From Sulfurospirillum oryzae (lineage in GTDB: Bacteria > Campylobacterota > Campylobacteria > Campylobacterales > Sulfurospirillaceae), in NCBI RefSeq assembly GCF_025770725.1, contig NZ_JANZKZ010000001.1:744001-808000 (forward strand): a DNA stretch of 64,000 nucleotides. The letters are read 5' to 3'. The notes beneath the pieces were generated by a model, which did no database searches, was not told the DNA's origin, and saw nothing but the letters and a program-made list of their open reading frames with translations. Numbering within the stretch: the stretch's first letter is position 1; each line of letters begins with the position of its first letter. Shown here piece by piece: positions 1 through 64,000 of the stretch. The position numbers and the translations under genes were made by a program.

Positions 1-47
1 TCATTTTCCATCGTAGTGTCCATGATGATGATTTTGCATTGATTATA

Positions 48-908
48 TCATTTTTTATTTAGGAGGTATGAAATATCCAAAATAACTTCGGTACCTACAT
101 ACTTTTGTGAATTGATGCGCATTGAAATTTTAAACTCATCGCAATACGCTTTTACCAAACTAAGCCCTATACCATAACCTTCTTTTGTCATATCCGCTTG
201 GTAATAGCGATTAAATGCTAGAAAAAGCTCTGACTCACTCATCCCAACACCTTTATCTTTGATGCAAAGTTTATTTCCTTCTTGAAAAATACGAATTTCG
301 GAATGATCTTGATTGTATTTAAGTGCGTTATGCAATAAGTTGGAAATGACTTTAGCAAAACCATGTTTATCAGCAAAAATTTCTACATGTAAAACATCAC
401 AAAGAATTAAAACACCCGAAGCCATCTCTTTTTGTTTTTCAACAACCTTCGAGATAAGCTCGTCTAAATAAAATTTTTCACGAACATCCGTTTGGATCTC
501 TTTTTTAATGTAATAATCCACTTCTTTATAGAGTGCATACAAGTCTTTACTGGCTAGTTCAATACGCTCTAACCGTTTAAGCTTTTTAGCCTCTTGCTCA
601 TCGGCTTGAAGCATTTGAAGATTGGCATTGATCACTGAGAGCGGAATGTTGAGCTCATGCAAGGTGTCCTTGAGCAAAATATCAAGAAAACGGTTGGTTT
701 TAAACAAGGAAGAAAGTGTATAAGAGACGATGAGATACCCAATGATTAAAGAAGTAGCAAGCAAAGTAACTATCACCCAAGCTTTGTTTTCTCCAGAGTA
801 TTCCCATAAGGCAACACCAAAGCCTGTTATAAAACATATAGCAATGCTGAATGCTACAATTGAGCGAATAAAAAAGATTTTATCGCTACTTCTCAAAACG
901 ATACCCAA
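48..908 (-). CDS. Sensor histidine kinase
   Basis: A 286-residue membrane histidine kinase with two N-terminal membrane segments (about residues 11-37 and 43-65) and almost no periplasmic loop between them. The phospho-acceptor motif is DTLHELNIP, with the likely His at 84. A HATPase domain follows, with an N-box (HNALKYN), a G1 box (DKGVGMS) and a G2-type GYGIGLSLV. The lack of a periplasmic domain suggests it senses a membrane or cytoplasmic signal. Its 5' end overlaps the response regulator gene by 23 bp, so the two are translationally coupled and form a cognate pair. It resembles the kinase at about 25-26.1 kb, which has the same unusual HEL-N-x-P acceptor context. The signal is unknown. 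Confidence 0.9.
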   Translation of the reverse strand: MGIVLRSSDKIFFIRSIVAFSIAICFITGFGVALWEYSGENKAWVIVTLLATSLIIGYLIVSYTLSSLFKTNRFLDILLKDTLHELNIPLSVINANLQMLQADEQEAKKLKRLERIELASKDLYALYKEVDYYIKKEIQTDVREKFYLDELISKVVEKQKEMASGVLILCDVLHVEIFADKHGFAKVISNLLHNALKYNQDHSEIRIFQEGNKLCIKDKGVGMSESELFLAFNRYYQADMTKEGYGIGLSLVKAYCDEFKISMRINSQKYVGTEVILDISYLLNKK

Positions 909-1551
909 TTCCTCGAATATTTAAAATGCTATCTTTGCCAAAAATCTTTTTGAGATTATTGATATAAACCCTAATTGACCCCTCGTTAATCTCTTCACAG
1001 CTATTCCAAAGTCTTTCATGAATCATCTCTTTGGTGACCACTTTGCCTCGCTCTTTAACCAACAAATAAAGCAGTTCAAAATCTTTGAGATTGATGTCGA
1101 GCTCTTCTTGGTTGTAAAAAAGGCGTTTACGCGCAAGATTAAGCTTGTACGCATCATCAATATCAAGCCAATCATCCACGATTCCTTTTGAGCGCGCTAA
1201 AAGTGCTTTGATGCGCAATAAAAGCTCACCAAGATCAAAAGGCTTTTTAATATAATCATCGCCGCCTAGCATAAAGCCTTTAGTAAGGCTCTCTTGATCA
1301 CTAAGCGACGTCACAAAAATAGCAGGAGTTCGATCTCCCGATACACGAAGTTCTTTTAAAAAATCAAACCCGCTAAGATCGGGTACTTTAACATCCAAAA
1401 GATAAAGATCATACTTGTTTTCATAGCATTGTTTGAGCGCCTCTTTACCACTTGAAACCAAAGTACATACATAGTCATGTTCGCTTAAAAAATCTTCCAA
1501 GGTTTGAAGAAGTAACGTGTTGTCTTCTAAAATAAGAATTTTATACGACAT
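886..1551 (-). CDS. OmpR/PhoB-family response regulator
   Basis: A 221-residue two-component regulator. The receiver domain spans about residues 1-120, with the acidic pair ED near residue 10, the phospho-acceptor Asp near 53 (LLDVKVP) and the conserved Lys in KKPF. A C-terminal winged helix ends in the typical [12 protein letters not shown]...GIGYRF signature of PhoB-type DNA-binding domains. The reading frame opens further upstream, but the ATG at 1551 gives [10 protein letters not shown], which matches family starts, so it is chosen. It overlaps the 3' end of pyrC by 11 bp and the kinase gene by 23 bp, giving a pyrC-regulator-kinase operon. It is paralogous to the regulator at 24282. Confidence 0.92.
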
Positions 1552-2548
1552 GTTTAATGCTCCAAGCGAGTGACTCGTTAGCAAACATAGGGACAACGTC
1601 ACCATAACTGTGTGTTACAACAAATGGAGTATTCTCTAAGCAAACCTCTTTGTGTAGGGCTTTATAGTTATAAATTGTTTGTGCGTTGTTACTTACAAAC
1701 GCTTGTAGAGAAGCTAATGCGTTATGTTTGTCAAACAACTCTACTAAAACTTGCAAAGCAATCGGTGCAGTAAAAACTCCCGCCGCACAACCACAACACT
1801 CTTTTTTATGAATCGGATGTGGTGCAGAATCACTTCCAAACATCACTTTGGGATGTGCTTTAAGGCTTACATGTAAAAGTGCATCACGGTCTTCATATCG
1901 CTTGGCAATTGGCTTACAAAAAAGGTGCGGTTGAAGCATACCGCCTGCAACATCATCTAACGTTATCAGGAGGTGATGTAATGTAATCGTTGCATACAAG
2001 TTTTCATATTTGTCCAAGAGATCAACACTCTCTTTGGTGGTGATGTGTTCCATTACGATTTTAAGCTTTGGAAAAGACAAAGCTAGACTTTCATAAATGG
2101 AGCCAAACTCTTTTTCTCTATCCATCACAAAACCATTCGTTTCACCATGTACACATAAGATGAGCCCTAGATCACTCATGGCTTCCAAAACAGAACGCAA
2201 TGTCTCAATGTCCATGCTTGCCACGCCACCCTCAGAATTGGTGGTAATGCCTGATGGGTAGAGCTTCAACGCCTTTACATGTAAAGCTGCTTTTTCTAAA
2301 AATTCACGCGTATAATCCGAACGAAAAAAAAGTGTCATCAAAGGATCAAAAGCATTGTTGCCAATTGCACTTATAATGCGCTCTTTATAGGCAATAACCG
2401 CCTCAATGGTCGTAATCGGAGGAACAACATTGGGCATGATGATACCACCCGCAAAACTGTACGCACTTAGGGGTGCAACCACTTTAAGCATCGCTTCATC
2501 ACGTAAATGTAAGTGCATATCTAAAGGAGAAATCAGAGTGTGGGTCAT
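1541..2548 (-). CDS. pyrC: Dihydroorotase (class II)
   Basis: A 335-residue dihydroorotase, catalysing ring closure of carbamoyl-aspartate to dihydroorotate in pyrimidine synthesis. Metal ligands are seen in DMHLHLRD at about residues 10-17, the candidate carboxylated Lys in ALKLYPSG, the later His residues in EHIT and HHLL, and the catalytic GSDSAPH. The ATG at 2548 is preferred over an in-frame TTG two codons upstream. Two copies of the TACATGTA palindrome lie inside the gene (1868 and 2276), both read as Leu-His-Val. The 3' end overlaps the regulator gene, an odd operon partner for a biosynthetic enzyme. Confidence 0.95.
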
Positions 2549-2627
2549 TACCAATGCCTTTTTAGTTTGAATTATATCAAAGCATCCCCAAAATGTTATA
2601 CTTCCAAAAACAAAGAAGGCATGAGAA

Positions 2628-3647
2628 ATGGAATATCGTTACATTGGGAAAAGTGGACTCAGAGTTACCCCTATTTGTATGGGTACCATGAGTTTTGGCA
2701 GCTGGAGCAGCAAGGCAGAATCATTTAAAATCCTCGACAGCGCGTATGATCGTGGCATCAACTTTTTTGATACGGCAGAACTTTACCCCGTTCCTCCCAA
2801 AGAGAGCTACGCAGGCATCACCGAAGAGATCATCAGCGAGTGGCTTGCCACAAAACCACGAGAAAGCATCATCCTTGCCACCAAAATCGCGGGTGCTGCG
2901 AACGGTTGGTTTGTACCACCTATTCGCCACGGATACACAGCGATCGATCGTTTTCATATTCAAAAAGCGGTTGAGGGAAGTTTAAAGCGTCTCAAAACAG
3001 ATTACATCGACCTCTACCAAGTCCACTGGCCTGATGAAGTTGTACCCAAAGAGGAGTCTATGCGAGCTCTTGATGAGTTGGTCAAAAGTGGCAAAGTTCG
3101 TTACATCGGCACTTCCAATGACACCGCTTATGGACTAACGAAATCCAACACCATTTCTGGATACGAAAAGCTGGCACGTTTTGAGTCGATTCAAAACAAC
3201 TTCTCGCTCCTCAATCCTCGCTTTTTAGATGAACTTGCCAATGTATGTCGCAAAGAGAGGGTTTCACTCCTTCCCTATTCACCTATCGGAGGCGGCGTTC
3301 TAAGCGGTAAATACAATCAAGCGTTCATCGACCCCAAAAGTCGTTTTGGCGAGTACCTTCATGCGGGAGAACCAAGACAAAAAGCCATGTATAACCGTTT
3401 TGTGAATGACAAAACGGTTACTGCGACAGCCAAATACATGGAAATTGCCAAAAAATATGGTATGAGTCCTGTAACGCTTGCTGTTGCTTGGAGTATGCAC
3501 TTTGACTTTGTCGCTTCTACCATTATCGGTGCGCGTTATGCGACACAACTCGAAGAGAGCTTTAAAGCGCTTGAGATCAAACTATCGCCAGAGATTTTAA
3601 ACGAATGTGAAAAGGTTCAAAAAGAGATTTTATACCCGATGGGATAA
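2628..3647 (+). CDS. Aldo/keto reductase
   Basis: A 339-residue NADP(H)-dependent aldo/keto reductase of the long YajO/Tas-like type. The TIM-barrel fold is indicated by FFDTAELYP (catalytic Asp and Tyr, about residues 47-55), ILATKIAG (catalytic Lys) and YQVHWPD (catalytic His). The C-terminal cofactor-binding region contains STIIGAR. The physiological substrate cannot be read from sequence. It is a single gene divergent from pyrC and convergent with amt; a long hairpin follows its stop. Confidence 0.9.
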
Positions 3648-3648
3648 G

Positions 3649-3680
3649 TTTACATGTAAGGAAAAATCCTTACATGTAAA
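3649..3680. terminator. Bidirectional hairpin built from two TTTACATGTAA palindromes
   Basis: A perfect 14-bp stem (3649-3662 with 3667-3680) and AAAA loop lie between the convergent aldo/keto reductase and amt genes. Each arm is itself a copy of the window-wide palindrome. The position fits a shared terminator, although the T-tracts are short. Confidence 0.65.
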
Positions 3681-3686
3681 AAGAGT

Positions 3687-4868
3687 TTAGACTTTTGATT
3701 TAATGAATTCTGGGTAAGCTTCCAAACCACACTCTTCAAGGTCAAGCCCGACGTATTCATGCTCTTCATCGCTTCTAAGCCCAATAGCTTTTTTGATGAT
3801 GACAAACGCGACATAAGAGACAGGGAAGGTGAAAAGTCCTGTAATTGCGATACCTTTAAGTTGCGTAAGCAGTGAAAAGTCAGCAAAAAGAGCAACCGCT
3901 ATCGTTCCCCAAATGCCATTCACCAAGTGAACTGAAAGTGCGCCCACAGGATCGTCGATTTTAAATTTATCAAAAAGAGGAATAGCAAAAACAACCAATG
4001 CCCCACCAATGGCACCAATAACAATCGGCTCCCAAAGTCCAACAACATCAGCACTTGCGGTAATGGCAACAAGCCCACCGAGCGCTCCGTTTAAAATCAT
4101 CGTAATATCAAGCTTTCGATACTGCGCATACACAATCACCGCGGCAATAATTGCACCCGAAAGCCCTGCGGTATTTGTGTTAACAATAATTAAGCCCACA
4201 AGGTCTGCGTTTTCAACGCTAGAGATGTGAAAAGCACTTCCGCCATTAAAACCAAACCAACCGATCCAAAGAAGCATTGCACCCAGTGTCACTAACGGAA
4301 TGTTTGAAGCGGGGATAGCGCGAACTTGACCATCTTTGCCGTATCTACCTCGACGTGCTCCTAAAACTAAGATACCCGCAAGGAGTGCCCAACCACCCAC
4401 TGAGTGAATCACAGTACAACCTGCAAGGTCATGCACCTCTTTTAAAAATCCACCGCCCCAAATGGCATTGCCCACTACAGGATAAATAAACCCGCTCATT
4501 AAAACTGCAAACATCATAAAAGGAACAATGCGAATGCGCTCACTCACACCACCACTCATAATGGAAACGGTTTTACTTACAAATGCCATTTGAAATAAGA
4601 AATAGGCATAAGGACTGTATCCATCTGCAACCACGCCCTCAAGGAAGAAGCCGCTTCCTCCAAACATAATGTTATAACCCCAAAGTAAAAAAACAAAAGA
4701 GGTGATAGCATAAAGCATGACGTTGCCAGTAAGTACAGCAGAAACGTTTTTGCTGCGCACAAGTCCTGCTTCAAGCATAGCAAAGCCTGGAACCATGAAG
4801 ATAATTAAAACAGAAGCAAAAAGCAAGAAGAAAGTGTCAATAACATACTGAATGTGAGATTGATCCAT
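3687..4868 (-). CDS. amt: Ammonium transporter
   Basis: A 393-residue Amt/Rh-family channel for ammonium uptake with about 11 membrane segments and no separate signal peptide. Family hallmarks are AMLEAGLVRSKN near residues 30-41 and the DLAGCTVIHSVGG signature, whose His is part of the pore pair. The C-terminus ends in an LEECGLEAYPEF tail, the region that contacts PII proteins in this family. It lies downstream of glnK on the same strand, the classical module in which the PII protein gates the channel. A TACATGTA palindrome sits in the spacer between its ribosome-binding site and the ATG. Confidence 0.96.
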   Translation of the reverse strand: MDQSHIQYVIDTFFLLFASVLIIFMVPGFAMLEAGLVRSKNVSAVLTGNVMLYAITSFVFLLWGYNIMFGGSGFFLEGVVADGYSPYAYFLFQMAFVSKTVSIMSGGVSERIRIVPFMMFAVLMSGFIYPVVGNAIWGGGFLKEVHDLAGCTVIHSVGGWALLAGILVLGARRGRYGKDGQVRAIPASNIPLVTLGAMLLWIGWFGFNGGSAFHISSVENADLVGLIIVNTNTAGLSGAIIAAVIVYAQYRKLDITMILNGALGGLVAITASADVVGLWEPIVIGAIGGALVVFAIPLFDKFKIDDPVGALSVHLVNGIWGTIAVALFADFSLLTQLKGIAITGLFTFPVSYVAFVIIKKAIGLRSDEEHEYVGLDLEECGLEAYPEFIKSKV

Positions 4869-4877
4869 TACATGTAA
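4868..4877. repeat. TTACATGTAA palindrome abutting the amt start codon
   Basis: On the minus strand the order is AAAGG, then this palindrome, then the ATG. The copy therefore fills the Shine-Dalgarno spacer, and protein binding or a small hairpin here could affect amt translation. The regulatory role is an inference. Confidence 0.6.
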
Positions 4878-4925
4878 CCTTTGTGTGAAATAAAGTGTAA
4901 CGGATAATTGTACAAAAAAGAGGAA

Positions 4926-4958
4926 AAGCTTTGTGATTAAATTTTAATCACAAAGCTT
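4926..4958 (-). terminator. Intercistronic glnK-amt hairpin
   Basis: A perfect 16-bp inverted repeat (4926-4941 with 4943-4958) follows the glnK stop. On the minus strand it is followed by CCTCTTTTTT, so it looks like a Rho-independent (perhaps partial) terminator between glnK and amt. Confidence 0.7.
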
Positions 4959-4963
4959 AAAGT

Positions 4964-5314
<351 letters not shown>

Positions 5315-5348
5315 CTATTATTTCAAAATTGGGCTATTTTACCTTAAA

Positions 5349-5867
5349 TTATTTTAAATACGCTTTGATAATTTTTTGTGGCTGCATTGGCATGTCTCTA
5401 CCATCAGTTGTAACATTTTCAAGCTTACGAACAACGTCCATTCCTTCAATTACTTCACCAAAAATAGTATGTCTACCATTCAAATGCGGGGTAGGGACAG
5501 TAGTGATAAAAAACTGACTTCCATTGGTATTGCGACCTGCGTTTGCCATTGCTAAGATACCCGCTTTGTTAAACATAACATTGGGTTTAAACTCATCTTC
5601 AAACGGTTGCCCATAAATAGACTGACCACCACGACCTGTTCCCGTTGGATCTCCACCTTGAATCATAAAGCCTTTAATAATTCGGTGAAAGGTAATACCA
5701 TCGTAATACCCTTTTTTAACCAATCCTTCAAAATTCTCACATGCCTTAGGAGCAATCTCCGGCTTGAGTGCAAAAACAATTTTTCCTTGTGTAGTTTCAA
5801 ACACCACTTCACTTGCCATAAGAGCACTAAACAGACCTAAAAATAGAACTAAAATCACTTTTTTCAT
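5349..5867 (-). CDS. Periplasmic cyclophilin-type peptidyl-prolyl isomerase
   Basis: A 172-residue cyclophilin with a cleavable signal peptide (about residues 1-18, ending LMAS), so probably a periplasmic folding catalyst. The active-site region FHRIIKGFMIQGGDP is present, as are NTNGSQFFIT and HTIFGEV. The length matches small bacterial PpiA/PpiB proteins plus a leader. It lies immediately upstream of glnK on the same strand (46 bp gap) and 3 bp downstream of a response regulator gene, so read-through in either direction is possible. Confidence 0.93.
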   Translation of the reverse strand: MKKVILVLFLGLFSALMASEVVFETTQGKIVFALKPEIAPKACENFEGLVKKGYYDGITFHRIIKGFMIQGGDPTGTGRGGQSIYGQPFEDEFKPNVMFNKAGILAMANAGRNTNGSQFFITTVPTPHLNGRHTIFGEVIEGMDVVRKLENVTTDGRDMPMQPQKIIKAYLK

Positions 5868-5870
5868 TTA

Positions 5871-6527
5871 CTAATCTCCAATGAGTTTTGTATTTCGGAA
5901 ACGATACATTTTATTTTTGACTTTTTCTAAAATACCTACTTTAATAAGCTGTTGAAACATGTGTACAACAGTAGGCTTACTCACGCCAATATTATCAATT
6001 ATATCTTGGTATGAGCCATTAAAAATCTTGTTTTCATCTAAGTGGTTAATGATGTATTTTAAAATCTCAATCTTTTTACCACCAATAAGTGCGGCAAGTC
6101 CCTCAACAATAAAAGAACACCCTTGCAACTCTTTATTGTGTAGTTTTGGAAGCATCACGGTGTAAATATTGCTAATCAAATCTTTCACATTAATCGGTTT
6201 CATGATAAAACCATCCACTTTAAGCGTAATCGCTTCGATAAGATACTCTGTCTCCGTAAATGCCGTTGTAATAATGACAGGAATATTACGGTTGTGCTCT
6301 TTTTTGAGCTTTTTAAGCATCTCGATGCCATTCATCACCGGCATCAAAATATCAGTCACAATAATATCCACATCTTTTTCAAGAGCAATTTTTAGCCCCT
6401 CTTCGCCATTAGATGCCAAATACACCTCTTTGACAAAATCCTTTAAAATCATCTGTGTTTGCATTTGCACCGATTTTTCATCTTCTACATATAATACAAC
6501 ACAGTCTTTTAACCCGTTAAAATCCAT
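5871..6527 (-). CDS. Response regulator with C-terminal winged helix
   Basis: A 218-residue regulator. The receiver domain has acidic residues at YVEDE (about 14-17), the phospho-Asp near 59 (IVTDILMP) and Lys in IMKPI. The C-terminal part (about 140-210) is a winged-helix segment (DIIDNIGVSKPTVVHMFQQL) that is not of the OmpR or NarL type and looks more like a generic MarR/Crp-like helix-turn-helix. The start at 6527 is fixed by a perfect AGGAGG eight bases upstream; an in-frame ATG further upstream is ignored. One base separates it from the kinase stop codon. Confidence 0.9.
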   Translation of the reverse strand: MDFNGLKDCVVLYVEDEKSVQMQTQMILKDFVKEVYLASNGEEGLKIALEKDVDIIVTDILMPVMNGIEMLKKLKKEHNRNIPVIITTAFTETEYLIEAITLKVDGFIMKPINVKDLISNIYTVMLPKLHNKELQGCSFIVEGLAALIGGKKIEILKYIINHLDENKIFNGSYQDIIDNIGVSKPTVVHMFQQLIKVGILEKVKNKMYRFRNTKLIGD

Positions 6528-6528
6528 G

Positions 6529-8145
6529 TTATTTGTCCTCCTTTTTATCAAGTGGTACTAAAATAGTTATAATCGCACACTTATCATAACGTTTTCCATT
6601 CTGGAAAACATAGGCGATATTTGTGCCACTAATACTTCCTCTCATCTGCTTTTCAATAATTTGCTTGGACATATAAAGCCCTATGCCCGTACCTGAAGAT
6701 TTATGTTTCGTTGTAAAATAGGGTTCAAACATCCTATCTTGCACCTCATCACTAATCCCACCGCCATTGTCTATAACACTAATAACCGCATTACTCGCCT
6801 CTTTTCTAATAACAACTTCAATCAATTTTTCGGCCATGCCTCGTTCTTCAAGTACATCTTTAGCATTGGAGAAAAGATTCATAATGACTTGTGAAAATTC
6901 ATTGGGATAGCCACTAATTTGAACATCTTGAGTGCAATTTAAAAATATCTCAATTCCTGATTTTGCATAATATTCTTGCACCAATTTTAAACTATAAAGT
7001 ACCGTTTCTTTAACACTAAAATGCTCTTCATTGTGGTTCGGTTTAAAAAAATTACGAAAATCATCAATCGTATGTGACATTAAAGATGCCAGTTGAATTC
7101 CTTCATTAACTTGCTTATCGATAAATTCATCACTCAGCTCCATCCCTGCCATACGCTTCATCTGAAAGCTTTGAATAATCAGCACGATTGCATTAAGTGG
7201 CTGACGCCATTGATGTGCAATATTACCAATCATTTCTCCCATGGAAGCAAGCCTTGATTGGCGAAACATGATCTGATCTTTTTGACGACTCTGCTCAACT
7301 TCATACTGAACTTTGAGCTCAAGATTACGGTTAAGTTGTTGTAATTCGTGTGTTTTTGCATCGACCATTTTGGCAAGTCTAGCGTGAAGTAAACGAATAT
7401 TTTGCAACAATACAATCGCTAAAAGTGCCGCAAAAGCAATTGTGCCAAGCGTGGCTACAACAATCCATTCAAAGGTATTATCATATACTTTTTCAGTACG
7501 CGAATAGCCCTCTTTGGCGCCATCAAGATTAAGGTTAATAAGTCCTGTAAGATCGATATTGATGGAATAAACACTCGGATAAAGCTCGTTTTGGAGCGTA
7601 TCAATCGCCTTATGCGCTTGTTTAGTCTCAAAATAACTGAACATTTTAAGCAAGATACCATCAATCGTATGAATCTTTTGTTCAATCTTGGAAGTTAAAA
7701 TATCATCTTCTTTGGTTTTAAAAAATGGCTTATGGCTTTCATTCATCAAGCCCCAAGAGCGTGCCAATTTAATTAACCAATCACTCTCGTCAATGCCTAA
7801 ACTATTTTTATACTCTTGAAGTTCTATCTTAATAAGCTCTTGTGCTAACGCTATGACTACTTTCCCATCTTTATCGCTAATGGAGCCTTTTTCAATATCG
7901 CGGATTGTGTCTAAGATATTAACCGTGTAAATATCTTTAAGATTTTCAAGCCGAATTGTAGGAAGCATTCGTTTGGTGTATAAAATATCGAAATTGTTTT
8001 TGATACGATTGATACTCATGTGAGCAAAACTGCCAATAAAAAGCATGCCAACGACCATAATCAGAAAAAGAAGCGTTGTCTTTTTCGCAATAGTCATCTC
8101 ATCAATGCTACCCATAAAATCGTTCAATGGACTAGTGCTCATCAT
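6529..8145 (-). CDS. Sensor histidine kinase with HQWRQPLN box
   Basis: A 538-residue membrane kinase. Membrane segments lie near residues 26-47 and 227-250 and bracket a helical periplasmic domain of about 180 residues, rich in heptads and plausibly a four-helix bundle. A short coiled coil and the phospho-acceptor box GNIAHQWRQPLNAI follow, then a HATPase with an N-box (NLFSNAKDVL), a G1 box (DNGGGIS) and GTGIGLYMSK. A second ATG at 8142 is spaced better from the AGGAC ribosome-binding site. The gene overlaps the binding-protein gene by 14 bp and abuts the regulator gene, so all three are one transcription unit. Confidence 0.92.
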   Translation of the reverse strand: MMSTSPLNDFMGSIDEMTIAKKTTLLFLIMVVGMLFIGSFAHMSINRIKNNFDILYTKRMLPTIRLENLKDIYTVNILDTIRDIEKGSISDKDGKVVIALAQELIKIELQEYKNSLGIDESDWLIKLARSWGLMNESHKPFFKTKEDDILTSKIEQKIHTIDGILLKMFSYFETKQAHKAIDTLQNELYPSVYSINIDLTGLINLNLDGAKEGYSRTEKVYDNTFEWIVVATLGTIAFAALLAIVLLQNIRLLHARLAKMVDAKTHELQQLNRNLELKVQYEVEQSRQKDQIMFRQSRLASMGEMIGNIAHQWRQPLNAIVLIIQSFQMKRMAGMELSDEFIDKQVNEGIQLASLMSHTIDDFRNFFKPNHNEEHFSVKETVLYSLKLVQEYYAKSGIEIFLNCTQDVQISGYPNEFSQVIMNLFSNAKDVLEERGMAEKLIEVVIRKEASNAVISVIDNGGGISDEVQDRMFEPYFTTKHKSSGTGIGLYMSKQIIEKQMRGSISGTNIAYVFQNGKRYDKCAIITILVPLDKKEDK

Positions 8146-9295
8146 TTCGTCCTACGGAGAAGAAGTCATCATCGACATATTCACTTAAATGTACACGATG
8201 CAAGCATTTACAACGCTCATCTCTATTTTTTGAAATAACATTTTCATCCAATGTCTTGGAAAATGTGCCTAAAGCTTTGATAAATTCTTCTTTAGTAAAC
8301 TCTTTTCCTAGACTTTTAAAGACTTCAGCTATCATACGCGCTGCAAAATAGCCCTCCAATGAAACATGACTAAGTTCTTCTTTGGGATAGTATTTACGCA
8401 TCAAAATACGATAATTTTCAACTTCATCCACCTCCGATGTCCAAGGAGACGGCACAACTTGCGCAAAAGTAATACCCTTACCATCGCCTTTTAAAAAATC
8501 GATCAATGGCTTTGGTTCCACAAAAGAAAAGAGTCCAAAGTGAATCTCTTTACGGATTTTGGTACTTTTACGTGCTCGTTTGATAAACTCGGCTACAGGA
8601 GTGGTAGATCCAATCATTAAAATGACTTCTGGATTACACTGTTCAATCTCATATAACGCATTACCTACTGAAAGCGTATTGCGTTTATAACTTCCTTCAC
8701 CTACAAGAACCAAATTACGTTTAGAAAGAGCACTTTTTACACCATTAAGACCTGTTCTTCCATAACTATCATTTTGATAAAAAAGTGCGAACCGCTTATA
8801 TTTAAGGTCTTCGGCGTAGTACTGTACAAGCTTTTCGATCTCATCAAGATCGCCAGCCCTAGCATTAAGTACGATGGGATTTGGAGGATTACGTAAAAAT
8901 TCTGCACCTGAATACGCACCTACAAAAGGAATACGCTTTTCAATGGCAATGGGGAAAACAGCTTCCGTTACGGGTGTACCAATAATGCCAAAAAGTGCGA
9001 AAATTTTCTCTTTTTTTATGAGTTCATAGACATTTTCAACAGCGATTTTAGGTTCATACCGATCATCTTTGGCAATAATTTCTATTTTTCTTCCATAAAC
9101 GCCGCCATGATCATTAAGATTTTGCAGATAAATCTCCGCTCCTAATAAAAATTGATTTCCAACACTATTGAGCCCACCACTAAAAGGTCCGCTCATGCCT
9201 AAACGAATAGTATTCCCCTCAAATTTAGTATTAGAGATGTAATAAGGCAACAGAAAAATAGATACAAAAAGGATAACTGCAATGAGTTTACGCAT
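8132..9295 (-). CDS. Periplasmic substrate-binding protein of the branched-chain amino acid type
   Basis: A 387-residue type-1 periplasmic binding protein (LivJ/AmiC/UrtA fold). An N-terminal signal or anchor segment (about residues 3-22) precedes IRLGMSGPFSGG, typical of receptor-family ligand-binding proteins; NDDSYGRTG-like and SVEGYFAAR-like elements follow. No ABC permease or ATPase gene is nearby; the next gene encodes a histidine kinase with a helical periplasmic domain. I infer that it is the ligand-binding component of a sensory system rather than of an uptake system. The ligand is unknown. Confidence 0.88.
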   Translation of the reverse strand: MRKLIAVILFVSIFLLPYYISNTKFEGNTIRLGMSGPFSGGLNSVGNQFLLGAEIYLQNLNDHGGVYGRKIEIIAKDDRYEPKIAVENVYELIKKEKIFALFGIIGTPVTEAVFPIAIEKRIPFVGAYSGAEFLRNPPNPIVLNARAGDLDEIEKLVQYYAEDLKYKRFALFYQNDSYGRTGLNGVKSALSKRNLVLVGEGSYKRNTLSVGNALYEIEQCNPEVILMIGSTTPVAEFIKRARKSTKIRKEIHFGLFSFVEPKPLIDFLKGDGKGITFAQVVPSPWTSEVDEVENYRILMRKYYPKEELSHVSLEGYFAARMIAEVFKSLGKEFTKEEFIKALGTFSKTLDENVISKNRDERCKCLHRVHLSEYVDDDFFSVGRNDEH

Positions 9296-9371
9296 CTTTT
9301 TTTAGCTTTCTTTAGACTTTAAACACTATGATGGCATAGGCTATAAAAGAAGTCTCTGTATATTTTGCAGA

Positions 9372-9377
9372 TATAAT
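9372..9377 (+). promoter_or_regulatory. Candidate -10 box upstream of the methyltransferase gene
   Basis: A TATAAT hexamer lies 87 bp before the start codon in the 169-bp divergent intergenic region. No convincing -35 box is seen. Confidence 0.35.
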
Positions 9378-9464
9378 ATCAATTATTTTTTATAAAAATG
9401 CTTAATTAGTAAAAAAATATTTACTTAACCGATCTTTTCAGAAAAAACTAAAGAGAGTTAAAAA

Positions 9465-10103
9465 ATGAAATGTAGAATTTGCGATTTTGATACAAAACTC
9501 TTTGAAGATACACAACTAAAAAAACACTATTTTCACTGTTCAAAGTGCCAGTGTATAAGCCTTGACCCTACCTATTACCTCTCTTTGGAAAAAGAGAACA
9601 CGCTTTACAATAATCACCAAAATTCGCTTGAAAATCAGGGCTATGTACAGATGTTTGAAGATTTTTTAGATTATTTTTGGGAAGATCTTACATGTAAAGA
9701 AAAATCGCTCGATTTTGGGTCAGGACCAACGCCGGTTTTAAGCCAATTACTGACACGAAGAGGTGTCAAGGTTGATTGTTATGATAAATTTTACCAGCCT
9801 ATAAAATGCTATGAGCATCAAACCTATGACCTCATCACGTCTACTGAAGTGTTTGAGCATTTAGATGATCCAAAAGAGACATTGAGGCTTTTAGCCAAGC
9901 ATCTTAACCCCAACGGTGTGATTGCATTAATGACCTTGTTTCATAGTAATGACGAAGCTCATTTTTTAACATGGTGGTATCGAAGAGATCCAACACATAT
10001 TATTTTTTATACGCCAAAAACAATTGAAGTATTGGCGCAACAATGTGGATTAGAAGTTGTTAGAACGGATGGTAAACGAATAGCAGTCTTAAAAAAAAGG
10101 TAG
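9465..10103 (+). CDS. SAM-dependent methyltransferase with N-terminal zinc-ribbon-like motif
   Basis: A 212-residue class I methyltransferase. An N-terminal zinc-ribbon-like part has CRIC near residues 3-6 and CSKC near 25-28. The SAM-binding glycine motif is SLDFGSGPTP near residues 80-90, the acidic end of beta-2 is DCYDKF, and motif TSTEVFEHLDD follows. The two CxxC pairs are typical of the Methyltransf_23-like family, which I cannot assign to a substrate. It is monocistronic. Its last codons are part of a hairpin that appears to terminate the opposing gene. Confidence 0.85.
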   Translation: MKCRICDFDTKLFEDTQLKKHYFHCSKCQCISLDPTYYLSLEKENTLYNNHQNSLENQGYVQMFEDFLDYFWEDLTCKEKSLDFGSGPTPVLSQLLTRRGVKVDCYDKFYQPIKCYEHQTYDLITSTEVFEHLDDPKETLRLLAKHLNPNGVIALMTLFHSNDEAHFLTWWYRRDPTHIIFYTPKTIEVLAQQCGLEVVRTDGKRIAVLKKR

Positions 10104-10120
10104 CGATGGGTGTCGCTACC
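10092..10120 (-). terminator. Rho-independent terminator for the small minus-strand gene
   Basis: An 8-bp stem, GGTAGCGA (10099-10106) with TCGCTACC (10113-10120), has a 6-nt loop. Read on the minus strand it is followed by a run of eight T residues, a canonical terminator for the gene ending at 10142. It overlaps the 3' end of the convergent methyltransferase gene. Confidence 0.8.
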
Positions 10121-10141
10121 TCGACTTTGAACTTTTAATGC

Positions 10142-10447
10142 TTATCTATAAGAACGGTAATAACCGTCGTCATAGTGATGATGATGGTGACGTGGTGGGT
10201 CAACATATATAACCCTCTCTTGCACATACACAGGTTCTCTATATACCACAGTTGGTCTAGGTTCATAATATACAGGACTTTCAACGTAACGTGTTGGTTG
10301 TTGCGATGCATTAATCAAACTACCTAACAATACCACTGCACCTGCACCAAGAAGAGCACCCTTTTCTCTATCGCCCATTGCATGAGCGCTTGTGATGCCA
10401 CTGAAGACTAACACAGTTGAGATTAATAGTGTTTTTACGATTTTCAT
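10142..10447 (-). CDS. Small exported glycine-zipper protein with His-rich tail
   Basis: A 101-residue protein with a signal peptide (about 1-23, ending AHA), a short glycine-zipper-like hydrophobic stretch (GALLGAGAVVLLGSLI, about 30-45), a Pro/Tyr/Val-rich middle, and a C-terminal tail with five consecutive His residues near 88-92 followed by Tyr and Arg. It is probably a surface or periplasmic envelope protein, and the His run could bind metal. I do not recognise a characterised family. It has a good AAGGAG ribosome-binding site and its own terminator. Confidence 0.75.
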   Translation of the reverse strand: MKIVKTLLISTVLVFSGITSAHAMGDREKGALLGAGAVVLLGSLINASQQPTRYVESPVYYEPRPTVVYREPVYVQERVIYVDPPRHHHHHYDDGYYRSYR

Positions 10448-10507
10448 CTGGGACTCCTTTCCTTTTATGAAGAAATCCTAACGCAAAATCGTGAAGTCTT
10501 TGTGAAT

Positions 10508-12097
10508 TCAATCTTTTAAATTTTCGCGTACCTCTAAAAAAGCATCTAGATGCTCAAAGAAAATATCAACCAATTTTGGATCAAACTGTTTCCCTCTCTC
10601 CTCTTGAAATAAAGCAAAGATTTTTTCATCATCCCATGCTGGCTTATAAACCCTCTCACTTCCAAGAGCATCAAAAACATCTGCTAACGCTGTAATGCGC
10701 CCATAAATATGAATATCTTCGCCACTTTTTTTATCAGGATACCCTTTACCATCATAACGTTCATGGTGCTCTTTAGCCACAATAGCTGCCATTTTGAGAA
10801 GTTCTCTTTGTGAATGTTTGAGCATTTCATACCCAAGCATTGAGTGCGTATTCATGATCTCACGCTCCTCTTCATCAAATCTTCCAGGTTTATTTAAAAC
10901 ACTATCGGGAATACCGATTTTCCCAATATCATGCATTGGGGAAGCAAGTTTAAGCATTTCAGCCTCTTCTTCATCAAGCCCATAATACAAAGCAAGTATT
11001 TTAGTGTACTCAGCAACACGCTTGACATGATTACCCGTCTCTTTAGACCGTGTCTCGCCAATAGAGCCCATCGTAAAAAGAACCTCTTTTTGCGTATCTT
11101 CTATCTCGCGATTAAGGGCATTAACCTCTTCTAAGCCTTCTGCTATCTTTGCTTCAACTTCATCCATTGTAAGAGAAACATTGCGAGAAACTTTGATGGC
11201 AAGAAAAACGATAAAAAGAATGGTCACCATTCCTACAAAAAGCTGAATTAATCGCATCTGATCAAGGAAACGACTCGAGAGTTCAGCGATCATCTCTTCC
11301 AAAGAAACACTGACTTTTTTATTGTCATCCAAGACTTCAGAAGCTTGATCAATGGTTGTGTTTTCAATCAACTTTGTCTCTTCGATTTTTATTGCTTTTT
11401 CGGCAATAGTGCGTACAACTTCCTTATAGTGAATTAGATTTTCATGCAGATCGCCACTATCGTTTTGCGTTGCCTCAATGAGTTTATCAATAGGCACAAG
11501 CCATTTCTGCATTGTGGCATCATTACCATGTTGATAAAGCATCTCTTTACTGTAATAGCGAAGGTCGCTGAGTGCTTTGATTTGATCAATACGATTATTA
11601 TGCAAAATATGATCTTGAATTTCAACGCGTCTATTATTTTCTTGTGGATAAAGCGTGTTAAATACACTTACATATTCTAATTTTTCACGTTCAAGTTTAA
11701 AAATTTCATCATACATAAGTTCAAGGCGATGCTCATTCGTATAAAGATCATTAAGATAATTTTTGATTGTTTTATCTTCTTGTATATTGGGTAGCAATGT
11801 ACTAAGAAGATAATGTTTCTTGTGTTGGGATAACATTTCGCGTAAATCTTCAAAATGTTTTTCATACGTAACAAACTCTGTATGTAATTGCTCTAATTTT
11901 TTAGCTTCAGTCGTTTTTGTACTTTCAAGAATAATGTCATTCATGCTCTCTTGCATAAGAAGAATCGAAGAGATACTCTCTCTAAAATTGCTATTTTCTT
12001 TGATTTGATAGGTAATCACAACACTAATTAAACCCAAAAAAAGCAACATTGCTATAATTAAAACGAAACTAAGCTTTACCTTATTGCGAATATTCAT
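10508..12097 (-). CDS. Membrane-bound HD-GYP phosphodiesterase
   Basis: A 529-residue protein with membrane segments near residues 8-30 and 282-300 enclosing an alpha-helical periplasmic sensor domain, then a coiled coil and an HD-GYP domain (about 340-525). Catalytic signatures are HDIGKIGIPD, HSMLGYEML, KEHHERYDGKGYP and DVFDAL. HD-GYP proteins hydrolyse cyclic di-GMP, so this is probably a receptor-coupled enzyme. It is transcribed toward the His-rich small gene but 60 bp away, and may be monocistronic. Confidence 0.92.
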   Translation of the reverse strand: MNIRNKVKLSFVLIIAMLLFLGLISVVITYQIKENSNFRESISSILLMQESMNDIILESTKTTEAKKLEQLHTEFVTYEKHFEDLREMLSQHKKHYLLSTLLPNIQEDKTIKNYLNDLYTNEHRLELMYDEIFKLEREKLEYVSVFNTLYPQENNRRVEIQDHILHNNRIDQIKALSDLRYYSKEMLYQHGNDATMQKWLVPIDKLIEATQNDSGDLHENLIHYKEVVRTIAEKAIKIEETKLIENTTIDQASEVLDDNKKVSVSLEEMIAELSSRFLDQMRLIQLFVGMVTILFIVFLAIKVSRNVSLTMDEVEAKIAEGLEEVNALNREIEDTQKEVLFTMGSIGETRSKETGNHVKRVAEYTKILALYYGLDEEEAEMLKLASPMHDIGKIGIPDSVLNKPGRFDEEEREIMNTHSMLGYEMLKHSQRELLKMAAIVAKEHHERYDGKGYPDKKSGEDIHIYGRITALADVFDALGSERVYKPAWDDEKIFALFQEERGKQFDPKLVDIFFEHLDAFLEVRENLKD

Positions 12098-12131
12098 GCA
12101 TTATCCTTCATTGATAAAAGAAACTATTTTA

Positions 12132-13316
12132 TCACAGTTTTTGTATCCATTTCCAGTAAAAACCAAAAACAAGGAAAGCGACACCTAATCCACACGTGAT
12201 CTGCCACAAAAATACTCCCCACTCAAACAATGCTCCAATGGCAAACGAGACGAGTGTACTCATTCCCATAAAAACCATATCGTTATAGGCAATTACTCTG
12301 CCATAAAATGCACTATCGGTTTCATACTGTAAAATCGTGTACGTATAAGACCATAATGTTGTGGTAAAAAGTCCGCAAAAAAGAATACCAATGAAACTCA
12401 GATAAAAATCATACTGCAATACACCCCACACTATGATGCTCACTCCTTGCAAAATGAAAAGATAAAAAAGGCTCTGTTTGTTAATATGACGACCAAGAAG
12501 AAATTGCCCTAAAACTAACGAAAGAGCACGTGAAGCATTGATAAATCCCATGACCAACGAGATCGATAAAAGATGTTTGTATTGATGGTCGGCTAAAAGG
12601 GCAATGAGAGCATCATAAGCTGTCAATCCTACACTGGCATGAAGAAAAATAAGATGCATGATCTTGGGATTTTCTCGCAAATAAGTAAACCCACTCCAAA
12701 TCATCGCCTTTACATGTAAAGCATGTTTACTTACAAGAGAAGGAATATCTAAGCCCAGAAGCATGTAAAAAGCGATCGCATAAAAAAACATATCGGCGAT
12801 AAATGCGCTAGTCGTTCCAAAATAGTGAATATAAAAACCTGCTACTGCCATTCCAAACGCATACGAAGTTGACCAGATGATTGAGTGAATTTCATTGGCA
12901 ATTTTCAACTCTTCATCGCTCAAAAGTTTAGGCAAAAGTGACATCTCGGTTTGAAAGTAAATACTTCCCGTTCCCATACGAATAAATATAAGCCCCAAGA
13001 GTACCCAAAGAGCATCCAAAGAAGTAATAAACATTAACCAAAACACCGTAAAAATTTCAATAAGCGTTAAAAAAAGCATAAATTTTTTGGTATCTACTTT
13101 ATCAATAATGGCACCACTAAACGGGGCTAAAAGCATCGAAGGTAAAAAGGTAAATCCCGCTGCTGCGCTGAGTGCCCAAACAGGAGCTTCAAGGTTAATA
13201 AGTAATGTATAAATCGCCATATGACTAAACCATGCACCAAAATAGCTAATAAGCTGGATAATACTTAATCGGCGGAGCGTCGCATTAGTGCGCAACAACT
13301 CTCTGTAAAGGTTCAT
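12132..13316 (-). CDS. Major facilitator superfamily transporter
   Basis: A 394-residue protein with about 12 hydrophobic segments. The loop between helices 2 and 3 has GAIIDKVDTKKFM, the MFS signature region. The overall look is that of the MFS_3/EntS-like exporter group. The substrate is unknown. It is divergent from the first chemoreceptor gene. Confidence 0.85.
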   Translation of the reverse strand: MNLYRELLRTNATLRRLSIIQLISYFGAWFSHMAIYTLLINLEAPVWALSAAAGFTFLPSMLLAPFSGAIIDKVDTKKFMLFLTLIEIFTVFWLMFITSLDALWVLLGLIFIRMGTGSIYFQTEMSLLPKLLSDEELKIANEIHSIIWSTSYAFGMAVAGFYIHYFGTTSAFIADMFFYAIAFYMLLGLDIPSLVSKHALHVKAMIWSGFTYLRENPKIMHLIFLHASVGLTAYDALIALLADHQYKHLLSISLVMGFINASRALSLVLGQFLLGRHINKQSLFYLFILQGVSIIVWGVLQYDFYLSFIGILFCGLFTTTLWSYTYTILQYETDSAFYGRVIAYNDMVFMGMSTLVSFAIGALFEWGVFLWQITCGLGVAFLVFGFYWKWIQKL

Positions 13317-13382
13317 TTTTACTCCTAGATTCTTTCGTCACCATTGTAGCGCTTTTCATTAATAATTATGGGCTTTTTTTTA

Positions 13383-13397
13383 TGCTACAATAGTAGC
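13383..13397 (+). promoter_or_regulatory. Extended -10 promoter of the first chemoreceptor
   Basis: TGCTACAAT (13383-13391) has the form of an extended -10 element and lies within a small inverted repeat, GCTAC-AATA-GTAGC. The paralogue at 15315 has a matching TGTTACAAT at 15275-15283. Confidence 0.5.
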
Positions 13398-13434
13398 TTG
13401 ATCTAATAAACCTAATAAAAGAGGAGAAGTTGAT

Positions 13435-15126
13435 ATGAAAATCTCAACAAGGATTTTAATCTCACTCATACTATCGTTGGTAGTTTTGGGCGCTTGTATC
13501 ATCAGTATAGCGTATACCAATACCCAAAAAAATGCGAAAATGTTCATTTCTGAATATGAAAAAGATGCTTACGCGTCTCACGAAGATGAACTGAAAAATA
13601 TCATGATCATCATGAAACAAATGGCTCATGCAATATATAAAGTAGAAAAAGCCAAAGGAACCTCTGATGAAAAGATCAAAGAAACCATTTTGGCACAATT
13701 TGACGCATTGCGTTTCTTTGATGATAAAAGTGGTTATATCTTCGCTTATCAATATGATGGTGTCAATGTTCTCTACCCTACCAATAAATCTTTACAAGGT
13801 ACAAATCTTATAGGGCTCAAAGATGCTAATGGGGTCTATCTTATTAAAGAGCTTATTGAAGCGGCTCAAAAAGGTGGTGGGCTTGTAAAATACAGCTTCC
13901 CAAAAGTAAAAGATGGTAAACCGCTACCAAAGTTCTCGTATGCCCTTTCATTTGAGCCCTATAACTGGATGATAGGAACGGGTATCTATGTTGATAACGT
14001 GGAAGAAGAAGTTGCAAAACTTCAAAAAAATATTGATGCCAATACAGCATCTCAAATCCAGTCGTTTCTTGTAATCTCAATCGTGTTGCTATTGCTTAGT
14101 ATTATTGCTACTTTATTTATTATTAAGAAGACTATTTCTAAACCATTGGGCGATCTTATTCACCGTGCCGATAATCTCTCTAGTGGCGATGGTGACCTCA
14201 CACGTAAACTTGAAGTCATAGGCAATGATGAAATAGCTATTGCAAGCAGCAGTATTAACCGTTTTATTGAAAAAGTACGTATTCTCATCAGCGAAGCAAA
14301 AAACCTCTCTAATGAGAACTCTTCTATTTCGCATGAACTCTCTTCTACCTCTTTAGAAGTAGGTCGAGCCGTGGAAACATCTATGCAAATTGTTGGAAAT
14401 ACGACTTCCAAAGCCCATCTTTTAAAAGATGAACTGGTTGAAGGCATTACGGAAGCAAAAGAAGGAAAAACAGAACTTCTCAAAGCTAACGATTATCTCA
14501 AAGACGCTAACAACGCCATTTTAGCTCTTACCAATGATATTCAAAGCAGTGCTGCAACCGAAATAGAACTTGCAGGAAAAATTCAACAACTCAGTCATGA
14601 TGCGGAACAGGTTAAAGAAGTTTTAGTTGTCATTGGTGACATTGCCGATCAAACCAACTTACTTGCTCTTAATGCGGCTATTGAAGCAGCAAGGGCTGGG
14701 GAACATGGACGAGGCTTTGCGGTTGTTGCTGATGAAGTAAGAAAACTTGCAGAACGTACCCAAAAAAGTCTTCAAGAGATCAATGCCACGATCAATGTTA
14801 TTGTTCAAGCCATTGTGGATAGCAGCGATCAGATGACCGCTAACTCAAAGAAAGTAGAGTCTTTAGCAACCACAGCGAGTGATGTTGAAACAAAGATCAA
14901 CAACATGTTCCATGTTATGGGTAATGCCACTAAAGTTTCCGATAAGACAACCGAAAATTATCTTAAAACGGGTACCGACATTGAGTCTATGATAGATGAT
15001 GTAGCACAAATCAATGACATCTCATCTCAAAATGCCAGAAGTGTTGAAGAAATTGCTAGTGCGGCTGAACATCTGAGTCGTATGACCGAAACACTCAACC
15101 TCAAACTCTCTGAGTTTAGAACTTGA
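13435..15126 (+). CDS. Methyl-accepting chemotaxis protein, single-Cache type (copy 1)
   Basis: A 563-residue chemoreceptor. Membrane segment 1 spans about residues 7-27. A periplasmic single Cache_2-type sensor domain (about 30-200) contains [10 protein letters not shown] and [13 protein letters not shown]. Membrane segment 2 is near 208-230, HAMP near 231-285, and a cytoplasmic signalling hairpin follows with the tip [17 protein letters not shown]. There is no C-terminal CheR-binding pentapeptide. The last 213 residues are identical to those of copy 2 at 15315. Small organic acids are common ligands of this sensor class, but the ligand here is not known. Confidence 0.94.
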
Positions 15127-15138
15127 TGAGTTGCTACA
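14501..15138 (+). repeat. Homogenised chemoreceptor 3' segment (copy 1)
   Basis: Aligned without gaps to 16381-17018 (offset 1880), I count about 14 substitutions, none changing the protein. Identity continues 12 bases past the stop codon (GATGAGTTGCTACA context), then ends abruptly. Confidence 0.85.
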
Positions 15139-15141
15139 TGT

Positions 15142-15168
15142 AAGGATTTGATGGCATATCAAATCCTT
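15142..15168 (+). terminator. Hairpin after the first chemoreceptor
   Basis: An 11-bp perfect stem, AAGGATTTGAT (15142-15152) with ATCAAATCCTT (15158-15168), has a 5-nt loop. Only a weak T-rich tail follows. It begins at the end of a TACATGTA copy (15135-15142). Confidence 0.55.
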
Positions 15169-15274
15169 CATTGATTTGTAATATAAAACTACTTTTTTGT
15201 GATATTTTTTTCATCAATCCCTCCTTTAGTCCTATTTATGTCCTAATGTTCATAATAAAATTAATGCTATTATG

Positions 15275-15283
15275 TGTTACAAT
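15275..15283 (+). promoter_or_regulatory. Extended -10 promoter of the second chemoreceptor
   Basis: TGTTACAAT has the extended -10 arrangement 32 bp before the start codon. It resembles the element in front of copy 1. Confidence 0.45.
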
Positions 15284-15314
15284 TGAGTAACAATAAGCTT
15301 TAAAGGAGGGGAAA

Positions 15315-17006
15315 ATGAAAATATCGACACGGATTTTAATCTCACTGATTCTTTCATTACTGGTTTTGGGCGCTTGTTTAATTGGCATTTCATATACCAA
15401 TACTAAAAATAATGCACATGTATTTGTGAATGATTATGAGAAAAGTGCTTATAGTTTTTATGCCAGTGAACTTAAAACAATAATGGAACTGATGCAACAG
15501 ACTGCTCAGACAATTTATAAAGCAGAAAAAGCCAAAGGAACCTCTGATGAAAAGATCAAGGAAATCATTCTGTCACAATTTGACGCATTGCGTTTCTTTG
15601 ATGATAAAAGTGGTTATATCTTTGTCTATGACCCCGATGGGACAAACGTCTTACTTCCAACTAATAAATCCCTACAAGGTAAAAATCTAACCCATCTTAA
15701 AGACACTAACGGTGTCTTTTTTGTGAAAGAGATGCTCGAAATTGCTAAAAAAGGTGGCGGACTTATCCAATACTTCTTCCCAAAAGTCAAAGATGGCCAA
15801 CCTTTCTTAAAATATGCCTATGCTGTACCTTTTGAGCCTTATAATTGGATGATGGGAACGGGTATTTATGTGGATAATGTTGAAGCCGAAGTGGGAAAAC
15901 TTAAAAATCAAATAAGTGATAATGTTGCCTCTCAAATTCGCTCTTTCCTCCTTATCTCCATTGTGCTTATGATTCTTAGCATTGTAACGACAATGTTTAT
16001 TATTAAAAAAACCATTTCCAACCCCTTGGGTGATCTTATTCACCGTGCCGATAATCTCTCTAGTGGCGATGGTGACCTCACACGTAAGCTTGAAGTGATT
16101 GGTAATGATGAGATTGCACTTGCTAGTATGAGCATTAACCGTTTTATTGAAAAAGTACGTATTCTCATCAGCGAAGCAAAAAACCTCTCTAATGAGAACT
16201 CTTCTATTTCGCATGAACTCTCTTCCACCTCTTTAGAAGTAGGTCGAGCTGTGGAAACATCTATGCAAATAGTAGGAAATACCACACATAAAGCGACCTC
16301 GCTTAAAGCGGAGATGAATACCAATATGGGTGAAGCCAAAGCAGGTAAAGAAGAGCTTATAAAAGCCAATGGGTATCTCAAAGACGCTAACAACGCCATT
16401 TTAGCTCTTACCAATGATATTCAAAGCAGTGCTGCAACCGAAATAGAACTTGCAGGAAAAATTCAACAACTCAGTCATGATGCGGAGCAGGTTAAAGAAG
16501 TTTTAGTTGTCATTGGTGACATTGCCGATCAAACCAATTTACTTGCTCTTAATGCCGCCATTGAAGCAGCACGCGCTGGGGAACATGGACGAGGATTTGC
16601 GGTTGTTGCTGATGAAGTAAGAAAACTAGCAGAACGTACCCAAAAAAGTTTACAAGAGATCAATGCCACCATCAATGTTATTGTTCAAGCCATTGTGGAT
16701 AGCAGCGATCAGATGACCGCTAACTCTAAGAAAGTAGAGTCTTTAGCAACCACAGCGAGTGATGTTGAAACAAAGATCAACAACATGTTCCATGTTATGG
16801 GTAATGCCACTAAAGTTTCCGATAAGACAACCGAAAATTATCTTAAAACGGGTACCGACATTGAGTCTATGATAGATGATGTAGCACAAATCAATGACAT
16901 CTCATCTCAAAATGCCAGAAGTGTTGAAGAGATCGCTAGTGCGGCTGAACATCTGAGTCGTATGACCGAAACACTCAACCTCAAACTCTCTGAGTTTAGA
17001 ACTTGA
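15315..17006 (+). CDS. Methyl-accepting chemotaxis protein, single-Cache type (copy 2)
   Basis: A 563-residue paralogue of the receptor at 13435, with the same domain order: membrane segment, Cache_2 sensor (about 30-200), membrane segment, HAMP, signalling hairpin. The sensor domain has diverged (for example [14 protein letters not shown] and [16 protein letters not shown]), while the C-terminal 213 residues are identical. This implies a different or modified ligand range read out through the same signalling module. A strong AAAGGAGGGG ribosome-binding site precedes the ATG. marC begins 13 bp downstream. Confidence 0.94.
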
Positions 17007-17018
17007 TGAGTTGCTACA
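16381..17018 (+). repeat. Homogenised chemoreceptor 3' segment (copy 2)
   Basis: Partner of 14501-15138 at about 98 percent nucleotide identity by eye. The shared sequence ends two bases before the marC ATG, so the conversion tract supplies the upstream sequence of marC. Confidence 0.85.
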
Positions 17019-17019
17019 G

Positions 17020-17625
17020 ATGAGTGCTGAATTTTCCATTGTCTCAACAGCCATTTTGTTGATGTTTGTCATCGACCCTTTTGGCGCAGTTCCTGTTATT
17101 CTCTCCATCCTAAAAGATGTGGATATTTCACGAAGAAGGGTCATCATTCTTCGTGAGATGATTTTTGGACTTGGCATCTTGATGCTCTTCCTCTTTGGAG
17201 GAGAGCTTTTTTTAAGCATCTTTCACCTTGAAACAGAGTCCGTGCGTATCGCAGGGGCGGTGATTTTCTTTGTGATTGGCATTAAGATGATTTTTCCAGG
17301 AGTTGAAGGCAGTAGCGGACTTTATGGCTCTTCAAAAGAGCCTTTTATGGTTCCCATCGCTATGCCTCTCATCGCTGGACCTTCGACACTTGCAACACTT
17401 TTAGTCCTTGGGAAATCACACACGCAAGAACTTGGAGGCGTATTTGCCGCGCTCATTTTAGCATGGCTTATCTCAGCGCTCATCATGTACCTCTCCCCCC
17501 TTCTTTATAAACTGCTTCGCGAGAAAGGGCTCTCAGCGTTGGAGCGTCTAATGGGAATGCTTCTTTTGATGATGTCCGTACAGATGTTCATCGATGGCAT
17601 ACGAGGGCTTATGCATACCTTTTAG
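17020..17625 (+). CDS. MarC-family integral membrane protein
   Basis: A 201-residue protein with about six membrane helices. Hallmarks are VIDPFGAVPVILSILKD near the N-terminus and MPLIAGPSTLATLLVL in the middle. The MarC (YchE/YhgN) family has no firmly assigned function. The ATG at 17020 is chosen over an in-frame TTG at 17011. It lies 13 bp after the copy-2 chemoreceptor and may be transcribed with it. A TTTACATGTAAA palindrome follows the stop. Confidence 0.88.
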   Translation: MSAEFSIVSTAILLMFVIDPFGAVPVILSILKDVDISRRRVIILREMIFGLGILMLFLFGGELFLSIFHLETESVRIAGAVIFFVIGIKMIFPGVEGSSGLYGSSKEPFMVPIAMPLIAGPSTLATLLVLGKSHTQELGGVFAALILAWLISALIMYLSPLLYKLLREKGLSALERLMGMLLLMMSVQMFIDGIRGLMHTF

Positions 17626-17641
17626 CTTTACATGTAAAAGC
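17626..17641. repeat. TTTACATGTAAA palindrome between convergent genes
   Basis: The sequence TAGCTTTACATGTAAAAGCTA forms a near-perfect hairpin between marC and the small HTH gene. It probably works as, or within, a shared terminator. Confidence 0.5.
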
Positions 17642-17692
17642 TAGCTATCAAACGAATTTTGATCTTCCTATACCAATATTAGGGCAAGATAT

Positions 17693-17896
17693 TTATTTCT
17701 GAAGTATTAACTTTTCAGTGTATGTTTTTTCTTTGATTTGCTTGAGTTGTTCAAGATTTTTTTCAACTTCTTCGATTTGTTTATCAAGCATCAATCCCGC
17801 ATTAATCAACTTAATAAGTTCAGGTTTATTTTTTTCCCAATTCCTTAATGTTGTAGGATCAACCTGTAATTTATCAGCGAGTTCTTTGCGTGTCAT
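17693..17896 (-). CDS. Small helix-turn-helix DNA-binding protein
   Basis: A 67-residue protein. Residues 1-25 (TRKELADKLQVDPTTLRNWEKNKPEL) match a helix-turn-helix with the XRE/MerR-like pattern of a helix, tight turn and recognition helix followed by an Asn-Trp-Glu cap. Residues 35-60 are a charged heptad-like helix (EEVEKNLEQLKQIKEK), probably a dimerising coiled coil. The ATG has an AGGAA ribosome-binding site. A TGAATAATT sequence lies just upstream of its start and recurs in front of the third chemoreceptor, so I infer local regulation. Confidence 0.75.
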   Translation of the reverse strand: MTRKELADKLQVDPTTLRNWEKNKPELIKLINAGLMLDKQIEEVEKNLEQLKQIKEKTYTEKLILQK

Positions 17897-18209
17897 ATTG
17901 AATAATTCCTCTTTTTTTATATTTTTAATTAAATATTCACTTTTATGTTGCTTTTTTAATATTTATTTGTTATACTGCTGCAATGAATAATTTATTATTT
18001 ATTATAAATAACATGAATTATTCATTATAAATCCAATAATGATCTAAAGGATCGTCTATTCTGTTTTAACATAAAAATAGTTCAACATACAAAAAATGAA
18101 TTTATTTGATACTCAATTATATCCTACATTTTTTAGTGAAACCAAAAAATAAATCATTTATATATATTTATTATAACTCTTAGCATTGTAAATATTTCAA
18201 GGAGTATTG
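17897..18209. other. AT-rich noncoding region with repeated TGAATAATT sites
   Basis: This 313-bp gene-free stretch between the small HTH gene and the third chemoreceptor contains TGAATAATT at 17899-17907 and 17984-17992 and its inverse at 18016-18024. The last two lie within a perfect 11-bp inverted repeat (17982-17992 with 18016-18026). I see no ORF, RNA gene or insertion sequence. Confidence 0.6.
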
Positions 18210-19901
18210 ATGAAAATTTCAACCACAATTCTTATGGCTTTAACTCTCTCACTGATCATGCTAGGCGCTTGTATTATTGGTCTTTCTTACATAAATACAA
18301 AAAAAAATACCGAAACCTTTTTGCATGAATATGGGAAAAGTGCTTACTCATTTCATGCAAATGAACTTAAAAACATTATGGACATGATGCAACAAACTGC
18401 CCATGCAATCTATAAAGCTGAAAAAGCCAAGGGTACCTCAGACGACAAGATCAAGGAAGCAATCTTAGAAAAATTTGACACATTACGCTTTTTTGATGAT
18501 AAAAGTGGTTATCTCTTTGTCTATAAATCAGATGGAGTTGCTGTTTTAATGCCAACCAATAAAATGCTTGAAGGTAAGAACTTGATTGATCTTAAAGATA
18601 GTAATGGTGTGATGATCATTAAAGAGTTGATTGAAGTAGCTAAAAACGGTGGAGGGCTTGTCAAATACAACTTCCCAAAAGTCAAAGATGGTAAGCCACT
18701 TCCAAAATTCTCTTATGCAGTACCTTTTGAGCCTTATAACTGGACTATAGGTACGGGTATCTATGTCGATACTGTACAAGAGAATATTGCGAGTATTCAA
18801 AAACAGACTGATACAAACGTCAAAGAGCAAATTCAATATTTTCTGTTTATTTCAACTATCTTAATTGCTCTTAGCATCGGACTAACTATGTTCTTTATTA
18901 AAAAAATGGTATCGGCCCCTATTAACAATCTCATTCAAAGAGCCGATAACCTTTCCAGTGGCGATGGCGATCTTACCCGAAAACTTGAAGTCATAGGCAA
19001 TGATGAGATAGCCATTGCCAGCCGTAGCATTAATCGCTTTATTGAAAAAGTACGTGTTTTAATCAGTGAGGCTAAAAACCTCTCCAATGAAAACTCATCC
19101 ATTGCGCATGAACTCTCCTCAACTTCCTTACAAGTGGGTCGTGCCGTGGAAACATCTATGCAAATTGTGAGCAATACTACCCATAAAGCAACGTCACTCA
19201 AAACAGAGATGAGTTATGGTATTGATGAAGCAAAAGATGCCAAAGAAGAGTTACTTAAAGCCAATAACTTTTTAAAAGAAGCGAATAGCGCTATTCTTAC
19301 GCTTACTCATGAAATTCAAGAGAGTGCCACCACAGAAATTGAACTTGCCCATAAAATTCAACAATTAAGTACTGATGCTGAACAAGTTAAAGAAATATTA
19401 GTCGTAATCGGAGATATTGCCGATCAAACCAATTTGCTTGCTCTTAATGCGGCTATTGAAGCTGCAAGGGCTGGTGAACATGGTCGAGGCTTTGCGGTTG
19501 TTGCTGATGAAGTAAGAAAATTAGCAGAACGTACCCAAAAAAGTTTACAAGAGATCAATGCCACCATCAATGTTATTGTTCAAGCCATTGTAGATAGTAG
19601 CGATACAATGACAATAAACTCCAAAAAAGTGGAGTCTTTAGCAGTTACAGCAAATGAGGTAGAGACAAAAATCAATACTTTACTTAATGTTATGGACACA
19701 GCAACAAATGTCTCAGATAAAACAGTTGAAAATTATCTTCATACAGGAAATAATATTAGCTTAATGATTGGCGATATTTCTCAAATCAATGATATTTCAA
19801 GTGAAAATGCTAGAAGTGTAGAAGAGATCGCTGGCGCTGCTGAACATCTCAATAAAATGACCGAAATGCTTAATCTCAAACTCTCTGAGTTTAAAACCTG
19901 A
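18210..19901 (+). CDS. Methyl-accepting chemotaxis protein, single-Cache type (copy 3)
   Basis: A 563-residue third paralogue. It has a membrane segment, a Cache_2-type sensor (about 30-200, with [12 protein letters not shown] and [13 protein letters not shown]), a second membrane segment, HAMP and a signalling hairpin with the same [20 protein letters not shown] tip. The C-terminal region is clearly diverged from copies 1 and 2 in many residues, so it escaped the homogenisation seen there. The ATG at 18210 follows AAGGAGT; an in-frame TTG precedes it. It is separated from the other two by marC and the small HTH gene. Confidence 0.94.
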
Positions 19902-19907
19902 TGAATC

Positions 19908-19944
19908 TTTACATGTAAAGGATTTGGCTACTTTACCAAATCCT
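19908..19944 (+). terminator. Palindrome plus hairpin between the third chemoreceptor and msrA
   Basis: A TTTACATGTAAA copy (19908-19919) is followed by a 9-bp stem, AGGATTTGG (19919-19927) with CCAAATCCT (19936-19944), that includes the last codons of the convergent msrA. The position suggests a shared terminator; the T-tract is poor. Confidence 0.5.
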
Positions 19945-20527
19945 GATACTCGTGTTTAAAGTGCTGAACTTTAGGCGAGACCACAAACATACAATAGCCA
20001 TGACTTGGGTTATTTTTGAAATAATCTTGATGGTACGCTTCAGCTTTATAAAATGTCTCTAAAGGCTTCACTTCTGTCACAATCGGTTTGGTAAATTTGT
20101 TTGAAAACTCTTTGATTGAAGTCTCAGCTTTTTCTTTTTGCGCTTCATTATGGTAAAAAATGACAGAGCGGTACTGCGTTCCTACATCATTTCCTTGACG
20201 ATTAAGCGTAGTTGGGTCATGAATAAGCCAAAAGATTTTGAGCAACGCTTCATACGAAATAATGGTTGGATCAAAGGTGATTTGCACCACTTCAGCATGA
20301 CCTGTTGTACCGCTACAAACCTGCTCGTATGTGGGGTTTGTGCTCGCACCCCCTGCGTAACCGCTTACCGCATCTAAAACGCCGCGTGTCTCTTCAAAAA
20401 CAGCCTCCAAACACCAAAAACATCCACCACCTAGTGTTGCAACTTCTTTTGTCATAGGATTCTCCTTCGCATCAAGATAACTGCTAAGTATCAAAAGAAT
20501 AAAATTTAAAAAAAGTGTTTTTTTCAT
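19928..20527 (-). CDS. msrA: Peptide methionine sulfoxide reductase A, exported form
   Basis: A 199-residue MsrA, which reduces methionine-S-sulfoxide. The catalytic Cys is in the family motif GGGCFWCLEAVF; GGASTNPTYEQVCSGTTGHAEVV and QYRSVIFYH-type elements follow. An N-terminal signal-peptide-like segment (MKKTLFLNFILLILSS) precedes the enzyme, suggesting periplasmic repair. The ATG at 20527 follows AGGAGTTGAG; a longer frame upstream is not used. It is convergent with the chemoreceptor gene and divergent from the lipid-transporter operon. Confidence 0.94.
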   Translation of the reverse strand: MKKTLFLNFILLILSSYLDAKENPMTKEVATLGGGCFWCLEAVFEETRGVLDAVSGYAGGASTNPTYEQVCSGTTGHAEVVQITFDPTIISYEALLKIFWLIHDPTTLNRQGNDVGTQYRSVIFYHNEAQKEKAETSIKEFSNKFTKPIVTEVKPLETFYKAEAYHQDYFKNNPSHGYCMFVVSPKVQHFKHEYQDLVK

Positions 20528-20602
20528 ACTCAACTCCTTTATTAGATGATTATAACATGCGTATATAAAACCCATTCTATGCCGTTTAGAGTAATCTATT
20601 TA

Positions 20603-20611
20603 TGTTATAAT
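20603..20611 (+). promoter_or_regulatory. Extended -10 promoter of the Mla-type operon
   Basis: TGTTATAAT is a consensus extended -10 element 24 bp before the mlaE start. It explains initiation of the long plus-strand run that follows. Confidence 0.55.
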
Positions 20612-20635
20612 AAACAAAAAAATAGGGTGTACGCA

Positions 20636-21766
20636 ATGAAAAGAGAACCCTCACTGCATGTAACTCAAAATGAAGATCATTTTAGTGTTGCATTGCGGGG
20701 TGTTTGGGTCAAAGAATCGATTCAAAAACTCGAACTTGCATTAAAGACACTTACATGTAAACCTAAAGCTTTCTATACCTTTGATCTCTCGGGGATTAAA
20801 GATTTTGACACGCATGGAATTATGCTAATTTTGCACCATGTGAAACAGCTCGAAGCAATGCAGTGCAATGTTTCGACCATTGGGGCTAACGAATCCTTAT
20901 CAAAACTTTTTAACATCTGCGAAATGCACTATCCAAAAGAAAAAGCTCCTGAGTCTAAAGAAATTTTTATTCTTTCTTTCCTTGAAAATGTGGGAAGAGA
21001 TGTCTTTGAGGGCTATAAAACACTTTCTTGTTTTTTTGCTTTTACGGGAGAGCTTGCTCATTTTTCGCTTGCTGCATTTCTCAAGCCCCATACGATTCGT
21101 CTCAAAGCAATGTTTTACCATGTTGAGCAAAGCGGTGCTGGAGCTATTCCTATTATTTTACTCACTTCTTTTTTGATCGGTATTGTCATCGCATACCAAG
21201 GTGCAACCCAGCTTGAAAAATTTGGTGCCAATATTTTTATTGTCGAAATGGTTACCATCTCCGCCGTACGTGAGCTAGCGCCTTTGCTAGCAGCGATTGT
21301 TATAGCAGGACGAAGTGCCTCTGCTTACACGGCACAAATTGGTGTCATGAAGATCACTGATGAAGTAGATGCTATGAGTTCTATGGGATTTTCACCCTGG
21401 AATTTTCTAGTACTCCCCCGCCTTTTTGCACTTATTATCTCATTGCCTCTTTTAGTCTTCTTTGCTGACATTGTCTCTGTTTTTGGGGGTATGGTCATTG
21501 CTGCAACCAAACTTGATGTGAGCTTTGTTGAATTTATTGACCGTATCAAACAAACCGTTGCACTAAAGCATCTTGTGATTGGACTCATTAAAGCGCCTAT
21601 TTTTGGTTGTATTATCGCAACTATTGGTTGTTTTCGTGGTTTTCAGATCGATAGCAGCACGGAGAGTGTTGGAAAATACACCACTATCAGCGTTGTAAAT
21701 GCTATTTTTTGGGTTATTGCGATGGATGCCATTATCTCAGTCTTATTGACGGAGCTTGGGCTATGA
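20636..21766 (+). CDS. mlaE: MlaE-family lipid ABC transporter permease with STAS-like N-terminus
   Basis: A 376-residue protein. Residues 1-110 resemble a STAS-like domain (FDLSGIKDFDTHGIMLILHH), which in other species is the separate MlaB subunit. The rest is a MlaE permease with about five membrane helices and the conserved SGAGAIPIILLTSFLIGIV and VRELAPLLAAIVIAGRSASA stretches. It works with MlaF and MlaD in phospholipid traffic across the envelope. The ATG at 20636 gives the right length; an upstream in-frame ATG is rejected. Its stop overlaps the next ATG (ATGA). It corresponds by gene order to C. jejuni iamB. Confidence 0.93.
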   Translation: MKREPSLHVTQNEDHFSVALRGVWVKESIQKLELALKTLTCKPKAFYTFDLSGIKDFDTHGIMLILHHVKQLEAMQCNVSTIGANESLSKLFNICEMHYPKEKAPESKEIFILSFLENVGRDVFEGYKTLSCFFAFTGELAHFSLAAFLKPHTIRLKAMFYHVEQSGAGAIPIILLTSFLIGIVIAYQGATQLEKFGANIFIVEMVTISAVRELAPLLAAIVIAGRSASAYTAQIGVMKITDEVDAMSSMGFSPWNFLVLPRLFALIISLPLLVFFADIVSVFGGMVIAATKLDVSFVEFIDRIKQTVALKHLVIGLIKAPIFGCIIATIGCFRGFQIDSSTESVGKYTTISVVNAIFWVIAMDAIISVLLTELGL

Positions 21767-22497
21767 AAAACCACGTTATTATTGAAGCTAGAAATATTGT
21801 CACCCGTTTTGGTAAACATGTTATACACGACGGGGTTAGTTTTAAAATTCACAAAGGCGAAATTTTTGGACTTTTAGGCGGTAGTGGTAGTGGCAAAACA
21901 ACATTACTTCGCGAAATGATCATGCTCCAAAGAACCAGTGATGGACAGATGCTTGTCTTAGGCACCAATGTGATGACATCTTCTCAAAAGATATCCCAAA
22001 AATTGAGGCAGAAATGGGGTGTTCTTTTCCAATTTGGTGCTCTTTTTACCTCTTTGACTATTCTTGAAAATATCACCATTGCGATGAAAGAGTATACCAA
22101 TCTTCCCGATTGGCTTATTGTTGAGTCAGCGTTAATGAAACTCTCTATGGTAGGTCTCCCTCCTAAAGTCGCTTCCATGTACCCCTCTGAATTGAGTGGC
22201 GGTATGAAAAAAAGAGCTGGTCTTGCACGTGCACTTGCACTTGATCCCAAATTACTTTTTTTAGATGAGCCAACTTCTGGACTTGATCCACAAAGTGCGA
22301 GAGCCTTTGATGCGCTTATTGTTACTTTGCGCGATACTCTGGGTATCACTGTTGTTATGGTGACCCACGATAAAGATACCATTGCCAATGTATTAGATCG
22401 TTTTGTCATTTTAGGCAATAAAAAAGTAATGTTCGAAGGCAATATGGAGCTTTTAAAGCAAACAACGAATGAAGAGTTGAAAAAATTTTTAAATTGA
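21763..22497 (+). CDS. mlaF: MlaF-family ABC transporter ATP-binding protein
   Basis: A 244-residue ATPase with Walker A GGSGSGKTTL (about residues 38-47), an LSGGMKKRAGLARAL signature and Walker B LLFLDEPTSGLD. It powers the MlaE permease. The start is set by the ATGA overlap with mlaE; the upstream extension of the frame runs into mlaE and is not used. It corresponds to C. jejuni iamA by order. Confidence 0.95.
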   Translation: MKNHVIIEARNIVTRFGKHVIHDGVSFKIHKGEIFGLLGGSGSGKTTLLREMIMLQRTSDGQMLVLGTNVMTSSQKISQKLRQKWGVLFQFGALFTSLTILENITIAMKEYTNLPDWLIVESALMKLSMVGLPPKVASMYPSELSGGMKKRAGLARALALDPKLLFLDEPTSGLDPQSARAFDALIVTLRDTLGITVVMVTHDKDTIANVLDRFVILGNKKVMFEGNMELLKQTTNEELKKFLN

Positions 22498-22504
22498 GGC
22501 TGAA

Positions 22505-23458
22505 ATGGAAAATAGGTTAAGTTATATTTTGGTAGGTGCATTTATTTTTGTGCTACTTATTGGAGGTGTGCTTTCGATTCTTTGGCTGGGAAACTACTCC
22601 GATAAAGGAACTTTCAAATTTTACAAAGTAGCTACCAAAGAGTCTGTTTCTGGGCTCAATGATAAAGCCCCCGTAAAGCTTCGTGGTGTCCAAATCGGTG
22701 AAGTGCGTAGTATTACCATCAATCCTGATAATGGTGAAGAAGTTTTAGTTACCATACGTGTTCAAGATAATGCTCCTATTAAAGAAGATACCTATGCCAT
22801 CATCGAAGCACAGGGAATTACTGGTCTTAGTTTTATTCAGCTTCAAGGCGGAACCAACGAGGCAAAAGATCTTAAAACAAGCAACAAAGCAGAAGAATAT
22901 GGGCTTATTTATTCACGCCCATCCACTTTTTCAAGACTCGATAAAACCATCACCTCGTTGAGTGCAAAAGCAGAGATGATTTTCGAGAGAGCTGAAAATA
23001 TCATGAGTGCGAAAAATGTTAGAAACCTTGAAATTATCATCGAAAATAGTGCCAAAATAGCAGAATCCACAAATAAAACAATGGCTAATCTTGAAGCACA
23101 AAACAAAGAGATCAATCAATTGCTTAAAGAAGCAACAGCGGCGGCTACGGGTGTTAAAGAGATGTCGCATTCTTTTACCTCGGCTATCGACAATACAGGC
23201 ATTGATACGATGAATAAAGTACGAGAAGCCGCTCAAAATGTGACAACCGTTATGGGAGGGCTCAATCAAAAGATCGAAAAAGGCTCTTTCGATATTGATA
23301 TTTTGGTGAAAGAGAACTTAATGCCTCTTCAACAAACACTTCAAGAATTACATGTATTGGTAAATGAAACGAAAGATTTAGTCAGTAACCTCAAAGATAG
23401 CCCAAGTGATCTTCTTTTTAAAGAAGAGACCATCAAACCAGCACCTAATGAACGCTAA
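22505..23458 (+). CDS. mlaD: MlaD/MCE-domain periplasmic lipid-binding protein
   Basis: A 317-residue protein with one N-terminal membrane anchor (about residues 7-29), a single MCE domain (about 38-115, with VSGLNDKAPVKLRGVQIGEV) and a long coiled-coil C-terminus. It follows mlaF by 7 bp. In this family it forms a hexameric ring that passes lipids between the permease and outer components. The long helical tail is typical of epsilonproteobacterial members. Confidence 0.93.
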   Translation: MENRLSYILVGAFIFVLLIGGVLSILWLGNYSDKGTFKFYKVATKESVSGLNDKAPVKLRGVQIGEVRSITINPDNGEEVLVTIRVQDNAPIKEDTYAIIEAQGITGLSFIQLQGGTNEAKDLKTSNKAEEYGLIYSRPSTFSRLDKTITSLSAKAEMIFERAENIMSAKNVRNLEIIIENSAKIAESTNKTMANLEAQNKEINQLLKEATAAATGVKEMSHSFTSAIDNTGIDTMNKVREAAQNVTTVMGGLNQKIEKGSFDIDILVKENLMPLQQTLQELHVLVNETKDLVSNLKDSPSDLLFKEETIKPAPNER

Positions 23459-23468
23459 AGGAAAAAAG

Positions 23469-24065
23469 ATGAAACACATTATCCTCGCCATTTTGACACT
23501 TTTACTACTAAGCGGTTGCGGCGTTAAAGAAACCTCTTTAAAACCCTACAACTACACACTAGAGCCAATGCTCAAATTGGAGTCTTTTACAGTACACAAC
23601 AACGATGTGCTTAAAGTTGCCTACATTGACGCGCCTAGTGGCTTAAACACGCGCTCTATTGTTTATAAAAAAGATGGTGCAATGCAACCTTATAAATATG
23701 GCACATGGAGTGAAACACCTCCTTTGAAACTGCAATACCTTATCACGGAAGCATTGCAAGATCAACACCACTTTGAATCTGTCATTTCAGGCACTTCTAT
23801 GGCAGCCAATAATTTGGTGTTAGAGCCTGTGCTTCAAAATTTTGAAGAGGTATTTCGAGAAGATGGAACATCCTATGTACATGTTAACCTTCGTTTTCGC
23901 CTTATTGAAATCAAAACAGGAGAAGTGTTAGGAAGCATTAAACTCTCATCGAAAAAAGATGTCACCAATACCAATGGGGCAGCAGGATGCGTTGAAGCCT
24001 TTAATCTTGCAACAGCCGATGTTATCAAAAGCCTCTCTATTTGGATCAATGGGGTTCGCAAGTAG
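23469..24065 (+). CDS. Transporter-associated outer-membrane lipoprotein
   Basis: A 198-residue lipoprotein with signal peptide and lipobox LLLSGCG (lipidated Cys near residue 17). The mature part resembles the ABC-transport auxiliary lipoprotein family (PqiC-like), which partners MCE transporters and would anchor the system at the outer membrane. The ATG at 23469 gives a normal lipoprotein signal; upstream in-frame codons overlap mlaD and are rejected. It is the fourth gene of the Mla-type operon. Confidence 0.85.
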   Translation: MKHIILAILTLLLLSGCGVKETSLKPYNYTLEPMLKLESFTVHNNDVLKVAYIDAPSGLNTRSIVYKKDGAMQPYKYGTWSETPPLKLQYLITEALQDQHHFESVISGTSMAANNLVLEPVLQNFEEVFREDGTSYVHVNLRFRLIEIKTGEVLGSIKLSSKKDVTNTNGAAGCVEAFNLATADVIKSLSIWINGVRK

Positions 24066-24067
24066 CA

Positions 24068-24295
24068 ATGAAAAAAATATTCTTTGTCTGTTTGATAACG
24101 CTTGGCTTTTTGTTTGCTAAAACAGATTTTAGCGAAATGAGCACGGAAGAGCTTGTAGCCCTTATTGGCTATATTGATCCGCCCAAAGAAGAGCGTTTTT
24201 ATGAAGAACTTGACAAGCGTGTAGTGACCATGAGCGAAGAGCAAAAAGCACTTTATGAAGACGATAAGAAAAGAAGAGACAATGCCAAAGAGTAA
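24068..24295 (+). CDS. Small exported DUF1104-like protein
   Basis: A 75-residue protein with a signal peptide (about 1-17, ending LFAK), then a short helical, acidic domain starting TDFSEMSTEELVALIGYIDP. The pattern of a 'FS-x-M-S-x-E-E-L' start and a K/E-rich end fits DUF1104, a small family found in Helicobacter and Campylobacter; the assignment is from memory. It sits 2 bp after the lipoprotein gene, and its stop lies inside the response regulator start, so it is coupled to both neighbours. Confidence 0.7.
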   Translation: MKKIFFVCLITLGFLFAKTDFSEMSTEELVALIGYIDPPKEERFYEELDKRVVTMSEEQKALYEDDKKRRDNAKE

Positions 24296-24956
24296 ACTTC
24301 TTCTTTTGGAAGATGACACCAATCTGAGCGAAACAGTATGTGAGTTTCTAGAGTCCAAAGGTTATCATGTCACACCTGTATATGATGGAGAAGCGGCAGA
24401 AGAGCTCATTTATGAGCATCAATTTGATCTTTTTTTAATGGATGTCAATGTTCCTTCTTTAAACGGATTTACGCTTCTCTCCAGAGTCCGTAAGGAGGGA
24501 AACACGACTCCAGCGATCTTTTTGACTTCACTGAATGCCATCGAAGATTTGGAGCATGGCTATGAGAGTGGTTGTGATGATTATTTACGCAAACCGTTTG
24601 CCCTTAAAGAGCTTCTTTTTCGTATTGAAACCATTTTGAAACGTGAGTTTTTTCATACTCAAACCCCTAAAATACGTATTGATGAAGGTATAGAATATGA
24701 CTCACTGGGTAACCAGTTGTTAGTGCACAACAAAGCGGTACAACTTCAAAATAAAGAGGCAAAGCTACTTAAACTTTTTTTACAAAAGAAAAATGAAATT
24801 ATTAGTCATGAAATGATTATGGTACATTTATGGGAGTATGACGAACAAGGCAGTGACGATACCCTTCGCACTTACATTAAAAATCTTCGTAAAATTATGG
24901 GGAAGGAACGCATTGTTAGCATTAAAAAATTGGGATATAAATTTACGCTCGCGTGA
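24282..24956 (+). CDS. OmpR/PhoB-family response regulator
   Basis: A 224-residue regulator with a receiver domain (LLLLEDD near residues 6-12, phospho-Asp in FLMDVNVP near 52-53, Lys in RKPF) and a PhoB-type winged helix ending RTYIKNLRKIMG...KLGYKF. The ATG at 24282 lies inside the end of the DUF1104-like gene. It is closely related to the regulator at 886-1551. It overlaps the following kinase frame and is clearly its partner. Confidence 0.92.
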   Translation: MPKSKLLLLEDDTNLSETVCEFLESKGYHVTPVYDGEAAEELIYEHQFDLFLMDVNVPSLNGFTLLSRVRKEGNTTPAIFLTSLNAIEDLEHGYESGCDDYLRKPFALKELLFRIETILKREFFHTQTPKIRIDEGIEYDSLGNQLLVHNKAVQLQNKEAKLLKLFLQKKNEIISHEMIMVHLWEYDEQGSDDTLRTYIKNLRKIMGKERIVSIKKLGYKFTLA

Positions 24957-26100
24957 GAAAAAAACACTTCGGTCGTTTCTGTTTCTCTACGCCTTTTTAA
25001 CACTGCTGATTTTAGCCTTTGTGGCATTTTTGTACTATGGGCTAGAGCGTGATTTGATGCTTCAAAATCAAAGAGAAGCACTCTCAAATCTCACCAACGA
25101 GCAAATCGCACGCCTAAAATCTTTACATGTAAACTTTGAAAAAGAACGGACATACCCTAGAGATGAGCGTTTTAATTCTGCCATTTATGACAGTAGCCTC
25201 AAACAAATCTTCTCAACACTCAGCACGACTAAAGTCAATCTCTATGAAGATATATACCTCAAAAAAAATCATATTTATTTTATTAAAGAGCTAGAGTCCT
25301 ATTATTTGGGGGCTCGTTACATCGTTATTGAAGTTGATGCTCCTCCTTCTTGGGATAAAAAAGTTTTTCGAAAACTTTTAGTTTATGGCGCTATCATTTT
25401 TGGTATTTTAGTTGTTATCGGTTATTTTTTACTAGGTCTCCTCCTTCGCCCAATGAGAGATACTATTAATCTTCTAGATCGCTTTATCAAAGACACAACG
25501 CATGAACTTAACACGCCTGTAAATGCCATTCTTACCAATATTGAAATGATCGATCTTGCAACGCTGGATGAAAGCTTGGCAAAAAAAATCAAACGTATTA
25601 CCATCGCATCTAAAACAATTTCTAATCTCTATGATGATCTCACCTATCTCGTCCTCTCACATCATATCATCTCTCACGATGAAGAAGTTGATCTTAAAGT
25701 TCTCATTGAAGAGAGATTGGAGTACTTTTCACTTCTGATTGAGTCCAAAAAAATTACCTTAACGTCTGCACTTGAAGAAAATATTTTTTTGATGATAGAC
25801 CGAAAGAAAATCGCCAAATTGATCGATAACATTCTCTCAAACGCTATCAAGTACAATAAAATAGGTGGAACGATTCATGTGCTTTTAACGCCTGAGCAGA
25901 TTGAAATCAGTGATAGTGGCAGAGGCATTGAAACCAAGAAAATCAACCAAGTTTTTGAGCGTTATGTAAGATTTGACCGCAGTGTTGGAGGTTTTGGGAT
26001 AGGACTTAGTATTGTTGCAGCCATTGCCAAAGAATATGGCTTACATGTAAAGATTGACTCCAAACTAAGTGAAGGAACAACAGTGAGGATTTCATGGTAA
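24913..26100 (+). CDS. Sensor histidine kinase
   Basis: A membrane kinase of about 395 residues. Two membrane segments (the first just after RSREKKTLRSF, the second at VYGAIIFGILVVIGYFLLGLLL) flank a periplasmic domain of about 110 residues. The phospho-acceptor box is KDTTHELNTPVNAI, followed by an N-box (NILSNAIKYN), a G1 box (DSGRGIE) and GFGIGLSIVAA. The start is uncertain: there is no in-frame ATG or GTG near the expected beginning. TTG at 24913 is the best local choice, while the ATG at 24838 would overlap the regulator by 119 bp. The 3' end overlaps the next gene, a small cytochrome. Confidence 0.88.
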   Translation: MLALKNWDINLRSREKKTLRSFLFLYAFLTLLILAFVAFLYYGLERDLMLQNQREALSNLTNEQIARLKSLHVNFEKERTYPRDERFNSAIYDSSLKQIFSTLSTTKVNLYEDIYLKKNHIYFIKELESYYLGARYIVIEVDAPPSWDKKVFRKLLVYGAIIFGILVVIGYFLLGLLLRPMRDTINLLDRFIKDTTHELNTPVNAILTNIEMIDLATLDESLAKKIKRITIASKTISNLYDDLTYLVLSHHIISHDEEVDLKVLIEERLEYFSLLIESKKITLTSALEENIFLMIDRKKIAKLIDNILSNAIKYNKIGGTIHVLLTPEQIEISDSGRGIETKKINQVFERYVRFDRSVGGFGIGLSIVAAIAKEYGLHVKIDSKLSEGTTVRISW

Positions 26101-26429
26101 AAAAATGGCTTATTTTAATGACCTTAGTCTCTTGTTTGTGTGCAAAAACGGGCGTATATGAAAAACATTGTATTCCTTGCCATGAAGATATGGCGGTTAA
26201 GATTGACAAATTTTTCTACCGTTATTTACTCAAATACAGCAGTGAAATGGATGTTAAGAATGCCATGAGTAAGTATCTTAAAAATCCAAAAGCAGAAAAT
26301 TCTATTTTAGTGGATGGGCTTCTGAACCGTTTTGGTGTAAAGAAAAAAACAACATTGAGCGATGCGGAACTGAAAGAAGCACTTGATACCTATTGGGAGC
26401 AATACAAAGTTTTTGATAAATTAAAATAA
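26094..26429 (+). CDS. Small periplasmic monohaem protein
   Basis: A 111-residue protein with a signal peptide (about 1-17) and one haem-attachment motif CIPCH near residues 26-30, followed by a mostly helical region. There is no clear distal Met motif, so it is not a standard class I cytochrome c. Its ATG lies inside the last codons of the kinase gene, which suggests a functional link to that two-component system. The family is not recognised. Confidence 0.78.
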   Translation: MVKKWLILMTLVSCLCAKTGVYEKHCIPCHEDMAVKIDKFFYRYLLKYSSEMDVKNAMSKYLKNPKAENSILVDGLLNRFGVKKKTTLSDAELKEALDTYWEQYKVFDKLK

Positions 26430-26467
26430 TTACTTTTTTATTTCACAATAAATTCACTTTTAATCTA

Positions 26468-26473
26468 TATAAT
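26468..26473 (+). promoter_or_regulatory. -10 box of the cytochrome c gene
   Basis: TATAAT lies 28 bp before the start codon in the 72-bp gap after the monohaem gene. It gives the cytochrome its own promoter in addition to possible read-through. Confidence 0.5.
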
Positions 26474-26501
26474 TATCCTATCATTTACATAAGGAGTTAC
26501 G

Positions 26502-26798
26502 ATGAAAAAGGTATTGTTTTTAGCAAGTCTTGTATGTGCTACTTCTATTTTTGCTGCGGATGGAGAGACTCTCTTTAAAACCTGTGCAACTTGTCACGGA
26601 GCAAAAGCAGAAAAAGCGGCACTTAACAAATCACAAATCATTGCTGGTTGGGATGCTGCAAAAATTACAGCAGCACTTGAAGGTTACAAAGCAGGTACTT
26701 ATGGTGGTCCATTGAAAGGTACCATGACAGCTCAAGTCAAAAATCTTAGTGCTGATGATGTTAAAGCTCTCGCTCAATATATCTCAACAATCAAATAG
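26502..26798 (+). CDS. Class I cytochrome c (c553-like)
   Basis: A 98-residue periplasmic cytochrome with a signal peptide (about 1-18, ending IFA), haem motif CATCHG near residues 28-33 and a distal Met in GTMTAQVKNLSADDVKALAQYI near 72. The length and C-terminal helix match the small c553 proteins that carry electrons to oxidases or peroxidases in Campylobacterota. It has its own -10 box and a strong terminator. Confidence 0.92.
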   Translation: MKKVLFLASLVCATSIFAADGETLFKTCATCHGAKAEKAALNKSQIIAGWDAAKITAALEGYKAGTYGGPLKGTMTAQVKNLSADDVKALAQYISTIK

Positions 26799-26809
26799 TC
26801 TTATGTTAC

Positions 26810-26834
26810 GGGGAGAGTCACTCTCCCCCTTTTC
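26810..26834 (+). terminator. Rho-independent terminator of the cytochrome c gene
   Basis: An 8-bp GC-rich stem, GGGGAGAG (26810-26817) with CTCTCCCC (26821-26828), has a TCA loop and is followed by CTTTTCTTT. Confidence 0.85.
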
Positions 26835-26879
26835 TTTACAAAAACAGAACCTATCTACAATTGAGGCATCCCATTTCGC

Positions 26880-29054
26880 TTAGCCTTGTGACGCCTGCTT
26901 TTTGACCTCTTTTCTTTTTACATGTAAAATAAATTCCGTGTAGCCATTGGGCTGCTTTTTTCCTTTAAAGACAAGATCCAATGCGGCTCGAAAAGCGATA
27001 CTCTTCTCAAAATGAGGTGACATCGGACGATAATGTTTATCGTGATTATTTTGTTTATCTACCACAACCGCCATCTTTTCAAACGCATTTTTCACCTCTT
27101 CATGTGTTACGATGCCATGATGTAACCAGTTTGCAAGGTGTTGACTTGAAATTCTCAGCGTTGCTCTATCTTCCATAAGCTCCACATTGTTAATATCAGG
27201 CACTTTAGAACACCCTATTCCTTGATCTACCCAACGTACGACATATCCTAAAATGCTCTGTATATTGTTTTCAATCTCTTGCGTAATCTCTTCTTTGCTT
27301 AATGAGCCATGTAATATTGGAGGTGTCAAAATGGCATCAAGACTCGCCTGAGGACGCTTTGCAATCTCTTGGAGTACCTTTTGAACATCAATGTAATGAT
27401 AATGCAATGCATGCAGTGTAGCCGCTGTTGGTGATGGCACCCAAGCTGTTGTTGCACCCGCTTTTGGATGCGCAATTTTAAGCTCAACCATCTTTTTCAT
27501 CAAATCAGGCATCGTCCACATCCCTTTGCCAATTTGAGCTTTATCTTTAAATCCCATACTCAAGCCAACATCAACATTGTGATCTTCGTAGGCTTTCAAC
27601 CAAGCCTCTTTTTTCATTGACTCTTTGGGCACAACAGCACCTAATTCCATACAGGAATGAATCTCATCTCCCGTTCGATCTAAAAAGCCTGTATTAATAA
27701 AAAAGACCCGCTCTTTTGCTTGTGAAATCGCTGCTTCAAGATTAATCGTTGTACGTCTCTCTTCGTCCATAAGCCCCATTTTAATCGTATATCGTGGTAA
27801 TGCTAAGACATCCTCGACGCGCCCAAAAAGAGTGTTGATAAAAGCTATCTCTTCAGGACCATGGCATTTTGGTTTGACAATATAGACACTTCCGTTGACG
27901 CTATTGCGAATACCCTCTGTTTTTTGGAGATCGTGCATGGCACAAAGTGTTGTAACAAAAGCATCTAAAAACCCCTCTGGAATCGCTTCATCTTTACATG
28001 TAACAGCATCTGTGTACATGTGTATACCCACATTCCGGATCAATAAAAGCACGCGTCCTTTTAAGGTAATCCTTTCGCCCTTTCGTGAGGTAAATGTTTT
28101 ATCAGGGTTTAGTTTTCGATGAATCGTTTTGCCTTTATTCTCAAAAGTAGCAGATAAATCACCCCTCATCAATCCATTCCAATTTCGATAAATGGCTATT
28201 TTATCTTCTGCATCCACTGCCGCTACAGAATCTTCACAATCTTGTATGGCACTGAGTGCTGATTCGATAATAACGTCTTTAAGACCTGAGGGATGGCTCT
28301 TTCCTATAAGGCTTTGTTTATCGATTTGAATCTCTACATGCAAACCGTTGTTTTTGAGCAAAAGAGAGCTTATTTCATTCTCATGAAAGTTATACCCTGC
28401 AAACTTCTCAGGCTGTAGTAATACCACCGTTTCACGATTGGCGAGGATGGCATAAAGTTTGTGATCTTGAATCGTAAAGCCATGAACATCTGCGTATGAG
28501 TGTTCTTGAAGTGGTGCGACCTGATCTAAAAAAGCAAAAGCGAGCTCAAATACTTTCGCCCCGCGTGCTGGATTGTACTGCTCTTTTTTTTCATAAGGCG
28601 CTACCTCATCTATCATATCTGTCCCGTAAAACACATCAAACAGACTGCCCCATCTTGCATTTGCCGCATTGAGCGCGTAACGGGCATTATCGGCTGGAAC
28701 GACCAGTTGTGGGGCTGCTACCTCTGAAATTTCAGGATCTACATGTAACGTTCCAATAGTCTCTGTTTGAGGTACTTCTACCAAATAACCTATTTGTTTG
28801 AGAAAATGTTGATGTTCTTCGGGTGTAAAAGATGTTGTCCGGTGGGCTAAATACCAAGCATCAAGTTTCTCTTGAAAAGCATCACGCTTGTCCAAAAGCA
28901 TTTTATTAATCGGTGCAAGTTCATGAAGTGTTTTTTCAAATCCATTCCAAAAATGCTCAACACTTATGCCTGTTTGAGGTATTGCCTCTTTAGAGATAAA
29001 ATCATACAAAGCGGCATTAATTTTAAGTGATCCATAGCTGATTGTTTGTGACAT
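26880..29054 (-). CDS. glcB: Malate synthase G
   Basis: A 724-residue malate synthase of the long, monomeric G type, condensing glyoxylate with acetyl-CoA to malate. The length fits the family (about 720). Landmarks are NAANARWGSLFDVFYGTDMI, the catalytic-region NTGFLDRTGDEIHS and MGLMDEERRTTINLE. Isocitrate lyase is not encoded in this window, so glyoxylate may come from elsewhere. It is preceded by a long inverted repeat framing a -10 box, which suggests tight repression. Three TACATGTA copies fall inside the gene. Confidence 0.96.
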   Translation of the reverse strand: MSQTISYGSLKINAALYDFISKEAIPQTGISVEHFWNGFEKTLHELAPINKMLLDKRDAFQEKLDAWYLAHRTTSFTPEEHQHFLKQIGYLVEVPQTETIGTLHVDPEISEVAAPQLVVPADNARYALNAANARWGSLFDVFYGTDMIDEVAPYEKKEQYNPARGAKVFELAFAFLDQVAPLQEHSYADVHGFTIQDHKLYAILANRETVVLLQPEKFAGYNFHENEISSLLLKNNGLHVEIQIDKQSLIGKSHPSGLKDVIIESALSAIQDCEDSVAAVDAEDKIAIYRNWNGLMRGDLSATFENKGKTIHRKLNPDKTFTSRKGERITLKGRVLLLIRNVGIHMYTDAVTCKDEAIPEGFLDAFVTTLCAMHDLQKTEGIRNSVNGSVYIVKPKCHGPEEIAFINTLFGRVEDVLALPRYTIKMGLMDEERRTTINLEAAISQAKERVFFINTGFLDRTGDEIHSCMELGAVVPKESMKKEAWLKAYEDHNVDVGLSMGFKDKAQIGKGMWTMPDLMKKMVELKIAHPKAGATTAWVPSPTAATLHALHYHYIDVQKVLQEIAKRPQASLDAILTPPILHGSLSKEEITQEIENNIQSILGYVVRWVDQGIGCSKVPDINNVELMEDRATLRISSQHLANWLHHGIVTHEEVKNAFEKMAVVVDKQNNHDKHYRPMSPHFEKSIAFRAALDLVFKGKKQPNGYTEFILHVKRKEVKKQASQG

Positions 29055-29073
29055 GCGAAAGCTCCTTTTGAAT

Positions 29074-29116
29074 TTTGTTAGACTTTTTAAATATATTATA
29101 CAAAAAGTCTAACAAA
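29074..29116 (-). promoter_or_regulatory. Inverted-repeat operator framing the glcB promoter
   Basis: Perfect 15-bp arms (29074-29088 TTTGTTAGACTTTTT and 29102-29116 AAAAAGTCTAACAAA) surround a 13-nt centre. On the minus strand the centre contains TATAAT, a good -10 box. The arrangement fits a dimeric repressor site over the glcB promoter. Confidence 0.7.
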
Positions 29117-29159
29117 TTGGTATGATAAGAGCCTGATTTTTTTAAAGAAGTTTTGAGTT

Positions 29160-29522
29160 TTAAAAGAAAATACGCATAAGACAAAATCCCCACACAACAA
29201 CAAAAATAACAATGCTTAAAAAGACAACCGCACTGCCCGCGTCTTTGGCGCGTCCTGCCATTTCATGGTATTCTAAAGTAACCAAGTCCGTCACACGCTC
29301 AATAGCGCTGTTCATTGCCTCAGCTAAAGGCATCCCCATAAGTGCAATAAACATGAGGAGTTTATAAGAAAGCTCTAATGGCACTAAAAAAATAACGGGT
29401 AATAGACACAAAACAATCACAAGTTCTACACGAAATGAGGTCTCATTGGCGATAATATCGCGTAATCCTTTAAGCGCATAGGTTGTATTTTTAAAAAAAT
29501 GGTATCTAGGTTGGTTTCTCAC
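29160..29522 (-). CDS. dgkA: Diacylglycerol kinase
   Basis: A 120-residue integral membrane kinase with three hydrophobic helices and the hallmark region EAMNSAIERVTDLV...AGRAKDAGSAVVF. It recycles diacylglycerol, a by-product of phosphoethanolamine transfer. It sits 9 bp downstream of the phosphoethanolamine transferase gene on the same strand, a pairing also known in C. jejuni that makes metabolic sense. Confidence 0.95.
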   Translation of the reverse strand: MRNQPRYHFFKNTTYALKGLRDIIANETSFRVELVIVLCLLPVIFLVPLELSYKLLMFIALMGMPLAEAMNSAIERVTDLVTLEYHEMAGRAKDAGSAVVFLSIVIFVVVWGFCLMRIFF

Positions 29523-29531
29523 ACTAAGCCT

Positions 29532-31121
29532 TTATTTTTTTTGGTATGTTAGTATATCTTTTGTCGAATCATAGAGTGCTGTTTGCACACCCATTACGCC
29601 CAAAATAGTATGAAAAAGATTATCATGTGAGTAATCTTGTGATGCTCTTTTCATAAGAGATGCTATATCGATGCGCTCTTTGCTTTTATGTCCAAACCAC
29701 ATAAGTGCTCCAACATGCGTCTGCTCATCAGGTGCCATAAAGTAAGGAATCCCATGCAAATAAAGTCCTTTTTCACCCAAAGATTCACCGTGATCCGCCA
29801 TATAAATCATGGCTGTTTGGAAATTTTGGTCATTCTGCTTTAAAAAAGCGATGGTTTTTGAGAGAAAATAGTCGGTGTACAAAATAGCATTATCATACGC
29901 ATTACCAATCTCTTCAGAGCTGCATTTTTCAACTTGATTGGTTTGACACGTCGGTGTAAATTTTTCAAAAGCTTTAGGATAACGCTTATAATACGCAGGT
30001 CCATGGTTACCCATCTGATGAAGCACGATGAGGATATCGCCTTTTTGCGCATTCACATACTCCTGAAGCCCTACAAGCATTCCTTCATCACGGCACTCAT
30101 CTTCGCACATGGTATTGTTTTGGCTCAGTTTATAATCTTGATATTCCACGCGTAATGCAACTCCTTTGGAATCAGAGTTGTTGTCACGCCATAAGATACT
30201 TGATCCACTGTGCTTGAGTACATCAATGACATTTTCACGTGCTTTTGCCTCTTTATCGGTGTAGTTTTTACGATCTAAGCCTGAAAACATACAAGGTACC
30301 GAAATGGCTGTTGAGGTTCCACACGAATAGAGATTGGAAAAATTGATAATGTCTTCTTTTTGCAATAAAGGATTTGTTTGTCTTTCATACCCATTGAGTG
30401 AAAAACGATTTGCACGGGCTGCTTCTCCCACAACGACAATTGTTAGTTTTCGTGTGCCATCTTCTGATTTTTTAGCATCCAATCCAATTTGTTTTAGTGT
30501 TGCCTCTTTTTTATAAAAACTGTTATAAACATAATAACCCACAGAGTAGAGACAATACGTCGGATTGGTATAGTAACGAAGCGATTTATGTTCTCTAAAA
30601 AATGAGGTGTAAAAGCGATTAAAGGCAAAAAGCATCACCGCAATCAGTATCAGTGCGATACCTATACTTTTTACTTTCCCAAAAACCTCTTCTTTAAAGC
30701 TTCCATAAGCGACAGGTACGCGATAAATCATAAAAGAAGGAAGTATGCCCAAAAAGAAGAAATATCCTAAAAGCTTCATATTAATAAGATCCATTGACTC
30801 ATTAATGTTTGTTTCCACAGCATTTTGAATCATCGTATCATCAAGAATGACATTGTAAGTATTCATAAAATAATTGGTCAAAGAAGCGATCAAAACCAAT
30901 GCGATTAACAAAGGTTTGAGCGTATAACGAGCGCTTAACAGTGTCACTAACACGGTTATAATAGCCGCTAACACGATGCCTAAAGAGAGAAGAAATCCAA
31001 CATTTGAAGCTGAAAATTCATATACGCTCATGACATGCTTAAAAAAAGAGAGGTTATCAAAGAGTACCAAGAAAAGCGCTACGATTACGACAAATCTTGT
31101 ACTGGTTATTTTAAATTGCAT
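29532..31121 (-). CDS. eptA: Phosphoethanolamine transferase (EptA/EptC-like)
   Basis: A 529-residue inner-membrane enzyme with about five N-terminal membrane helices and a periplasmic sulfatase-fold domain. The nucleophile region CGTSTAISVPCMFS, the metal-binding VVGEAAR and the later MADHGESLGE are present. It transfers phosphoethanolamine from phosphatidylethanolamine to lipid A or other surface targets; the C. jejuni orthologue (EptC) also modifies the flagellar rod protein FlgG. The subtype cannot be settled from sequence. Confidence 0.93.
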   Translation of the reverse strand: MQFKITSTRFVVIVALFLVLFDNLSFFKHVMSVYEFSASNVGFLLSLGIVLAAIITVLVTLLSARYTLKPLLIALVLIASLTNYFMNTYNVILDDTMIQNAVETNINESMDLINMKLLGYFFFLGILPSFMIYRVPVAYGSFKEEVFGKVKSIGIALILIAVMLFAFNRFYTSFFREHKSLRYYTNPTYCLYSVGYYVYNSFYKKEATLKQIGLDAKKSEDGTRKLTIVVVGEAARANRFSLNGYERQTNPLLQKEDIINFSNLYSCGTSTAISVPCMFSGLDRKNYTDKEAKARENVIDVLKHSGSSILWRDNNSDSKGVALRVEYQDYKLSQNNTMCEDECRDEGMLVGLQEYVNAQKGDILIVLHQMGNHGPAYYKRYPKAFEKFTPTCQTNQVEKCSSEEIGNAYDNAILYTDYFLSKTIAFLKQNDQNFQTAMIYMADHGESLGEKGLYLHGIPYFMAPDEQTHVGALMWFGHKSKERIDIASLMKRASQDYSHDNLFHTILGVMGVQTALYDSTKDILTYQKK

Positions 31122-31143
31122 TTATTCTCACTTGCAGTTTCTT

Positions 31144-31155
31144 TTTACATGTAAA
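31144..31155. repeat. TTTACATGTAAA palindrome upstream of eptA
   Basis: This copy lies in the 41-bp gap between the small membrane protein gene and eptA, 23 bp before the eptA start. Confidence 0.6.
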
Positions 31156-31162
31156 GTATAGT

Positions 31163-31465
31163 TTAGTTTTTTAAACAGATGTTCCGAGCAAGATACCATT
31201 TAACAATTGCCATCGTCGAATAGCTCATTTCACGCTGTTCAAAAGGGATGGAGCAAATACGCATCTTAGAGCTTACCACACCACTGACAAGTGTGAGAAA
31301 AAGAAAAAAAGCGATGCCTATCCAAATATTATAGACATACCCTATCCACAAACCCACAATGGTCGGCGTAAAGGTCAATGCTCCATAAACAGTAAACATC
31401 GCTACACGACACCAAAATCCTCTGATCTTAGGAACAATTTCAATAATCGGTGGAATGTGATCCAT
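31163..31465 (-). CDS. Small membrane protein of unknown function
   Basis: A 100-residue protein with a short N-terminal cytoplasmic part, a TM-like pair (about residues 20-45 and 45-68) and a basic C-terminus with two Cys residues. I do not recognise the family. Its ATG lies 2 bp after the yajQ stop on the same strand, so it is translated with the YajQ cluster. Confidence 0.7.
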   Translation of the reverse strand: MDHIPPIIEIVPKIRGFWCRVAMFTVYGALTFTPTIVGLWIGYVYNIWIGIAFFLFLTLVSGVVSSKMRICSIPFEQREMSYSTMAIVKWYLARNICLKN

Positions 31466-31467
31466 GG

Positions 31468-31965
31468 TTATTTAAGATTGGTAAAGTTGACTGGAAAATC
31501 GAAATCGCATCCGCGAATGGCTTTGATAGCCTCTTGTAAGTCATCAATTGCCTTACCCTCAACTCTTACAACATGACCACGAATCGAAGCTTGCACTTTG
31601 AGTTTAAGATCTTTAATCTCTTTAACAATCTTTTTCGCATCATCACTGGAGATCGCATCCACAATACTCACAGTTACTTTGGTTTTATTGCCACCGGCTA
31701 CTTCACGTTTTGTCTCTTTGAGTGCTTTAGAAGAAATATCTCGCTTAATGGCTTCCGAAATTAACGCCTCTACCATTGCATCAGCCTTACTGTCTGTTGT
31801 GGTTACAAGTGTGACAGTTTTTGCTTTCTCATTGTGATCAAACTCACACGTAATGCCTTTAAAATCCCATCGATTGGTGATGACTTTTTTAGCTTGCTCA
31901 TAAGCATCTTTAAATTTTTGCTTATCAATCTCTGCACTAATGTCAAAACTATGCTCTTTTGCCAT
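31468..31965 (-). CDS. yajQ: YajQ-family nucleotide-binding protein
   Basis: A 165-residue member of the YajQ (DUF520) family: EHSFDISAEIDKQ at the start, RWDFKG in the middle, and KEIKDLKLKVQASIRGHVVRV near the end. Family members bind cyclic di-GMP in some bacteria. It is the fifth gene of the minus-strand cluster that starts at 35447, in the same order as in C. jejuni. Confidence 0.94.
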   Translation of the reverse strand: MAKEHSFDISAEIDKQKFKDAYEQAKKVITNRWDFKGITCEFDHNEKAKTVTLVTTTDSKADAMVEALISEAIKRDISSKALKETKREVAGGNKTKVTVSIVDAISSDDAKKIVKEIKDLKLKVQASIRGHVVRVEGKAIDDLQEAIKAIRGCDFDFPVNFTNLK

Positions 31966-31974
31966 ACATTCTCC

Positions 31975-32907
31975 TTATTGTCTTAGAAATTCTTTGATAT
32001 TTTCACCTACAAGTCGCATCAATTCCCTCCTTGCCTCCACACTCGCCCATGCAATATGAGGCGTAATGATAAGACGTTCAGGATGCTTTACATGTAAAAG
32101 CGGATGATTCTCTACCATTGGCTCAACCGCCAATACATCTAGCCCTACATAAATCTCTTTAGCATCAATAACTTCACGTAAATCATCTTCATTCACGATG
32201 CCACCACGACCTACATTGACTAAAATAGCACCTTTTTTCGTAAGGGTTAACTGCTCTTTATCAATCAAGTTTTTTGTATTTTCATTGAGTGGTGCATGAA
32301 TCGAAATAACATCGCACGTTTGCATCATGGCTTCAAGACTCACACGCTCAAAACGATTGTCACTATTGGCGCCGCTGGTCGAATAATAAACCACATTTGC
32401 CCCAAATGCCGAAGCAATTTTTGCAACCTCTTTTCCTATTGCACCAAAACCAACAATTCCCCAACGTTTACCTTTAAGCTCCCAAAATGGACGGTCAATA
32501 TGCGTATACATTGGACTTTGACACCAAGCGCCTGATGTGACAAACGAATCATAATAACGACAATGCCCCAAAAGATTAAGTACGAGCATCAAAGTCGTTT
32601 GTGCCACGGATGCAGTCGAATAACCCGCAACATTTTTAACCACAATGCCTTTTTGCTTCGCGTACTCCAAATCAACGTTATTCGTTCCCGTAGCGGTAAT
32701 GCAAATTAGCCCTAAATTTGGGCATGCGTCCATCACATCCTTGTCAATTAACACTTTATTGGTTAAAACAATCTTCGCATCGCCAATATGCTCTACTCTT
32801 TGCTCTAAAACCGTTGTTTCAAAGGTTTCAAATTCCCCAAACTGCTTGAAAAGAGTTAAGTCTGCATCATCGCCTAATGTCTTAGCATCTAAAAAAACAA
32901 TTTTCAT
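31975..32907 (-). CDS. D-2-hydroxyacid dehydrogenase
   Basis: A 310-residue NAD-dependent dehydrogenase. The nucleotide-binding motif is GIVGFGAIGKEVA (about residues 148-160), the catalytic Arg is in LVNVGRGGIVNE, the Glu lies in DVLAVEP, and the catalytic His is in ITPHIAWAS. The substrate is uncertain (glycerate, lactate or hydroxypyruvate type). It overlaps no neighbour but lies 3 bp after the ATP-grasp gene and 9 bp before yajQ, so it is operonic. Confidence 0.92.
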   Translation of the reverse strand: MKIVFLDAKTLGDDADLTLFKQFGEFETFETTVLEQRVEHIGDAKIVLTNKVLIDKDVMDACPNLGLICITATGTNNVDLEYAKQKGIVVKNVAGYSTASVAQTTLMLVLNLLGHCRYYDSFVTSGAWCQSPMYTHIDRPFWELKGKRWGIVGFGAIGKEVAKIASAFGANVVYYSTSGANSDNRFERVSLEAMMQTCDVISIHAPLNENTKNLIDKEQLTLTKKGAILVNVGRGGIVNEDDLREVIDAKEIYVGLDVLAVEPMVENHPLLHVKHPERLIITPHIAWASVEARRELMRLVGENIKEFLRQ

Positions 32908-32910
32908 TGT

Positions 32911-34095
32911 TTAGTCCTTTATGCGGTGTCCCACAAATTTTGAGAAGTTCTCCATAATAAGCCCTCCTCTTCTAAAACCAAGTCCACATCCCTCATAAGC
33001 AAAGAAAACGCCTGCTTGGTATGATTGACCCTCGCTATCTCTTGGAAGCTCTGCATACGCTTGGTAAATGGGTTTAAAGTTACCATATTCACCCTCTGTT
33101 TTTGCCATGACAGACATGTCACTGTCGTAAATAATAGTATTTGCACCTTCTCGTCCAAAGGCTCTTTTTTCAACCTGTTTTTTACCCTTTAGTGGATCAA
33201 ATGAGGTTTCCAAAAGTAAAGGATGGTTAGGGAAAAGATCCCATAAAACTTTCATAAACGCTTTACTTTGAAACAGAAGCGTATAGGCAGGGTTTAAAAT
33301 GATCGCCTTTTGCTCACGAACAATCTCATCTAGAAGCAGTGCCAAATCACCCTCTTCGATAGCGATATTTTCCCAAGGAACTAGCTTGAACCAATATTCA
33401 AAGTTCTCATCTCCTTTAAAAATACCCTCGCTCCCACTAAATCCAACCTTATCGACATAAGCAAAATCAGTGTGAAAACCTGCTTCATTCGCAGCTGTCT
33501 GAAGAAGTCTGGTCGTATTTTCATCTTCGATATTTCCGCGAATGGAAGAGAAAAGGATTTTCCATCCCTCATAATATTCGGCAAAATCTTCTGGGTTGCC
33601 ACCAAGTACCACCAAGCGTTTGAAGTTCTCTTTGAGCGCTTCAAAAACGGTATTAAACTGTTTAGCTTCATCCATGCCATTGGCTTTAAGCATTGCCCAT
33701 TGAATAATCGCTGTTTCATACAATGATGTTGGTGTATCGGCATTGAATTCTATGAGCTTAATGGGTTTGCCATCCACGCCACCCGCAAAATCAAAACGTC
33801 CATACAGATGCCAATGCACATCATTCGACCATGAGTTTTTAATCAATTCTACAAGATTAAACGGAATATTAAGCTCATGAAACAGATTGTTGTCAATGAC
33901 ATATTGACCGGCTTCCGCAAACATATCATAAAGTTCATTGGCAGCGGCATAATAAGCTTCTACCTCATCATTACTCACAAGCACTAACTCATCCGCTACA
34001 TAAGATGTCTGATCAGCATCGGTATGCCAATAAAATCCGATAGACTCTAAAAACTCTTTACTTAACGGTTTAATTTTTTCTACATGTAACATCAT
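32911..34095 (-). CDS. Glutathionylspermidine-synthase-like ATP-grasp protein
   Basis: A 394-residue member of the glutathionylspermidine synthase family (pre-ATP-grasp plus ATP-grasp region), with IEFNADTPTSLYETA in the N-terminal third and an ATP-grasp C-terminus containing NPAYTLLFQSKAFM. The true product is not known; Campylobacterota are not established makers of glutathionylspermidine, so an amide ligase on another small molecule or peptide is possible. The ATG overlaps the lipoprotein stop codon (TAATG); a second ATG follows immediately. Conserved neighbour of the lipoprotein and dehydrogenase. Confidence 0.88.
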   Translation of the reverse strand: MMLHVEKIKPLSKEFLESIGFYWHTDADQTSYVADELVLVSNDEVEAYYAAANELYDMFAEAGQYVIDNNLFHELNIPFNLVELIKNSWSNDVHWHLYGRFDFAGGVDGKPIKLIEFNADTPTSLYETAIIQWAMLKANGMDEAKQFNTVFEALKENFKRLVVLGGNPEDFAEYYEGWKILFSSIRGNIEDENTTRLLQTAANEAGFHTDFAYVDKVGFSGSEGIFKGDENFEYWFKLVPWENIAIEEGDLALLLDEIVREQKAIILNPAYTLLFQSKAFMKVLWDLFPNHPLLLETSFDPLKGKKQVEKRAFGREGANTIIYDSDMSVMAKTEGEYGNFKPIYQAYAELPRDSEGQSYQAGVFFAYEGCGLGFRRGGLIMENFSKFVGHRIKD

Positions 34096-34724
34096 TAACT
34101 TCCTGAACTTGGGGGTACGCTTGAACTCGAAGTGCCACTTCCGGAACTACTACTTCCTGAGCTTGAACCAAAAAATCCACTGCTTTTAGTTGTACTGCTT
34201 GTGCTCGAAGTGGACATTGGCTTATTAAAACTGGTCGTACTGCGAGAATAGGCTTGCGGGCTTGAATAATTGGTCGCTCTTTGATTTTGATATGTTGGGT
34301 TATTAAAAAGCTTTCCACCAATCCAACTACCAATCATAGCACCTGCAATACTGGAGAGAAGAATGCCCCCTAGTCCCATCTGTCCAGAACTCATGTTCGG
34401 ATTGGTTAAAGGTGATGTGTTATTGTCGATCTTTTTTGCCTCTTCTTGTACCAAAGCATCAATTTCGGTTTGTGTTAAAATACGCTCGCTACCATCGGGT
34501 TTTCTTACAATAACACGTGTTGTTGAACTTGGGTACTCTTCCGCTATTTTGTACTCCCCTGGAGCGATTTCATCCACAATAACCAGAGCACCTTGTGTTT
34601 TTGCCGCATCAGCAAGAGCGTTTTTATTCCCCTCTTTTTGATCACAGCCTTGCATACTAACAATGACCATCACGCCGATACCACCAGCAATCATATAATC
34701 TGAAATTTTACGAATATAGCGCAT
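34095..34724 (-). CDS. UPF0323-family lipoprotein
   Basis: A 209-residue lipoprotein: signal segment with lipobox VSMQGC (Cys near residue 27), then GAYKIAEEYPSS-like sequence and PDGSERILTQTEIDALVQEEAKKID, matching C. jejuni Cj0371 (UPF0323). A glycine-rich hydrophobic stretch near residues 115-135 and a very Ser/Gly/Thr-rich low-complexity tail (about 150-209) follow. It is coupled to the ATP-grasp gene (TAATG). Its biochemical role is unknown; linkage suggests work with the ATP-grasp ligase. Confidence 0.88.
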   Translation of the reverse strand: MRYIRKISDYMIAGGIGVMVIVSMQGCDQKEGNKNALADAAKTQGALVIVDEIAPGEYKIAEEYPSSTTRVIVRKPDGSERILTQTEIDALVQEEAKKIDNNTSPLTNPNMSSGQMGLGGILLSSIAGAMIGSWIGGKLFNNPTYQNQRATNYSSPQAYSRSTTSFNKPMSTSSTSSTTKSSGFFGSSSGSSSSGSGTSSSSVPPSSGS

Positions 34725-34730
34725 GATCTT

Positions 34731-35447
34731 TTATTCTCCTAGAATCTCTTTAAGTTTTTTCCCTTTTTTGATAAAAAGCTTGCCATTTTTATCCATGACG
34801 TCATTTAACTGCCCTACTTTTTTACCAATTTTATCGCTGATATGTTGTTTCTCTTTTTTAGAAAACCCTTTTTCTTTGAGATAACTTCTTAAATCTCTCC
34901 AGTCACTGTAAGATTCAAACATATCATCAACGACCCTATTATCATCCTCTTCATCTAAAACATCTGCTTCTTCAAATGAAAAAGGTGTGGGTGAAGATGT
35001 AGCATGTGAAGGAGTAATGGATGCGGGTGCGTTAGTCGATGTTACTGTCTCATTTCCCGTATGCGTGATTTGTCGATTAGCTAAGGTAAGAATCGCTTTG
35101 AGTTGCTCATCGCGCTCTTTGTAGATCATCTCTATCTTTTCTTTCGATTCAATCAAAAGACGTTCTTTATCAGCGATAAGGCGCTCTTTATCGGCTTCGA
35201 GTTTTTCATTTTTCAGTTTCATCTCTTCGAGTTGCACTTTGAGTAACTCTACATAGGCACTCTCTGTAGGGCTTTCTATCTTGCGTATAGATGGTCCTTC
35301 TTTGAGGCTACTTTTTGTTAGTAAAATGTACTTCACGCCATTTTCAATAACACTTTGCAGAGAGCCTCTTCGCAAACGATTATAGATAGCCTCTTTGCTC
35401 ACGCCTAAAAGCTTTGCCGCCTCAATAACAGTTAGTTTTTTATCCAT
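34731..35447 (-). CDS. HTH and coiled-coil DNA-binding protein
   Basis: A 238-residue protein. Residues 1-30 form a helix-turn-helix (VIEAAKLLGVSKEAIYNRLRRGSL) of the MerR/excisionase type. Residues 60-115 are a strong coiled coil (ERLIADKERLLIESKEKIE). A Ser/Thr/Pro-rich linker, an acidic patch (EEADVLDEEDDNR) and a basic C-terminal segment follow. It lies 6 bp upstream of the lipoprotein gene and heads the cluster, so it may regulate it. The family is not otherwise recognised. Confidence 0.8.
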   Translation of the reverse strand: MDKKLTVIEAAKLLGVSKEAIYNRLRRGSLQSVIENGVKYILLTKSSLKEGPSIRKIESPTESAYVELLKVQLEEMKLKNEKLEADKERLIADKERLLIESKEKIEMIYKERDEQLKAILTLANRQITHTGNETVTSTNAPASITPSHATSSPTPFSFEEADVLDEEDDNRVVDDMFESYSDWRDLRSYLKEKGFSKKEKQHISDKIGKKVGQLNDVMDKNGKLFIKKGKKLKEILGE

Positions 35448-35549
35448 CTTGTGACCCTTTGCTAACGAAGAGAAATATATTTGCTCTTATGTTATCACAG
35501 CTTTGATTAGTTTATTTTGAGAAAATGTTTTTGAGGGGTTAAGAAGAGA

Positions 35550-35573
35550 AGCCAAGAAGCTAACTTCTTGGCT
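35550..35573 (-). terminator. Hairpin after rpsU
   Basis: A 10-bp stem, AGCCAAGAAG (35550-35559) with CTTCTTGGCT (35564-35573), has a CTAA loop just past the rpsU stop codon. The following minus-strand tail is T-rich but interrupted. Confidence 0.6.
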
Positions 35574-35580
35574 GTGTGTG

Positions 35581-35793
35581 TTAGAGTCTCGACTCGTAAC
35601 GGCGAAGCATATAAAGTCTTTTCAACTGTTTTTTGCGAGCACTAATTTTATCTTTTTTGCGTTTTTCTGTTGCTGTTTCATAGAAACGTCTTGCACGCAC
35701 TTCAGTTACAACTAGGTTACGATCAACTTGTTTTTTAAACTTTCTATACGCTTCGTCAAACGAATCGTTAGGATGTACTTTAATTCCTGGCAT
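35581..35793 (-). CDS. rpsU: 30S ribosomal protein S21
   Basis: A 70-residue basic ribosomal protein with typical [21 protein letters not shown] start and [21 protein letters not shown]-type ribosome-binding site precedes the start. It is between the HTH cluster and the divergent recombinase-like gene; in C. jejuni the same gene neighbours the UPF0323 lipoprotein and the CcoG-like gene. Confidence 0.97.
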
Positions 35794-35842
35794 ACTCTAT
35801 CCACCACCTTTCTGATGAATTTAGGAGGGAATTGTATCTAAC

Positions 35843-35862
35843 AAGCTTTACATGTAAGCTTA
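35843..35862. repeat. Extended palindrome in the rpsU / recombinase-like divergent region
   Basis: AAGCTTTACATGTAAGCTT is the longest symmetric intergenic copy of the TACATGTA element. It lies about 50 bp upstream of rpsU. Confidence 0.65.
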
Positions 35863-35905
35863 AAAAGCATGACTACTTGCGTTATTGCCACTTTTTTTAT
35901 TTTAC

Positions 35906-35960
35906 AATTGACGATAAAAATCAATTATCTCTTGACTTTATACGTCAATACGTGTATACT
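35906..35960 (+). promoter_or_regulatory. Promoter with paired TTGAC inverted repeats
   Basis: A strong sigma-70-like promoter has -35 TTGACT (35932-35937), a 17-bp spacer and -10 TATACT (35955-35960). The -35 lies in the inverted repeat TTGAC-N7-GTCAA (35932-35948). A second repeat, AATTGA-N9-TCAATT (35906-35926), sits upstream with its TTGAC 24 bp from the first. These look like operator sites. Confidence 0.65.
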
Positions 35961-35996
35961 TTCGCTTAATTTTAATGATAAAAAGGTGACATTTTT

Positions 35997-36692
35997 ATGA
36001 ACATCGTCCTTTTAAAAAATAGAAATGATGATTTTCCAATCATTATTCAACAAAAGCAAATCTTAAAGTATGCCCACCATTACGATCTTAAAATTGATAC
36101 CACAGAGATTGAAAACTCTGATCCTACACTTGAACTTGAGGAAAGAAAAGAATTCAAAGGCTTTTTGCGTTCACTTTCAAAAAATGACCATGTTATTATT
36201 TTTGACCTCTTTACCTTTTCAACTCACGTAGAAGAATTAGTCAAAATTTTTGAATGCTTGCTCACACGTTCTATATCCGTCCATATCGCTGATGCTAATG
36301 TATGTATTCATACTGACTCTAAACCTTTAGTACTTCTAGAACTTCTTGTCAAACAACGAGAACTCAATAAAAAGCTAGACAAAGAAAAAACGCAAGGTAG
36401 GCCTAAAGGTCGTATGTCAAAATCAAAATTTGATATTCACAGACCTTATATCATTGAACTTCTTGAAAACCGTACTTCAATCAGTGAAATTTCAAAAATC
36501 TTACATGTAAGCCGTACATCGCTGAAAGATTATGTCAATTCTAGAGGTCTTAAAGATCTTGTCAAAGCAAAAATTTTACTGCTTCAATCATCTAAAAAAC
36601 CATCAGTAGTGTTAAAATCTCCAACTCCAAAAGAGTGTTCACTCATTAAACAGCCAATAGATCAAACAGAAGGAAGACACCATGAATTGTAA
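35997..36692 (+). CDS. Serine-recombinase-derived protein lacking catalytic residues, putative regulator
   Basis: A 231-residue protein with the layout of a small serine resolvase/invertase: N-terminal Rossmann-like domain (1-125), a GRPKGR hinge near 130, and a C-terminal helix-turn-helix (IIELLENRTSISEISKILHVSRTSLKDYV). Catalytic positions are gone: the usual R-x-S-T-D-D is K-N-R-N-D-D, and D-R-L-x-R is D-L-F-T-F. Hence it should not cut DNA; I infer a domesticated DNA-binding regulator. It overlaps ccoG by 11 bp, so the two are coupled. The promoter carries paired inverted repeats. Confidence 0.78.
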   Translation: MNIVLLKNRNDDFPIIIQQKQILKYAHHYDLKIDTTEIENSDPTLELEERKEFKGFLRSLSKNDHVIIFDLFTFSTHVEELVKIFECLLTRSISVHIADANVCIHTDSKPLVLLELLVKQRELNKKLDKEKTQGRPKGRMSKSKFDIHRPYIIELLENRTSISEISKILHVSRTSLKDYVNSRGLKDLVKAKILLLQSSKKPSVVLKSPTPKECSLIKQPIDQTEGRHHEL

Positions 36693-38055
36693 TAGCGATT
36701 TATCAATTCAACCCACTTATTATCGGTTGAAACGCTATCTTAGTTTTGGCATCATTACGCTCATAGCACTAATTTTGCCATTTATATCCATAGAAGGAAA
36801 ACACTTTTTCTTGCTCAGTTTTGACAAAAAACAGTTGCATCTTTTCTTTACAACTTTCGATATGCAAGAGCTCTACTTAATGCCCTTTGTCATCATGCTT
36901 TTCTTTTTGAGTATCTTTTTTATCACGACTCTTGGAGGTAGAGTTTGGTGCGGCTGGTCATGCCCCCAAACTATTTTTAGAGTTATTTTTCGTGATTTGA
37001 TTCAAACAAAACTTTTGGGTATCCGAAAAAATATTAATAACAAACAGAAAGAACCTGAAGAAGGACAAATATTTAAACGTATTTTTGCACTTCTTATTTG
37101 GGCATGTTTAGCCCTTTTAGCAGCTTCTAATTTCCTATGGTATTTTATTCCGCCTGAAGACTTTTTTGTTTATCTCAAAGATCCTTTTGAAAACAGTGTT
37201 ATGTATGGCTTTTTAATATGTATCACGTTATTTTTGATCTACGTTGTTACTTCTTTAAAAGAAAATTTTTGTGTCTATATTTGCCCGTATGCACGTATCC
37301 AATCAGCACTTTTTGATGAAAACACCATTCAAACAATCTATGATGAAAAGCGCGGTGGTAAAATTTACGATGCAAAAGGGCTTAAACTAAGCAATAAACC
37401 ACCTTTAGCAACAGACGATTGTACAGGATGTGAAGCATGTGTGCGTGTATGTCCAACACATATTGATATTCGCAAAGGTATGCAATTAGAATGTATTAAC
37501 TGCTTAGAGTGCGCTGATGCATGTACCCCTGTTATGGAAAAACTTGGCAAGCCTTCGTTGATTACATGGACAAGTTCTAACGCTGCTGAAAAAGACATCA
37601 AAACACAATATATCCGCTTTAGAACCGTTGCCTATGTCATTGCTTTAACCTTAGCACTTATTGGTCTTTTTGTTATGGGGACTAAGAAAGAGTATATGCT
37701 TTTAAATATCAACCGGACAAGTCAACTCTACAAAGTAGCAGATGATGGCAAAACGATTGAAAATGTCTATACCTTTTTATTTCAAAATACAGACTCTAAA
37801 GATCATCTTTACTATTTTGACATTTCAAATCAAGCCATTAAGATTGATAAACCAAGTGAGCCTTTCTTGCTCAAATCTGGCGAGAAACTTAAAAAAGTAG
37901 TCATTCTATCATCGGTACCTAAAGAGCTAAAAACTGAAGGTGAAGATATGCCTATTAGTATTAAAGCCTATGCTATCGATTTAAAAGAGAAAATTGTCGT
38001 TGAACGCAAAAGTATTTTTATTTATCCTAAAAAAAGTGATGTTCATCCCCAATAA
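36682..38055 (+). CDS. ccoG: Cytochrome c oxidase accessory protein CcoG (FixG/RdxA-like)
   Basis: A 457-residue polyferredoxin-like membrane protein, required in other species for copper delivery to the cbb3-type oxidase. Membrane helices lie near residues 14-33, 52-75, 125-150 and 165-185; WCGWSCPQT and CVYICPYARIQ carry NapH-like Cys residues. Two [4Fe-4S] clusters are encoded by CTGCEACVRVCP and CINCLECADACTP (about 248-280). A periplasmic IgG-like C-terminal domain follows one further helix near 315-335. No ccoNOPQ genes are in the window. Confidence 0.93.
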   Translation: MNCNSDLSIQPTYYRLKRYLSFGIITLIALILPFISIEGKHFFLLSFDKKQLHLFFTTFDMQELYLMPFVIMLFFLSIFFITTLGGRVWCGWSCPQTIFRVIFRDLIQTKLLGIRKNINNKQKEPEEGQIFKRIFALLIWACLALLAASNFLWYFIPPEDFFVYLKDPFENSVMYGFLICITLFLIYVVTSLKENFCVYICPYARIQSALFDENTIQTIYDEKRGGKIYDAKGLKLSNKPPLATDDCTGCEACVRVCPTHIDIRKGMQLECINCLECADACTPVMEKLGKPSLITWTSSNAAEKDIKTQYIRFRTVAYVIALTLALIGLFVMGTKKEYMLLNINRTSQLYKVADDGKTIENVYTFLFQNTDSKDHLYYFDISNQAIKIDKPSEPFLLKSGEKLKKVVILSSVPKELKTEGEDMPISIKAYAIDLKEKIVVERKSIFIYPKKSDVHPQ

Positions 38056-38065
38056 CTCACTCTTA

Positions 38066-38110
38066 CGCGTAAGGGAATAAACTTTCCTTACGCGATCTTA
38101 ACTCTTTTTT
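38066..38110 (+). terminator. Hairpin and T-tract after ccoG
   Basis: The stem is CGCGTAAGGGAA (38066-38077) with TTCCTTACGCG (38084-38094), with one bulged G, followed by a run of seven T residues at 38104. It separates ccoG from the next gene. Confidence 0.65.
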
Positions 38111-38142
38111 TCCCAAAATTTTTTTAATCTCAGGAGTATCCT

Positions 38143-39096
38143 ATGATAACCTCTAGCCGTATTCAAAACTTTCCTATTATGATGTTTGCTATCGTTATGG
38201 GACTTTCAGGGCTCACCATCGTTTATCAAAAAGCTACTTTATGGCTTGGTTTCCCAAATATCATTGCAGCTTCTTTAGTACTTTTAGTCACCATTGTTTT
38301 TATAATAATTGTTACACTCTATGCAATGAAAATCATTTTTTTCTTCGAAGAAGTTAAACAAGAATTTGCCCACCCTATTCGGATCAATTTTTTTGCAGCA
38401 GCTTCTATCTCATTATTATTGCTTTCTATTATTTACCAAGATATACACATAGGTATATCTGCGTGTCTTTGGTATATGGGTGCTGGCTTACAAACATTTT
38501 TGACATTTTATACTATCCGCTTTTGGATTACTCAAAATATGGAAATTGTACATTCCAATCCAGCATGGTTTATTCCTATCGTAGGTAATGTTATTGCTCC
38601 TATTGGTGGAGAGCACTTTGCAAGTCCCGAAATACTCATTTACTTCTTTGCAGTAGGTATCTTTTTTTGGATTATTTTATTACCAATAATTGTCAATCGT
38701 ATTATTTTTCATCATCAGCTTGCTCAGAAGTTTTTACCTACTCTTTTTATTTTAATAGCACCACCTGCCATTGGGGTTATCTCGTATCTTAAAATAACAG
38801 GCCATTTTGACCTCATGGCAAGTATACTGTACAGTTTAGGACTTTTCTTTACATTACTGTTGATTTTTATGGTAAAAAACTTTTTAAAACTACAATTTTT
38901 TATCTCGTGGTGGGCATTTACTTTTCCATTAGCAGCTATTACGATTGCTTCTCTTGTTGCTTTTCATGCTACACAAAAACTATTTTATAGCTATATTGCA
39001 ACTCTTTTAATTGTAATAACAACTTCTGTTATTTGTTTTGTAGGATATAAAACACTTTGGTATATTTCTAAAAAAGAAATTTGTATCGCAGAGTAG
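38143..39096 (+). CDS. SLAC1/TDT-family transporter
   Basis: A 317-residue integral membrane protein with about ten helices, resembling the tellurite-resistance/dicarboxylate transporter (TDT) group that includes SLAC1-like anion channels. NPAWFIPIVGNVIAP is a family-like loop. Substrate is unknown. It is in the same direction as ccoG but behind a terminator. Confidence 0.82.
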   Translation: MITSSRIQNFPIMMFAIVMGLSGLTIVYQKATLWLGFPNIIAASLVLLVTIVFIIIVTLYAMKIIFFFEEVKQEFAHPIRINFFAAASISLLLLSIIYQDIHIGISACLWYMGAGLQTFLTFYTIRFWITQNMEIVHSNPAWFIPIVGNVIAPIGGEHFASPEILIYFFAVGIFFWIILLPIIVNRIIFHHQLAQKFLPTLFILIAPPAIGVISYLKITGHFDLMASILYSLGLFFTLLLIFMVKNFLKLQFFISWWAFTFPLAAITIASLVAFHATQKLFYSYIATLLIVITTSVICFVGYKTLWYISKKEICIAE

Positions 39097-39107
39097 GAAG
39101 TAGAGGA

Positions 39108-39136
39108 ACTAGATGATGGTCTAGCCATCATCTAGT
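39108..39136. terminator. Bidirectional terminator between TDT transporter and rplT
   Basis: A perfect 12-bp stem (39108-39119 with 39125-39136) has a 5-nt loop between convergent genes. It is flanked by AT-rich tails on both sides. Confidence 0.75.
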
Positions 39137-39143
39137 AATATTA

Positions 39144-39497
39144 TTAAAGCGCTGCTTTTGCTTGTTTTACAACAGTTGCAAAGGCTTCAGGGTCATTCAT
39201 CGCCATATCTGCAAGAATCTTTCTGTCTAAATCAATATTTGCTTTGTTTAGAGCGTTGATGAAGCGTGAATAGCTGATATCGTTAAGTCTGCATGCTGCG
39301 TTAATACGTGTGATCCAAAGTCTTCTAAAATCTCTTTTCTTTTGTCTTCTATCACGGAATGCATAAACTAAACTTCTCTCAATTTGCTCTTTCGCTTTTC
39401 TAAAGTGTTTTCTTCTTCCACTAAAGAAGCCTCTTGCCATCTTTAAAATTTTCTTGTGACGTCTTCTTCTGACGATACCTGTTTTTACTCTTGCCAT
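39144..39497 (-). CDS. rplT: 50S ribosomal protein L20
   Basis: A 117-residue L20: [16 protein letters not shown] start, [15 protein letters not shown] and [10 protein letters not shown]. The ATG at 39497 is the true start; a longer in-frame extension is not supported. Last gene of infC-rpmI-rplT. In many bacteria L20 represses its own operon by binding the leader RNA. Confidence 0.97.
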
Positions 39498-39567
39498 GGT
39501 GTCTCCTTGACCAAATAAATCAATGTCGGTGTCCCACAAGGGAACTTGCCCTCATTACGAGGGGAAC

Positions 39568-39577
39568 ATTACATGTA
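39568..39577. repeat. ATTACATGTA copy in the rpmI-rplT spacer
   Basis: A partial copy of the palindrome (TACATGTA at 39570-39577) lies in the 114-bp spacer that also holds a small CCTC/GAGG hairpin. Confidence 0.4.
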
Positions 39578-39611
39578 GGGTGAATGACTCTTGTCAAAAA
39601 CTCTTTTTAAA

Positions 39612-39806
39612 TTACGCTTTACAAAGCATTAATTTAACGGACTTCTCATCACGTGCATCAACAGTCTTAGCAACTTTCAAACCACGCATTCTTTTCGTTG
39701 GTTTTTTAGTAAGAATATGACTTCTAAAGGCTGCGCCTCTTTTAATCTTGTTCTTACCAGCTCTAAAACGCTTGGCTGCGCCGCGTACCGTTTTCATTTT
39801 CGGCAT
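39612..39806 (-). CDS. rpmI: 50S ribosomal protein L35
   Basis: A 64-residue basic protein: [15 protein letters not shown] and the typical [14 protein letters not shown] strong AAGGAG ribosome-binding site precedes the ATG. It is downstream of infC and upstream of rplT, the standard bacterial order. Confidence 0.97.
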
Positions 39807-39847
39807 GCTTACTCCTTGTATTTATTCTAAAATCTAATGAGGAAATA

Positions 39848-39900
39848 TCCCCTCTAGCATTAGAAAACGGCTATAATAGCTTAATTTTCCTTAGAGGGGA
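39848..39900 (-). promoter_or_regulatory. Candidate leader structure between infC and rpmI
   Basis: A 9-bp perfect stem, TCCCCTCTA (39848-39856) with TAGAGGGGA (39892-39900), closes a 35-nt loop upstream of rpmI. The position equals that of the L20-binding leader in other bacteria; the function is an inference. Confidence 0.45.
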
Positions 39901-39931
39901 TTAAAATAGTGAAGATACCGACGAATTCAGG

Positions 39932-40447
39932 TTACTTTTTTGGAGTGACCAGCATATTAATATAGCGTCCTTCAAGCTTTGGAGTCTTTTCACGCTCAGC
40001 AATGTCTTCCAACATCGGCCATAGGCTCTCTAGAACCTGCTCACCAATCTCTGGATTAGACATCTCACGACCTTTTAGAAAAACTCTAAAACGGACATGT
40101 TTGCCCTCTTCCAAAAACTCTCTAGCATGCTTGACTTTATAGTTAATATCATTAGCAGCGATTTTTACAGAAAGCTTGATCTCTTTAATCTCAATGATTT
40201 TCTGATTTTTGCGTGCCTCTTTTAACTTCTTTTCTTGCTGGTACTTAAACTTGCCATAGTTCATAATTTTACAAACAGGTGGCTTTGCATCAGGTGCAAT
40301 TAAAACGAGATCTAATCCTAGCTCATCTGCTTTCGCAAGAGCCTCATTTCTGGAAATGATGCCATATTGTGTACCATCATCGCCAACACATCTTACCTCA
40401 GATGCCCTGATTTCGTCGTTTAGTATAACGTCTTTGTCTTTACTCAA
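39932..40447 (-). CDS. infC: Translation initiation factor IF-3
   Basis: A 171-residue IF-3 with [16 protein letters not shown] (N-domain), the linker [20 protein letters not shown] and the C-domain [19 protein letters not shown]. The start codon is TTG at 40445-40447; no ATG is in place. It overlaps the thrS stop codon (TTGA). A weak start codon in infC is a known basis of IF-3 autocontrol in E. coli, where it is ATT. Confidence 0.95.
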
Positions 40448-42261
40448 AAGTGTACCTCACTAAGTTTCTCCTTCATATTTGATATTAATGCTTCTTTTGT
40501 CAAATTATACTGTGTTCTCTCACGTCTATCTCTAACAGCAACACTTTGTTCTTCCACTTCTGCATCACCAATGACCAAAATCATTGGTACACGCATGGTT
40601 TCAGCGTTACGAATACGTTTATTAAGACTCTCATTTTTGGAAGAGATCTCAACATCAATACCCTCTGCCATTAACTCATTGGCTAATGTTTTTGCGTACG
40701 CTAAATGCGCATCTGAAATTGGAACAATTACGGCTTGAATTGGCGCAATAAAGAATGGAAACTCTCCAGAAGTATGCTCAATCAAAATACCAATAAAACG
40801 CTCAAATGAACCTAAAATTGCACGATGTAACATGACTGGACGCGCATGCTCATTATTCGCATCAACATAAGAAATATCAAAACGCTCAGGCAAGTTAAAG
40901 TCAACTTGAATAGTACCACATTGCCATTTACGTTTAAGGGCATCGGTAATTTTGATGTCGATTTTAGGACCATAAAACGCTCCACCACCTTCATCGATAC
41001 CATAATGGATGCCATTCTCATCAAGAGCTTTTTTTAAGCCTTCGGTTGCTGCTTCCCAGTATTTTTCATCGCCGATTGATTTTTCAGGGCGTGTTGAAAT
41101 TTCCATATCATACTTAAACCCAAAAGTTTTCATAATAGAATCGACAAAACTTAAAATTTCTAAAACATTCTCTTTAATTTGATCAGGTGTACAGAAAATA
41201 TGCGCATCATCTTGTGTAAATTCACGCACACGGAAAAGTCCATGCAATACGCCACTTTTTTCATGTCGATGCACGACACCGTATTCAAAAAATTTAAGTG
41301 GTAAATCACGATAGCTTCTGACCTCATTTTGGAACACTTTAATATGTCCTAAACAGTTCATTGGCTTAATACCATATTCTGCTTCATCAATTACGGTAAA
41401 ATACATATTTTCACCATAATTTTGATAGTGACCACTAATCTTCCACGCATCTGATTTTAAAATCTCAGGACCACGTACAGGCTGATAGCCACGCTGTCGG
41501 TGTGCTTTAAAAAGAAGCTGTTCTAGTTTACTTCTCAGTCTTCCACCATTTGGAAGCCAAATAGGAAGACCAGCTCCAACTTCGTCATCAAAGGTAAAGA
41601 GTTTGAGTTCATTACCAAGTTTTCGGTGATCTCGCTTCTTTGCCTCTTCAATCATAGTCACATAATCTTTGAGACTCTCTTTATCTGCAAACGCTATTCC
41701 ATAGATACGAGTAAGCATTTCGCGTTTCTCGTCACCGCCTAGATAGGCACCCGCAACTTTGATCAGTTTAAAAAATCTAAGATATTTGGTGTTTGGAACG
41801 TGAGGTCCACGACATAAATCTTCAAAATCACCTTGCTTATAGATGGAAACTTCACCATCAGGAATTCTAAGTAAGACTTCTTGCTTCAAATCATCGTGTT
41901 CAAAATGTTTAATAACAGCCGTTTTCGTTGTGTAAATCTTCTCAATGGGTAACTTAGCATTTGCAAGCTCTGCCATCTTTTTTTCTATCTCTTTAAGATC
42001 AGCATCACCAATCTTTTCATTGACACGAAAATCGTAATAAAAACCGTCTTCAATGACAGGTCCAACAAAAAATTGTGCATCTTTGTACAACGCTTTAATC
42101 GCTTGAGCCATTAAGTGTGCGCACGAGTGACGAATCACTTCAAGGGCATCTTTAGAGTTGTCAAATAAGATTTTGTCTTCGTAAGTCTTTGAGGAGGCAG
42201 CAGCAGTTTGAGTGTCAATGACGAGTACGCCATCTTTATAGGCTATAACATCATTCATCAT
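40444..42261 (-). CDS. thrS: Threonine-tRNA ligase
   Basis: A 605-residue synthetase, shorter than the usual 640 because the N-terminal TGS/N1 region is largely missing, as I recall for other Campylobacterota. The editing domain has [11 protein letters not shown], the class II core has [11 protein letters not shown] (zinc Cys) and [23 protein letters not shown]-type motif 2 (quoted here in part), and the anticodon domain starts near [10 protein letters not shown]. The 3' end is coupled to infC by a TTGA overlap. Confidence 0.95.
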
Positions 42262-42314
42262 AGTAAGATCCTTTTACTTGTATGAACTCCCAAACAGACG
42301 GGAGAACAAAAAAA

Positions 42315-42390
42315 TGGTGGCCACGAGAGGATTCGAACCTCCGACCACTACCATGTCAAGGTAGTGCTCTACCAACTGAGCTACGCGACC
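42315..42390 (-). tRNA. tRNA-Val (anticodon GAC)
   Basis: A 76-nt cloverleaf read on the minus strand: acceptor GGTCGCG with CGTGGCC (two G-T pairs), D-arm GCTC, anticodon stem CTACC/GGTAG with loop TTGACAT (anticodon GAC), T-loop TTCGAAT and an encoded CCA end. It is located 53 bp upstream of thrS on the same strand. Confidence 0.96.
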
Positions 42391-42471
42391 ACACAATTTA
42401 AGAGCTGAGATTATACCAAAAAAAAATAAAAATGCAACAATTTTTTGGATTCAAAAAGGAAAAGAGGCAGT

Positions 42472-42918
42472 TTAAACCTCTTTAGGCGTTTTCCATGAAA
42501 TGAATAAAATCAGAACGACTCCAAAATCAATCATGACATCTGCGAAATTAAACACAGCAAAATTAAATCCATAATGCCAAAAGAAATAATCCACAACACC
42601 GCCATGAACAAAACGATCATAAATGTTACTCAGTGCAGCCCCTGCAATAATGCCAATAGCAATATTAAACTTTTGGAGTATCTCTTTATGAAAAAGAAGA
42701 TAAATCCCTAGACCGCTGACGAGCAAGAGTTGTATGTATTTTAGATACTCTTCCAAAAAGGCGAACATGGAAAAAGCAACGCCTTTGTTATACGTCAAAA
42801 TTAGTGAAAAAAAATCCCCATTCCAACGAAATCCCTCTAAAAAGACTCTTTTGATATATTGGTCAACAACAAATATAAAAATCAAAAAACCTGCACTTAT
42901 GACCAATTTTCTATTCAT
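42472..42918 (-). CDS. lspA: Lipoprotein signal peptidase
   Basis: A 148-residue aspartyl protease with four membrane helices that cleaves prolipoprotein signal peptides. The catalytic Asp residues lie in [15 protein letters not shown] and [11 protein letters not shown]. It overlaps glmM by 8 bp; glmM-lspA pairing matches H. pylori. Confidence 0.96.
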
Positions 42919-44251
42919 TTAGTGCGCTTTTAAAAAATTTAACGGTCTTTTCCATGCTCTCTTCAAGAACTTTTTCATTCTGTCCTTCTAGCAAAATACG
43001 CAATAAATTTTCAGTACCAGAATAGCGAATAAGAACTCGAATTTTTTTATTTTCTAATTCAGAGACGAGGGCATCGTAGCCTTTAAGTTCGCAAAGAGGA
43101 ATCTTATTATCAATTTTTATATTTTGTTGAAGTTGAGGATAGAGATCAAAAGGATTAAACAATTTACTCACTTTTTGTTTTTCCGTTAGCATACAGTGCA
43201 TAACAGCAAGAGCCGCTACTAACGCATCTCCAGTCTTAGCAAAATCAGACAAGATAATATGTCCACTTTGTTCTCCACCAAAGTTAATTTTTTCCCTATA
43301 TAAGGCTTCTAAAACATTTTTATCACCGACATCACAACGGTATGTTTTTATGCCTGCTTTACTTAAATAATCTTCTAACGCCTGATTACTCATAACAGTA
43401 ACGCACACGCCTTTGTTAGCAAGTCTGTTTTGGCTTTGTAAAAAGGTGGCAATTTTACCTAAAAGTTTGTCGCCATGTATAGGATTGCCATTTTCATCAA
43501 CCACAACTAAACGATCTGCATCGCCATCAAATGCAAAACCTATATCTGCACGAAGGCGTCTTACCTCTTCACCTAACTCTTCAGGATGTAAGGCACCACA
43601 GTTTAGATTGATATTACTACCATTTGGCTCATCATTAATGATAATAACATCCGCCCCAAGCTCATTAAAGATAGTAGGGGCTACTTTATAAGCGGCTCCA
43701 TTTGCCGTATCAAGGACGATACGCAACCCTTTAAGTGTCAAATTCTTTGGAAATGAGTTTTTAATCTGAACAATATACCGACCAATCACATCATCCACTC
43801 TTTTAGAACGTCCAATATCAAACTCTATTTTTTGATTGGCTTCAATTAAAGCATCATCATAATAGATTTTCTCAATCTCTGCCTCTTCTGTTTCTCCAAG
43901 TTTATTGCCAAAAGAGTCAAAAAATTTGATTCCATTGTCGAAATAAGGATTATGCGACGCACTAATCATAATGCCTGCGTCACAGCGCATGTCTTCTGTT
44001 AAAAAAGCAATTGCCGGAGTTGGCATAGGACCTATCTGTCTCACATCGTAACCAACAGCCGTTAAGCCCGATACAATGGCATTCTCAATCATATAACCAC
44101 TGCGTCTCGTATCTTTGCCAACTAAGATTTTATTGGTAATGGAATTTTTACGAAAATAGATGCCTGCAGCCATTGCTAAACGCATCGCCATAAAAGCACT
44201 CAATTTTTTACCTGCTTTACCTCTCACACCATCAGTTCCAAAAAGTTTCAT
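42911..44251 (-). CDS. glmM: Phosphoglucosamine mutase
   Basis: A 446-residue enzyme converting glucosamine-6-phosphate to glucosamine-1-phosphate for peptidoglycan and LPS synthesis. The phosphorylated Ser is in [15 protein letters not shown], the metal loop is DGDADR, and the substrate loop is GGEQSGH. The C-terminal phosphate-binding [10 protein letters not shown] is intact. Confidence 0.96.
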
Positions 44252-44532
44252 TGTTTTTCCTAAATTTTATCTTTACATGTAAGAATGATTAAGAAATTGT
44301 AACAAAAGTTTTTTTAATCTTTAGATGTATAGAAAATAAAGAGCACCTCACTCTCAATGACGTATAAAGCATTTTTGCTATTTTAATAGAAAATAAACAA
44401 TTTTCAATAATAGAATTGATGAAACATGCCAATAAAAAGCTCTATTTATTTTAAAACATACTTAAAATAAGTTCTATTTAATATTTATTTTTATATAATC
44501 TACGCCTAAATTTAAAAACGAAAGGCTTATCT
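44252..44532. other. Divergent promoter region of glmM and rpsT
   Basis: A 281-bp AT-rich gene-free stretch. It holds a TTTACATGTAAG copy (44272-44283) 20 bp upstream of glmM and a -10 TATAAT (44494-44499) 33 bp upstream of rpsT. I see no ORF or RNA gene. Confidence 0.6.
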
Positions 44533-44808
44533 ATGGCAAACCACAAGTCAGCAGAAAAGCGTATTAGACAAACGAAAAAACGCACTGAAAGAAATAGATT
44601 TTATAAAACTAGAATCAAAAATCTAACACGTGCTGTAAGAGAAGCTGTTGAAGCTGGTGATCAAGCAGCAGCTGAAGTTGCATTGAAAAATGTAAATAAA
44701 AACTTCCACTCTTATGCAGGCAAAGGTATTTTAACTAAAAATACTGCTGCGCGTCGTGTAAGCAGATTGTCACAACTCGTTAATACGCTAGGTAGTGTTG
44801 CTGCATAA
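44533..44808 (+). CDS. rpsT: 30S ribosomal protein S20
   Basis: A 91-residue basic helical protein: [22 protein letters not shown] start and [16 protein letters not shown]. It lies 36 bp before prfA and divergent from glmM, the order known from H. pylori. Confidence 0.97.
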
Positions 44809-44844
44809 CTTGCGGCAACTCTCTCCTTATCTTAGTTCCCTCTC

Positions 44845-45912
44845 ATGTTGAAAGAAAAATTACTCCCATTCCTTGATCGCTACAATGAGCTTACAACGCT
44901 TTTAAGTGATCCTAATGTCTCTAATGATATTAAAAAAATGACGGCACTTTCTAAAGAGCAGTCAGGATTAGAATCGATCAAAGAAAAGACACTTGAATAC
45001 CTTTCAACATTGACTCAAATCGAAGAAAATAAACTTTTACTTGATGATGAAGAACTTGGTGAGCTTGCAAAAGAAGAGCTCAAAGTCCTTGAACCTCGTA
45101 TCGTAGAAATCGAAGAAGAGATTAAACTTCTTCTCTTACCAACAGATCCTAATGATGACCGCAATATCTTTTTAGAGATTCGCGCAGGTACGGGTGGGGA
45201 TGAAGCAGCTATTTTTGCAGCTGATCTTTTTAAATCTTATCTTCGTTATGCTGAAAATCGCGGCTGGAAAGTAGAAGTTGTCTCACTCAGCGAAGGCGTA
45301 CTCAACGGATTCAAAGAGGTTATTGCACTTATTAAAGGGCAGGGCGCTTTTTCACGCCTCAAGTATGAAGGCGGTGTACACCGTGTTCAACGTGTTCCTT
45401 TAACAGAATCTCAAGGTCGCGTACATACTTCAGCTGTTACGGTTGCTGTTATGCCTGAAGTCGATGATGTCGAGATCGATATACAAGAAAAAGACCTTAA
45501 AATTGATGTTATGAGATCAAGTGGAAACGGCGGACAATCCGTCAATACCACAGATAGTGCCGTAAGAATCACTCACTTGCCAACAGGTCTTGTTGTTGTC
45601 AACCAAGATGGCAAATCACAGCACAAAAACAAAGATGCTGCTATGAAAATCCTCAAAGCAAAACTCTATGACATGGAGATGCAAGAGCGTAATGCCAAAG
45701 AGAGTGAAGCACGAAAGACACAAGTAGGATCAGGCGATAGAAGTGCCCGTATTCGTACCTACAACTATCCACAAAACCGTATTACAGACCATAGAATAGG
45801 GCTTACGCTCTACCGTTTGGACGCTATTATGGAAGGTGGATTGTACGATGAGATTATTGATCCTATTATTACGCACTACCAAGCAGAACTGATGAAAGAA
45901 GCAAACTTCTAA
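44845..45912 (+). CDS. prfA: Peptide chain release factor 1
   Basis: A 355-residue class I release factor for UAA/UAG. It has the GGQ catalytic loop ([18 protein letters not shown]), a [12 protein letters not shown]-type domain 2 start and the [15 protein letters not shown] signature. A PxT-like anticodon motif (VPLTESQGR) marks it as RF1 rather than RF2. It is convergent with the next gene, with a 4-bp gap. Confidence 0.96.
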
Positions 45913-45916
45913 TACA

Positions 45917-46639
45917 CTATTTATCGTAGATTAGAAGATTGTTCTGCTCTATCATCTCTTTAATCATTTTGTTGTACTCTTCTTTAAGTTCTGAATAATT
46001 AACCATTGTTTTAGCTGCATCCATCCCCGTATATGCTTTTCCACTATTCCGTGCTATAAGTCTTCTTTCGCGAAAAAGGCTATACGCGTCATTAGTATTA
46101 AGATTGAGCATATAAGAATTGACCGATTTTTGAAGTGAGCTAAAAATACGAATCATGTGTGTCTTGCCAATGGCTCTATTTTGAGGCATTAATCCCACAC
46201 CCGAATAGGTCCAGTGACCAAAAAGGTTATTGGCTTCTCTTGCAAAACGGCTTTTACCCCATCCACTCTCGAGCGAAGCTTGCGCTAGTGCTAAAGAAGT
46301 TGGAATGACATCAATGCGTTTAAAGTATTCGTCTCTATCAAAAAGTGATTCTATCCCGTATTTATTGCGTAAAGAGATAAGATAGCCTACATTTTGCTGG
46401 TTGAGCCCTCTAAAGGCGCCTGGTACAGCTTTTGCAAAAAAATTGGTAATAAATTCTCGATCTTTTTTGATCTCGTCATTACCTTTATCCACAAGAACTT
46501 TCATCTCGCGGATAAATTCCTCTTTTTGCTTTGGACCATCTTCAATCTGATAATATTCTGAGGAAAGACCTCCTGCGTAAAGTATTCCGCTTTGAAAAAA
46601 CACACAAGAGACGATAAAAAGAGTTGAAAAAAATTTCAC
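45917..46639 (-). CDS. Exported glucosaminidase-domain (Bax-like) protein
   Basis: A protein of about 240 residues with an N-terminal signal peptide and a mannosyl-glycoprotein endo-beta-N-acetylglucosaminidase-like domain (GH73/Bax type): ALAQASLESGWGKSRFA carries the likely catalytic Glu, followed by NNLFGHWTY. It probably trims peptidoglycan. I prefer the GTG at 46639, four bases past the dapF stop, over an ATG at 46711 that would overlap dapF by 68 bp and add a basic leader before the signal peptide. Confidence 0.82.
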   Translation of the reverse strand: MKFFSTLFIVSCVFFQSGILYAGGLSSEYYQIEDGPKQKEEFIREMKVLVDKGNDEIKKDREFITNFFAKAVPGAFRGLNQQNVGYLISLRNKYGIESLFDRDEYFKRIDVIPTSLALAQASLESGWGKSRFAREANNLFGHWTYSGVGLMPQNRAIGKTHMIRIFSSLQKSVNSYMLNLNTNDAYSLFRERRLIARNSGKAYTGMDAAKTMVNYSELKEEYNKMIKEMIEQNNLLIYDK

Positions 46640-46643
46640 GAAA

Positions 46644-47387
46644 TTAAAGTTCCAACACCGTCTCAAAGACTTTTTGAACTCCACCTTTGAAAAAAAGTCT
46701 CTGATCTTCAATACGCAAACTTAACTCTTCCCCACTGGTAGGATAAACTTTAGCGCTTTCTCCTACTATTTTTTGACGATATGCACTGTAAAAACAAGCT
46801 GCCATTCCCGTACCACATGCCAAAGTCTCATCTTCTACTCCACGCTCGTAGGTTCTTACATGTAAAGTATTTTCTTTGAGCATTGCATAGTTTACATTGG
46901 CATTGTATTTATAGCGCATTTGGCGTGCGATCACTTTATCAAAGCATGCTGTATCCTCAACAAAAGTGACTAAATGAGGGACTCCCGTATCGCAGAAATG
47001 CCATGTTAAGCCATTTTCATCAAACGATTCACTAAGTACTTTTGGTGTGGTGAGTTCTGTTTCAACCACATCGCCTTCTACGACGGATGTAATCACACCA
47101 GCACCCGTTAAAAAACGCATGGAAGTGCCTGAGAGATGGTTATTAAACGCATAGTGAGCACAAGCGCGTGTACCATTTCCACACATCGATGCATGACTTC
47201 CATCACTATTGTAAAATTGCCATTTAAAATCATACTCTAGATGCGGTAGCAAAACAATCAAACCATCTGCCCCCACACCTTTTTGTCTGTCACATAGTTT
47301 TTGGGCAAGCGCGCTTCTATCGACCTCTGTAAAGGTGTGAAAAATAATAAAATCATTGCCACTCGCATTATATTTTGCAATTTGCAT
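46644..47387 (-). CDS. dapF: Diaminopimelate epimerase
   Basis: A 247-residue enzyme interconverting LL- and meso-diaminopimelate for lysine and cell-wall synthesis. The two catalytic Cys residues lie in MCGNGTRACA and LACGTGMAAC; NASGNDFIIF begins the fold. The ATG at 47387 has a GAGG ribosome-binding site; it lies within the end of coaE (20-bp overlap). Slightly short compared with E. coli (274), as in related species. Confidence 0.95.
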   Translation of the reverse strand: MQIAKYNASGNDFIIFHTFTEVDRSALAQKLCDRQKGVGADGLIVLLPHLEYDFKWQFYNSDGSHASMCGNGTRACAHYAFNNHLSGTSMRFLTGAGVITSVVEGDVVETELTTPKVLSESFDENGLTWHFCDTGVPHLVTFVEDTACFDKVIARQMRYKYNANVNYAMLKENTLHVRTYERGVEDETLACGTGMAACFYSAYRQKIVGESAKVYPTSGEELSLRIEDQRLFFKGGVQKVFETVLEL

Positions 47388-47973
47388 ATTTGCCTCGTAC
47401 AAATTTGATAAATTTTTCGATCTCGCTCTCTAAGAATTTCATATCAAAGGAGTTGTTGATGAGAAAATCGGCTAAGATCTTTTTCTCTTCAATGCTAATC
47501 TGCGCATCAATACGTTTTTGCGCCTCTTCTTTACTAAAATCTTCTCGCACCATCAACCGTTTGCGTTGAACTTCAACCGGTGCATACACAACAGCAACAA
47601 GCTTACACGCATACCCATCGCTCTCAAAATAGAGCGGAATATCGATAATATAAGGCTTTTGTTTCTCTTCTAAAATGTCGCAACGTCTAAATATCTCTTG
47701 ACGAATCAAAGGATGTAAAAAAGCATTAAGCTTTTCACGCTCTGCTTTGTCATTAAAAATAAGTGTTCCAAGCGCTTTGCGGTCAATGACACCCTCTTTA
47801 ATCACGCGATCTCCAAAAATAGCCTCAACCTCTTTTACATGTAAAGGCAAAACCTCTTTTGCGATCACATCTGCGTCGATTACTTCAAAACCATGGGACT
47901 TTAGCATCGCAGATACTGTACTTTTGCCAGTGGCTATTCCACCTGTTAAAACAATTGCATGTTCATACGCCAT
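47368..47973 (-). CDS. coaE: Dephospho-CoA kinase
   Basis: A 201-residue kinase completing coenzyme A synthesis. The P-loop is LTGGIATGKSTV near residues 9-20, followed by DADVIAKEV and the lid region VREDFSKEEAQKRI. It heads a coaE-dapF-glucosaminidase operon with overlapping or nearly overlapping genes and is divergent from purM. Confidence 0.95.
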   Translation of the reverse strand: MAYEHAIVLTGGIATGKSTVSAMLKSHGFEVIDADVIAKEVLPLHVKEVEAIFGDRVIKEGVIDRKALGTLIFNDKAEREKLNAFLHPLIRQEIFRRCDILEEKQKPYIIDIPLYFESDGYACKLVAVVYAPVEVQRKRLMVREDFSKEEAQKRIDAQISIEEKKILADFLINNSFDMKFLESEIEKFIKFVRGKYANCKI

Positions 47974-48063
47974 TTAATCCTAATACCTTATACTATTTTT
48001 ATAACGATTTTAACATAGTTTTGTTAAAATCTATTAAACAATAACCTCACTAAAGGCATATCC

Positions 48064-49059
48064 ATGAGCACAGTCAGCTACAAAGACGCTGGCGTCGATA
48101 TAGACGCGGGAAACCAATTTGTCGAAAATATTAAACCACTGGTCAAATCCACTTTTGATAAAAATGTCATCGGAGGTATTGGTTCATTTGCTGGAGCATA
48201 CGAACTACCATCGGGTTACCAAAAACCTGTTATTTTAGGTGCAACGGATGGCGTTGGAACCAAACTCAAACTAGCTATTGATTCAGGCATTTACAACACT
48301 GTGGGCATTGATTTGGTTGCTATGTGTGCAAATGATCTAATCTGTAACTTTGGAACACCACTCTTTTTTCTTGACTACTACGCTATGAGCAAACTGGAAA
48401 TTGATGCTGCGGTAAGCATTGTGAAAGGTATTGCAGAGGGTTGTATTCAAGCTGAATGTTCACTTATTGGTGGCGAAACAGCTGAAATGCCTGGTATGTA
48501 CCACAGTAAAGATTTTGACCTTGCTGGTTTTGCCGTAGGCATCGCTGAAAAAGACGAAATGAACCGCTTACCACACGTAAAAGCTGGAGACATTCTCATT
48601 GCTCTTCCAAGCTCAGGTGTTCACTCTAATGGCTTTTCTCTGGTACGCAAACTCTTCTTTGACAAGCTCGGTTACACTTTTGATACCGAGTTTGATGGCA
48701 AACCACTCATTGAAACACTGTTAACACCAACGCGCATTTATGTGAAGCTCTTTAAAGCGCTTAAATCTAAGATCAACGCTTTGGCGCATATCACAGGCGG
48801 TGGCATTATTGAAAATCTTCCTCGTGTTCTCCCTGAAGGGCTCCAAGCACACGTGTACAAATCAAAAATCAAAACACTCCCCGTCTTTGACTTTATGAGC
48901 CAGTACGTCGAAGAGAGTGAAATGCACCGTACGTTCAACATGGGTGTAGGTATGATCCTTGTGGTTAGTCCTGAAAATGTAGACGAAGTTCTTGCAAACA
49001 GCGACGGATATGTGATCGGCGAGCTCAAAACTGGGCCTAAAAGTGCCATTATGCTCTAA
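48064..49059 (+). CDS. purM: Phosphoribosylformylglycinamidine cyclo-ligase
   Basis: A 331-residue AIR synthetase of purine biosynthesis. Landmarks are VSYKDAGVDIDAGN at the start, GATDGVGTKLKLA, CANDLICNFGTPLFFLDYYA-type core (first part seen at about residues 95-115) and GGETAEMPGMY. Its stop overlaps the start of the next gene (TAATG). Confidence 0.96.
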   Translation: MSTVSYKDAGVDIDAGNQFVENIKPLVKSTFDKNVIGGIGSFAGAYELPSGYQKPVILGATDGVGTKLKLAIDSGIYNTVGIDLVAMCANDLICNFGTPLFFLDYYAMSKLEIDAAVSIVKGIAEGCIQAECSLIGGETAEMPGMYHSKDFDLAGFAVGIAEKDEMNRLPHVKAGDILIALPSSGVHSNGFSLVRKLFFDKLGYTFDTEFDGKPLIETLLTPTRIYVKLFKALKSKINALAHITGGGIIENLPRVLPEGLQAHVYKSKIKTLPVFDFMSQYVEESEMHRTFNMGVGMILVVSPENVDEVLANSDGYVIGELKTGPKSAIML

Positions 49060-49844
49060 TGAGTAGCATTTACATCCTCTCAAAACTTTTTGCATACCTG
49101 GTTTTACCGCCAGGTATTTTTATTGTCCTTTTCTTTGTTGCCTCTTTTTATGCTAAACGCTTTCGTCTTTTTTTCCTAGCCAATGCTATTATTTTTTATC
49201 TTTTAAGTAACTCTTACGTGGCAGATTGGCTTTTGGCACCTTTGGAGGCTCCTTTCAACAAATCTCTTGAAAAACAGCCCGCTGATGCAGTGGTTGTTTT
49301 AAGCGGAGGAAGCCATAAAGGCGTTGCCAACCTTCCCTTGGGCGATGAAGCCTACAAAAGAGTTTCATGGGGACTAATGGTTGCAAAATCAAACAATCTT
49401 CCATTGCTTTTTAGTGGCGCAGGCATCAACCAAGATTACTCAGAAAGTGATGCATTTTTAGATAGCGTTAAAGAGATTAAAACCTATCTTGCTTTGGATA
49501 TTCCCTCCGCTAGAGGCTTACAAAAAAAAGAGTTTTCTCTGTATGTCGAAAATAAAAGCATCGATACTTATGAAAATGCCAAACTCAGCAAACAAGCGTT
49601 TGAAAATGCTGGGCTTAATGAGCCTACCATCTATCTTGTCACTTCGGCGTATCACATGAGACGCTCTATTAGGCTTTATGAACACTTCGGTTTTAAAGTA
49701 ATTCCTACTGCAACGGGTTTTAAAATCAGCTCAAAAGCCAAAGATGCGTGGGATTACCTTCCTAATGCGTACGCTTTATGCGAAAGCTATGTGGCGCTAC
49801 GAGAATATGCAGGACTTTTAAGTCTGAAATTTCGGGGTATTTAG
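49059..49844 (+). CDS. YdcF/ElyC-like DUF218 membrane protein
   Basis: A 261-residue protein with two N-terminal membrane helices (about residues 10-28 and 35-55) and a DUF218 domain: DAVVVLSGGSHKG, LLFSGAG, TYENAKLSKQAF and LVTSAYHMRRSI. In E. coli the related ElyC and SanA affect envelope integrity and lipid-carrier metabolism. It is translationally coupled to purM (TAATG). Confidence 0.88.
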   Translation: MSSIYILSKLFAYLVLPPGIFIVLFFVASFYAKRFRLFFLANAIIFYLLSNSYVADWLLAPLEAPFNKSLEKQPADAVVVLSGGSHKGVANLPLGDEAYKRVSWGLMVAKSNNLPLLFSGAGINQDYSESDAFLDSVKEIKTYLALDIPSARGLQKKEFSLYVENKSIDTYENAKLSKQAFENAGLNEPTIYLVTSAYHMRRSIRLYEHFGFKVIPTATGFKISSKAKDAWDYLPNAYALCESYVALREYAGLLSLKFRGI

Positions 49845-49845
49845 C

Positions 49846-49859
49846 CTTTACATGTAAAG
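49846..49859. repeat. CTTTACATGTAAAG palindrome between convergent genes
   Basis: This 14-bp symmetric copy fills nearly the whole 16-bp gap between the DUF218 gene and flhX. It may serve as a minimal shared terminator. Confidence 0.5.
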
Positions 49860-49860
49860 A

Positions 49861-50139
49861 TTATTTACGTTTATCGCCAGTAATTTTATAGATAAAACTA
49901 AAGACCTCAGCAACCGCTTTATAAAGCATCGGTGGTATTTCTTTATTAAGTTCTATCTTAGAGAGCAGTTCCACCAAATCCGCATCTTTTTTGATGAAAA
50001 TGTCATGTTCTTGGGCTAGTTTTATGATGTTATTGGCAACTTCACCCTTGCCAGAAGCAACAACTTTTGGTGCGCCACTTTTTTCACGATCGTATTTAAG
50101 TGCAACGGCTTTTTGCGGTTTTGGCGTTGGCGTATTCAT
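49861..50139 (-). CDS. flhX: FlhB C-terminal-like protein FlhX
   Basis: A 92-residue protein matching only the cytoplasmic C-terminal domain of FlhB/YscU: KAVALKYDREKSGAPKVVASGKG, IIKLAQEHDIFIKKDADLVELL and a final helix. The NPTH self-cleavage motif and the membrane domain are absent. Such stand-alone FlhX proteins can substitute for processed FlhB in H. pylori. It overlaps the FliK-like gene by 4 bp, so both likely act in hook-length and export switching. Confidence 0.88.
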   Translation of the reverse strand: MNTPTPKPQKAVALKYDREKSGAPKVVASGKGEVANNIIKLAQEHDIFIKKDADLVELLSKIELNKEIPPMLYKAVAEVFSFIYKITGDKRK

Positions 50140-52013
50140 ATTGTAATATTGATCCCAAATTGAAGTTTTTCACCACTAAAATAGTCGTTTTTAACCATAC
50201 TCACATCTTTGTATTCGAGCATTTTTACATTTCCCGTAATCAGCCCCACTTCATTAAAGGCTTGTTTTAGCTGATTCAATCGATCCGTAATTTTTTCGCT
50301 CAGCTCTTTTTTCTGAGCTGCGATTGAAATATCAATGTATTTCTCACCTGAGAGCAAAAGCATCATATTGAGCTTTCCATAGGCTTCAAGATCAAGATCA
50401 ATTTGGCAGTGAAAATTATCATCGCTGGATTTTTTCATCATCATTGACCCACCTTTAAGCCCATCCCAACTGAAAGGAATATACAAATGCGTTGAACTAC
50501 TCACATACGAGACTAACTGATGATACTCAATCTGCGTAAGAAGTCGATTGGTGATCTCTAAGGCCTCTTTATTTTGAGGTGATGTTTGAAGATTATCGCT
50601 TAGCTTAGTCAACACGCCTTTCATATCGCTGAGTAACTCCACATCGGTTGGATCAAGTGAGAGTTTTTGAGCAATTGCTTTACCAACAAAGAGTTCAGGT
50701 TTAATAAGACTATGAATTTTTTGCTCTATAAGAGTACTTTTGTCGGTAAATTCAGCCTGCTGAGTACTTTTAGGATCAAGGATATCGATTTGCTGCTTAA
50801 TGCGATTGGCAACCATTTTTAGTGCTTCTTCAATCGTTTCAGGAGGTTTTGCAGATAGATTCATCTGTTCCATTATAAGGCTAGAGGAGGGCATGGAAGC
50901 CTCTTTTTGGATCAATTCTGCGTCATCCACAACAATGGCTTTTTCTAAATTTTCTCCACTATGCTCAATTAAAGGCGGTTGTGCTGTTTTTAAAACCTCT
51001 TTAGCATTTGAGGTAGCCAGAAGAGTTGCACTATTGATTTGCGCAGGCTCTTTTTCTATAGTAGTGCTAACTAACGCCTCTTGAGGAGGTATGGTAACGG
51101 TGTTAGTCTCTTTTAAAAGGCTATCTTTGCCCAATAATTGATCGATCTGTGGTTGAAGATCATCAAGCTGGAGAGCACTAAGATTTTCTTTGAGCATTTC
51201 TAAAAGAACTTTAACCTGCGTTGTGAAATGCTCTTCGATTTTCATACTTTCAGGATAATTCTCGACCTTAGACGTGATTAAATCCATTTGTTGAATGGCA
51301 TAGTCAAGCTTTTGAACGTTTTGATAAGCCTCTTTAAAGAGAGGAACACTTTGGGATGAAAGCTCTTGTTTAACACTTTGGCGAAAAAGATCAAGTAATG
51401 CTTTAAGACTTGTTTGCGCCTCTTTTGAAGAGATGTCTTGTGTTGAAATAAGACGATCCATAATCGTATTGATCTCTTTTGCAAGCGGTGTGATCATTTT
51501 GCTTGGCGTACTTAGATGCTCTTGAAGCTCGGATGAGAGTGTTTGAAGCGTCTCTGAAACCCCTTTTTGAGTAACAATGTTAGCTAACTTTGATTCAAAA
51601 AAGATTCCAGAATTTTGAATTTGCTCTTGAAGCACTTTGACATCTATCTGTTGAATATCTTTAGAAAAAAGCTGTAAAAGCGCCAAAGGTTTGGCAATGG
51701 TCGAATCAAGTTTCACAAGGGAAGTTAAACTCTTAATATCTTCGGCAAAATTTCCCATATTTTTAAAAAGCTGGTTATTTTGCAAAATTTCAAAAATGGC
51801 ACTCTTAGACTTGGCTTCACTCACAGCACTTCCTAGTAACTGTCCAATGACTTCTTGCGCATTATTGGGTATTACTGTCGTTTTTTGTGCAGTAATCGAA
51901 AGCGGTATATCAGCACTGTTTTGGATAATTTTTGCAGCATTCTCTTTAGCCATAGCTTTTGGATCAAGCGTTTGAAGTTGATTGGCAAGAAGAGAAGTAG
52001 TCGAAATGTCCAT
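50136..52013 (-). CDS. FliK-like flagellar hook-length control protein
   Basis: A 625-residue, Gln/Ser/Lys-rich protein. The N-terminal 500 residues are low-complexity and helical, as in the molecular ruler of FliK. The C-terminal region (about 510-610) contains LYIPFSWDGLKGGSMMM and DLEAYGKLNMMLLLSGEKYIDI, like the Flg_hook switch domain. Overlap with flhX, a homologue of the FliK target domain, supports the assignment. Another main FliK may exist elsewhere. Confidence 0.78.
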   Translation of the reverse strand: MDISTTSLLANQLQTLDPKAMAKENAAKIIQNSADIPLSITAQKTTVIPNNAQEVIGQLLGSAVSEAKSKSAIFEILQNNQLFKNMGNFAEDIKSLTSLVKLDSTIAKPLALLQLFSKDIQQIDVKVLQEQIQNSGIFFESKLANIVTQKGVSETLQTLSSELQEHLSTPSKMITPLAKEINTIMDRLISTQDISSKEAQTSLKALLDLFRQSVKQELSSQSVPLFKEAYQNVQKLDYAIQQMDLITSKVENYPESMKIEEHFTTQVKVLLEMLKENLSALQLDDLQPQIDQLLGKDSLLKETNTVTIPPQEALVSTTIEKEPAQINSATLLATSNAKEVLKTAQPPLIEHSGENLEKAIVVDDAELIQKEASMPSSSLIMEQMNLSAKPPETIEEALKMVANRIKQQIDILDPKSTQQAEFTDKSTLIEQKIHSLIKPELFVGKAIAQKLSLDPTDVELLSDMKGVLTKLSDNLQTSPQNKEALEITNRLLTQIEYHQLVSYVSSSTHLYIPFSWDGLKGGSMMMKKSSDDNFHCQIDLDLEAYGKLNMMLLLSGEKYIDISIAAQKKELSEKITDRLNQLKQAFNEVGLITGNVKMLEYKDVSMVKNDYFSGEKLQFGINITI

Positions 52014-52055
52014 TAAGAGACCTTTGTACCAAAAATGAGCATCATCCGTGCCTTT

Positions 52056-53255
52056 TTATGACTGTTTGTCTTTTGTTTTGATTTTAATCAGCCATTCAGA
52101 AAGTGTTTTCTCATACCCTATCGGCAAATTGTCGTAAAAATGAAGCGGTTTTTCCAAATATTTCTGCTCCACCCAACCACCAAAATCATGCGGATAGAGA
52201 TAGCCTTTAGAAGAAGGGCTTTTCAAATGGGCAGGTACTTTAAGTGCCTTTTCATTTTTGACATACTCTAATGCACTGTTGATCGCCATATAAGCACTAT
52301 TGGACTTTGGACTACACGCTAAGTAGATAAGACACTGAGAGAGAATAATGCGAGCTTCAGGATAGCCTATCTTACTGACGCTTGTAAGGGTGCTAGAAGC
52401 CAAATTAAGCGCATTGGGGTTAGCATTGCCAATATCTTCGCTTGCAAGGATTACAAGCCGTCTAGCGATAAAATCTGGGCTCTCTCCGCCATCAATAAGA
52501 CGGGCAAGATAGTAAAGAGCTGCATCCACATCTGAGCCTCTAACACTTTTAATCATTGCACTGATTAAGTTATAATGCGTGTTATCTGAACTTACGCCGT
52601 CTTTTAGGGCACTTGGGCGCAACGTTTTGAGTGTTTCAAGCTTTACATGTAAGTCCACTTTGAGTGCAAACTCTAGTAAATTTAAGAGTGCTCTGCTATC
52701 GCCTGCGCTTGAGCTTATAAGATATTCAAGCGCATCTTCATCAATCTCAAAATCAATCTTTTCACGCACACGTTCAATAATTTCTTTGAGGTCTTCGTAC
52801 TCAAGTGGATAAAACTCAAAAAGCATCATGCGTGAACGTATACCAGAACTAAGTACAAAGTAGGGGTTCTCCGTTGAAGCGCCAATAACAATGGCTTCGT
52901 GGTTTTCCATAGGAAGCAAAAGCACTTCTTGTTGCGTTTTGGAAAGACGGTGAATCTCATCAATAAAAATAAGCGGCTTTTGAAGGGCTCCTCGATGCTG
53001 AGAAAGTATCTTGCGAATCTCTTCTACTTTGACACTTGTGGCATCTAATTCATAAAAAGGGAGGTCTAACTCGTTAGCCACAATGCGTGCTAACGTTGTT
53101 TTTCCTACTCCCGCTGGTCCAAAGAAGAGAGCATGGCTCATTGAGCCTGATTTTAAGAGCTTACGAAAGGGACTACTCTCACCACTCAGGTGTTTTTGCC
53201 CCGCTAACGCTTCAATCATTTTAGGACGAAAGAAGAGGGCGAAGTTATTGATCAT
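52056..53255 (-). CDS. rarA: RarA/MgsA-family AAA ATPase
   Basis: A 399-residue clamp-loader-like ATPase acting at stalled replication forks. Walker A is GPAGVGKTTLA near residues 40-50 and Walker B is IFIDEIHRLSK; the sensor region IGASTENPYF follows. The ATG at 53255 gives the normal start (FRPKMIEALAGQKHL); it overlaps the rluB-like gene by 11 bp. Confidence 0.93.
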   Translation of the reverse strand: MINNFALFFRPKMIEALAGQKHLSGESSPFRKLLKSGSMSHALFFGPAGVGKTTLARIVANELDLPFYELDATSVKVEEIRKILSQHRGALQKPLIFIDEIHRLSKTQQEVLLLPMENHEAIVIGASTENPYFVLSSGIRSRMMLFEFYPLEYEDLKEIIERVREKIDFEIDEDALEYLISSSAGDSRALLNLLEFALKVDLHVKLETLKTLRPSALKDGVSSDNTHYNLISAMIKSVRGSDVDAALYYLARLIDGGESPDFIARRLVILASEDIGNANPNALNLASSTLTSVSKIGYPEARIILSQCLIYLACSPKSNSAYMAINSALEYVKNEKALKVPAHLKSPSSKGYLYPHDFGGWVEQKYLEKPLHFYDNLPIGYEKTLSEWLIKIKTKDKQS

Positions 53256-54063
53256 CGTCCTCTTCATCCTCATCAACGCCTTGAATTTTATCGTTATCTC
53301 TTTTGACGTACTCAAGATAATCTCTCAGTGCAGTATATTCACCGCCATCAAAATAACGGTGTTTACCAGGTTTTAACATTCCTAGATCAATTTTGCCGTA
53401 ACTCACGCGTTTGAGGTCAACAACATCAACATCAAAATAACCAAAAAAGCGTCTTAGTTCTCTGTTTTTACCTTCATTGATAGTCACTTTAATAGTCGAA
53501 AATGTTGGATTGTTTTTGATAATACGATATGAAACGAATGGCGCAAACTCCATTGAACGAATTTCACTGTGTGAATGTCCACCTTTGCGTGCATTTTCAA
53601 GAAAAAGTCCTTCTTGCATCGCTTTTTCCATTGCTGGTGTTATCATTCCATTGATTTTCACGTAATACACACGCTCCAAGTCTCCATGCATCAACGCTGA
53701 AACAACGGATGGTGAATCACACAAAAGAAGTAATCCCTCGCTCGCAAAATCTAGCCTTCCAACACTGAGGTAATGACCAAATTGTGGCGGCAATGTATCG
53801 TAAATTGTTCTACGACCACGATCGTCTTTTTTACTGACTAACTCACCTTTTTGTTTGTGATAAACAATGACTGAATAACCATGTTTTTCAAAAAGGGCTT
53901 TGCCATTTAGTTCGATTTTATTTTTAAAACTTACCTGTGTGGAGAGGTCTTGTACGACTTGACCGTCAACCTTCACATGTCCTGCTTTGATAAGTTCATC
54001 CGCCTCACGCCTTGAATAATGCGTGTTGTGCGAAATCATTTTATTGAGTCTCATTAATTCCAT
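53245..54063 (-). CDS. rluB: Pseudouridine synthase of the RsuA/RluB family
   Basis: A 272-residue enzyme with an N-terminal S4 RNA-binding domain (about 1-60, SRREADELIKAGHVKVDG) and a catalytic domain with the Asp in VGRLDFASEGLLLL. The C-terminus is acidic (DEDEEDDDQ). The family modifies 23S (RluB) or 16S (RsuA) rRNA; RluB is the better guess. Its start is one base after the kdsD stop. Confidence 0.92.
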   Translation of the reverse strand: MELMRLNKMISHNTHYSRREADELIKAGHVKVDGQVVQDLSTQVSFKNKIELNGKALFEKHGYSVIVYHKQKGELVSKKDDRGRRTIYDTLPPQFGHYLSVGRLDFASEGLLLLCDSPSVVSALMHGDLERVYYVKINGMITPAMEKAMQEGLFLENARKGGHSHSEIRSMEFAPFVSYRIIKNNPTFSTIKVTINEGKNRELRRFFGYFDVDVVDLKRVSYGKIDLGMLKPGKHRYFDGGEYTALRDYLEYVKRDNDKIQGVDEDEEDDDQ

Positions 54064-55029
54064 TTATTTTATTCCTGCTTCCACTAAATGGTGGATATGT
54101 AAAACACCTTTAAGCGTACCCTTTTTATCAGTAATCGCTAAAAGCTGTATTTTGTATGTTTCAATGAACGCTAATGCATCACTTGCCAAAAGCGTTTCAT
54201 CGTCTAGTTTTTTTGGATTTTTTGTAGCGTATTCATACGCAGTAGTATCCATTGTAAAATCATCTCTCATAAGCGCTCTACGCAAGTCACCATCGCTCAA
54301 AATCGCCAAGAGTTTATTCTCCTTATCGGTGATAAGGACATTGCCTAATCTGCCTTCGCTCATCGTAATAATCGCATCTTTAAGTCTCGTTGTTTCATGA
54401 ACAATCGGAAGGTCTTGCGTTAACATGAGATCTCTCACCTTAACAAAAAGTCGCTTACCCAAACTTCCACCCGGATGAAAAGAGGCAAAATCCTCTTTCT
54501 GAAAATTTTTCTTTTTCATCAAACAAACGGCTAACGCATCACCAAGGGCTAACGTGAGTGTTGTTGAACATGTTGGTGCAGCATCTAACGGACATGCTTC
54601 TTTTTCTACATGTAAAGGTAAAAATATATCACTGTAATGCCCCAATGATGACTCTATCGTGCGTGCCATACCAATGAGAGGTATCTCAAAACGTTTGATA
54701 TGTGGCAGTATTTTAATAAGTTCTTCGCTCTCACCACTATAACTAATTGCCAACACCGCATCGTCTTTACCAACCATACCTAGATCGCCATGCATCGCTT
54801 CTGTTGGATGGAGAAAAAAGCTACTGGTTCCTGTACTAGCAAGCGTTGCTGCAATTTTTGCTCCAATGAGTCCACTTTTCCCCACGCCTGTAACAATCAG
54901 TTTGCCTTTGATGTTAGCAATTAAATTCGTTGCAGCACTCATCTCATCACCGATTAAAAGAGCTGCATTTAAAAGCTCTTTTGCTTCTAGTTCCAATACT
55001 TCTTTAGCTATAGCTTTAAAATCTTGCAT
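54064..55029 (-). CDS. kdsD: Arabinose-5-phosphate isomerase
   Basis: A 321-residue KpsF/KdsD-type enzyme, making arabinose-5-phosphate for Kdo and lipopolysaccharide. A SIS domain (VTGVGKSGLIGAKIAATLASTG near 45-65) is followed by ASFHPGGSLGKRL and two CBS domains (about 200-320). It sits in the order rsmA-rnj-kdsD-rluB that is familiar from Helicobacter. Confidence 0.95.
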   Translation of the reverse strand: MQDFKAIAKEVLELEAKELLNAALLIGDEMSAATNLIANIKGKLIVTGVGKSGLIGAKIAATLASTGTSSFFLHPTEAMHGDLGMVGKDDAVLAISYSGESEELIKILPHIKRFEIPLIGMARTIESSLGHYSDIFLPLHVEKEACPLDAAPTCSTTLTLALGDALAVCLMKKKNFQKEDFASFHPGGSLGKRLFVKVRDLMLTQDLPIVHETTRLKDAIITMSEGRLGNVLITDKENKLLAILSDGDLRRALMRDDFTMDTTAYEYATKNPKKLDDETLLASDALAFIETYKIQLLAITDKKGTLKGVLHIHHLVEAGIK

Positions 55030-55037
55030 AAGAGTCC

Positions 55038-57032
55038 CTACATCATAAAGATCGTTGGCACGATCGTTGGATATTTTTTCATTTGTCTGTAAATATGCTT
55101 ACGAACCACTTGTCGTACCTCATTCTCCAATGCTCTTGCATTCTCAAGAAGCTCTGCTTTGGCATTCACAATAAATTGATCAATAACGCCTTCCATCTCA
55201 ATTGAAAAAGCTTTATCATCTTTATCTGGAACTAATCCATAGCTAATAATTTTTGGTTTAGAGATCAATTTGTGGTCACTTTTGCCTATCTGAATCACTA
55301 ACATAACCAAACCAGAATCTGCTAACTTTTGACGATCTATGACAACATCATCAGCAATTTGCTCATTGATCTGATTGTCAATAAACACTTTTCCTGTTTT
55401 AATGGTTTTGATTTTTTTCATATATTTTGCACACACTTCGATCTGATCACCATCACTCATAAGTACGATATTGCGCTCAGGAATGCCACATTGCATTGCC
55501 GTCTCTTTATGCTTTGTTATATGATTATACTCGCCGTGAACTGGAAGGAAAAAGCGTGGTTTAACCAAACGTAATATGAGTTTTTGCTCTTCTTGCGCAG
55601 CATGTCCGCTCACATGGATTTCACTAAAATCTTGGTAAGCAACGTTAGCGCCACTTTTAAGTAGGAAGTTTAGCACCTTTGAAACACTACCTTCATTACC
55701 AGGAATGGCTTTAGCCGAGATAATAATCTGATCGGTTGGCTTGATTTTAACATGTCTATGCTCATCAGTCGCCATACGGTAAAGCGCACTCATGGTCTCA
55801 CCTTGACTACCAGTCGTGACAATTAAAACATCTTTATCAGGATGTTTATTCACCTCATGTGGATCAATAAAGATACTTTTGTCCAACTGGATATAACCTA
55901 GATCAATCGCGGTAAAGAGGTTACGTTCCATAGAACGACCAATAACAGAGACTTTTCTACCGTATTTTAGACCATAATCAATCGCCTGATAAACCCTATG
56001 AATGTTAGAAGAGAAGGTTGACATTATCACACGACCTTTTGCCTTAGCAAAAATAGAGTCAAATGTTTTTCCAACCGTACTTTCTGAACGGGTAATGCCT
56101 TCTTTGTAAGAGTTTGTACTATCACTCATCAAACACAAAACACCTTTTTCACCGTAAGCTGCAAAACGGTTTAGATCGGTTACATAACCATCAATTGGCG
56201 TATGATCGATTTTAAAATCACCGGTGTGAATAATTGTTCCAGCTTCCGTGGTAATGGCAAGAGAAGAGGCGTCAATAATGGAGTGTGTAATATGTATCCA
56301 CTCGATCTCAAACTCGCCAATTTTATAGATTTTTCGTTTTTCAACAGGTCTAAAATATTTTTTATAGGCTTTAAGACCATGTTCATCAAATTTGTTTGAA
56401 ATCATTCCTAATGGAAGGGGTGTTGCATAGAGTGGAAACTGCATCTCTTTAAAAAGATACGAAATAGCACCAATATGATCTTCATGGGCATGTGAGATGA
56501 CAATACCTGCAATTTTCTTCTTAATCTGTCGAAGGTAGCTAAAATCAGGCACTAAGATGTCTACACCATGCATGTCTTCGCTTGGGAAGCTCATACCTAC
56601 ATCAAGAATTATCGCTGATGTATCGGTTTCAAAAACACAAATATTGCCGCCAATTTCACCAAGTCCTCCAAGAGGAGTGATTTTGATCTTCCCTTTAGAT
56701 ACTTGGTCAATAAGATTAGAGCGATTGAGCCTATCTTTGTGCATTTTTTGATTGGCTTCAATAGCCTTTTTCATATCTCTCTGCCAAGGTTCATTACCTT
56801 CAATAGATGCTGTTGGAGATTTATTACTTTTTCTTCTTCTGTTATTACGAGGCTTCTTCTCGCTTGCTTCACCTTGCTCTTTTGGAGCATTGGCTTGCGG
56901 ATTTTGACTCACCGGTTTTTTAGCGTTAGAATGGGGAGTTTGTTTGGGTTGCCCTTGAGGTTTTGGCGTATTCTCTTTAGGTTTCTCGTTACTGTTATTC
57001 TGTTGTTGCGTTACTTCGTTTTCTTGCATCAT
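55038..57032 (-). CDS. rnj: Ribonuclease J
   Basis: A 664-residue metallo-beta-lactamase/beta-CASP nuclease for mRNA decay. The metal motif is SHAHEDHIGA near residues 180-190, and SGHAAQEEQKLILRL marks the beta-CASP part. The N-terminal 130 residues are a basic, Asn/Gln/Pro/Lys-rich extension, a trait I recall for H. pylori RNase J. Two ATG codons lie in tandem at the start. The 5' end overlaps rsmA by about 38 bp. Confidence 0.95.
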   Translation of the reverse strand: MMQENEVTQQQNNSNEKPKENTPKPQGQPKQTPHSNAKKPVSQNPQANAPKEQGEASEKKPRNNRRRKSNKSPTASIEGNEPWQRDMKKAIEANQKMHKDRLNRSNLIDQVSKGKIKITPLGGLGEIGGNICVFETDTSAIILDVGMSFPSEDMHGVDILVPDFSYLRQIKKKIAGIVISHAHEDHIGAISYLFKEMQFPLYATPLPLGMISNKFDEHGLKAYKKYFRPVEKRKIYKIGEFEIEWIHITHSIIDASSLAITTEAGTIIHTGDFKIDHTPIDGYVTDLNRFAAYGEKGVLCLMSDSTNSYKEGITRSESTVGKTFDSIFAKAKGRVIMSTFSSNIHRVYQAIDYGLKYGRKVSVIGRSMERNLFTAIDLGYIQLDKSIFIDPHEVNKHPDKDVLIVTTGSQGETMSALYRMATDEHRHVKIKPTDQIIISAKAIPGNEGSVSKVLNFLLKSGANVAYQDFSEIHVSGHAAQEEQKLILRLVKPRFFLPVHGEYNHITKHKETAMQCGIPERNIVLMSDGDQIEVCAKYMKKIKTIKTGKVFIDNQINEQIADDVVIDRQKLADSGLVMLVIQIGKSDHKLISKPKIISYGLVPDKDDKAFSIEMEGVIDQFIVNAKAELLENARALENEVRQVVRKHIYRQMKKYPTIVPTIFMM

Positions 57033-57840
57033 TCAACCTTAAATGTTTAAATAGTAGATGATGAGACAAGACGCTTATTTCATGAGGACGAATGGTTACT
57101 GGGAGGTTTTGCATCTGCATCAAATCTTGCACAGATTGCTTATCAAACTCGGAAGAGATATTTTTCAACCAAGTTTTTCGAGGACTTTGGAACGAACAAC
57201 GCAAATATTTTTTAAATTTTTGCAGTTGCTCTTTGGTTTCAAAAATACCCGAAAATGACCCCTCAACAAACTCTTTCTGTTTGTCAATTTTGAGAATAGA
57301 AGAGACAACTTTAGGTTGTGGATCAAACGATGTTGGATCGACATCAAAAAGTAGTTTTGCAACGCCAACACTTTGGGCTAAAATGGCTAAAGAAGTAAAT
57401 TCTTTGGTTTTTGGAGATGCCGCAAATTTCTCTGCGACCTCTTTTTGAACCATCACCTCCATTGATTTACAATAAGGATCTTCTAAAGCGTCCAAAATAA
57501 TCGTTGTTGCAATATAATAGGGTAAATTCGCCACCAAATCATAGGGCTCGTTGAGCAATGAACCCTTTTCAAATTGGCTTAAAACATCGGCGTGGACCAA
57601 TGTTAGGCTCCCCTCATCTATCTCTTTTGAGAATTTCTTTCTCAAATAAACGCACAAGTCTTCATCGACCTCGTATGCTACCAAAGGCTTAACCTTGAGT
57701 AGTTCTTGCGTCAAATCACCTAAGCCAGGCCCTATTTCAACGAGTTTTCGCTCACTCTTGGGCATCGCTTGGATGATTTTGCTTAGAACAGTACTATCTT
57801 TTAAAAAATTTTGGCCAAATTTTTTCTTTGCCTCTATCAA
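56995..57840 (-). CDS. rsmA: 16S rRNA dimethyladenosine transferase
   Basis: A 281-residue KsgA/RsmA methyltransferase, dimethylating two adenosines at the 3' end of 16S rRNA. FGQNFLKD starts the protein, VEIGPGLGDLTQEL binds SAM, and NLPYYIATTII is the catalytic NLPY motif. It is coupled to rnj. Confidence 0.95.
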   Translation of the reverse strand: MIEAKKKFGQNFLKDSTVLSKIIQAMPKSERKLVEIGPGLGDLTQELLKVKPLVAYEVDEDLCVYLRKKFSKEIDEGSLTLVHADVLSQFEKGSLLNEPYDLVANLPYYIATTIILDALEDPYCKSMEVMVQKEVAEKFAASPKTKEFTSLAILAQSVGVAKLLFDVDPTSFDPQPKVVSSILKIDKQKEFVEGSFSGIFETKEQLQKFKKYLRCSFQSPRKTWLKNISSEFDKQSVQDLMQMQNLPVTIRPHEISVLSHHLLFKHLRLNDARKRSNATTE

Positions 57841-57988
57841 TTTGTACCCTATTTTCTAAAATTTAACCGATTCTAGCTAATCTTTACTTATAAAAGAGTT
57901 ATAGTCTAAATTAATCTCTATTTTCAGAACTTTTTTTTAATTCTTTCGCTATCATTTGTGCCTATATTTATCTATAAAAGAGAGCCTT

Positions 57989-58747
57989 ATGGAGCATTTT
58001 GCAAAGCGTATTATCCCTTGTCTTGATGTCAAAAACGGACGCGTTGTTAAGGGTGTTAATTTTGTTGGACTCAAAGATGCAGGCGACCCTGTTGAAATAG
58101 CAAAACGATACAATGAAGAAGGGGCTGATGAACTCACTTTTTTAGATATTACGGCAAGCCATGAAGGTCGCGGAACCATTGTAGATATTGTTGAAAAAGT
58201 TGCACGCGAAGTTTTTATTCCACTCACTGTTGGGGGAGGCATCCGAACATTGGATGATATCTATAGACTTTTACATGTAGGATGTGACAAAGTAAGTATC
58301 AACTCTCCTGCTATTGCCAATCCACATTTTATAGATGAGTCATCCAAACGTTTTGGCTCTCAATGTATTGTTGTAGCAATAGATGCAAAACGCATGGGTG
58401 ATTCGTGGCATGTTTTTGTTAATGGCGGACGAATTGATACAGGTCTTGATGCACTTGCTTGGGCAAAAGAAGCCCAAGAGAGGGGGGCAGGAGAAATACT
58501 CTTAACCTCAATGGATTGCGATGGTGCTAAAAATGGATACGATATCCCACTGACTTCGCAAATGAGTAGCATGCTTGATATTCCTGTGATTGCGAGTGGT
58601 GGGGCAGGGACAATGGAGCATATTAAAGATGCGTTCTTAAATGGTGCGGATGCTGCACTTGCCGCTTCTATTTTTCACTTTAAAGAAATTGATATTATGG
58701 ATCTAAAACGTTACCTCAGGAATGAGGGAATTGCAGTACGATTATGA
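57989..58747 (+). CDS. hisF: Imidazole glycerol phosphate synthase cyclase subunit
   Basis: A 252-residue TIM-barrel lyase of histidine synthesis. The catalytic Asp pair is in [14 protein letters not shown] and [13 protein letters not shown], with phosphate-binding ASGGAG. The ATG at 57989 is chosen because it follows an AGAG site and gives the family start [13 protein letters not shown]. Its stop overlaps the next ATG (ATTATGATC context). Confidence 0.96.
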
Positions 58748-59292
58748 TCCTCTGCGCAGGAAGAAATGAGACATTTGATTTTGCTAGACCTATTGGTGTA
58801 GGGTTAATCGAAAGTGCTATCAATTTAACGAAGTTTGTACTTGAAGAAAAACCTGCTTTTTTATTTTTTTTAGGAACGGTTGGAAGCTATGGCAATTATC
58901 AGCCACTAGATCTCGTTTATAGCCATAATGCTGCTAACGTTGAACTTGGTTTTTTACAAAATCAATGTTATACCCCTTTAGAAAATTGTATTGAAGCAGA
59001 AAAAGCCTATGTTTCACGTGGAACTATTCACCCATCACCTATTATCAATTCGAGCAATTACATTACAACTGATCAAGTACTTGCTCAACAGATGCTTAAC
59101 AGAAATCTTGAACTGGAAAATATGGAGTTCTTTTCTGTTGTGAGTGTTGCCAATCAATTTAAAATTCCTTGTTCTGGACTTTTTGTTGTTACAAATTATT
59201 GCAATGAAAATGCTCACAATGATTTTATAAAGAATCATGCTAAAGCAAAAGAGTTAATTGCTTTACATGTAGAAAAAAATATGAAAATTTGA
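58744..59292 (+). CDS. Nucleoside phosphorylase-like protein
   Basis: A 182-residue protein with a shortened purine nucleoside phosphorylase/MTAN fold: [11 protein letters not shown] resembles the phosphate-loop region, and [33 protein letters not shown] matches the ME-x-A/F substrate-binding strand and the late catalytic D/N region (it has N where D is usual). Activity is therefore uncertain. It overlaps hisF by 4 bp and precedes rlmN by 6 bp. Confidence 0.72.
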
Positions 59293-59298
59293 GGTATT

Positions 59299-60375
59299 AT
59301 GGAAAAACAAAATATATTTGATCTCTCCAAAGAAGAGTTATCTGAAGTTATCAAACCTTCTTTTAGAGCTAAACAAATTTACCAATGGCTCTATCAAAAA
59401 TATGTTACTTCTTTTGACGAGATGAAAAACTTACCAAAAGATTTAAAAGAGCAACTCAATTCAACATACTATCTTGATCCACTTACGATCGTCAAAGTTG
59501 AAGAGAGTAGGGATGGCAGTAAAAAATATCTCTTTTCACTCAATGATGGCAATACGGTAGAATCTGTACTTTTACCCATGAAACAAGAGCAAACAGATGA
59601 AGAAGGAAACCTTGTTCATCACACACGCTATACCATCTGTATCTCTTCGCAAGTAGGGTGTAAAATAGGATGTGCTTTTTGTCTTACTGGAAAAAGTGGT
59701 TTTAAACGTAATCTAACAGCAGGGGAGATAACATCCCAAGTTTTAATGATTAAACGTGATAATGGTATTGCAGAAAATAGACGCGTGAATATTGTTTATA
59801 TGGGAATGGGTGAACCACTGGACAATCTCACTAACGTAAGCAAAGCGGTACGCATTTTTAATGACCTTGATGGACTTTCGATTTCACCTCGTAGACAAAC
59901 CATCTCTACAAGTGGACTGAGCTCTCAAATAGAAAAACTAGGCAAGATGGATCTAGGTGTTTTGTTAGCCATCTCACTTCATGCCGTTGATGATGAACTC
60001 AGAGAAAAACTAATGCCTATCAATAAAGCGTATAACATTGAGTCTATTATCAATGCAGTTAAAGCATTCCCAATAGACGCACGTAAACGGGTCATGTTTG
60101 AGTATTTAGTTATGAAAGGGATAAACGATGACCAGAAGAGTGCAAAGAAACTGGTGAAGCTCCTACATGGCATAAAATCGAAAGTTAATCTTATCTATTT
60201 TAACTCACATCCAGGAAGTGAATTTGGACGCCCCTTAGAAAAAGATATGGTAGCGTTTCAGCAGTATCTTGTTGATCATGGCGTATTATGTACCATCCGC
60301 CAATCAAAAGGCTTAGATATTAGTGCCGCCTGTGGTCAGCTTAAAGATAAGGAGCAAAAAAATGACAATGCTTGA
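59299..60375 (+). CDS. rlmN: 23S rRNA / tRNA (adenine-C2)-methyltransferase RlmN
   Basis: A 358-residue radical-SAM methyltransferase. The cluster motif is [11 protein letters not shown] (C-x3-C-x2-C, about residues 120-130). The [13 protein letters not shown]-like GGEP motif is seen as [11 protein letters not shown], and the methyl-carrying Cys lies in DISAACGQL near 350. The 3' end overlaps a small ORF by 14 bp. Confidence 0.95.
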
Positions 60376-60460
60376 TCTTTTTCAAATTGGATTTTTAATT
60401 ATTGTCGTTGTAGTTGGAGTAGGGGGACTTATTACCGTCCTTTTTAAAAAAGAGAAATAA
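60362..60460 (+). CDS. 32-residue single-span membrane peptide overlapping rlmN
   Basis: The predicted peptide starts [10 protein letters not shown], continues with a hydrophobic Ile/Val/Gly/Leu stretch (about residues 9-28) and ends FKKEK. The AAGGAG ribosome-binding site is inside the end of rlmN, eight bases before the ATG. The coding start overlaps rlmN by 14 bp. The strong ribosome-binding site and clean membrane-peptide design support a real gene. The family is unknown. Confidence 0.6.
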
Positions 60461-60463
60461 AAG

Positions 60464-60477
60464 CTTTACATGTAAAG
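60464..60477. repeat. CTTTACATGTAAAG palindrome after the small membrane peptide
   Basis: A symmetric 14-bp copy lies directly after the small ORF and before a second hairpin. Confidence 0.5.
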
Positions 60478-60493
60478 ACGATATTTTATAACG

Positions 60494-60516
60494 GCTCTTA
60501 GGAAAATCCTAAGAGC
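60494..60516. terminator. Hairpin between the rlmN unit and the FAH gene
   Basis: A perfect 10-bp stem, GCTCTTAGGA (60494-60503) with TCCTAAGAGC (60507-60516), has an AAA loop. No T-tract follows, so it may stabilise RNA ends or terminate weakly for both converging units. Confidence 0.5.
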
Positions 60517-60578
60517 GTACACTAGTCAAAGGTGCTCTACAAAATAAAATCTCTTACAAAATTGAAAAAAGCAATATT

Positions 60579-61193
60579 TTATTTTGCTACCCATTCTTTA
60601 AAAATAATTTCTCGATCTGCAACAAAGATCTTACCTACAAATTTATCACCTTTAACATAACTACCAACACCTTTAGGTGTGCCACTCATAACAATATCAT
60701 TATCTACGAGTGTTGAAAAAGAGTTAATCTCTTTAATAACCGTGAGTGGTTTATAGATCATCAAATCAATATTTCCCTCTTGAACTAACACATCGTTAAT
60801 CCAGAGTTGCAAAGAGAGTTTATCAATGTCTGATTCTTCAATACTTACAAACTGACTCATAACAGCAGCGCCATCAAAAGCCTTTGCGCGTTCCCAAGGT
60901 AAACCTTTTCCTTTAAGCTCACTCTGAAGTTCACGGTTAGTTAGATCGAGCCCAAAACCAACAGCAGAAATCTTTCCTTGCTTGATTAAAAAAGAAATTT
61001 CTCCTTCATAATGAAGAGGTGTTATTGCACCTGTTATTAACTCACTGCTTAGTGCCGTGTTAGGCTTCATAAACAAAACCATCGAAGTAGGGACTTCATT
61101 GTTTAACTCTTTAATGTGCTCAACATAATTTCTTCCCACACACACTACTTTACTTGGAGCAACTCTTACACCATCTAAAATAACTGTTTTCAT
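60579..61193 (-). CDS. Fumarylacetoacetate hydrolase family protein
   Basis: A 204-residue FAH-fold protein: PSKVVCVGRNYVEHIKEL at the start, LFMKPNTALS, YEGEISFLI (metal-binding Glu residues) and GTPKGVGSYVKGD. Family members act as hydrolases, decarboxylases or isomerases on acylpyruvates or oxaloacetate. It precedes no catabolic genes here; in C. jejuni the orthologue (Cj0021c) also sits next to the RluA-type gene. Confidence 0.92.
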   Translation of the reverse strand: MKTVILDGVRVAPSKVVCVGRNYVEHIKELNNEVPTSMVLFMKPNTALSSELITGAITPLHYEGEISFLIKQGKISAVGFGLDLTNRELQSELKGKGLPWERAKAFDGAAVMSQFVSIEESDIDKLSLQLWINDVLVQEGNIDLMIYKPLTVIKEINSFSTLVDNDIVMSGTPKGVGSYVKGDKFVGKIFVADREIIFKEWVAK

Positions 61194-61195
61194 TT

Positions 61196-62104
61196 CTATC
61201 CTTTCATTAAATTATAAAATACTGTTTTAGCATCAAAACTTGATTCTATTTTATAGGGTATCCCTTTATATTCAAATGCTAATGATTGGGCATGTAAAAG
61301 AAGCCTTGAGCTTTGAGTGATTTCAAGTTGTTCTTCTGCGCTCATCAAACCATCTAAAAACTTTTCTGCATAAACTTCATTAATTCCATAAAGTGGATCT
61401 CCAACGATGTGATGTTTCACGTGGAACAAATGAACTCTAATTTGGTGTTGCCTACCCGTATAAGGCACAGCCTCAACGAGTGTTGCATTTTTATCTGCAA
61501 AATAGTGAAGTGGAGTAATTTTTGTTTGAGAAACTTTTCCCCTTTCATCCACATGCACTTTAAGACGAATTTGACTTGTTTCAACATCGCGTTTTAGTTT
61601 TTCATTGATCATCAAAGTATCATCTATTTTACCATGAACCAACGCTAAGTAACTCTTATGAACTTCTCTTGATGCAAAAATACGTTTGAGATCAATCTCG
61701 GCTTGTTTATGCTTACCAACTAAAACCAATCCACTTGTACTTTTATCAATTCGATGAGCTGCATTGGCATCTTTTCCATAGAGAGACTTTATTTCATCAT
61801 TAAGAGTATATCCATCGCTTCGTTTTCGTGGGTGCATCATAACCCCACTTGGTTTTTCAAAAACTGCAAAATCATCTGTCTCAAAAATAGGTTGTAGCCC
61901 TTTAGGATTACCTTCAAAAACAACAACACCAATATTACCCACAATCAGAGCTGATTTCTTTAGAAGCTGTTCTTCATCAACAAACACGCGTCTTTTATCA
62001 ACCATTTTTTGTGCTTCACCCATACTAATCTCAAATGTATCCATTAAGAAACGAAAGGCAAGTGTAGGTTTTTCAAGAACAAACTTTTTCAAAGTATACG
62101 CCAA
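61196..62104 (-). CDS. RluA/RluD-family pseudouridine synthase
   Basis: A 302-residue enzyme. An N-terminal S4-like region (about 20-75, SMGEAQKMVDKRRVFVDEE) precedes the catalytic AAHRIDKSTSGLVLVGK (Asp nucleophile) and YTGRQHQIRVH. The exact rRNA or tRNA target is not assignable. It lies 2 bp upstream of the FAH gene on the same strand and is divergent from purB. Confidence 0.92.
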   Translation of the reverse strand: MAYTLKKFVLEKPTLAFRFLMDTFEISMGEAQKMVDKRRVFVDEEQLLKKSALIVGNIGVVVFEGNPKGLQPIFETDDFAVFEKPSGVMMHPRKRSDGYTLNDEIKSLYGKDANAAHRIDKSTSGLVLVGKHKQAEIDLKRIFASREVHKSYLALVHGKIDDTLMINEKLKRDVETSQIRLKVHVDERGKVSQTKITPLHYFADKNATLVEAVPYTGRQHQIRVHLFHVKHHIVGDPLYGINEVYAEKFLDGLMSAEEQLEITQSSRLLLHAQSLAFEYKGIPYKIESSFDAKTVFYNLMKG

Positions 62105-62222
62105 AATTCAACCCTTTTTTAGTCCGAAATTGTTAAAATAAAAAATTACATAAAACACGAATTTACAGATAAATTCAACGTATTTTATCACAGAAAAATC
62201 ACAAAACAGACAAGGAATGAAA

Positions 62223-63551
62223 ATGGTAGAGCGCTATGCACGAGAAGAGATGAAAAAGCATTGGACAATTGAAGCAAAATACGACGCATGGCTCAAAGTC
62301 GAAAAAGCTGCGACCAAAGCATGGAATAAACTAGGACTCATTCCTGATGCCGATTGTGAAAAGATTGTTAAGAATGCCAAGTTTAATATTGAGAGAATTG
62401 ATGAAATTGAAAAAGTAACGCGTCATGATGTTATTGCCTTTTTAACCAGCGTAGCCGACAGTCTTGGAGAAGAGAGTAGATGGGTACACTACGGTATGAC
62501 CAGCTCTGATTGTATTGATACGGCTGTTGCACTTCAAATGCGTGATTCATTACATGTAATTATCGAAGATGTCAAAACATTGATGGAATCTTTAAAAACC
62601 AGAGCAATGGAACACAAGATGACATTGATGGTTGGACGAAGTCACGGAATTCATGGTGAGCCTATTACTTTTGGTTTGGTTCTTGCCATTTGGTATGAAG
62701 AGATCAAACGAAACCTGAAAAATCTTGAAAATGTGATGGAAGTAATTTCAGTGGGACAAATCAGTGGAGCAATGGGTAACATGGCACACTCTCCAATTGA
62801 GTTAGAAGAATATGTATGTGCTGACCTTGGACTTACACCCGCTCCCGTTTCAAACCAAGTCATTCAACGTGATCGTTATGCGGCACTTATGAATGCGCTT
62901 GCTCTTTTAGCTTCAAGTTGTGAAAAAATTGCTGTAGCCATTCGTCACTATCAACGTACTGAAGTCTATGAATGTGAAGAGTTCTTTGAAAAAGGGCAAA
63001 AAGGCAGCTCTGCAATGCCTCACAAACGCAATCCTGTCCTTAGTGAGAATATTACAGGGCTCTGCCGTATGATAAGATCTTATGCGATTCCAGCTATGGA
63101 AAACGTTGCTTTATGGCACGAGCGAGATATTAGTCATAGTTCCGTTGAGCGCTTTATATTGCCAGATGGCTTTATAACGACTGACTTCATGCTCAACCGC
63201 CTTAACAGTGTCATCTCCAAACTGGTTGTTTACCCAGAAAACATGATGCGCAATCTTAACCTTACAGGCGGTCTTGTTTTCTCACAACGCATCCTTCTTG
63301 AGCTTCCACTTAAAAATGTATCTCGCGAAGACGCCTATAAAATCGTTCAACGCAATGCCATGAAAGTCTGGGAAGATCTTCAACAAGGAAAACCTGCCCT
63401 TAATGCTGAGGGTGAGAGCTTGTACCTTCAAAACTTACTCAGTGATGAAGACCTTCGCGCAAAACTGAGCGAAACAGAAATCAGAGAGTGTTTTGACTAC
63501 GCTTACTATACAAAAAATATTGATAAAATTTTTCAAAGGGTGTTTAAATAA
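62223..63551 (+). CDS. purB: Adenylosuccinate lyase
   Basis: A 442-residue fumarase-superfamily lyase used twice in purine synthesis. The signature is KGSSAMPHKRNPVLSENI; the catalytic His/Ser regions are TSSDCIDTA and GRSHGIHGEP. The ATG at 62223 is chosen because AAGGA lies seven bases upstream; the ATG at 62217 touches that site. It overlaps nrdA (TAATG). Confidence 0.96.
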   Translation: MVERYAREEMKKHWTIEAKYDAWLKVEKAATKAWNKLGLIPDADCEKIVKNAKFNIERIDEIEKVTRHDVIAFLTSVADSLGEESRWVHYGMTSSDCIDTAVALQMRDSLHVIIEDVKTLMESLKTRAMEHKMTLMVGRSHGIHGEPITFGLVLAIWYEEIKRNLKNLENVMEVISVGQISGAMGNMAHSPIELEEYVCADLGLTPAPVSNQVIQRDRYAALMNALALLASSCEKIAVAIRHYQRTEVYECEEFFEKGQKGSSAMPHKRNPVLSENITGLCRMIRSYAIPAMENVALWHERDISHSSVERFILPDGFITTDFMLNRLNSVISKLVVYPENMMRNLNLTGGLVFSQRILLELPLKNVSREDAYKIVQRNAMKVWEDLQQGKPALNAEGESLYLQNLLSDEDLRAKLSETEIRECFDYAYYTKNIDKIFQRVFK

Positions 63552-64000
63552 TGTTAACTGTCCAAAAGCGTAATGGTCGCATAGAGCCACTAGACATCTC
63601 TAAAATTCAAAAATATACCAGCTCTGCCATCAAAGGTTTGGACAACGTTTCCCAGAGTGAACTTGAAGTTGATGCAAAAATTCAGTTTCGTGATCAAATC
63701 ACCACTGAAGAAATTCAAAAAACATTGATCAAAACGGCGGTTGATAAAATTGATATTGATCGTCCAAACTGGACCTATGTTGCAGCACGCCTTTTTCTCT
63801 ATGACCTCTATCATAAAGTCAATGGCTTTACAGGGTATGGAAGCTTTGCTGAGTATTTGGAGCGCGGAGAGAAAGAGGGAAGAATTGCACTAGGTCTTAA
63901 AGAAAAATATAACCTTAAAGACTTAGAATCTCATCTCAAACCTGAACGTGATCTTCAATTTACTTACCTTGGCATCAAGACACTTCATGATCGTTATTTG
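63551..64000 (+). CDS. nrdA: Ribonucleoside-diphosphate reductase alpha subunit (partial, 3' end outside the window)
   Basis: The first 150 codons of a class I ribonucleotide reductase large subunit, running off the window edge. It begins MLTVQKRNGRIEPLD, an ATP-cone-like start, followed by TTEEIQKTLIKTAVDKI and YVAARLFLYDLYHKV. It is coupled to purB by TAATG; the purB-nrdA order matches C. jejuni. Confidence 0.92.
   Translation, partial: MLTVQKRNGRIEPLDISKIQKYTSSAIKGLDNVSQSELEVDAKIQFRDQITTEEIQKTLIKTAVDKIDIDRPNWTYVAARLFLYDLYHKVNGFTGYGSFAEYLERGEKEGRIALGLKEKYNLKDLESHLKPERDLQFTYLGIKTLHDRYL

Follow-up and report, generated by a model that had tools for sequence, protein, structure and literature searches.

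The genome of Sulfurospirillum oryzae contains an open reading frame that resembles a serine recombinase and overlaps ccoG, an accessory gene of the cbb3-type terminal oxidase, which raises the question what a relative of DNA-rearranging enzymes does at such a locus. The initial annotation proposed that a catalytically dead recombinase had become a regulator or an assembly partner of its respiratory neighbour. We analyzed the locus within a window of 64,000 nucleotides (contig NZ_JANZKZ010000001.1, positions 744,001 to 808,000; all coordinates below are those of the window) and compared it with the corresponding loci in other genomes of the order.

A serine recombinase relative without its catalytic residues

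The open reading frame (35997..36692, + strand; referred to below as the regulator) is intact and encodes 231 amino acids. The claimed relation to the resolvases was confirmed by profile matches, alignment and predicted structure. The match to the resolvase profile PF00239 amounts to 24.1 bits, narrowly over the cut-off of 23.3, and the structure prediction that had been put forward as a check yielded a serine recombinase fold (pLDDT 85.9, in a model built from 48 aligned orthologues). The top structural matches of this model are serine recombinase catalytic domains, the best being a truncated gamma-delta resolvase (Z 13.9). Given this homology and fold, the protein is a member of the serine recombinase superfamily by descent and structure. 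Among the curated NCBIfam models the Mpi invertase model (NF009949) matches best, but its 46.7 bits are far below the cut-off of 272. A dead recombinase domain (residues 1-133), a GRPKG arm plus helix-turn-helix (HTH; 134-186) and a tail (187-231) can be discerned. The HTH that was said to be kept is indeed seen in the predicted structure, although the match to HTH_7 (PF02796) is weak and stays under the cut-off (17.4 versus 23.8 bits).

To specify the state of the active site, gamma-delta resolvase and intact recombinases from the same order were aligned with the ccoG-linked members. Ser10, Arg68 and Arg71 are all substituted in every ccoG-linked member aligned, and helix E has lost its C-terminal part, including Arg125, both in these members and in a group of relatives designated f18. 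The asserted loss of the catalytic serine and both arginines is thus correct for Ser10 and Arg68/Arg71, but other residues of the active-site region were kept: Gln19 and Arg45 are invariant and position 8 is either Arg or Lys. Neither of the two outcomes that would have spoken against the annotation, no relation to PF00239 or an intact set of Ser and Arg residues, arose in the profile search and the alignment. Judged from the aligned columns, a protein without Ser10, Arg68, Arg71 and a complete helix E is not expected to be an active serine recombinase.

Distribution and ccoG linkage of the regulator family

A protein search of the order gave matches in 154 of 299 genomes, a number that includes a distant lineage (f9) which we treated apart from the ccoG-linked family. 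The survey of ccoG neighbours that had been suggested earlier disclosed a strict synteny: outside f9 and f18 the regulator is located directly upstream of ccoG and on the same strand in 73 of the 73 loci sampled, and the neighbours other than ccoG vary from family to family. In the window ccoG (36682..38055, + strand; TIGR02745, 491 bits) and the regulator overlap by 11 bp, in accordance with the original claim; in most other families there is no overlap. A 50-row tree unites the ccoG-linked members with those of f18 in one clade of 36 rows (support 100/99), within which the families cluster in the way vertical descent predicts. Orthologues are spread over many families of the order and appear to have been inherited vertically, as expected of descent. 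Between members of the genus dN/dS is around 0.06-0.16, indicating strong purifying selection. The regulator represents a conserved family and is no local decay product.

Some features of the surroundings may be mentioned here. Upstream lies rpsU, in divergent orientation (35581..35793, - strand), and downstream of ccoG a gene for a SLAC1/TehA-family transporter (38143-39096), which is found likewise in several other genomes (loci L034, L035 and L133). Rfam gave no known RNA elements at the regulator locus; a match to the HPnc0260 antisense RNA was found elsewhere in the window (42224-42353), overlapping a tRNA gene on the opposite strand.

The upstream dyad and the invariant cysteines

When the upstream regions were compared side by side, a conserved dyad, TGACGATAAAA-N17-TTTTATCGTCA, became apparent just upstream of the regulator in loci of many families. 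Measured over both arms, it spans 39 bp in most loci and 38-40 bp in nearly all others; in one locus (L050) the span is 50 bp, around one helical turn longer. In the window the putative operator (TGACG...CGTCA, 35909..35947) is arranged around a promoter on the + strand. First comes the left arm (35909..35919), whose position relative to the -35 box, -22 to -24, is conserved in 56 of the 62 upstream regions anchored. The -35 box TTGACT (35932..35937) stands between the arms, and the right arm, with its core CGTCA (35943..35947), falls in the spacer of 17 nt that precedes the -10 box TATACT (35955..35960). Across the loci the spacer is 17-18 nt, the boxes are near the Sigma-70 consensus, and in all parsed loci except two an offset of 11 nt separates the start of the right arm from that of the -35 box. 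In some families additional half-sites occur at -43 and -63, corresponding to a period of 20-21 bp.

The strict dyad is present in 55 of 68 distinct upstream regions, versus 0.025 expected on the basis of shuffles. The exact 39-bp pattern gave 48 matches over the 299 genomes and its reversed control 2; all except four of the 48 lie just upstream of regulator orthologues, the remaining ones being two in f18 and two that look like chance. Genome-wide pattern searches recovered a single dyad site in the window's own genome. A wide regulon was considered and rejected, as the searches of this genome and of its relatives gave essentially one site, and an operator before the genome's own ccoN was likewise rejected, the upstream stretch inspected containing no matching dyad. 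Genomes in which the regulator is absent or not adjacent to ccoG contributed 20 ccoG upstream regions, and no such dyad was found in these either. The fate of the site after loss of the gene is illustrated by two loci of relatives. In L165, which belongs to the same family and has lost the regulator, the -35 and -10 boxes are kept and the right arm reads AATCTA instead of CGTCA; since the promoter boxes remained and the right arm has gone, the operator arms appear to track the gene rather than the promoter. In L164 the regulator is a pseudogene and the promoter has decayed as well.

A conserved, putative binding site that overlaps the protein's own promoter is what one would look for in a TnpR-like autorepressor. 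Two observations count against this reading or complicate it. In several loci of family f6 the right arm is degenerate. Furthermore, classical resolvase sites measure 28 bp, and considering that the present spacing exceeds this and that helix E is shorter, the bridging of both arms by one dimer poses a difficulty.

The possible sensing function concerns two cysteines. Among 66 non-redundant members, Cys87 in helix D (codon 36255..36257, + strand) and Cys214 in the C-terminal tail (codon 36636..36638, + strand) are both invariant (66/66 each), and at both positions the two cysteine codons are in use. Neither cysteine is present in the active relatives aligned, and the remaining invariant residues are only Q18, R50 and those contacting DNA. 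Members of the family that were added later also have both cysteines, with the exception of the pseudogene L164 and of L133, which lacks the tail cysteine despite its ccoG link, a fact that counts against an autorepressor acting as sensor. In this f14 member (L133:4299-4916) Cys87 is retained and another cysteine is found just before the GRPQG arm. The confidence of the model is higher around Cys214 (71) than in the flanks (45 and 52), and on account of this peak the tail may dock in the modelled structure. Invariant cysteines of this kind are consistent with a cysteine-based metal or redox sensor.

The f18 members have lost the two cysteines as well as the ccoG link. They retain an operator nevertheless, which counts against a sensing role. 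In their loci (L204:1645-5055 and L206:3581-4162) the gene behind the dyad is a NifX-like one of the PF02579 family with a His/Cys-rich tail. In L204 it is followed by cydA and then cydB (cytochrome bd); given the latter, the f18 target still concerns a terminal oxidase, and this shift of target counts in favour of a regulator. Genes of the PF02579 family are also located after ccoG in several other loci. The copper chaperone genes SCO1 and PCuAC lie close to the f18 regulator L077. The Arcobacteraceae-like f9 homologues (L078-L089) were rejected as carriers of the dyad, as they show a different upstream motif and form a separate lineage in the tree. They are not adjacent to ccoG; in five of the six aligned Ser10 is replaced by Asn, and Arg71 and helix E are kept. 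Many f9 loci contain the upstream motif TAACATTTTGTATAA, which forms an inverted repeat in L082 alone. Possibly, the f9 homologues constitute a second, independent dead-recombinase regulator.

Proposed function, alternatives and known systems

In Tn3, resolvase bound at the res sites, which hold the promoters of tnpR and tnpA, keeps both genes repressed (PMC7157771). Given that TnpR already is an autorepressor, the loss of recombination with retention of autorepression would, by analogy, have been a short evolutionary step towards a function that is ancestral. CcoG is a cupric reductase that is needed for full activity of the cbb3 oxidase (PMC7558416), and a ccoG mutant of Campylobacter jejuni retains around half of that activity (PMC8267372). 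Considering that the DNA-binding arm and HTH are near-unchanged, that the dyad overlaps the promoter and that ccoG encodes a cupric reductase, autorepression that is relieved via the cysteines provides the best explanation. We consider it likely that the regulator is a domesticated serine recombinase that now acts as a one-component autorepressor of the operon with ccoG and is derepressed through its cysteines. The proposal in the initial annotation of an ex-recombinase that regulates an accessory gene of a respiratory oxidase thus finds support, at the level of sequence comparison, in the operator and its decay, the ccoG linkage and the constraint on the DNA-binding part. The operator and the two invariant cysteines are findings that go beyond that annotation.

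In the proposed mechanism, the GRPKG arm, contacting the minor groove, and the HTH would bind both arms of the 39-bp dyad, which lie on either side of the -35 box, the right arm within the spacer before the -10 box. Bound there, the protein would block RNA polymerase. The dead catalytic domain would have stayed as a dimerisation and sensing module, and Cys87 and Cys214 would most likely sense the signal by way of Cu(I) or another metal, thiol oxidation, or a metal-sulfur cluster. The signal would release the promoter, after which CcoG would supply Cu(I) to the cbb3 oxidase. The parts of this scheme differ in strength. Binding of the protein at the dyad is very probable in view of the conserved site, and repression probably prevails over activation. 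That the cysteines form the sensor is somewhat favoured over the opposite. CcoG hints at copper as the signal; the cydAB target of f18 hints at oxygen or redox. Cu(I) is a tentative candidate for the ligand, and redox, oxygen or an Fe-S cluster is an equally tentative one.

The same promoter architecture could be read as that of an activator or dual regulator, which bends or untwists the promoter instead of blocking it. The right arm between -35 and -10 is placed as in MerR-type promoters, and the half-site arrays upstream in some families would suit such a protein as well. MerR promoters, however, have a long spacer, whereas here near-consensus boxes are separated by 17-18 nt and the core promoter itself is partly taken up by the dyad, making activation unlikely. 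A different role altogether would be to serve CcoG as a structural or assembly partner, translated together with it by virtue of the 11-bp overlap and with DNA binding as a secondary trait. The overlap, the strict synteny and the combination of a tail cysteine with a cysteine-rich partner fit this role, but it accounts neither for the operator, which is conserved together with the gene, nor for the invariant residues, most of which contact DNA. Moreover, the genes do not overlap in most other families and the f18 members keep the operator while unlinked to ccoG, so that we regard an assembly partner as quite improbable.

The near-identical duplicates of ccoG in several genomes that carry the regulator could be taken as products of a recombinase that is still active, by an unusual chemistry, at a site near ccoG. 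The protein lacks, however, the nucleophilic serine, both arginines (Arg68 and Arg71) and the C-terminal end of helix E, and site-specific recombination needs at least two cognate sites, where the window's own genome has one operator. In addition, the stretch shared by the duplicates comprises about the ccoG gene alone, without the operator, and the second copies reside in ccoNOQP operons, which renders continued recombinase activity highly improbable. Simple decay of a gene retained by chance beside ccoG would agree with the lost catalytic residues and with the two genomes that have a pseudogene or have lost the gene completely; it is refuted by the low dN/dS and by the DNA-contacting residues and cysteines that are invariant clade-wide, and has practically no probability left. 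An autorepressor relieved through its cysteines thus remains our preferred reading.

Cysteine-based one-component sensors include those of the CsoR, CueR, ArsR and FNR types. Like the regulator, they combine invariant cysteines with DNA binding and are linked to operons connected with copper or oxygen respiration, but their fold is unrelated. TnpR of Tn3/gamma-delta is alike in fold, in its GR-type minor-groove arm plus HTH and in having sites that overlap its own promoter (PMC7157771). The regulator differs from it in the lack of the catalytic Ser and Arg residues, the shortened helix E, the single dyad per genome with a span of 39 bp, the chromosomal location and vertical inheritance, the predicted target, which is a respiratory accessory gene, and the two invariant cysteines. 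The Mpi-type DNA invertases (NF009949) and the intact serine recombinases of the same order have a DNA-binding arm similar to the GRPKG arm of the regulator; those aligned keep Ser, Arg68 and Arg71, and the regulator clade is separate from them. Regulators that originate from mobile-element proteins (PMC8987985) offer a parallel for the recruitment of a mobile-element DNA enzyme to host gene control, although the sections consulted of that review present serine recombinases as active enzymes and describe none as a dead recombinase regulator. The initial annotation knew of no described regulator of this kind, and in the open-access literature we likewise found no description of a resolvase-like regulator with ccoG, in Sulfurospirillum or in Campylobacterota, an absence that constitutes weak evidence. 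To our knowledge, no dedicated regulator of the serine recombinase fold has been described.

The locus thus provides a specific candidate regulator, for which operator, target and sensing residues are all predicted. A more far-reaching reading, on which we are nearly undecided but lean slightly to the negative, is that of a new family of one-component regulators, in which a dead serine recombinase controls the high-affinity oxygen respiration of the order and senses copper, oxygen or redox via two cysteines. If so, its targets would be CcoG for the cbb3 oxidase and, in one family, cydAB, the cysteines would possibly form a metal or Fe-S site shared within the dimer, and the regulator would operate in a group that is reported to have no ArcA and FNR orthologues. 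It would, moreover, illustrate clearly how a recombinase can be stripped down to autorepression, a side activity of its ancestors, and then equipped for sensing.

Finally, the duplicates of ccoG deserve a remark of their own. In two families a second ccoG is found inside the ccoNOQP operon (L058/L121, L063/L122, L052/L123, L066/L124, L069/L125 and L127/L126), with 97.7-100% identity to the copy beside the regulator, in a match confined to roughly the gene. A recombinase origin of these copies was rejected; their location in ccoNOQP operons, the match over about the gene itself and the lack of the operator fit gene conversion better, and the near-identity suggests that such conversion is ongoing. 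Genome G173 contains three ccoG copies 111,017 bp apart. In genome G040 the regulator-linked ccoG (L119) and the ccoNOQP copy (L120) differ by 25 gaps, pointing to a recent pseudogene or an assembly error.
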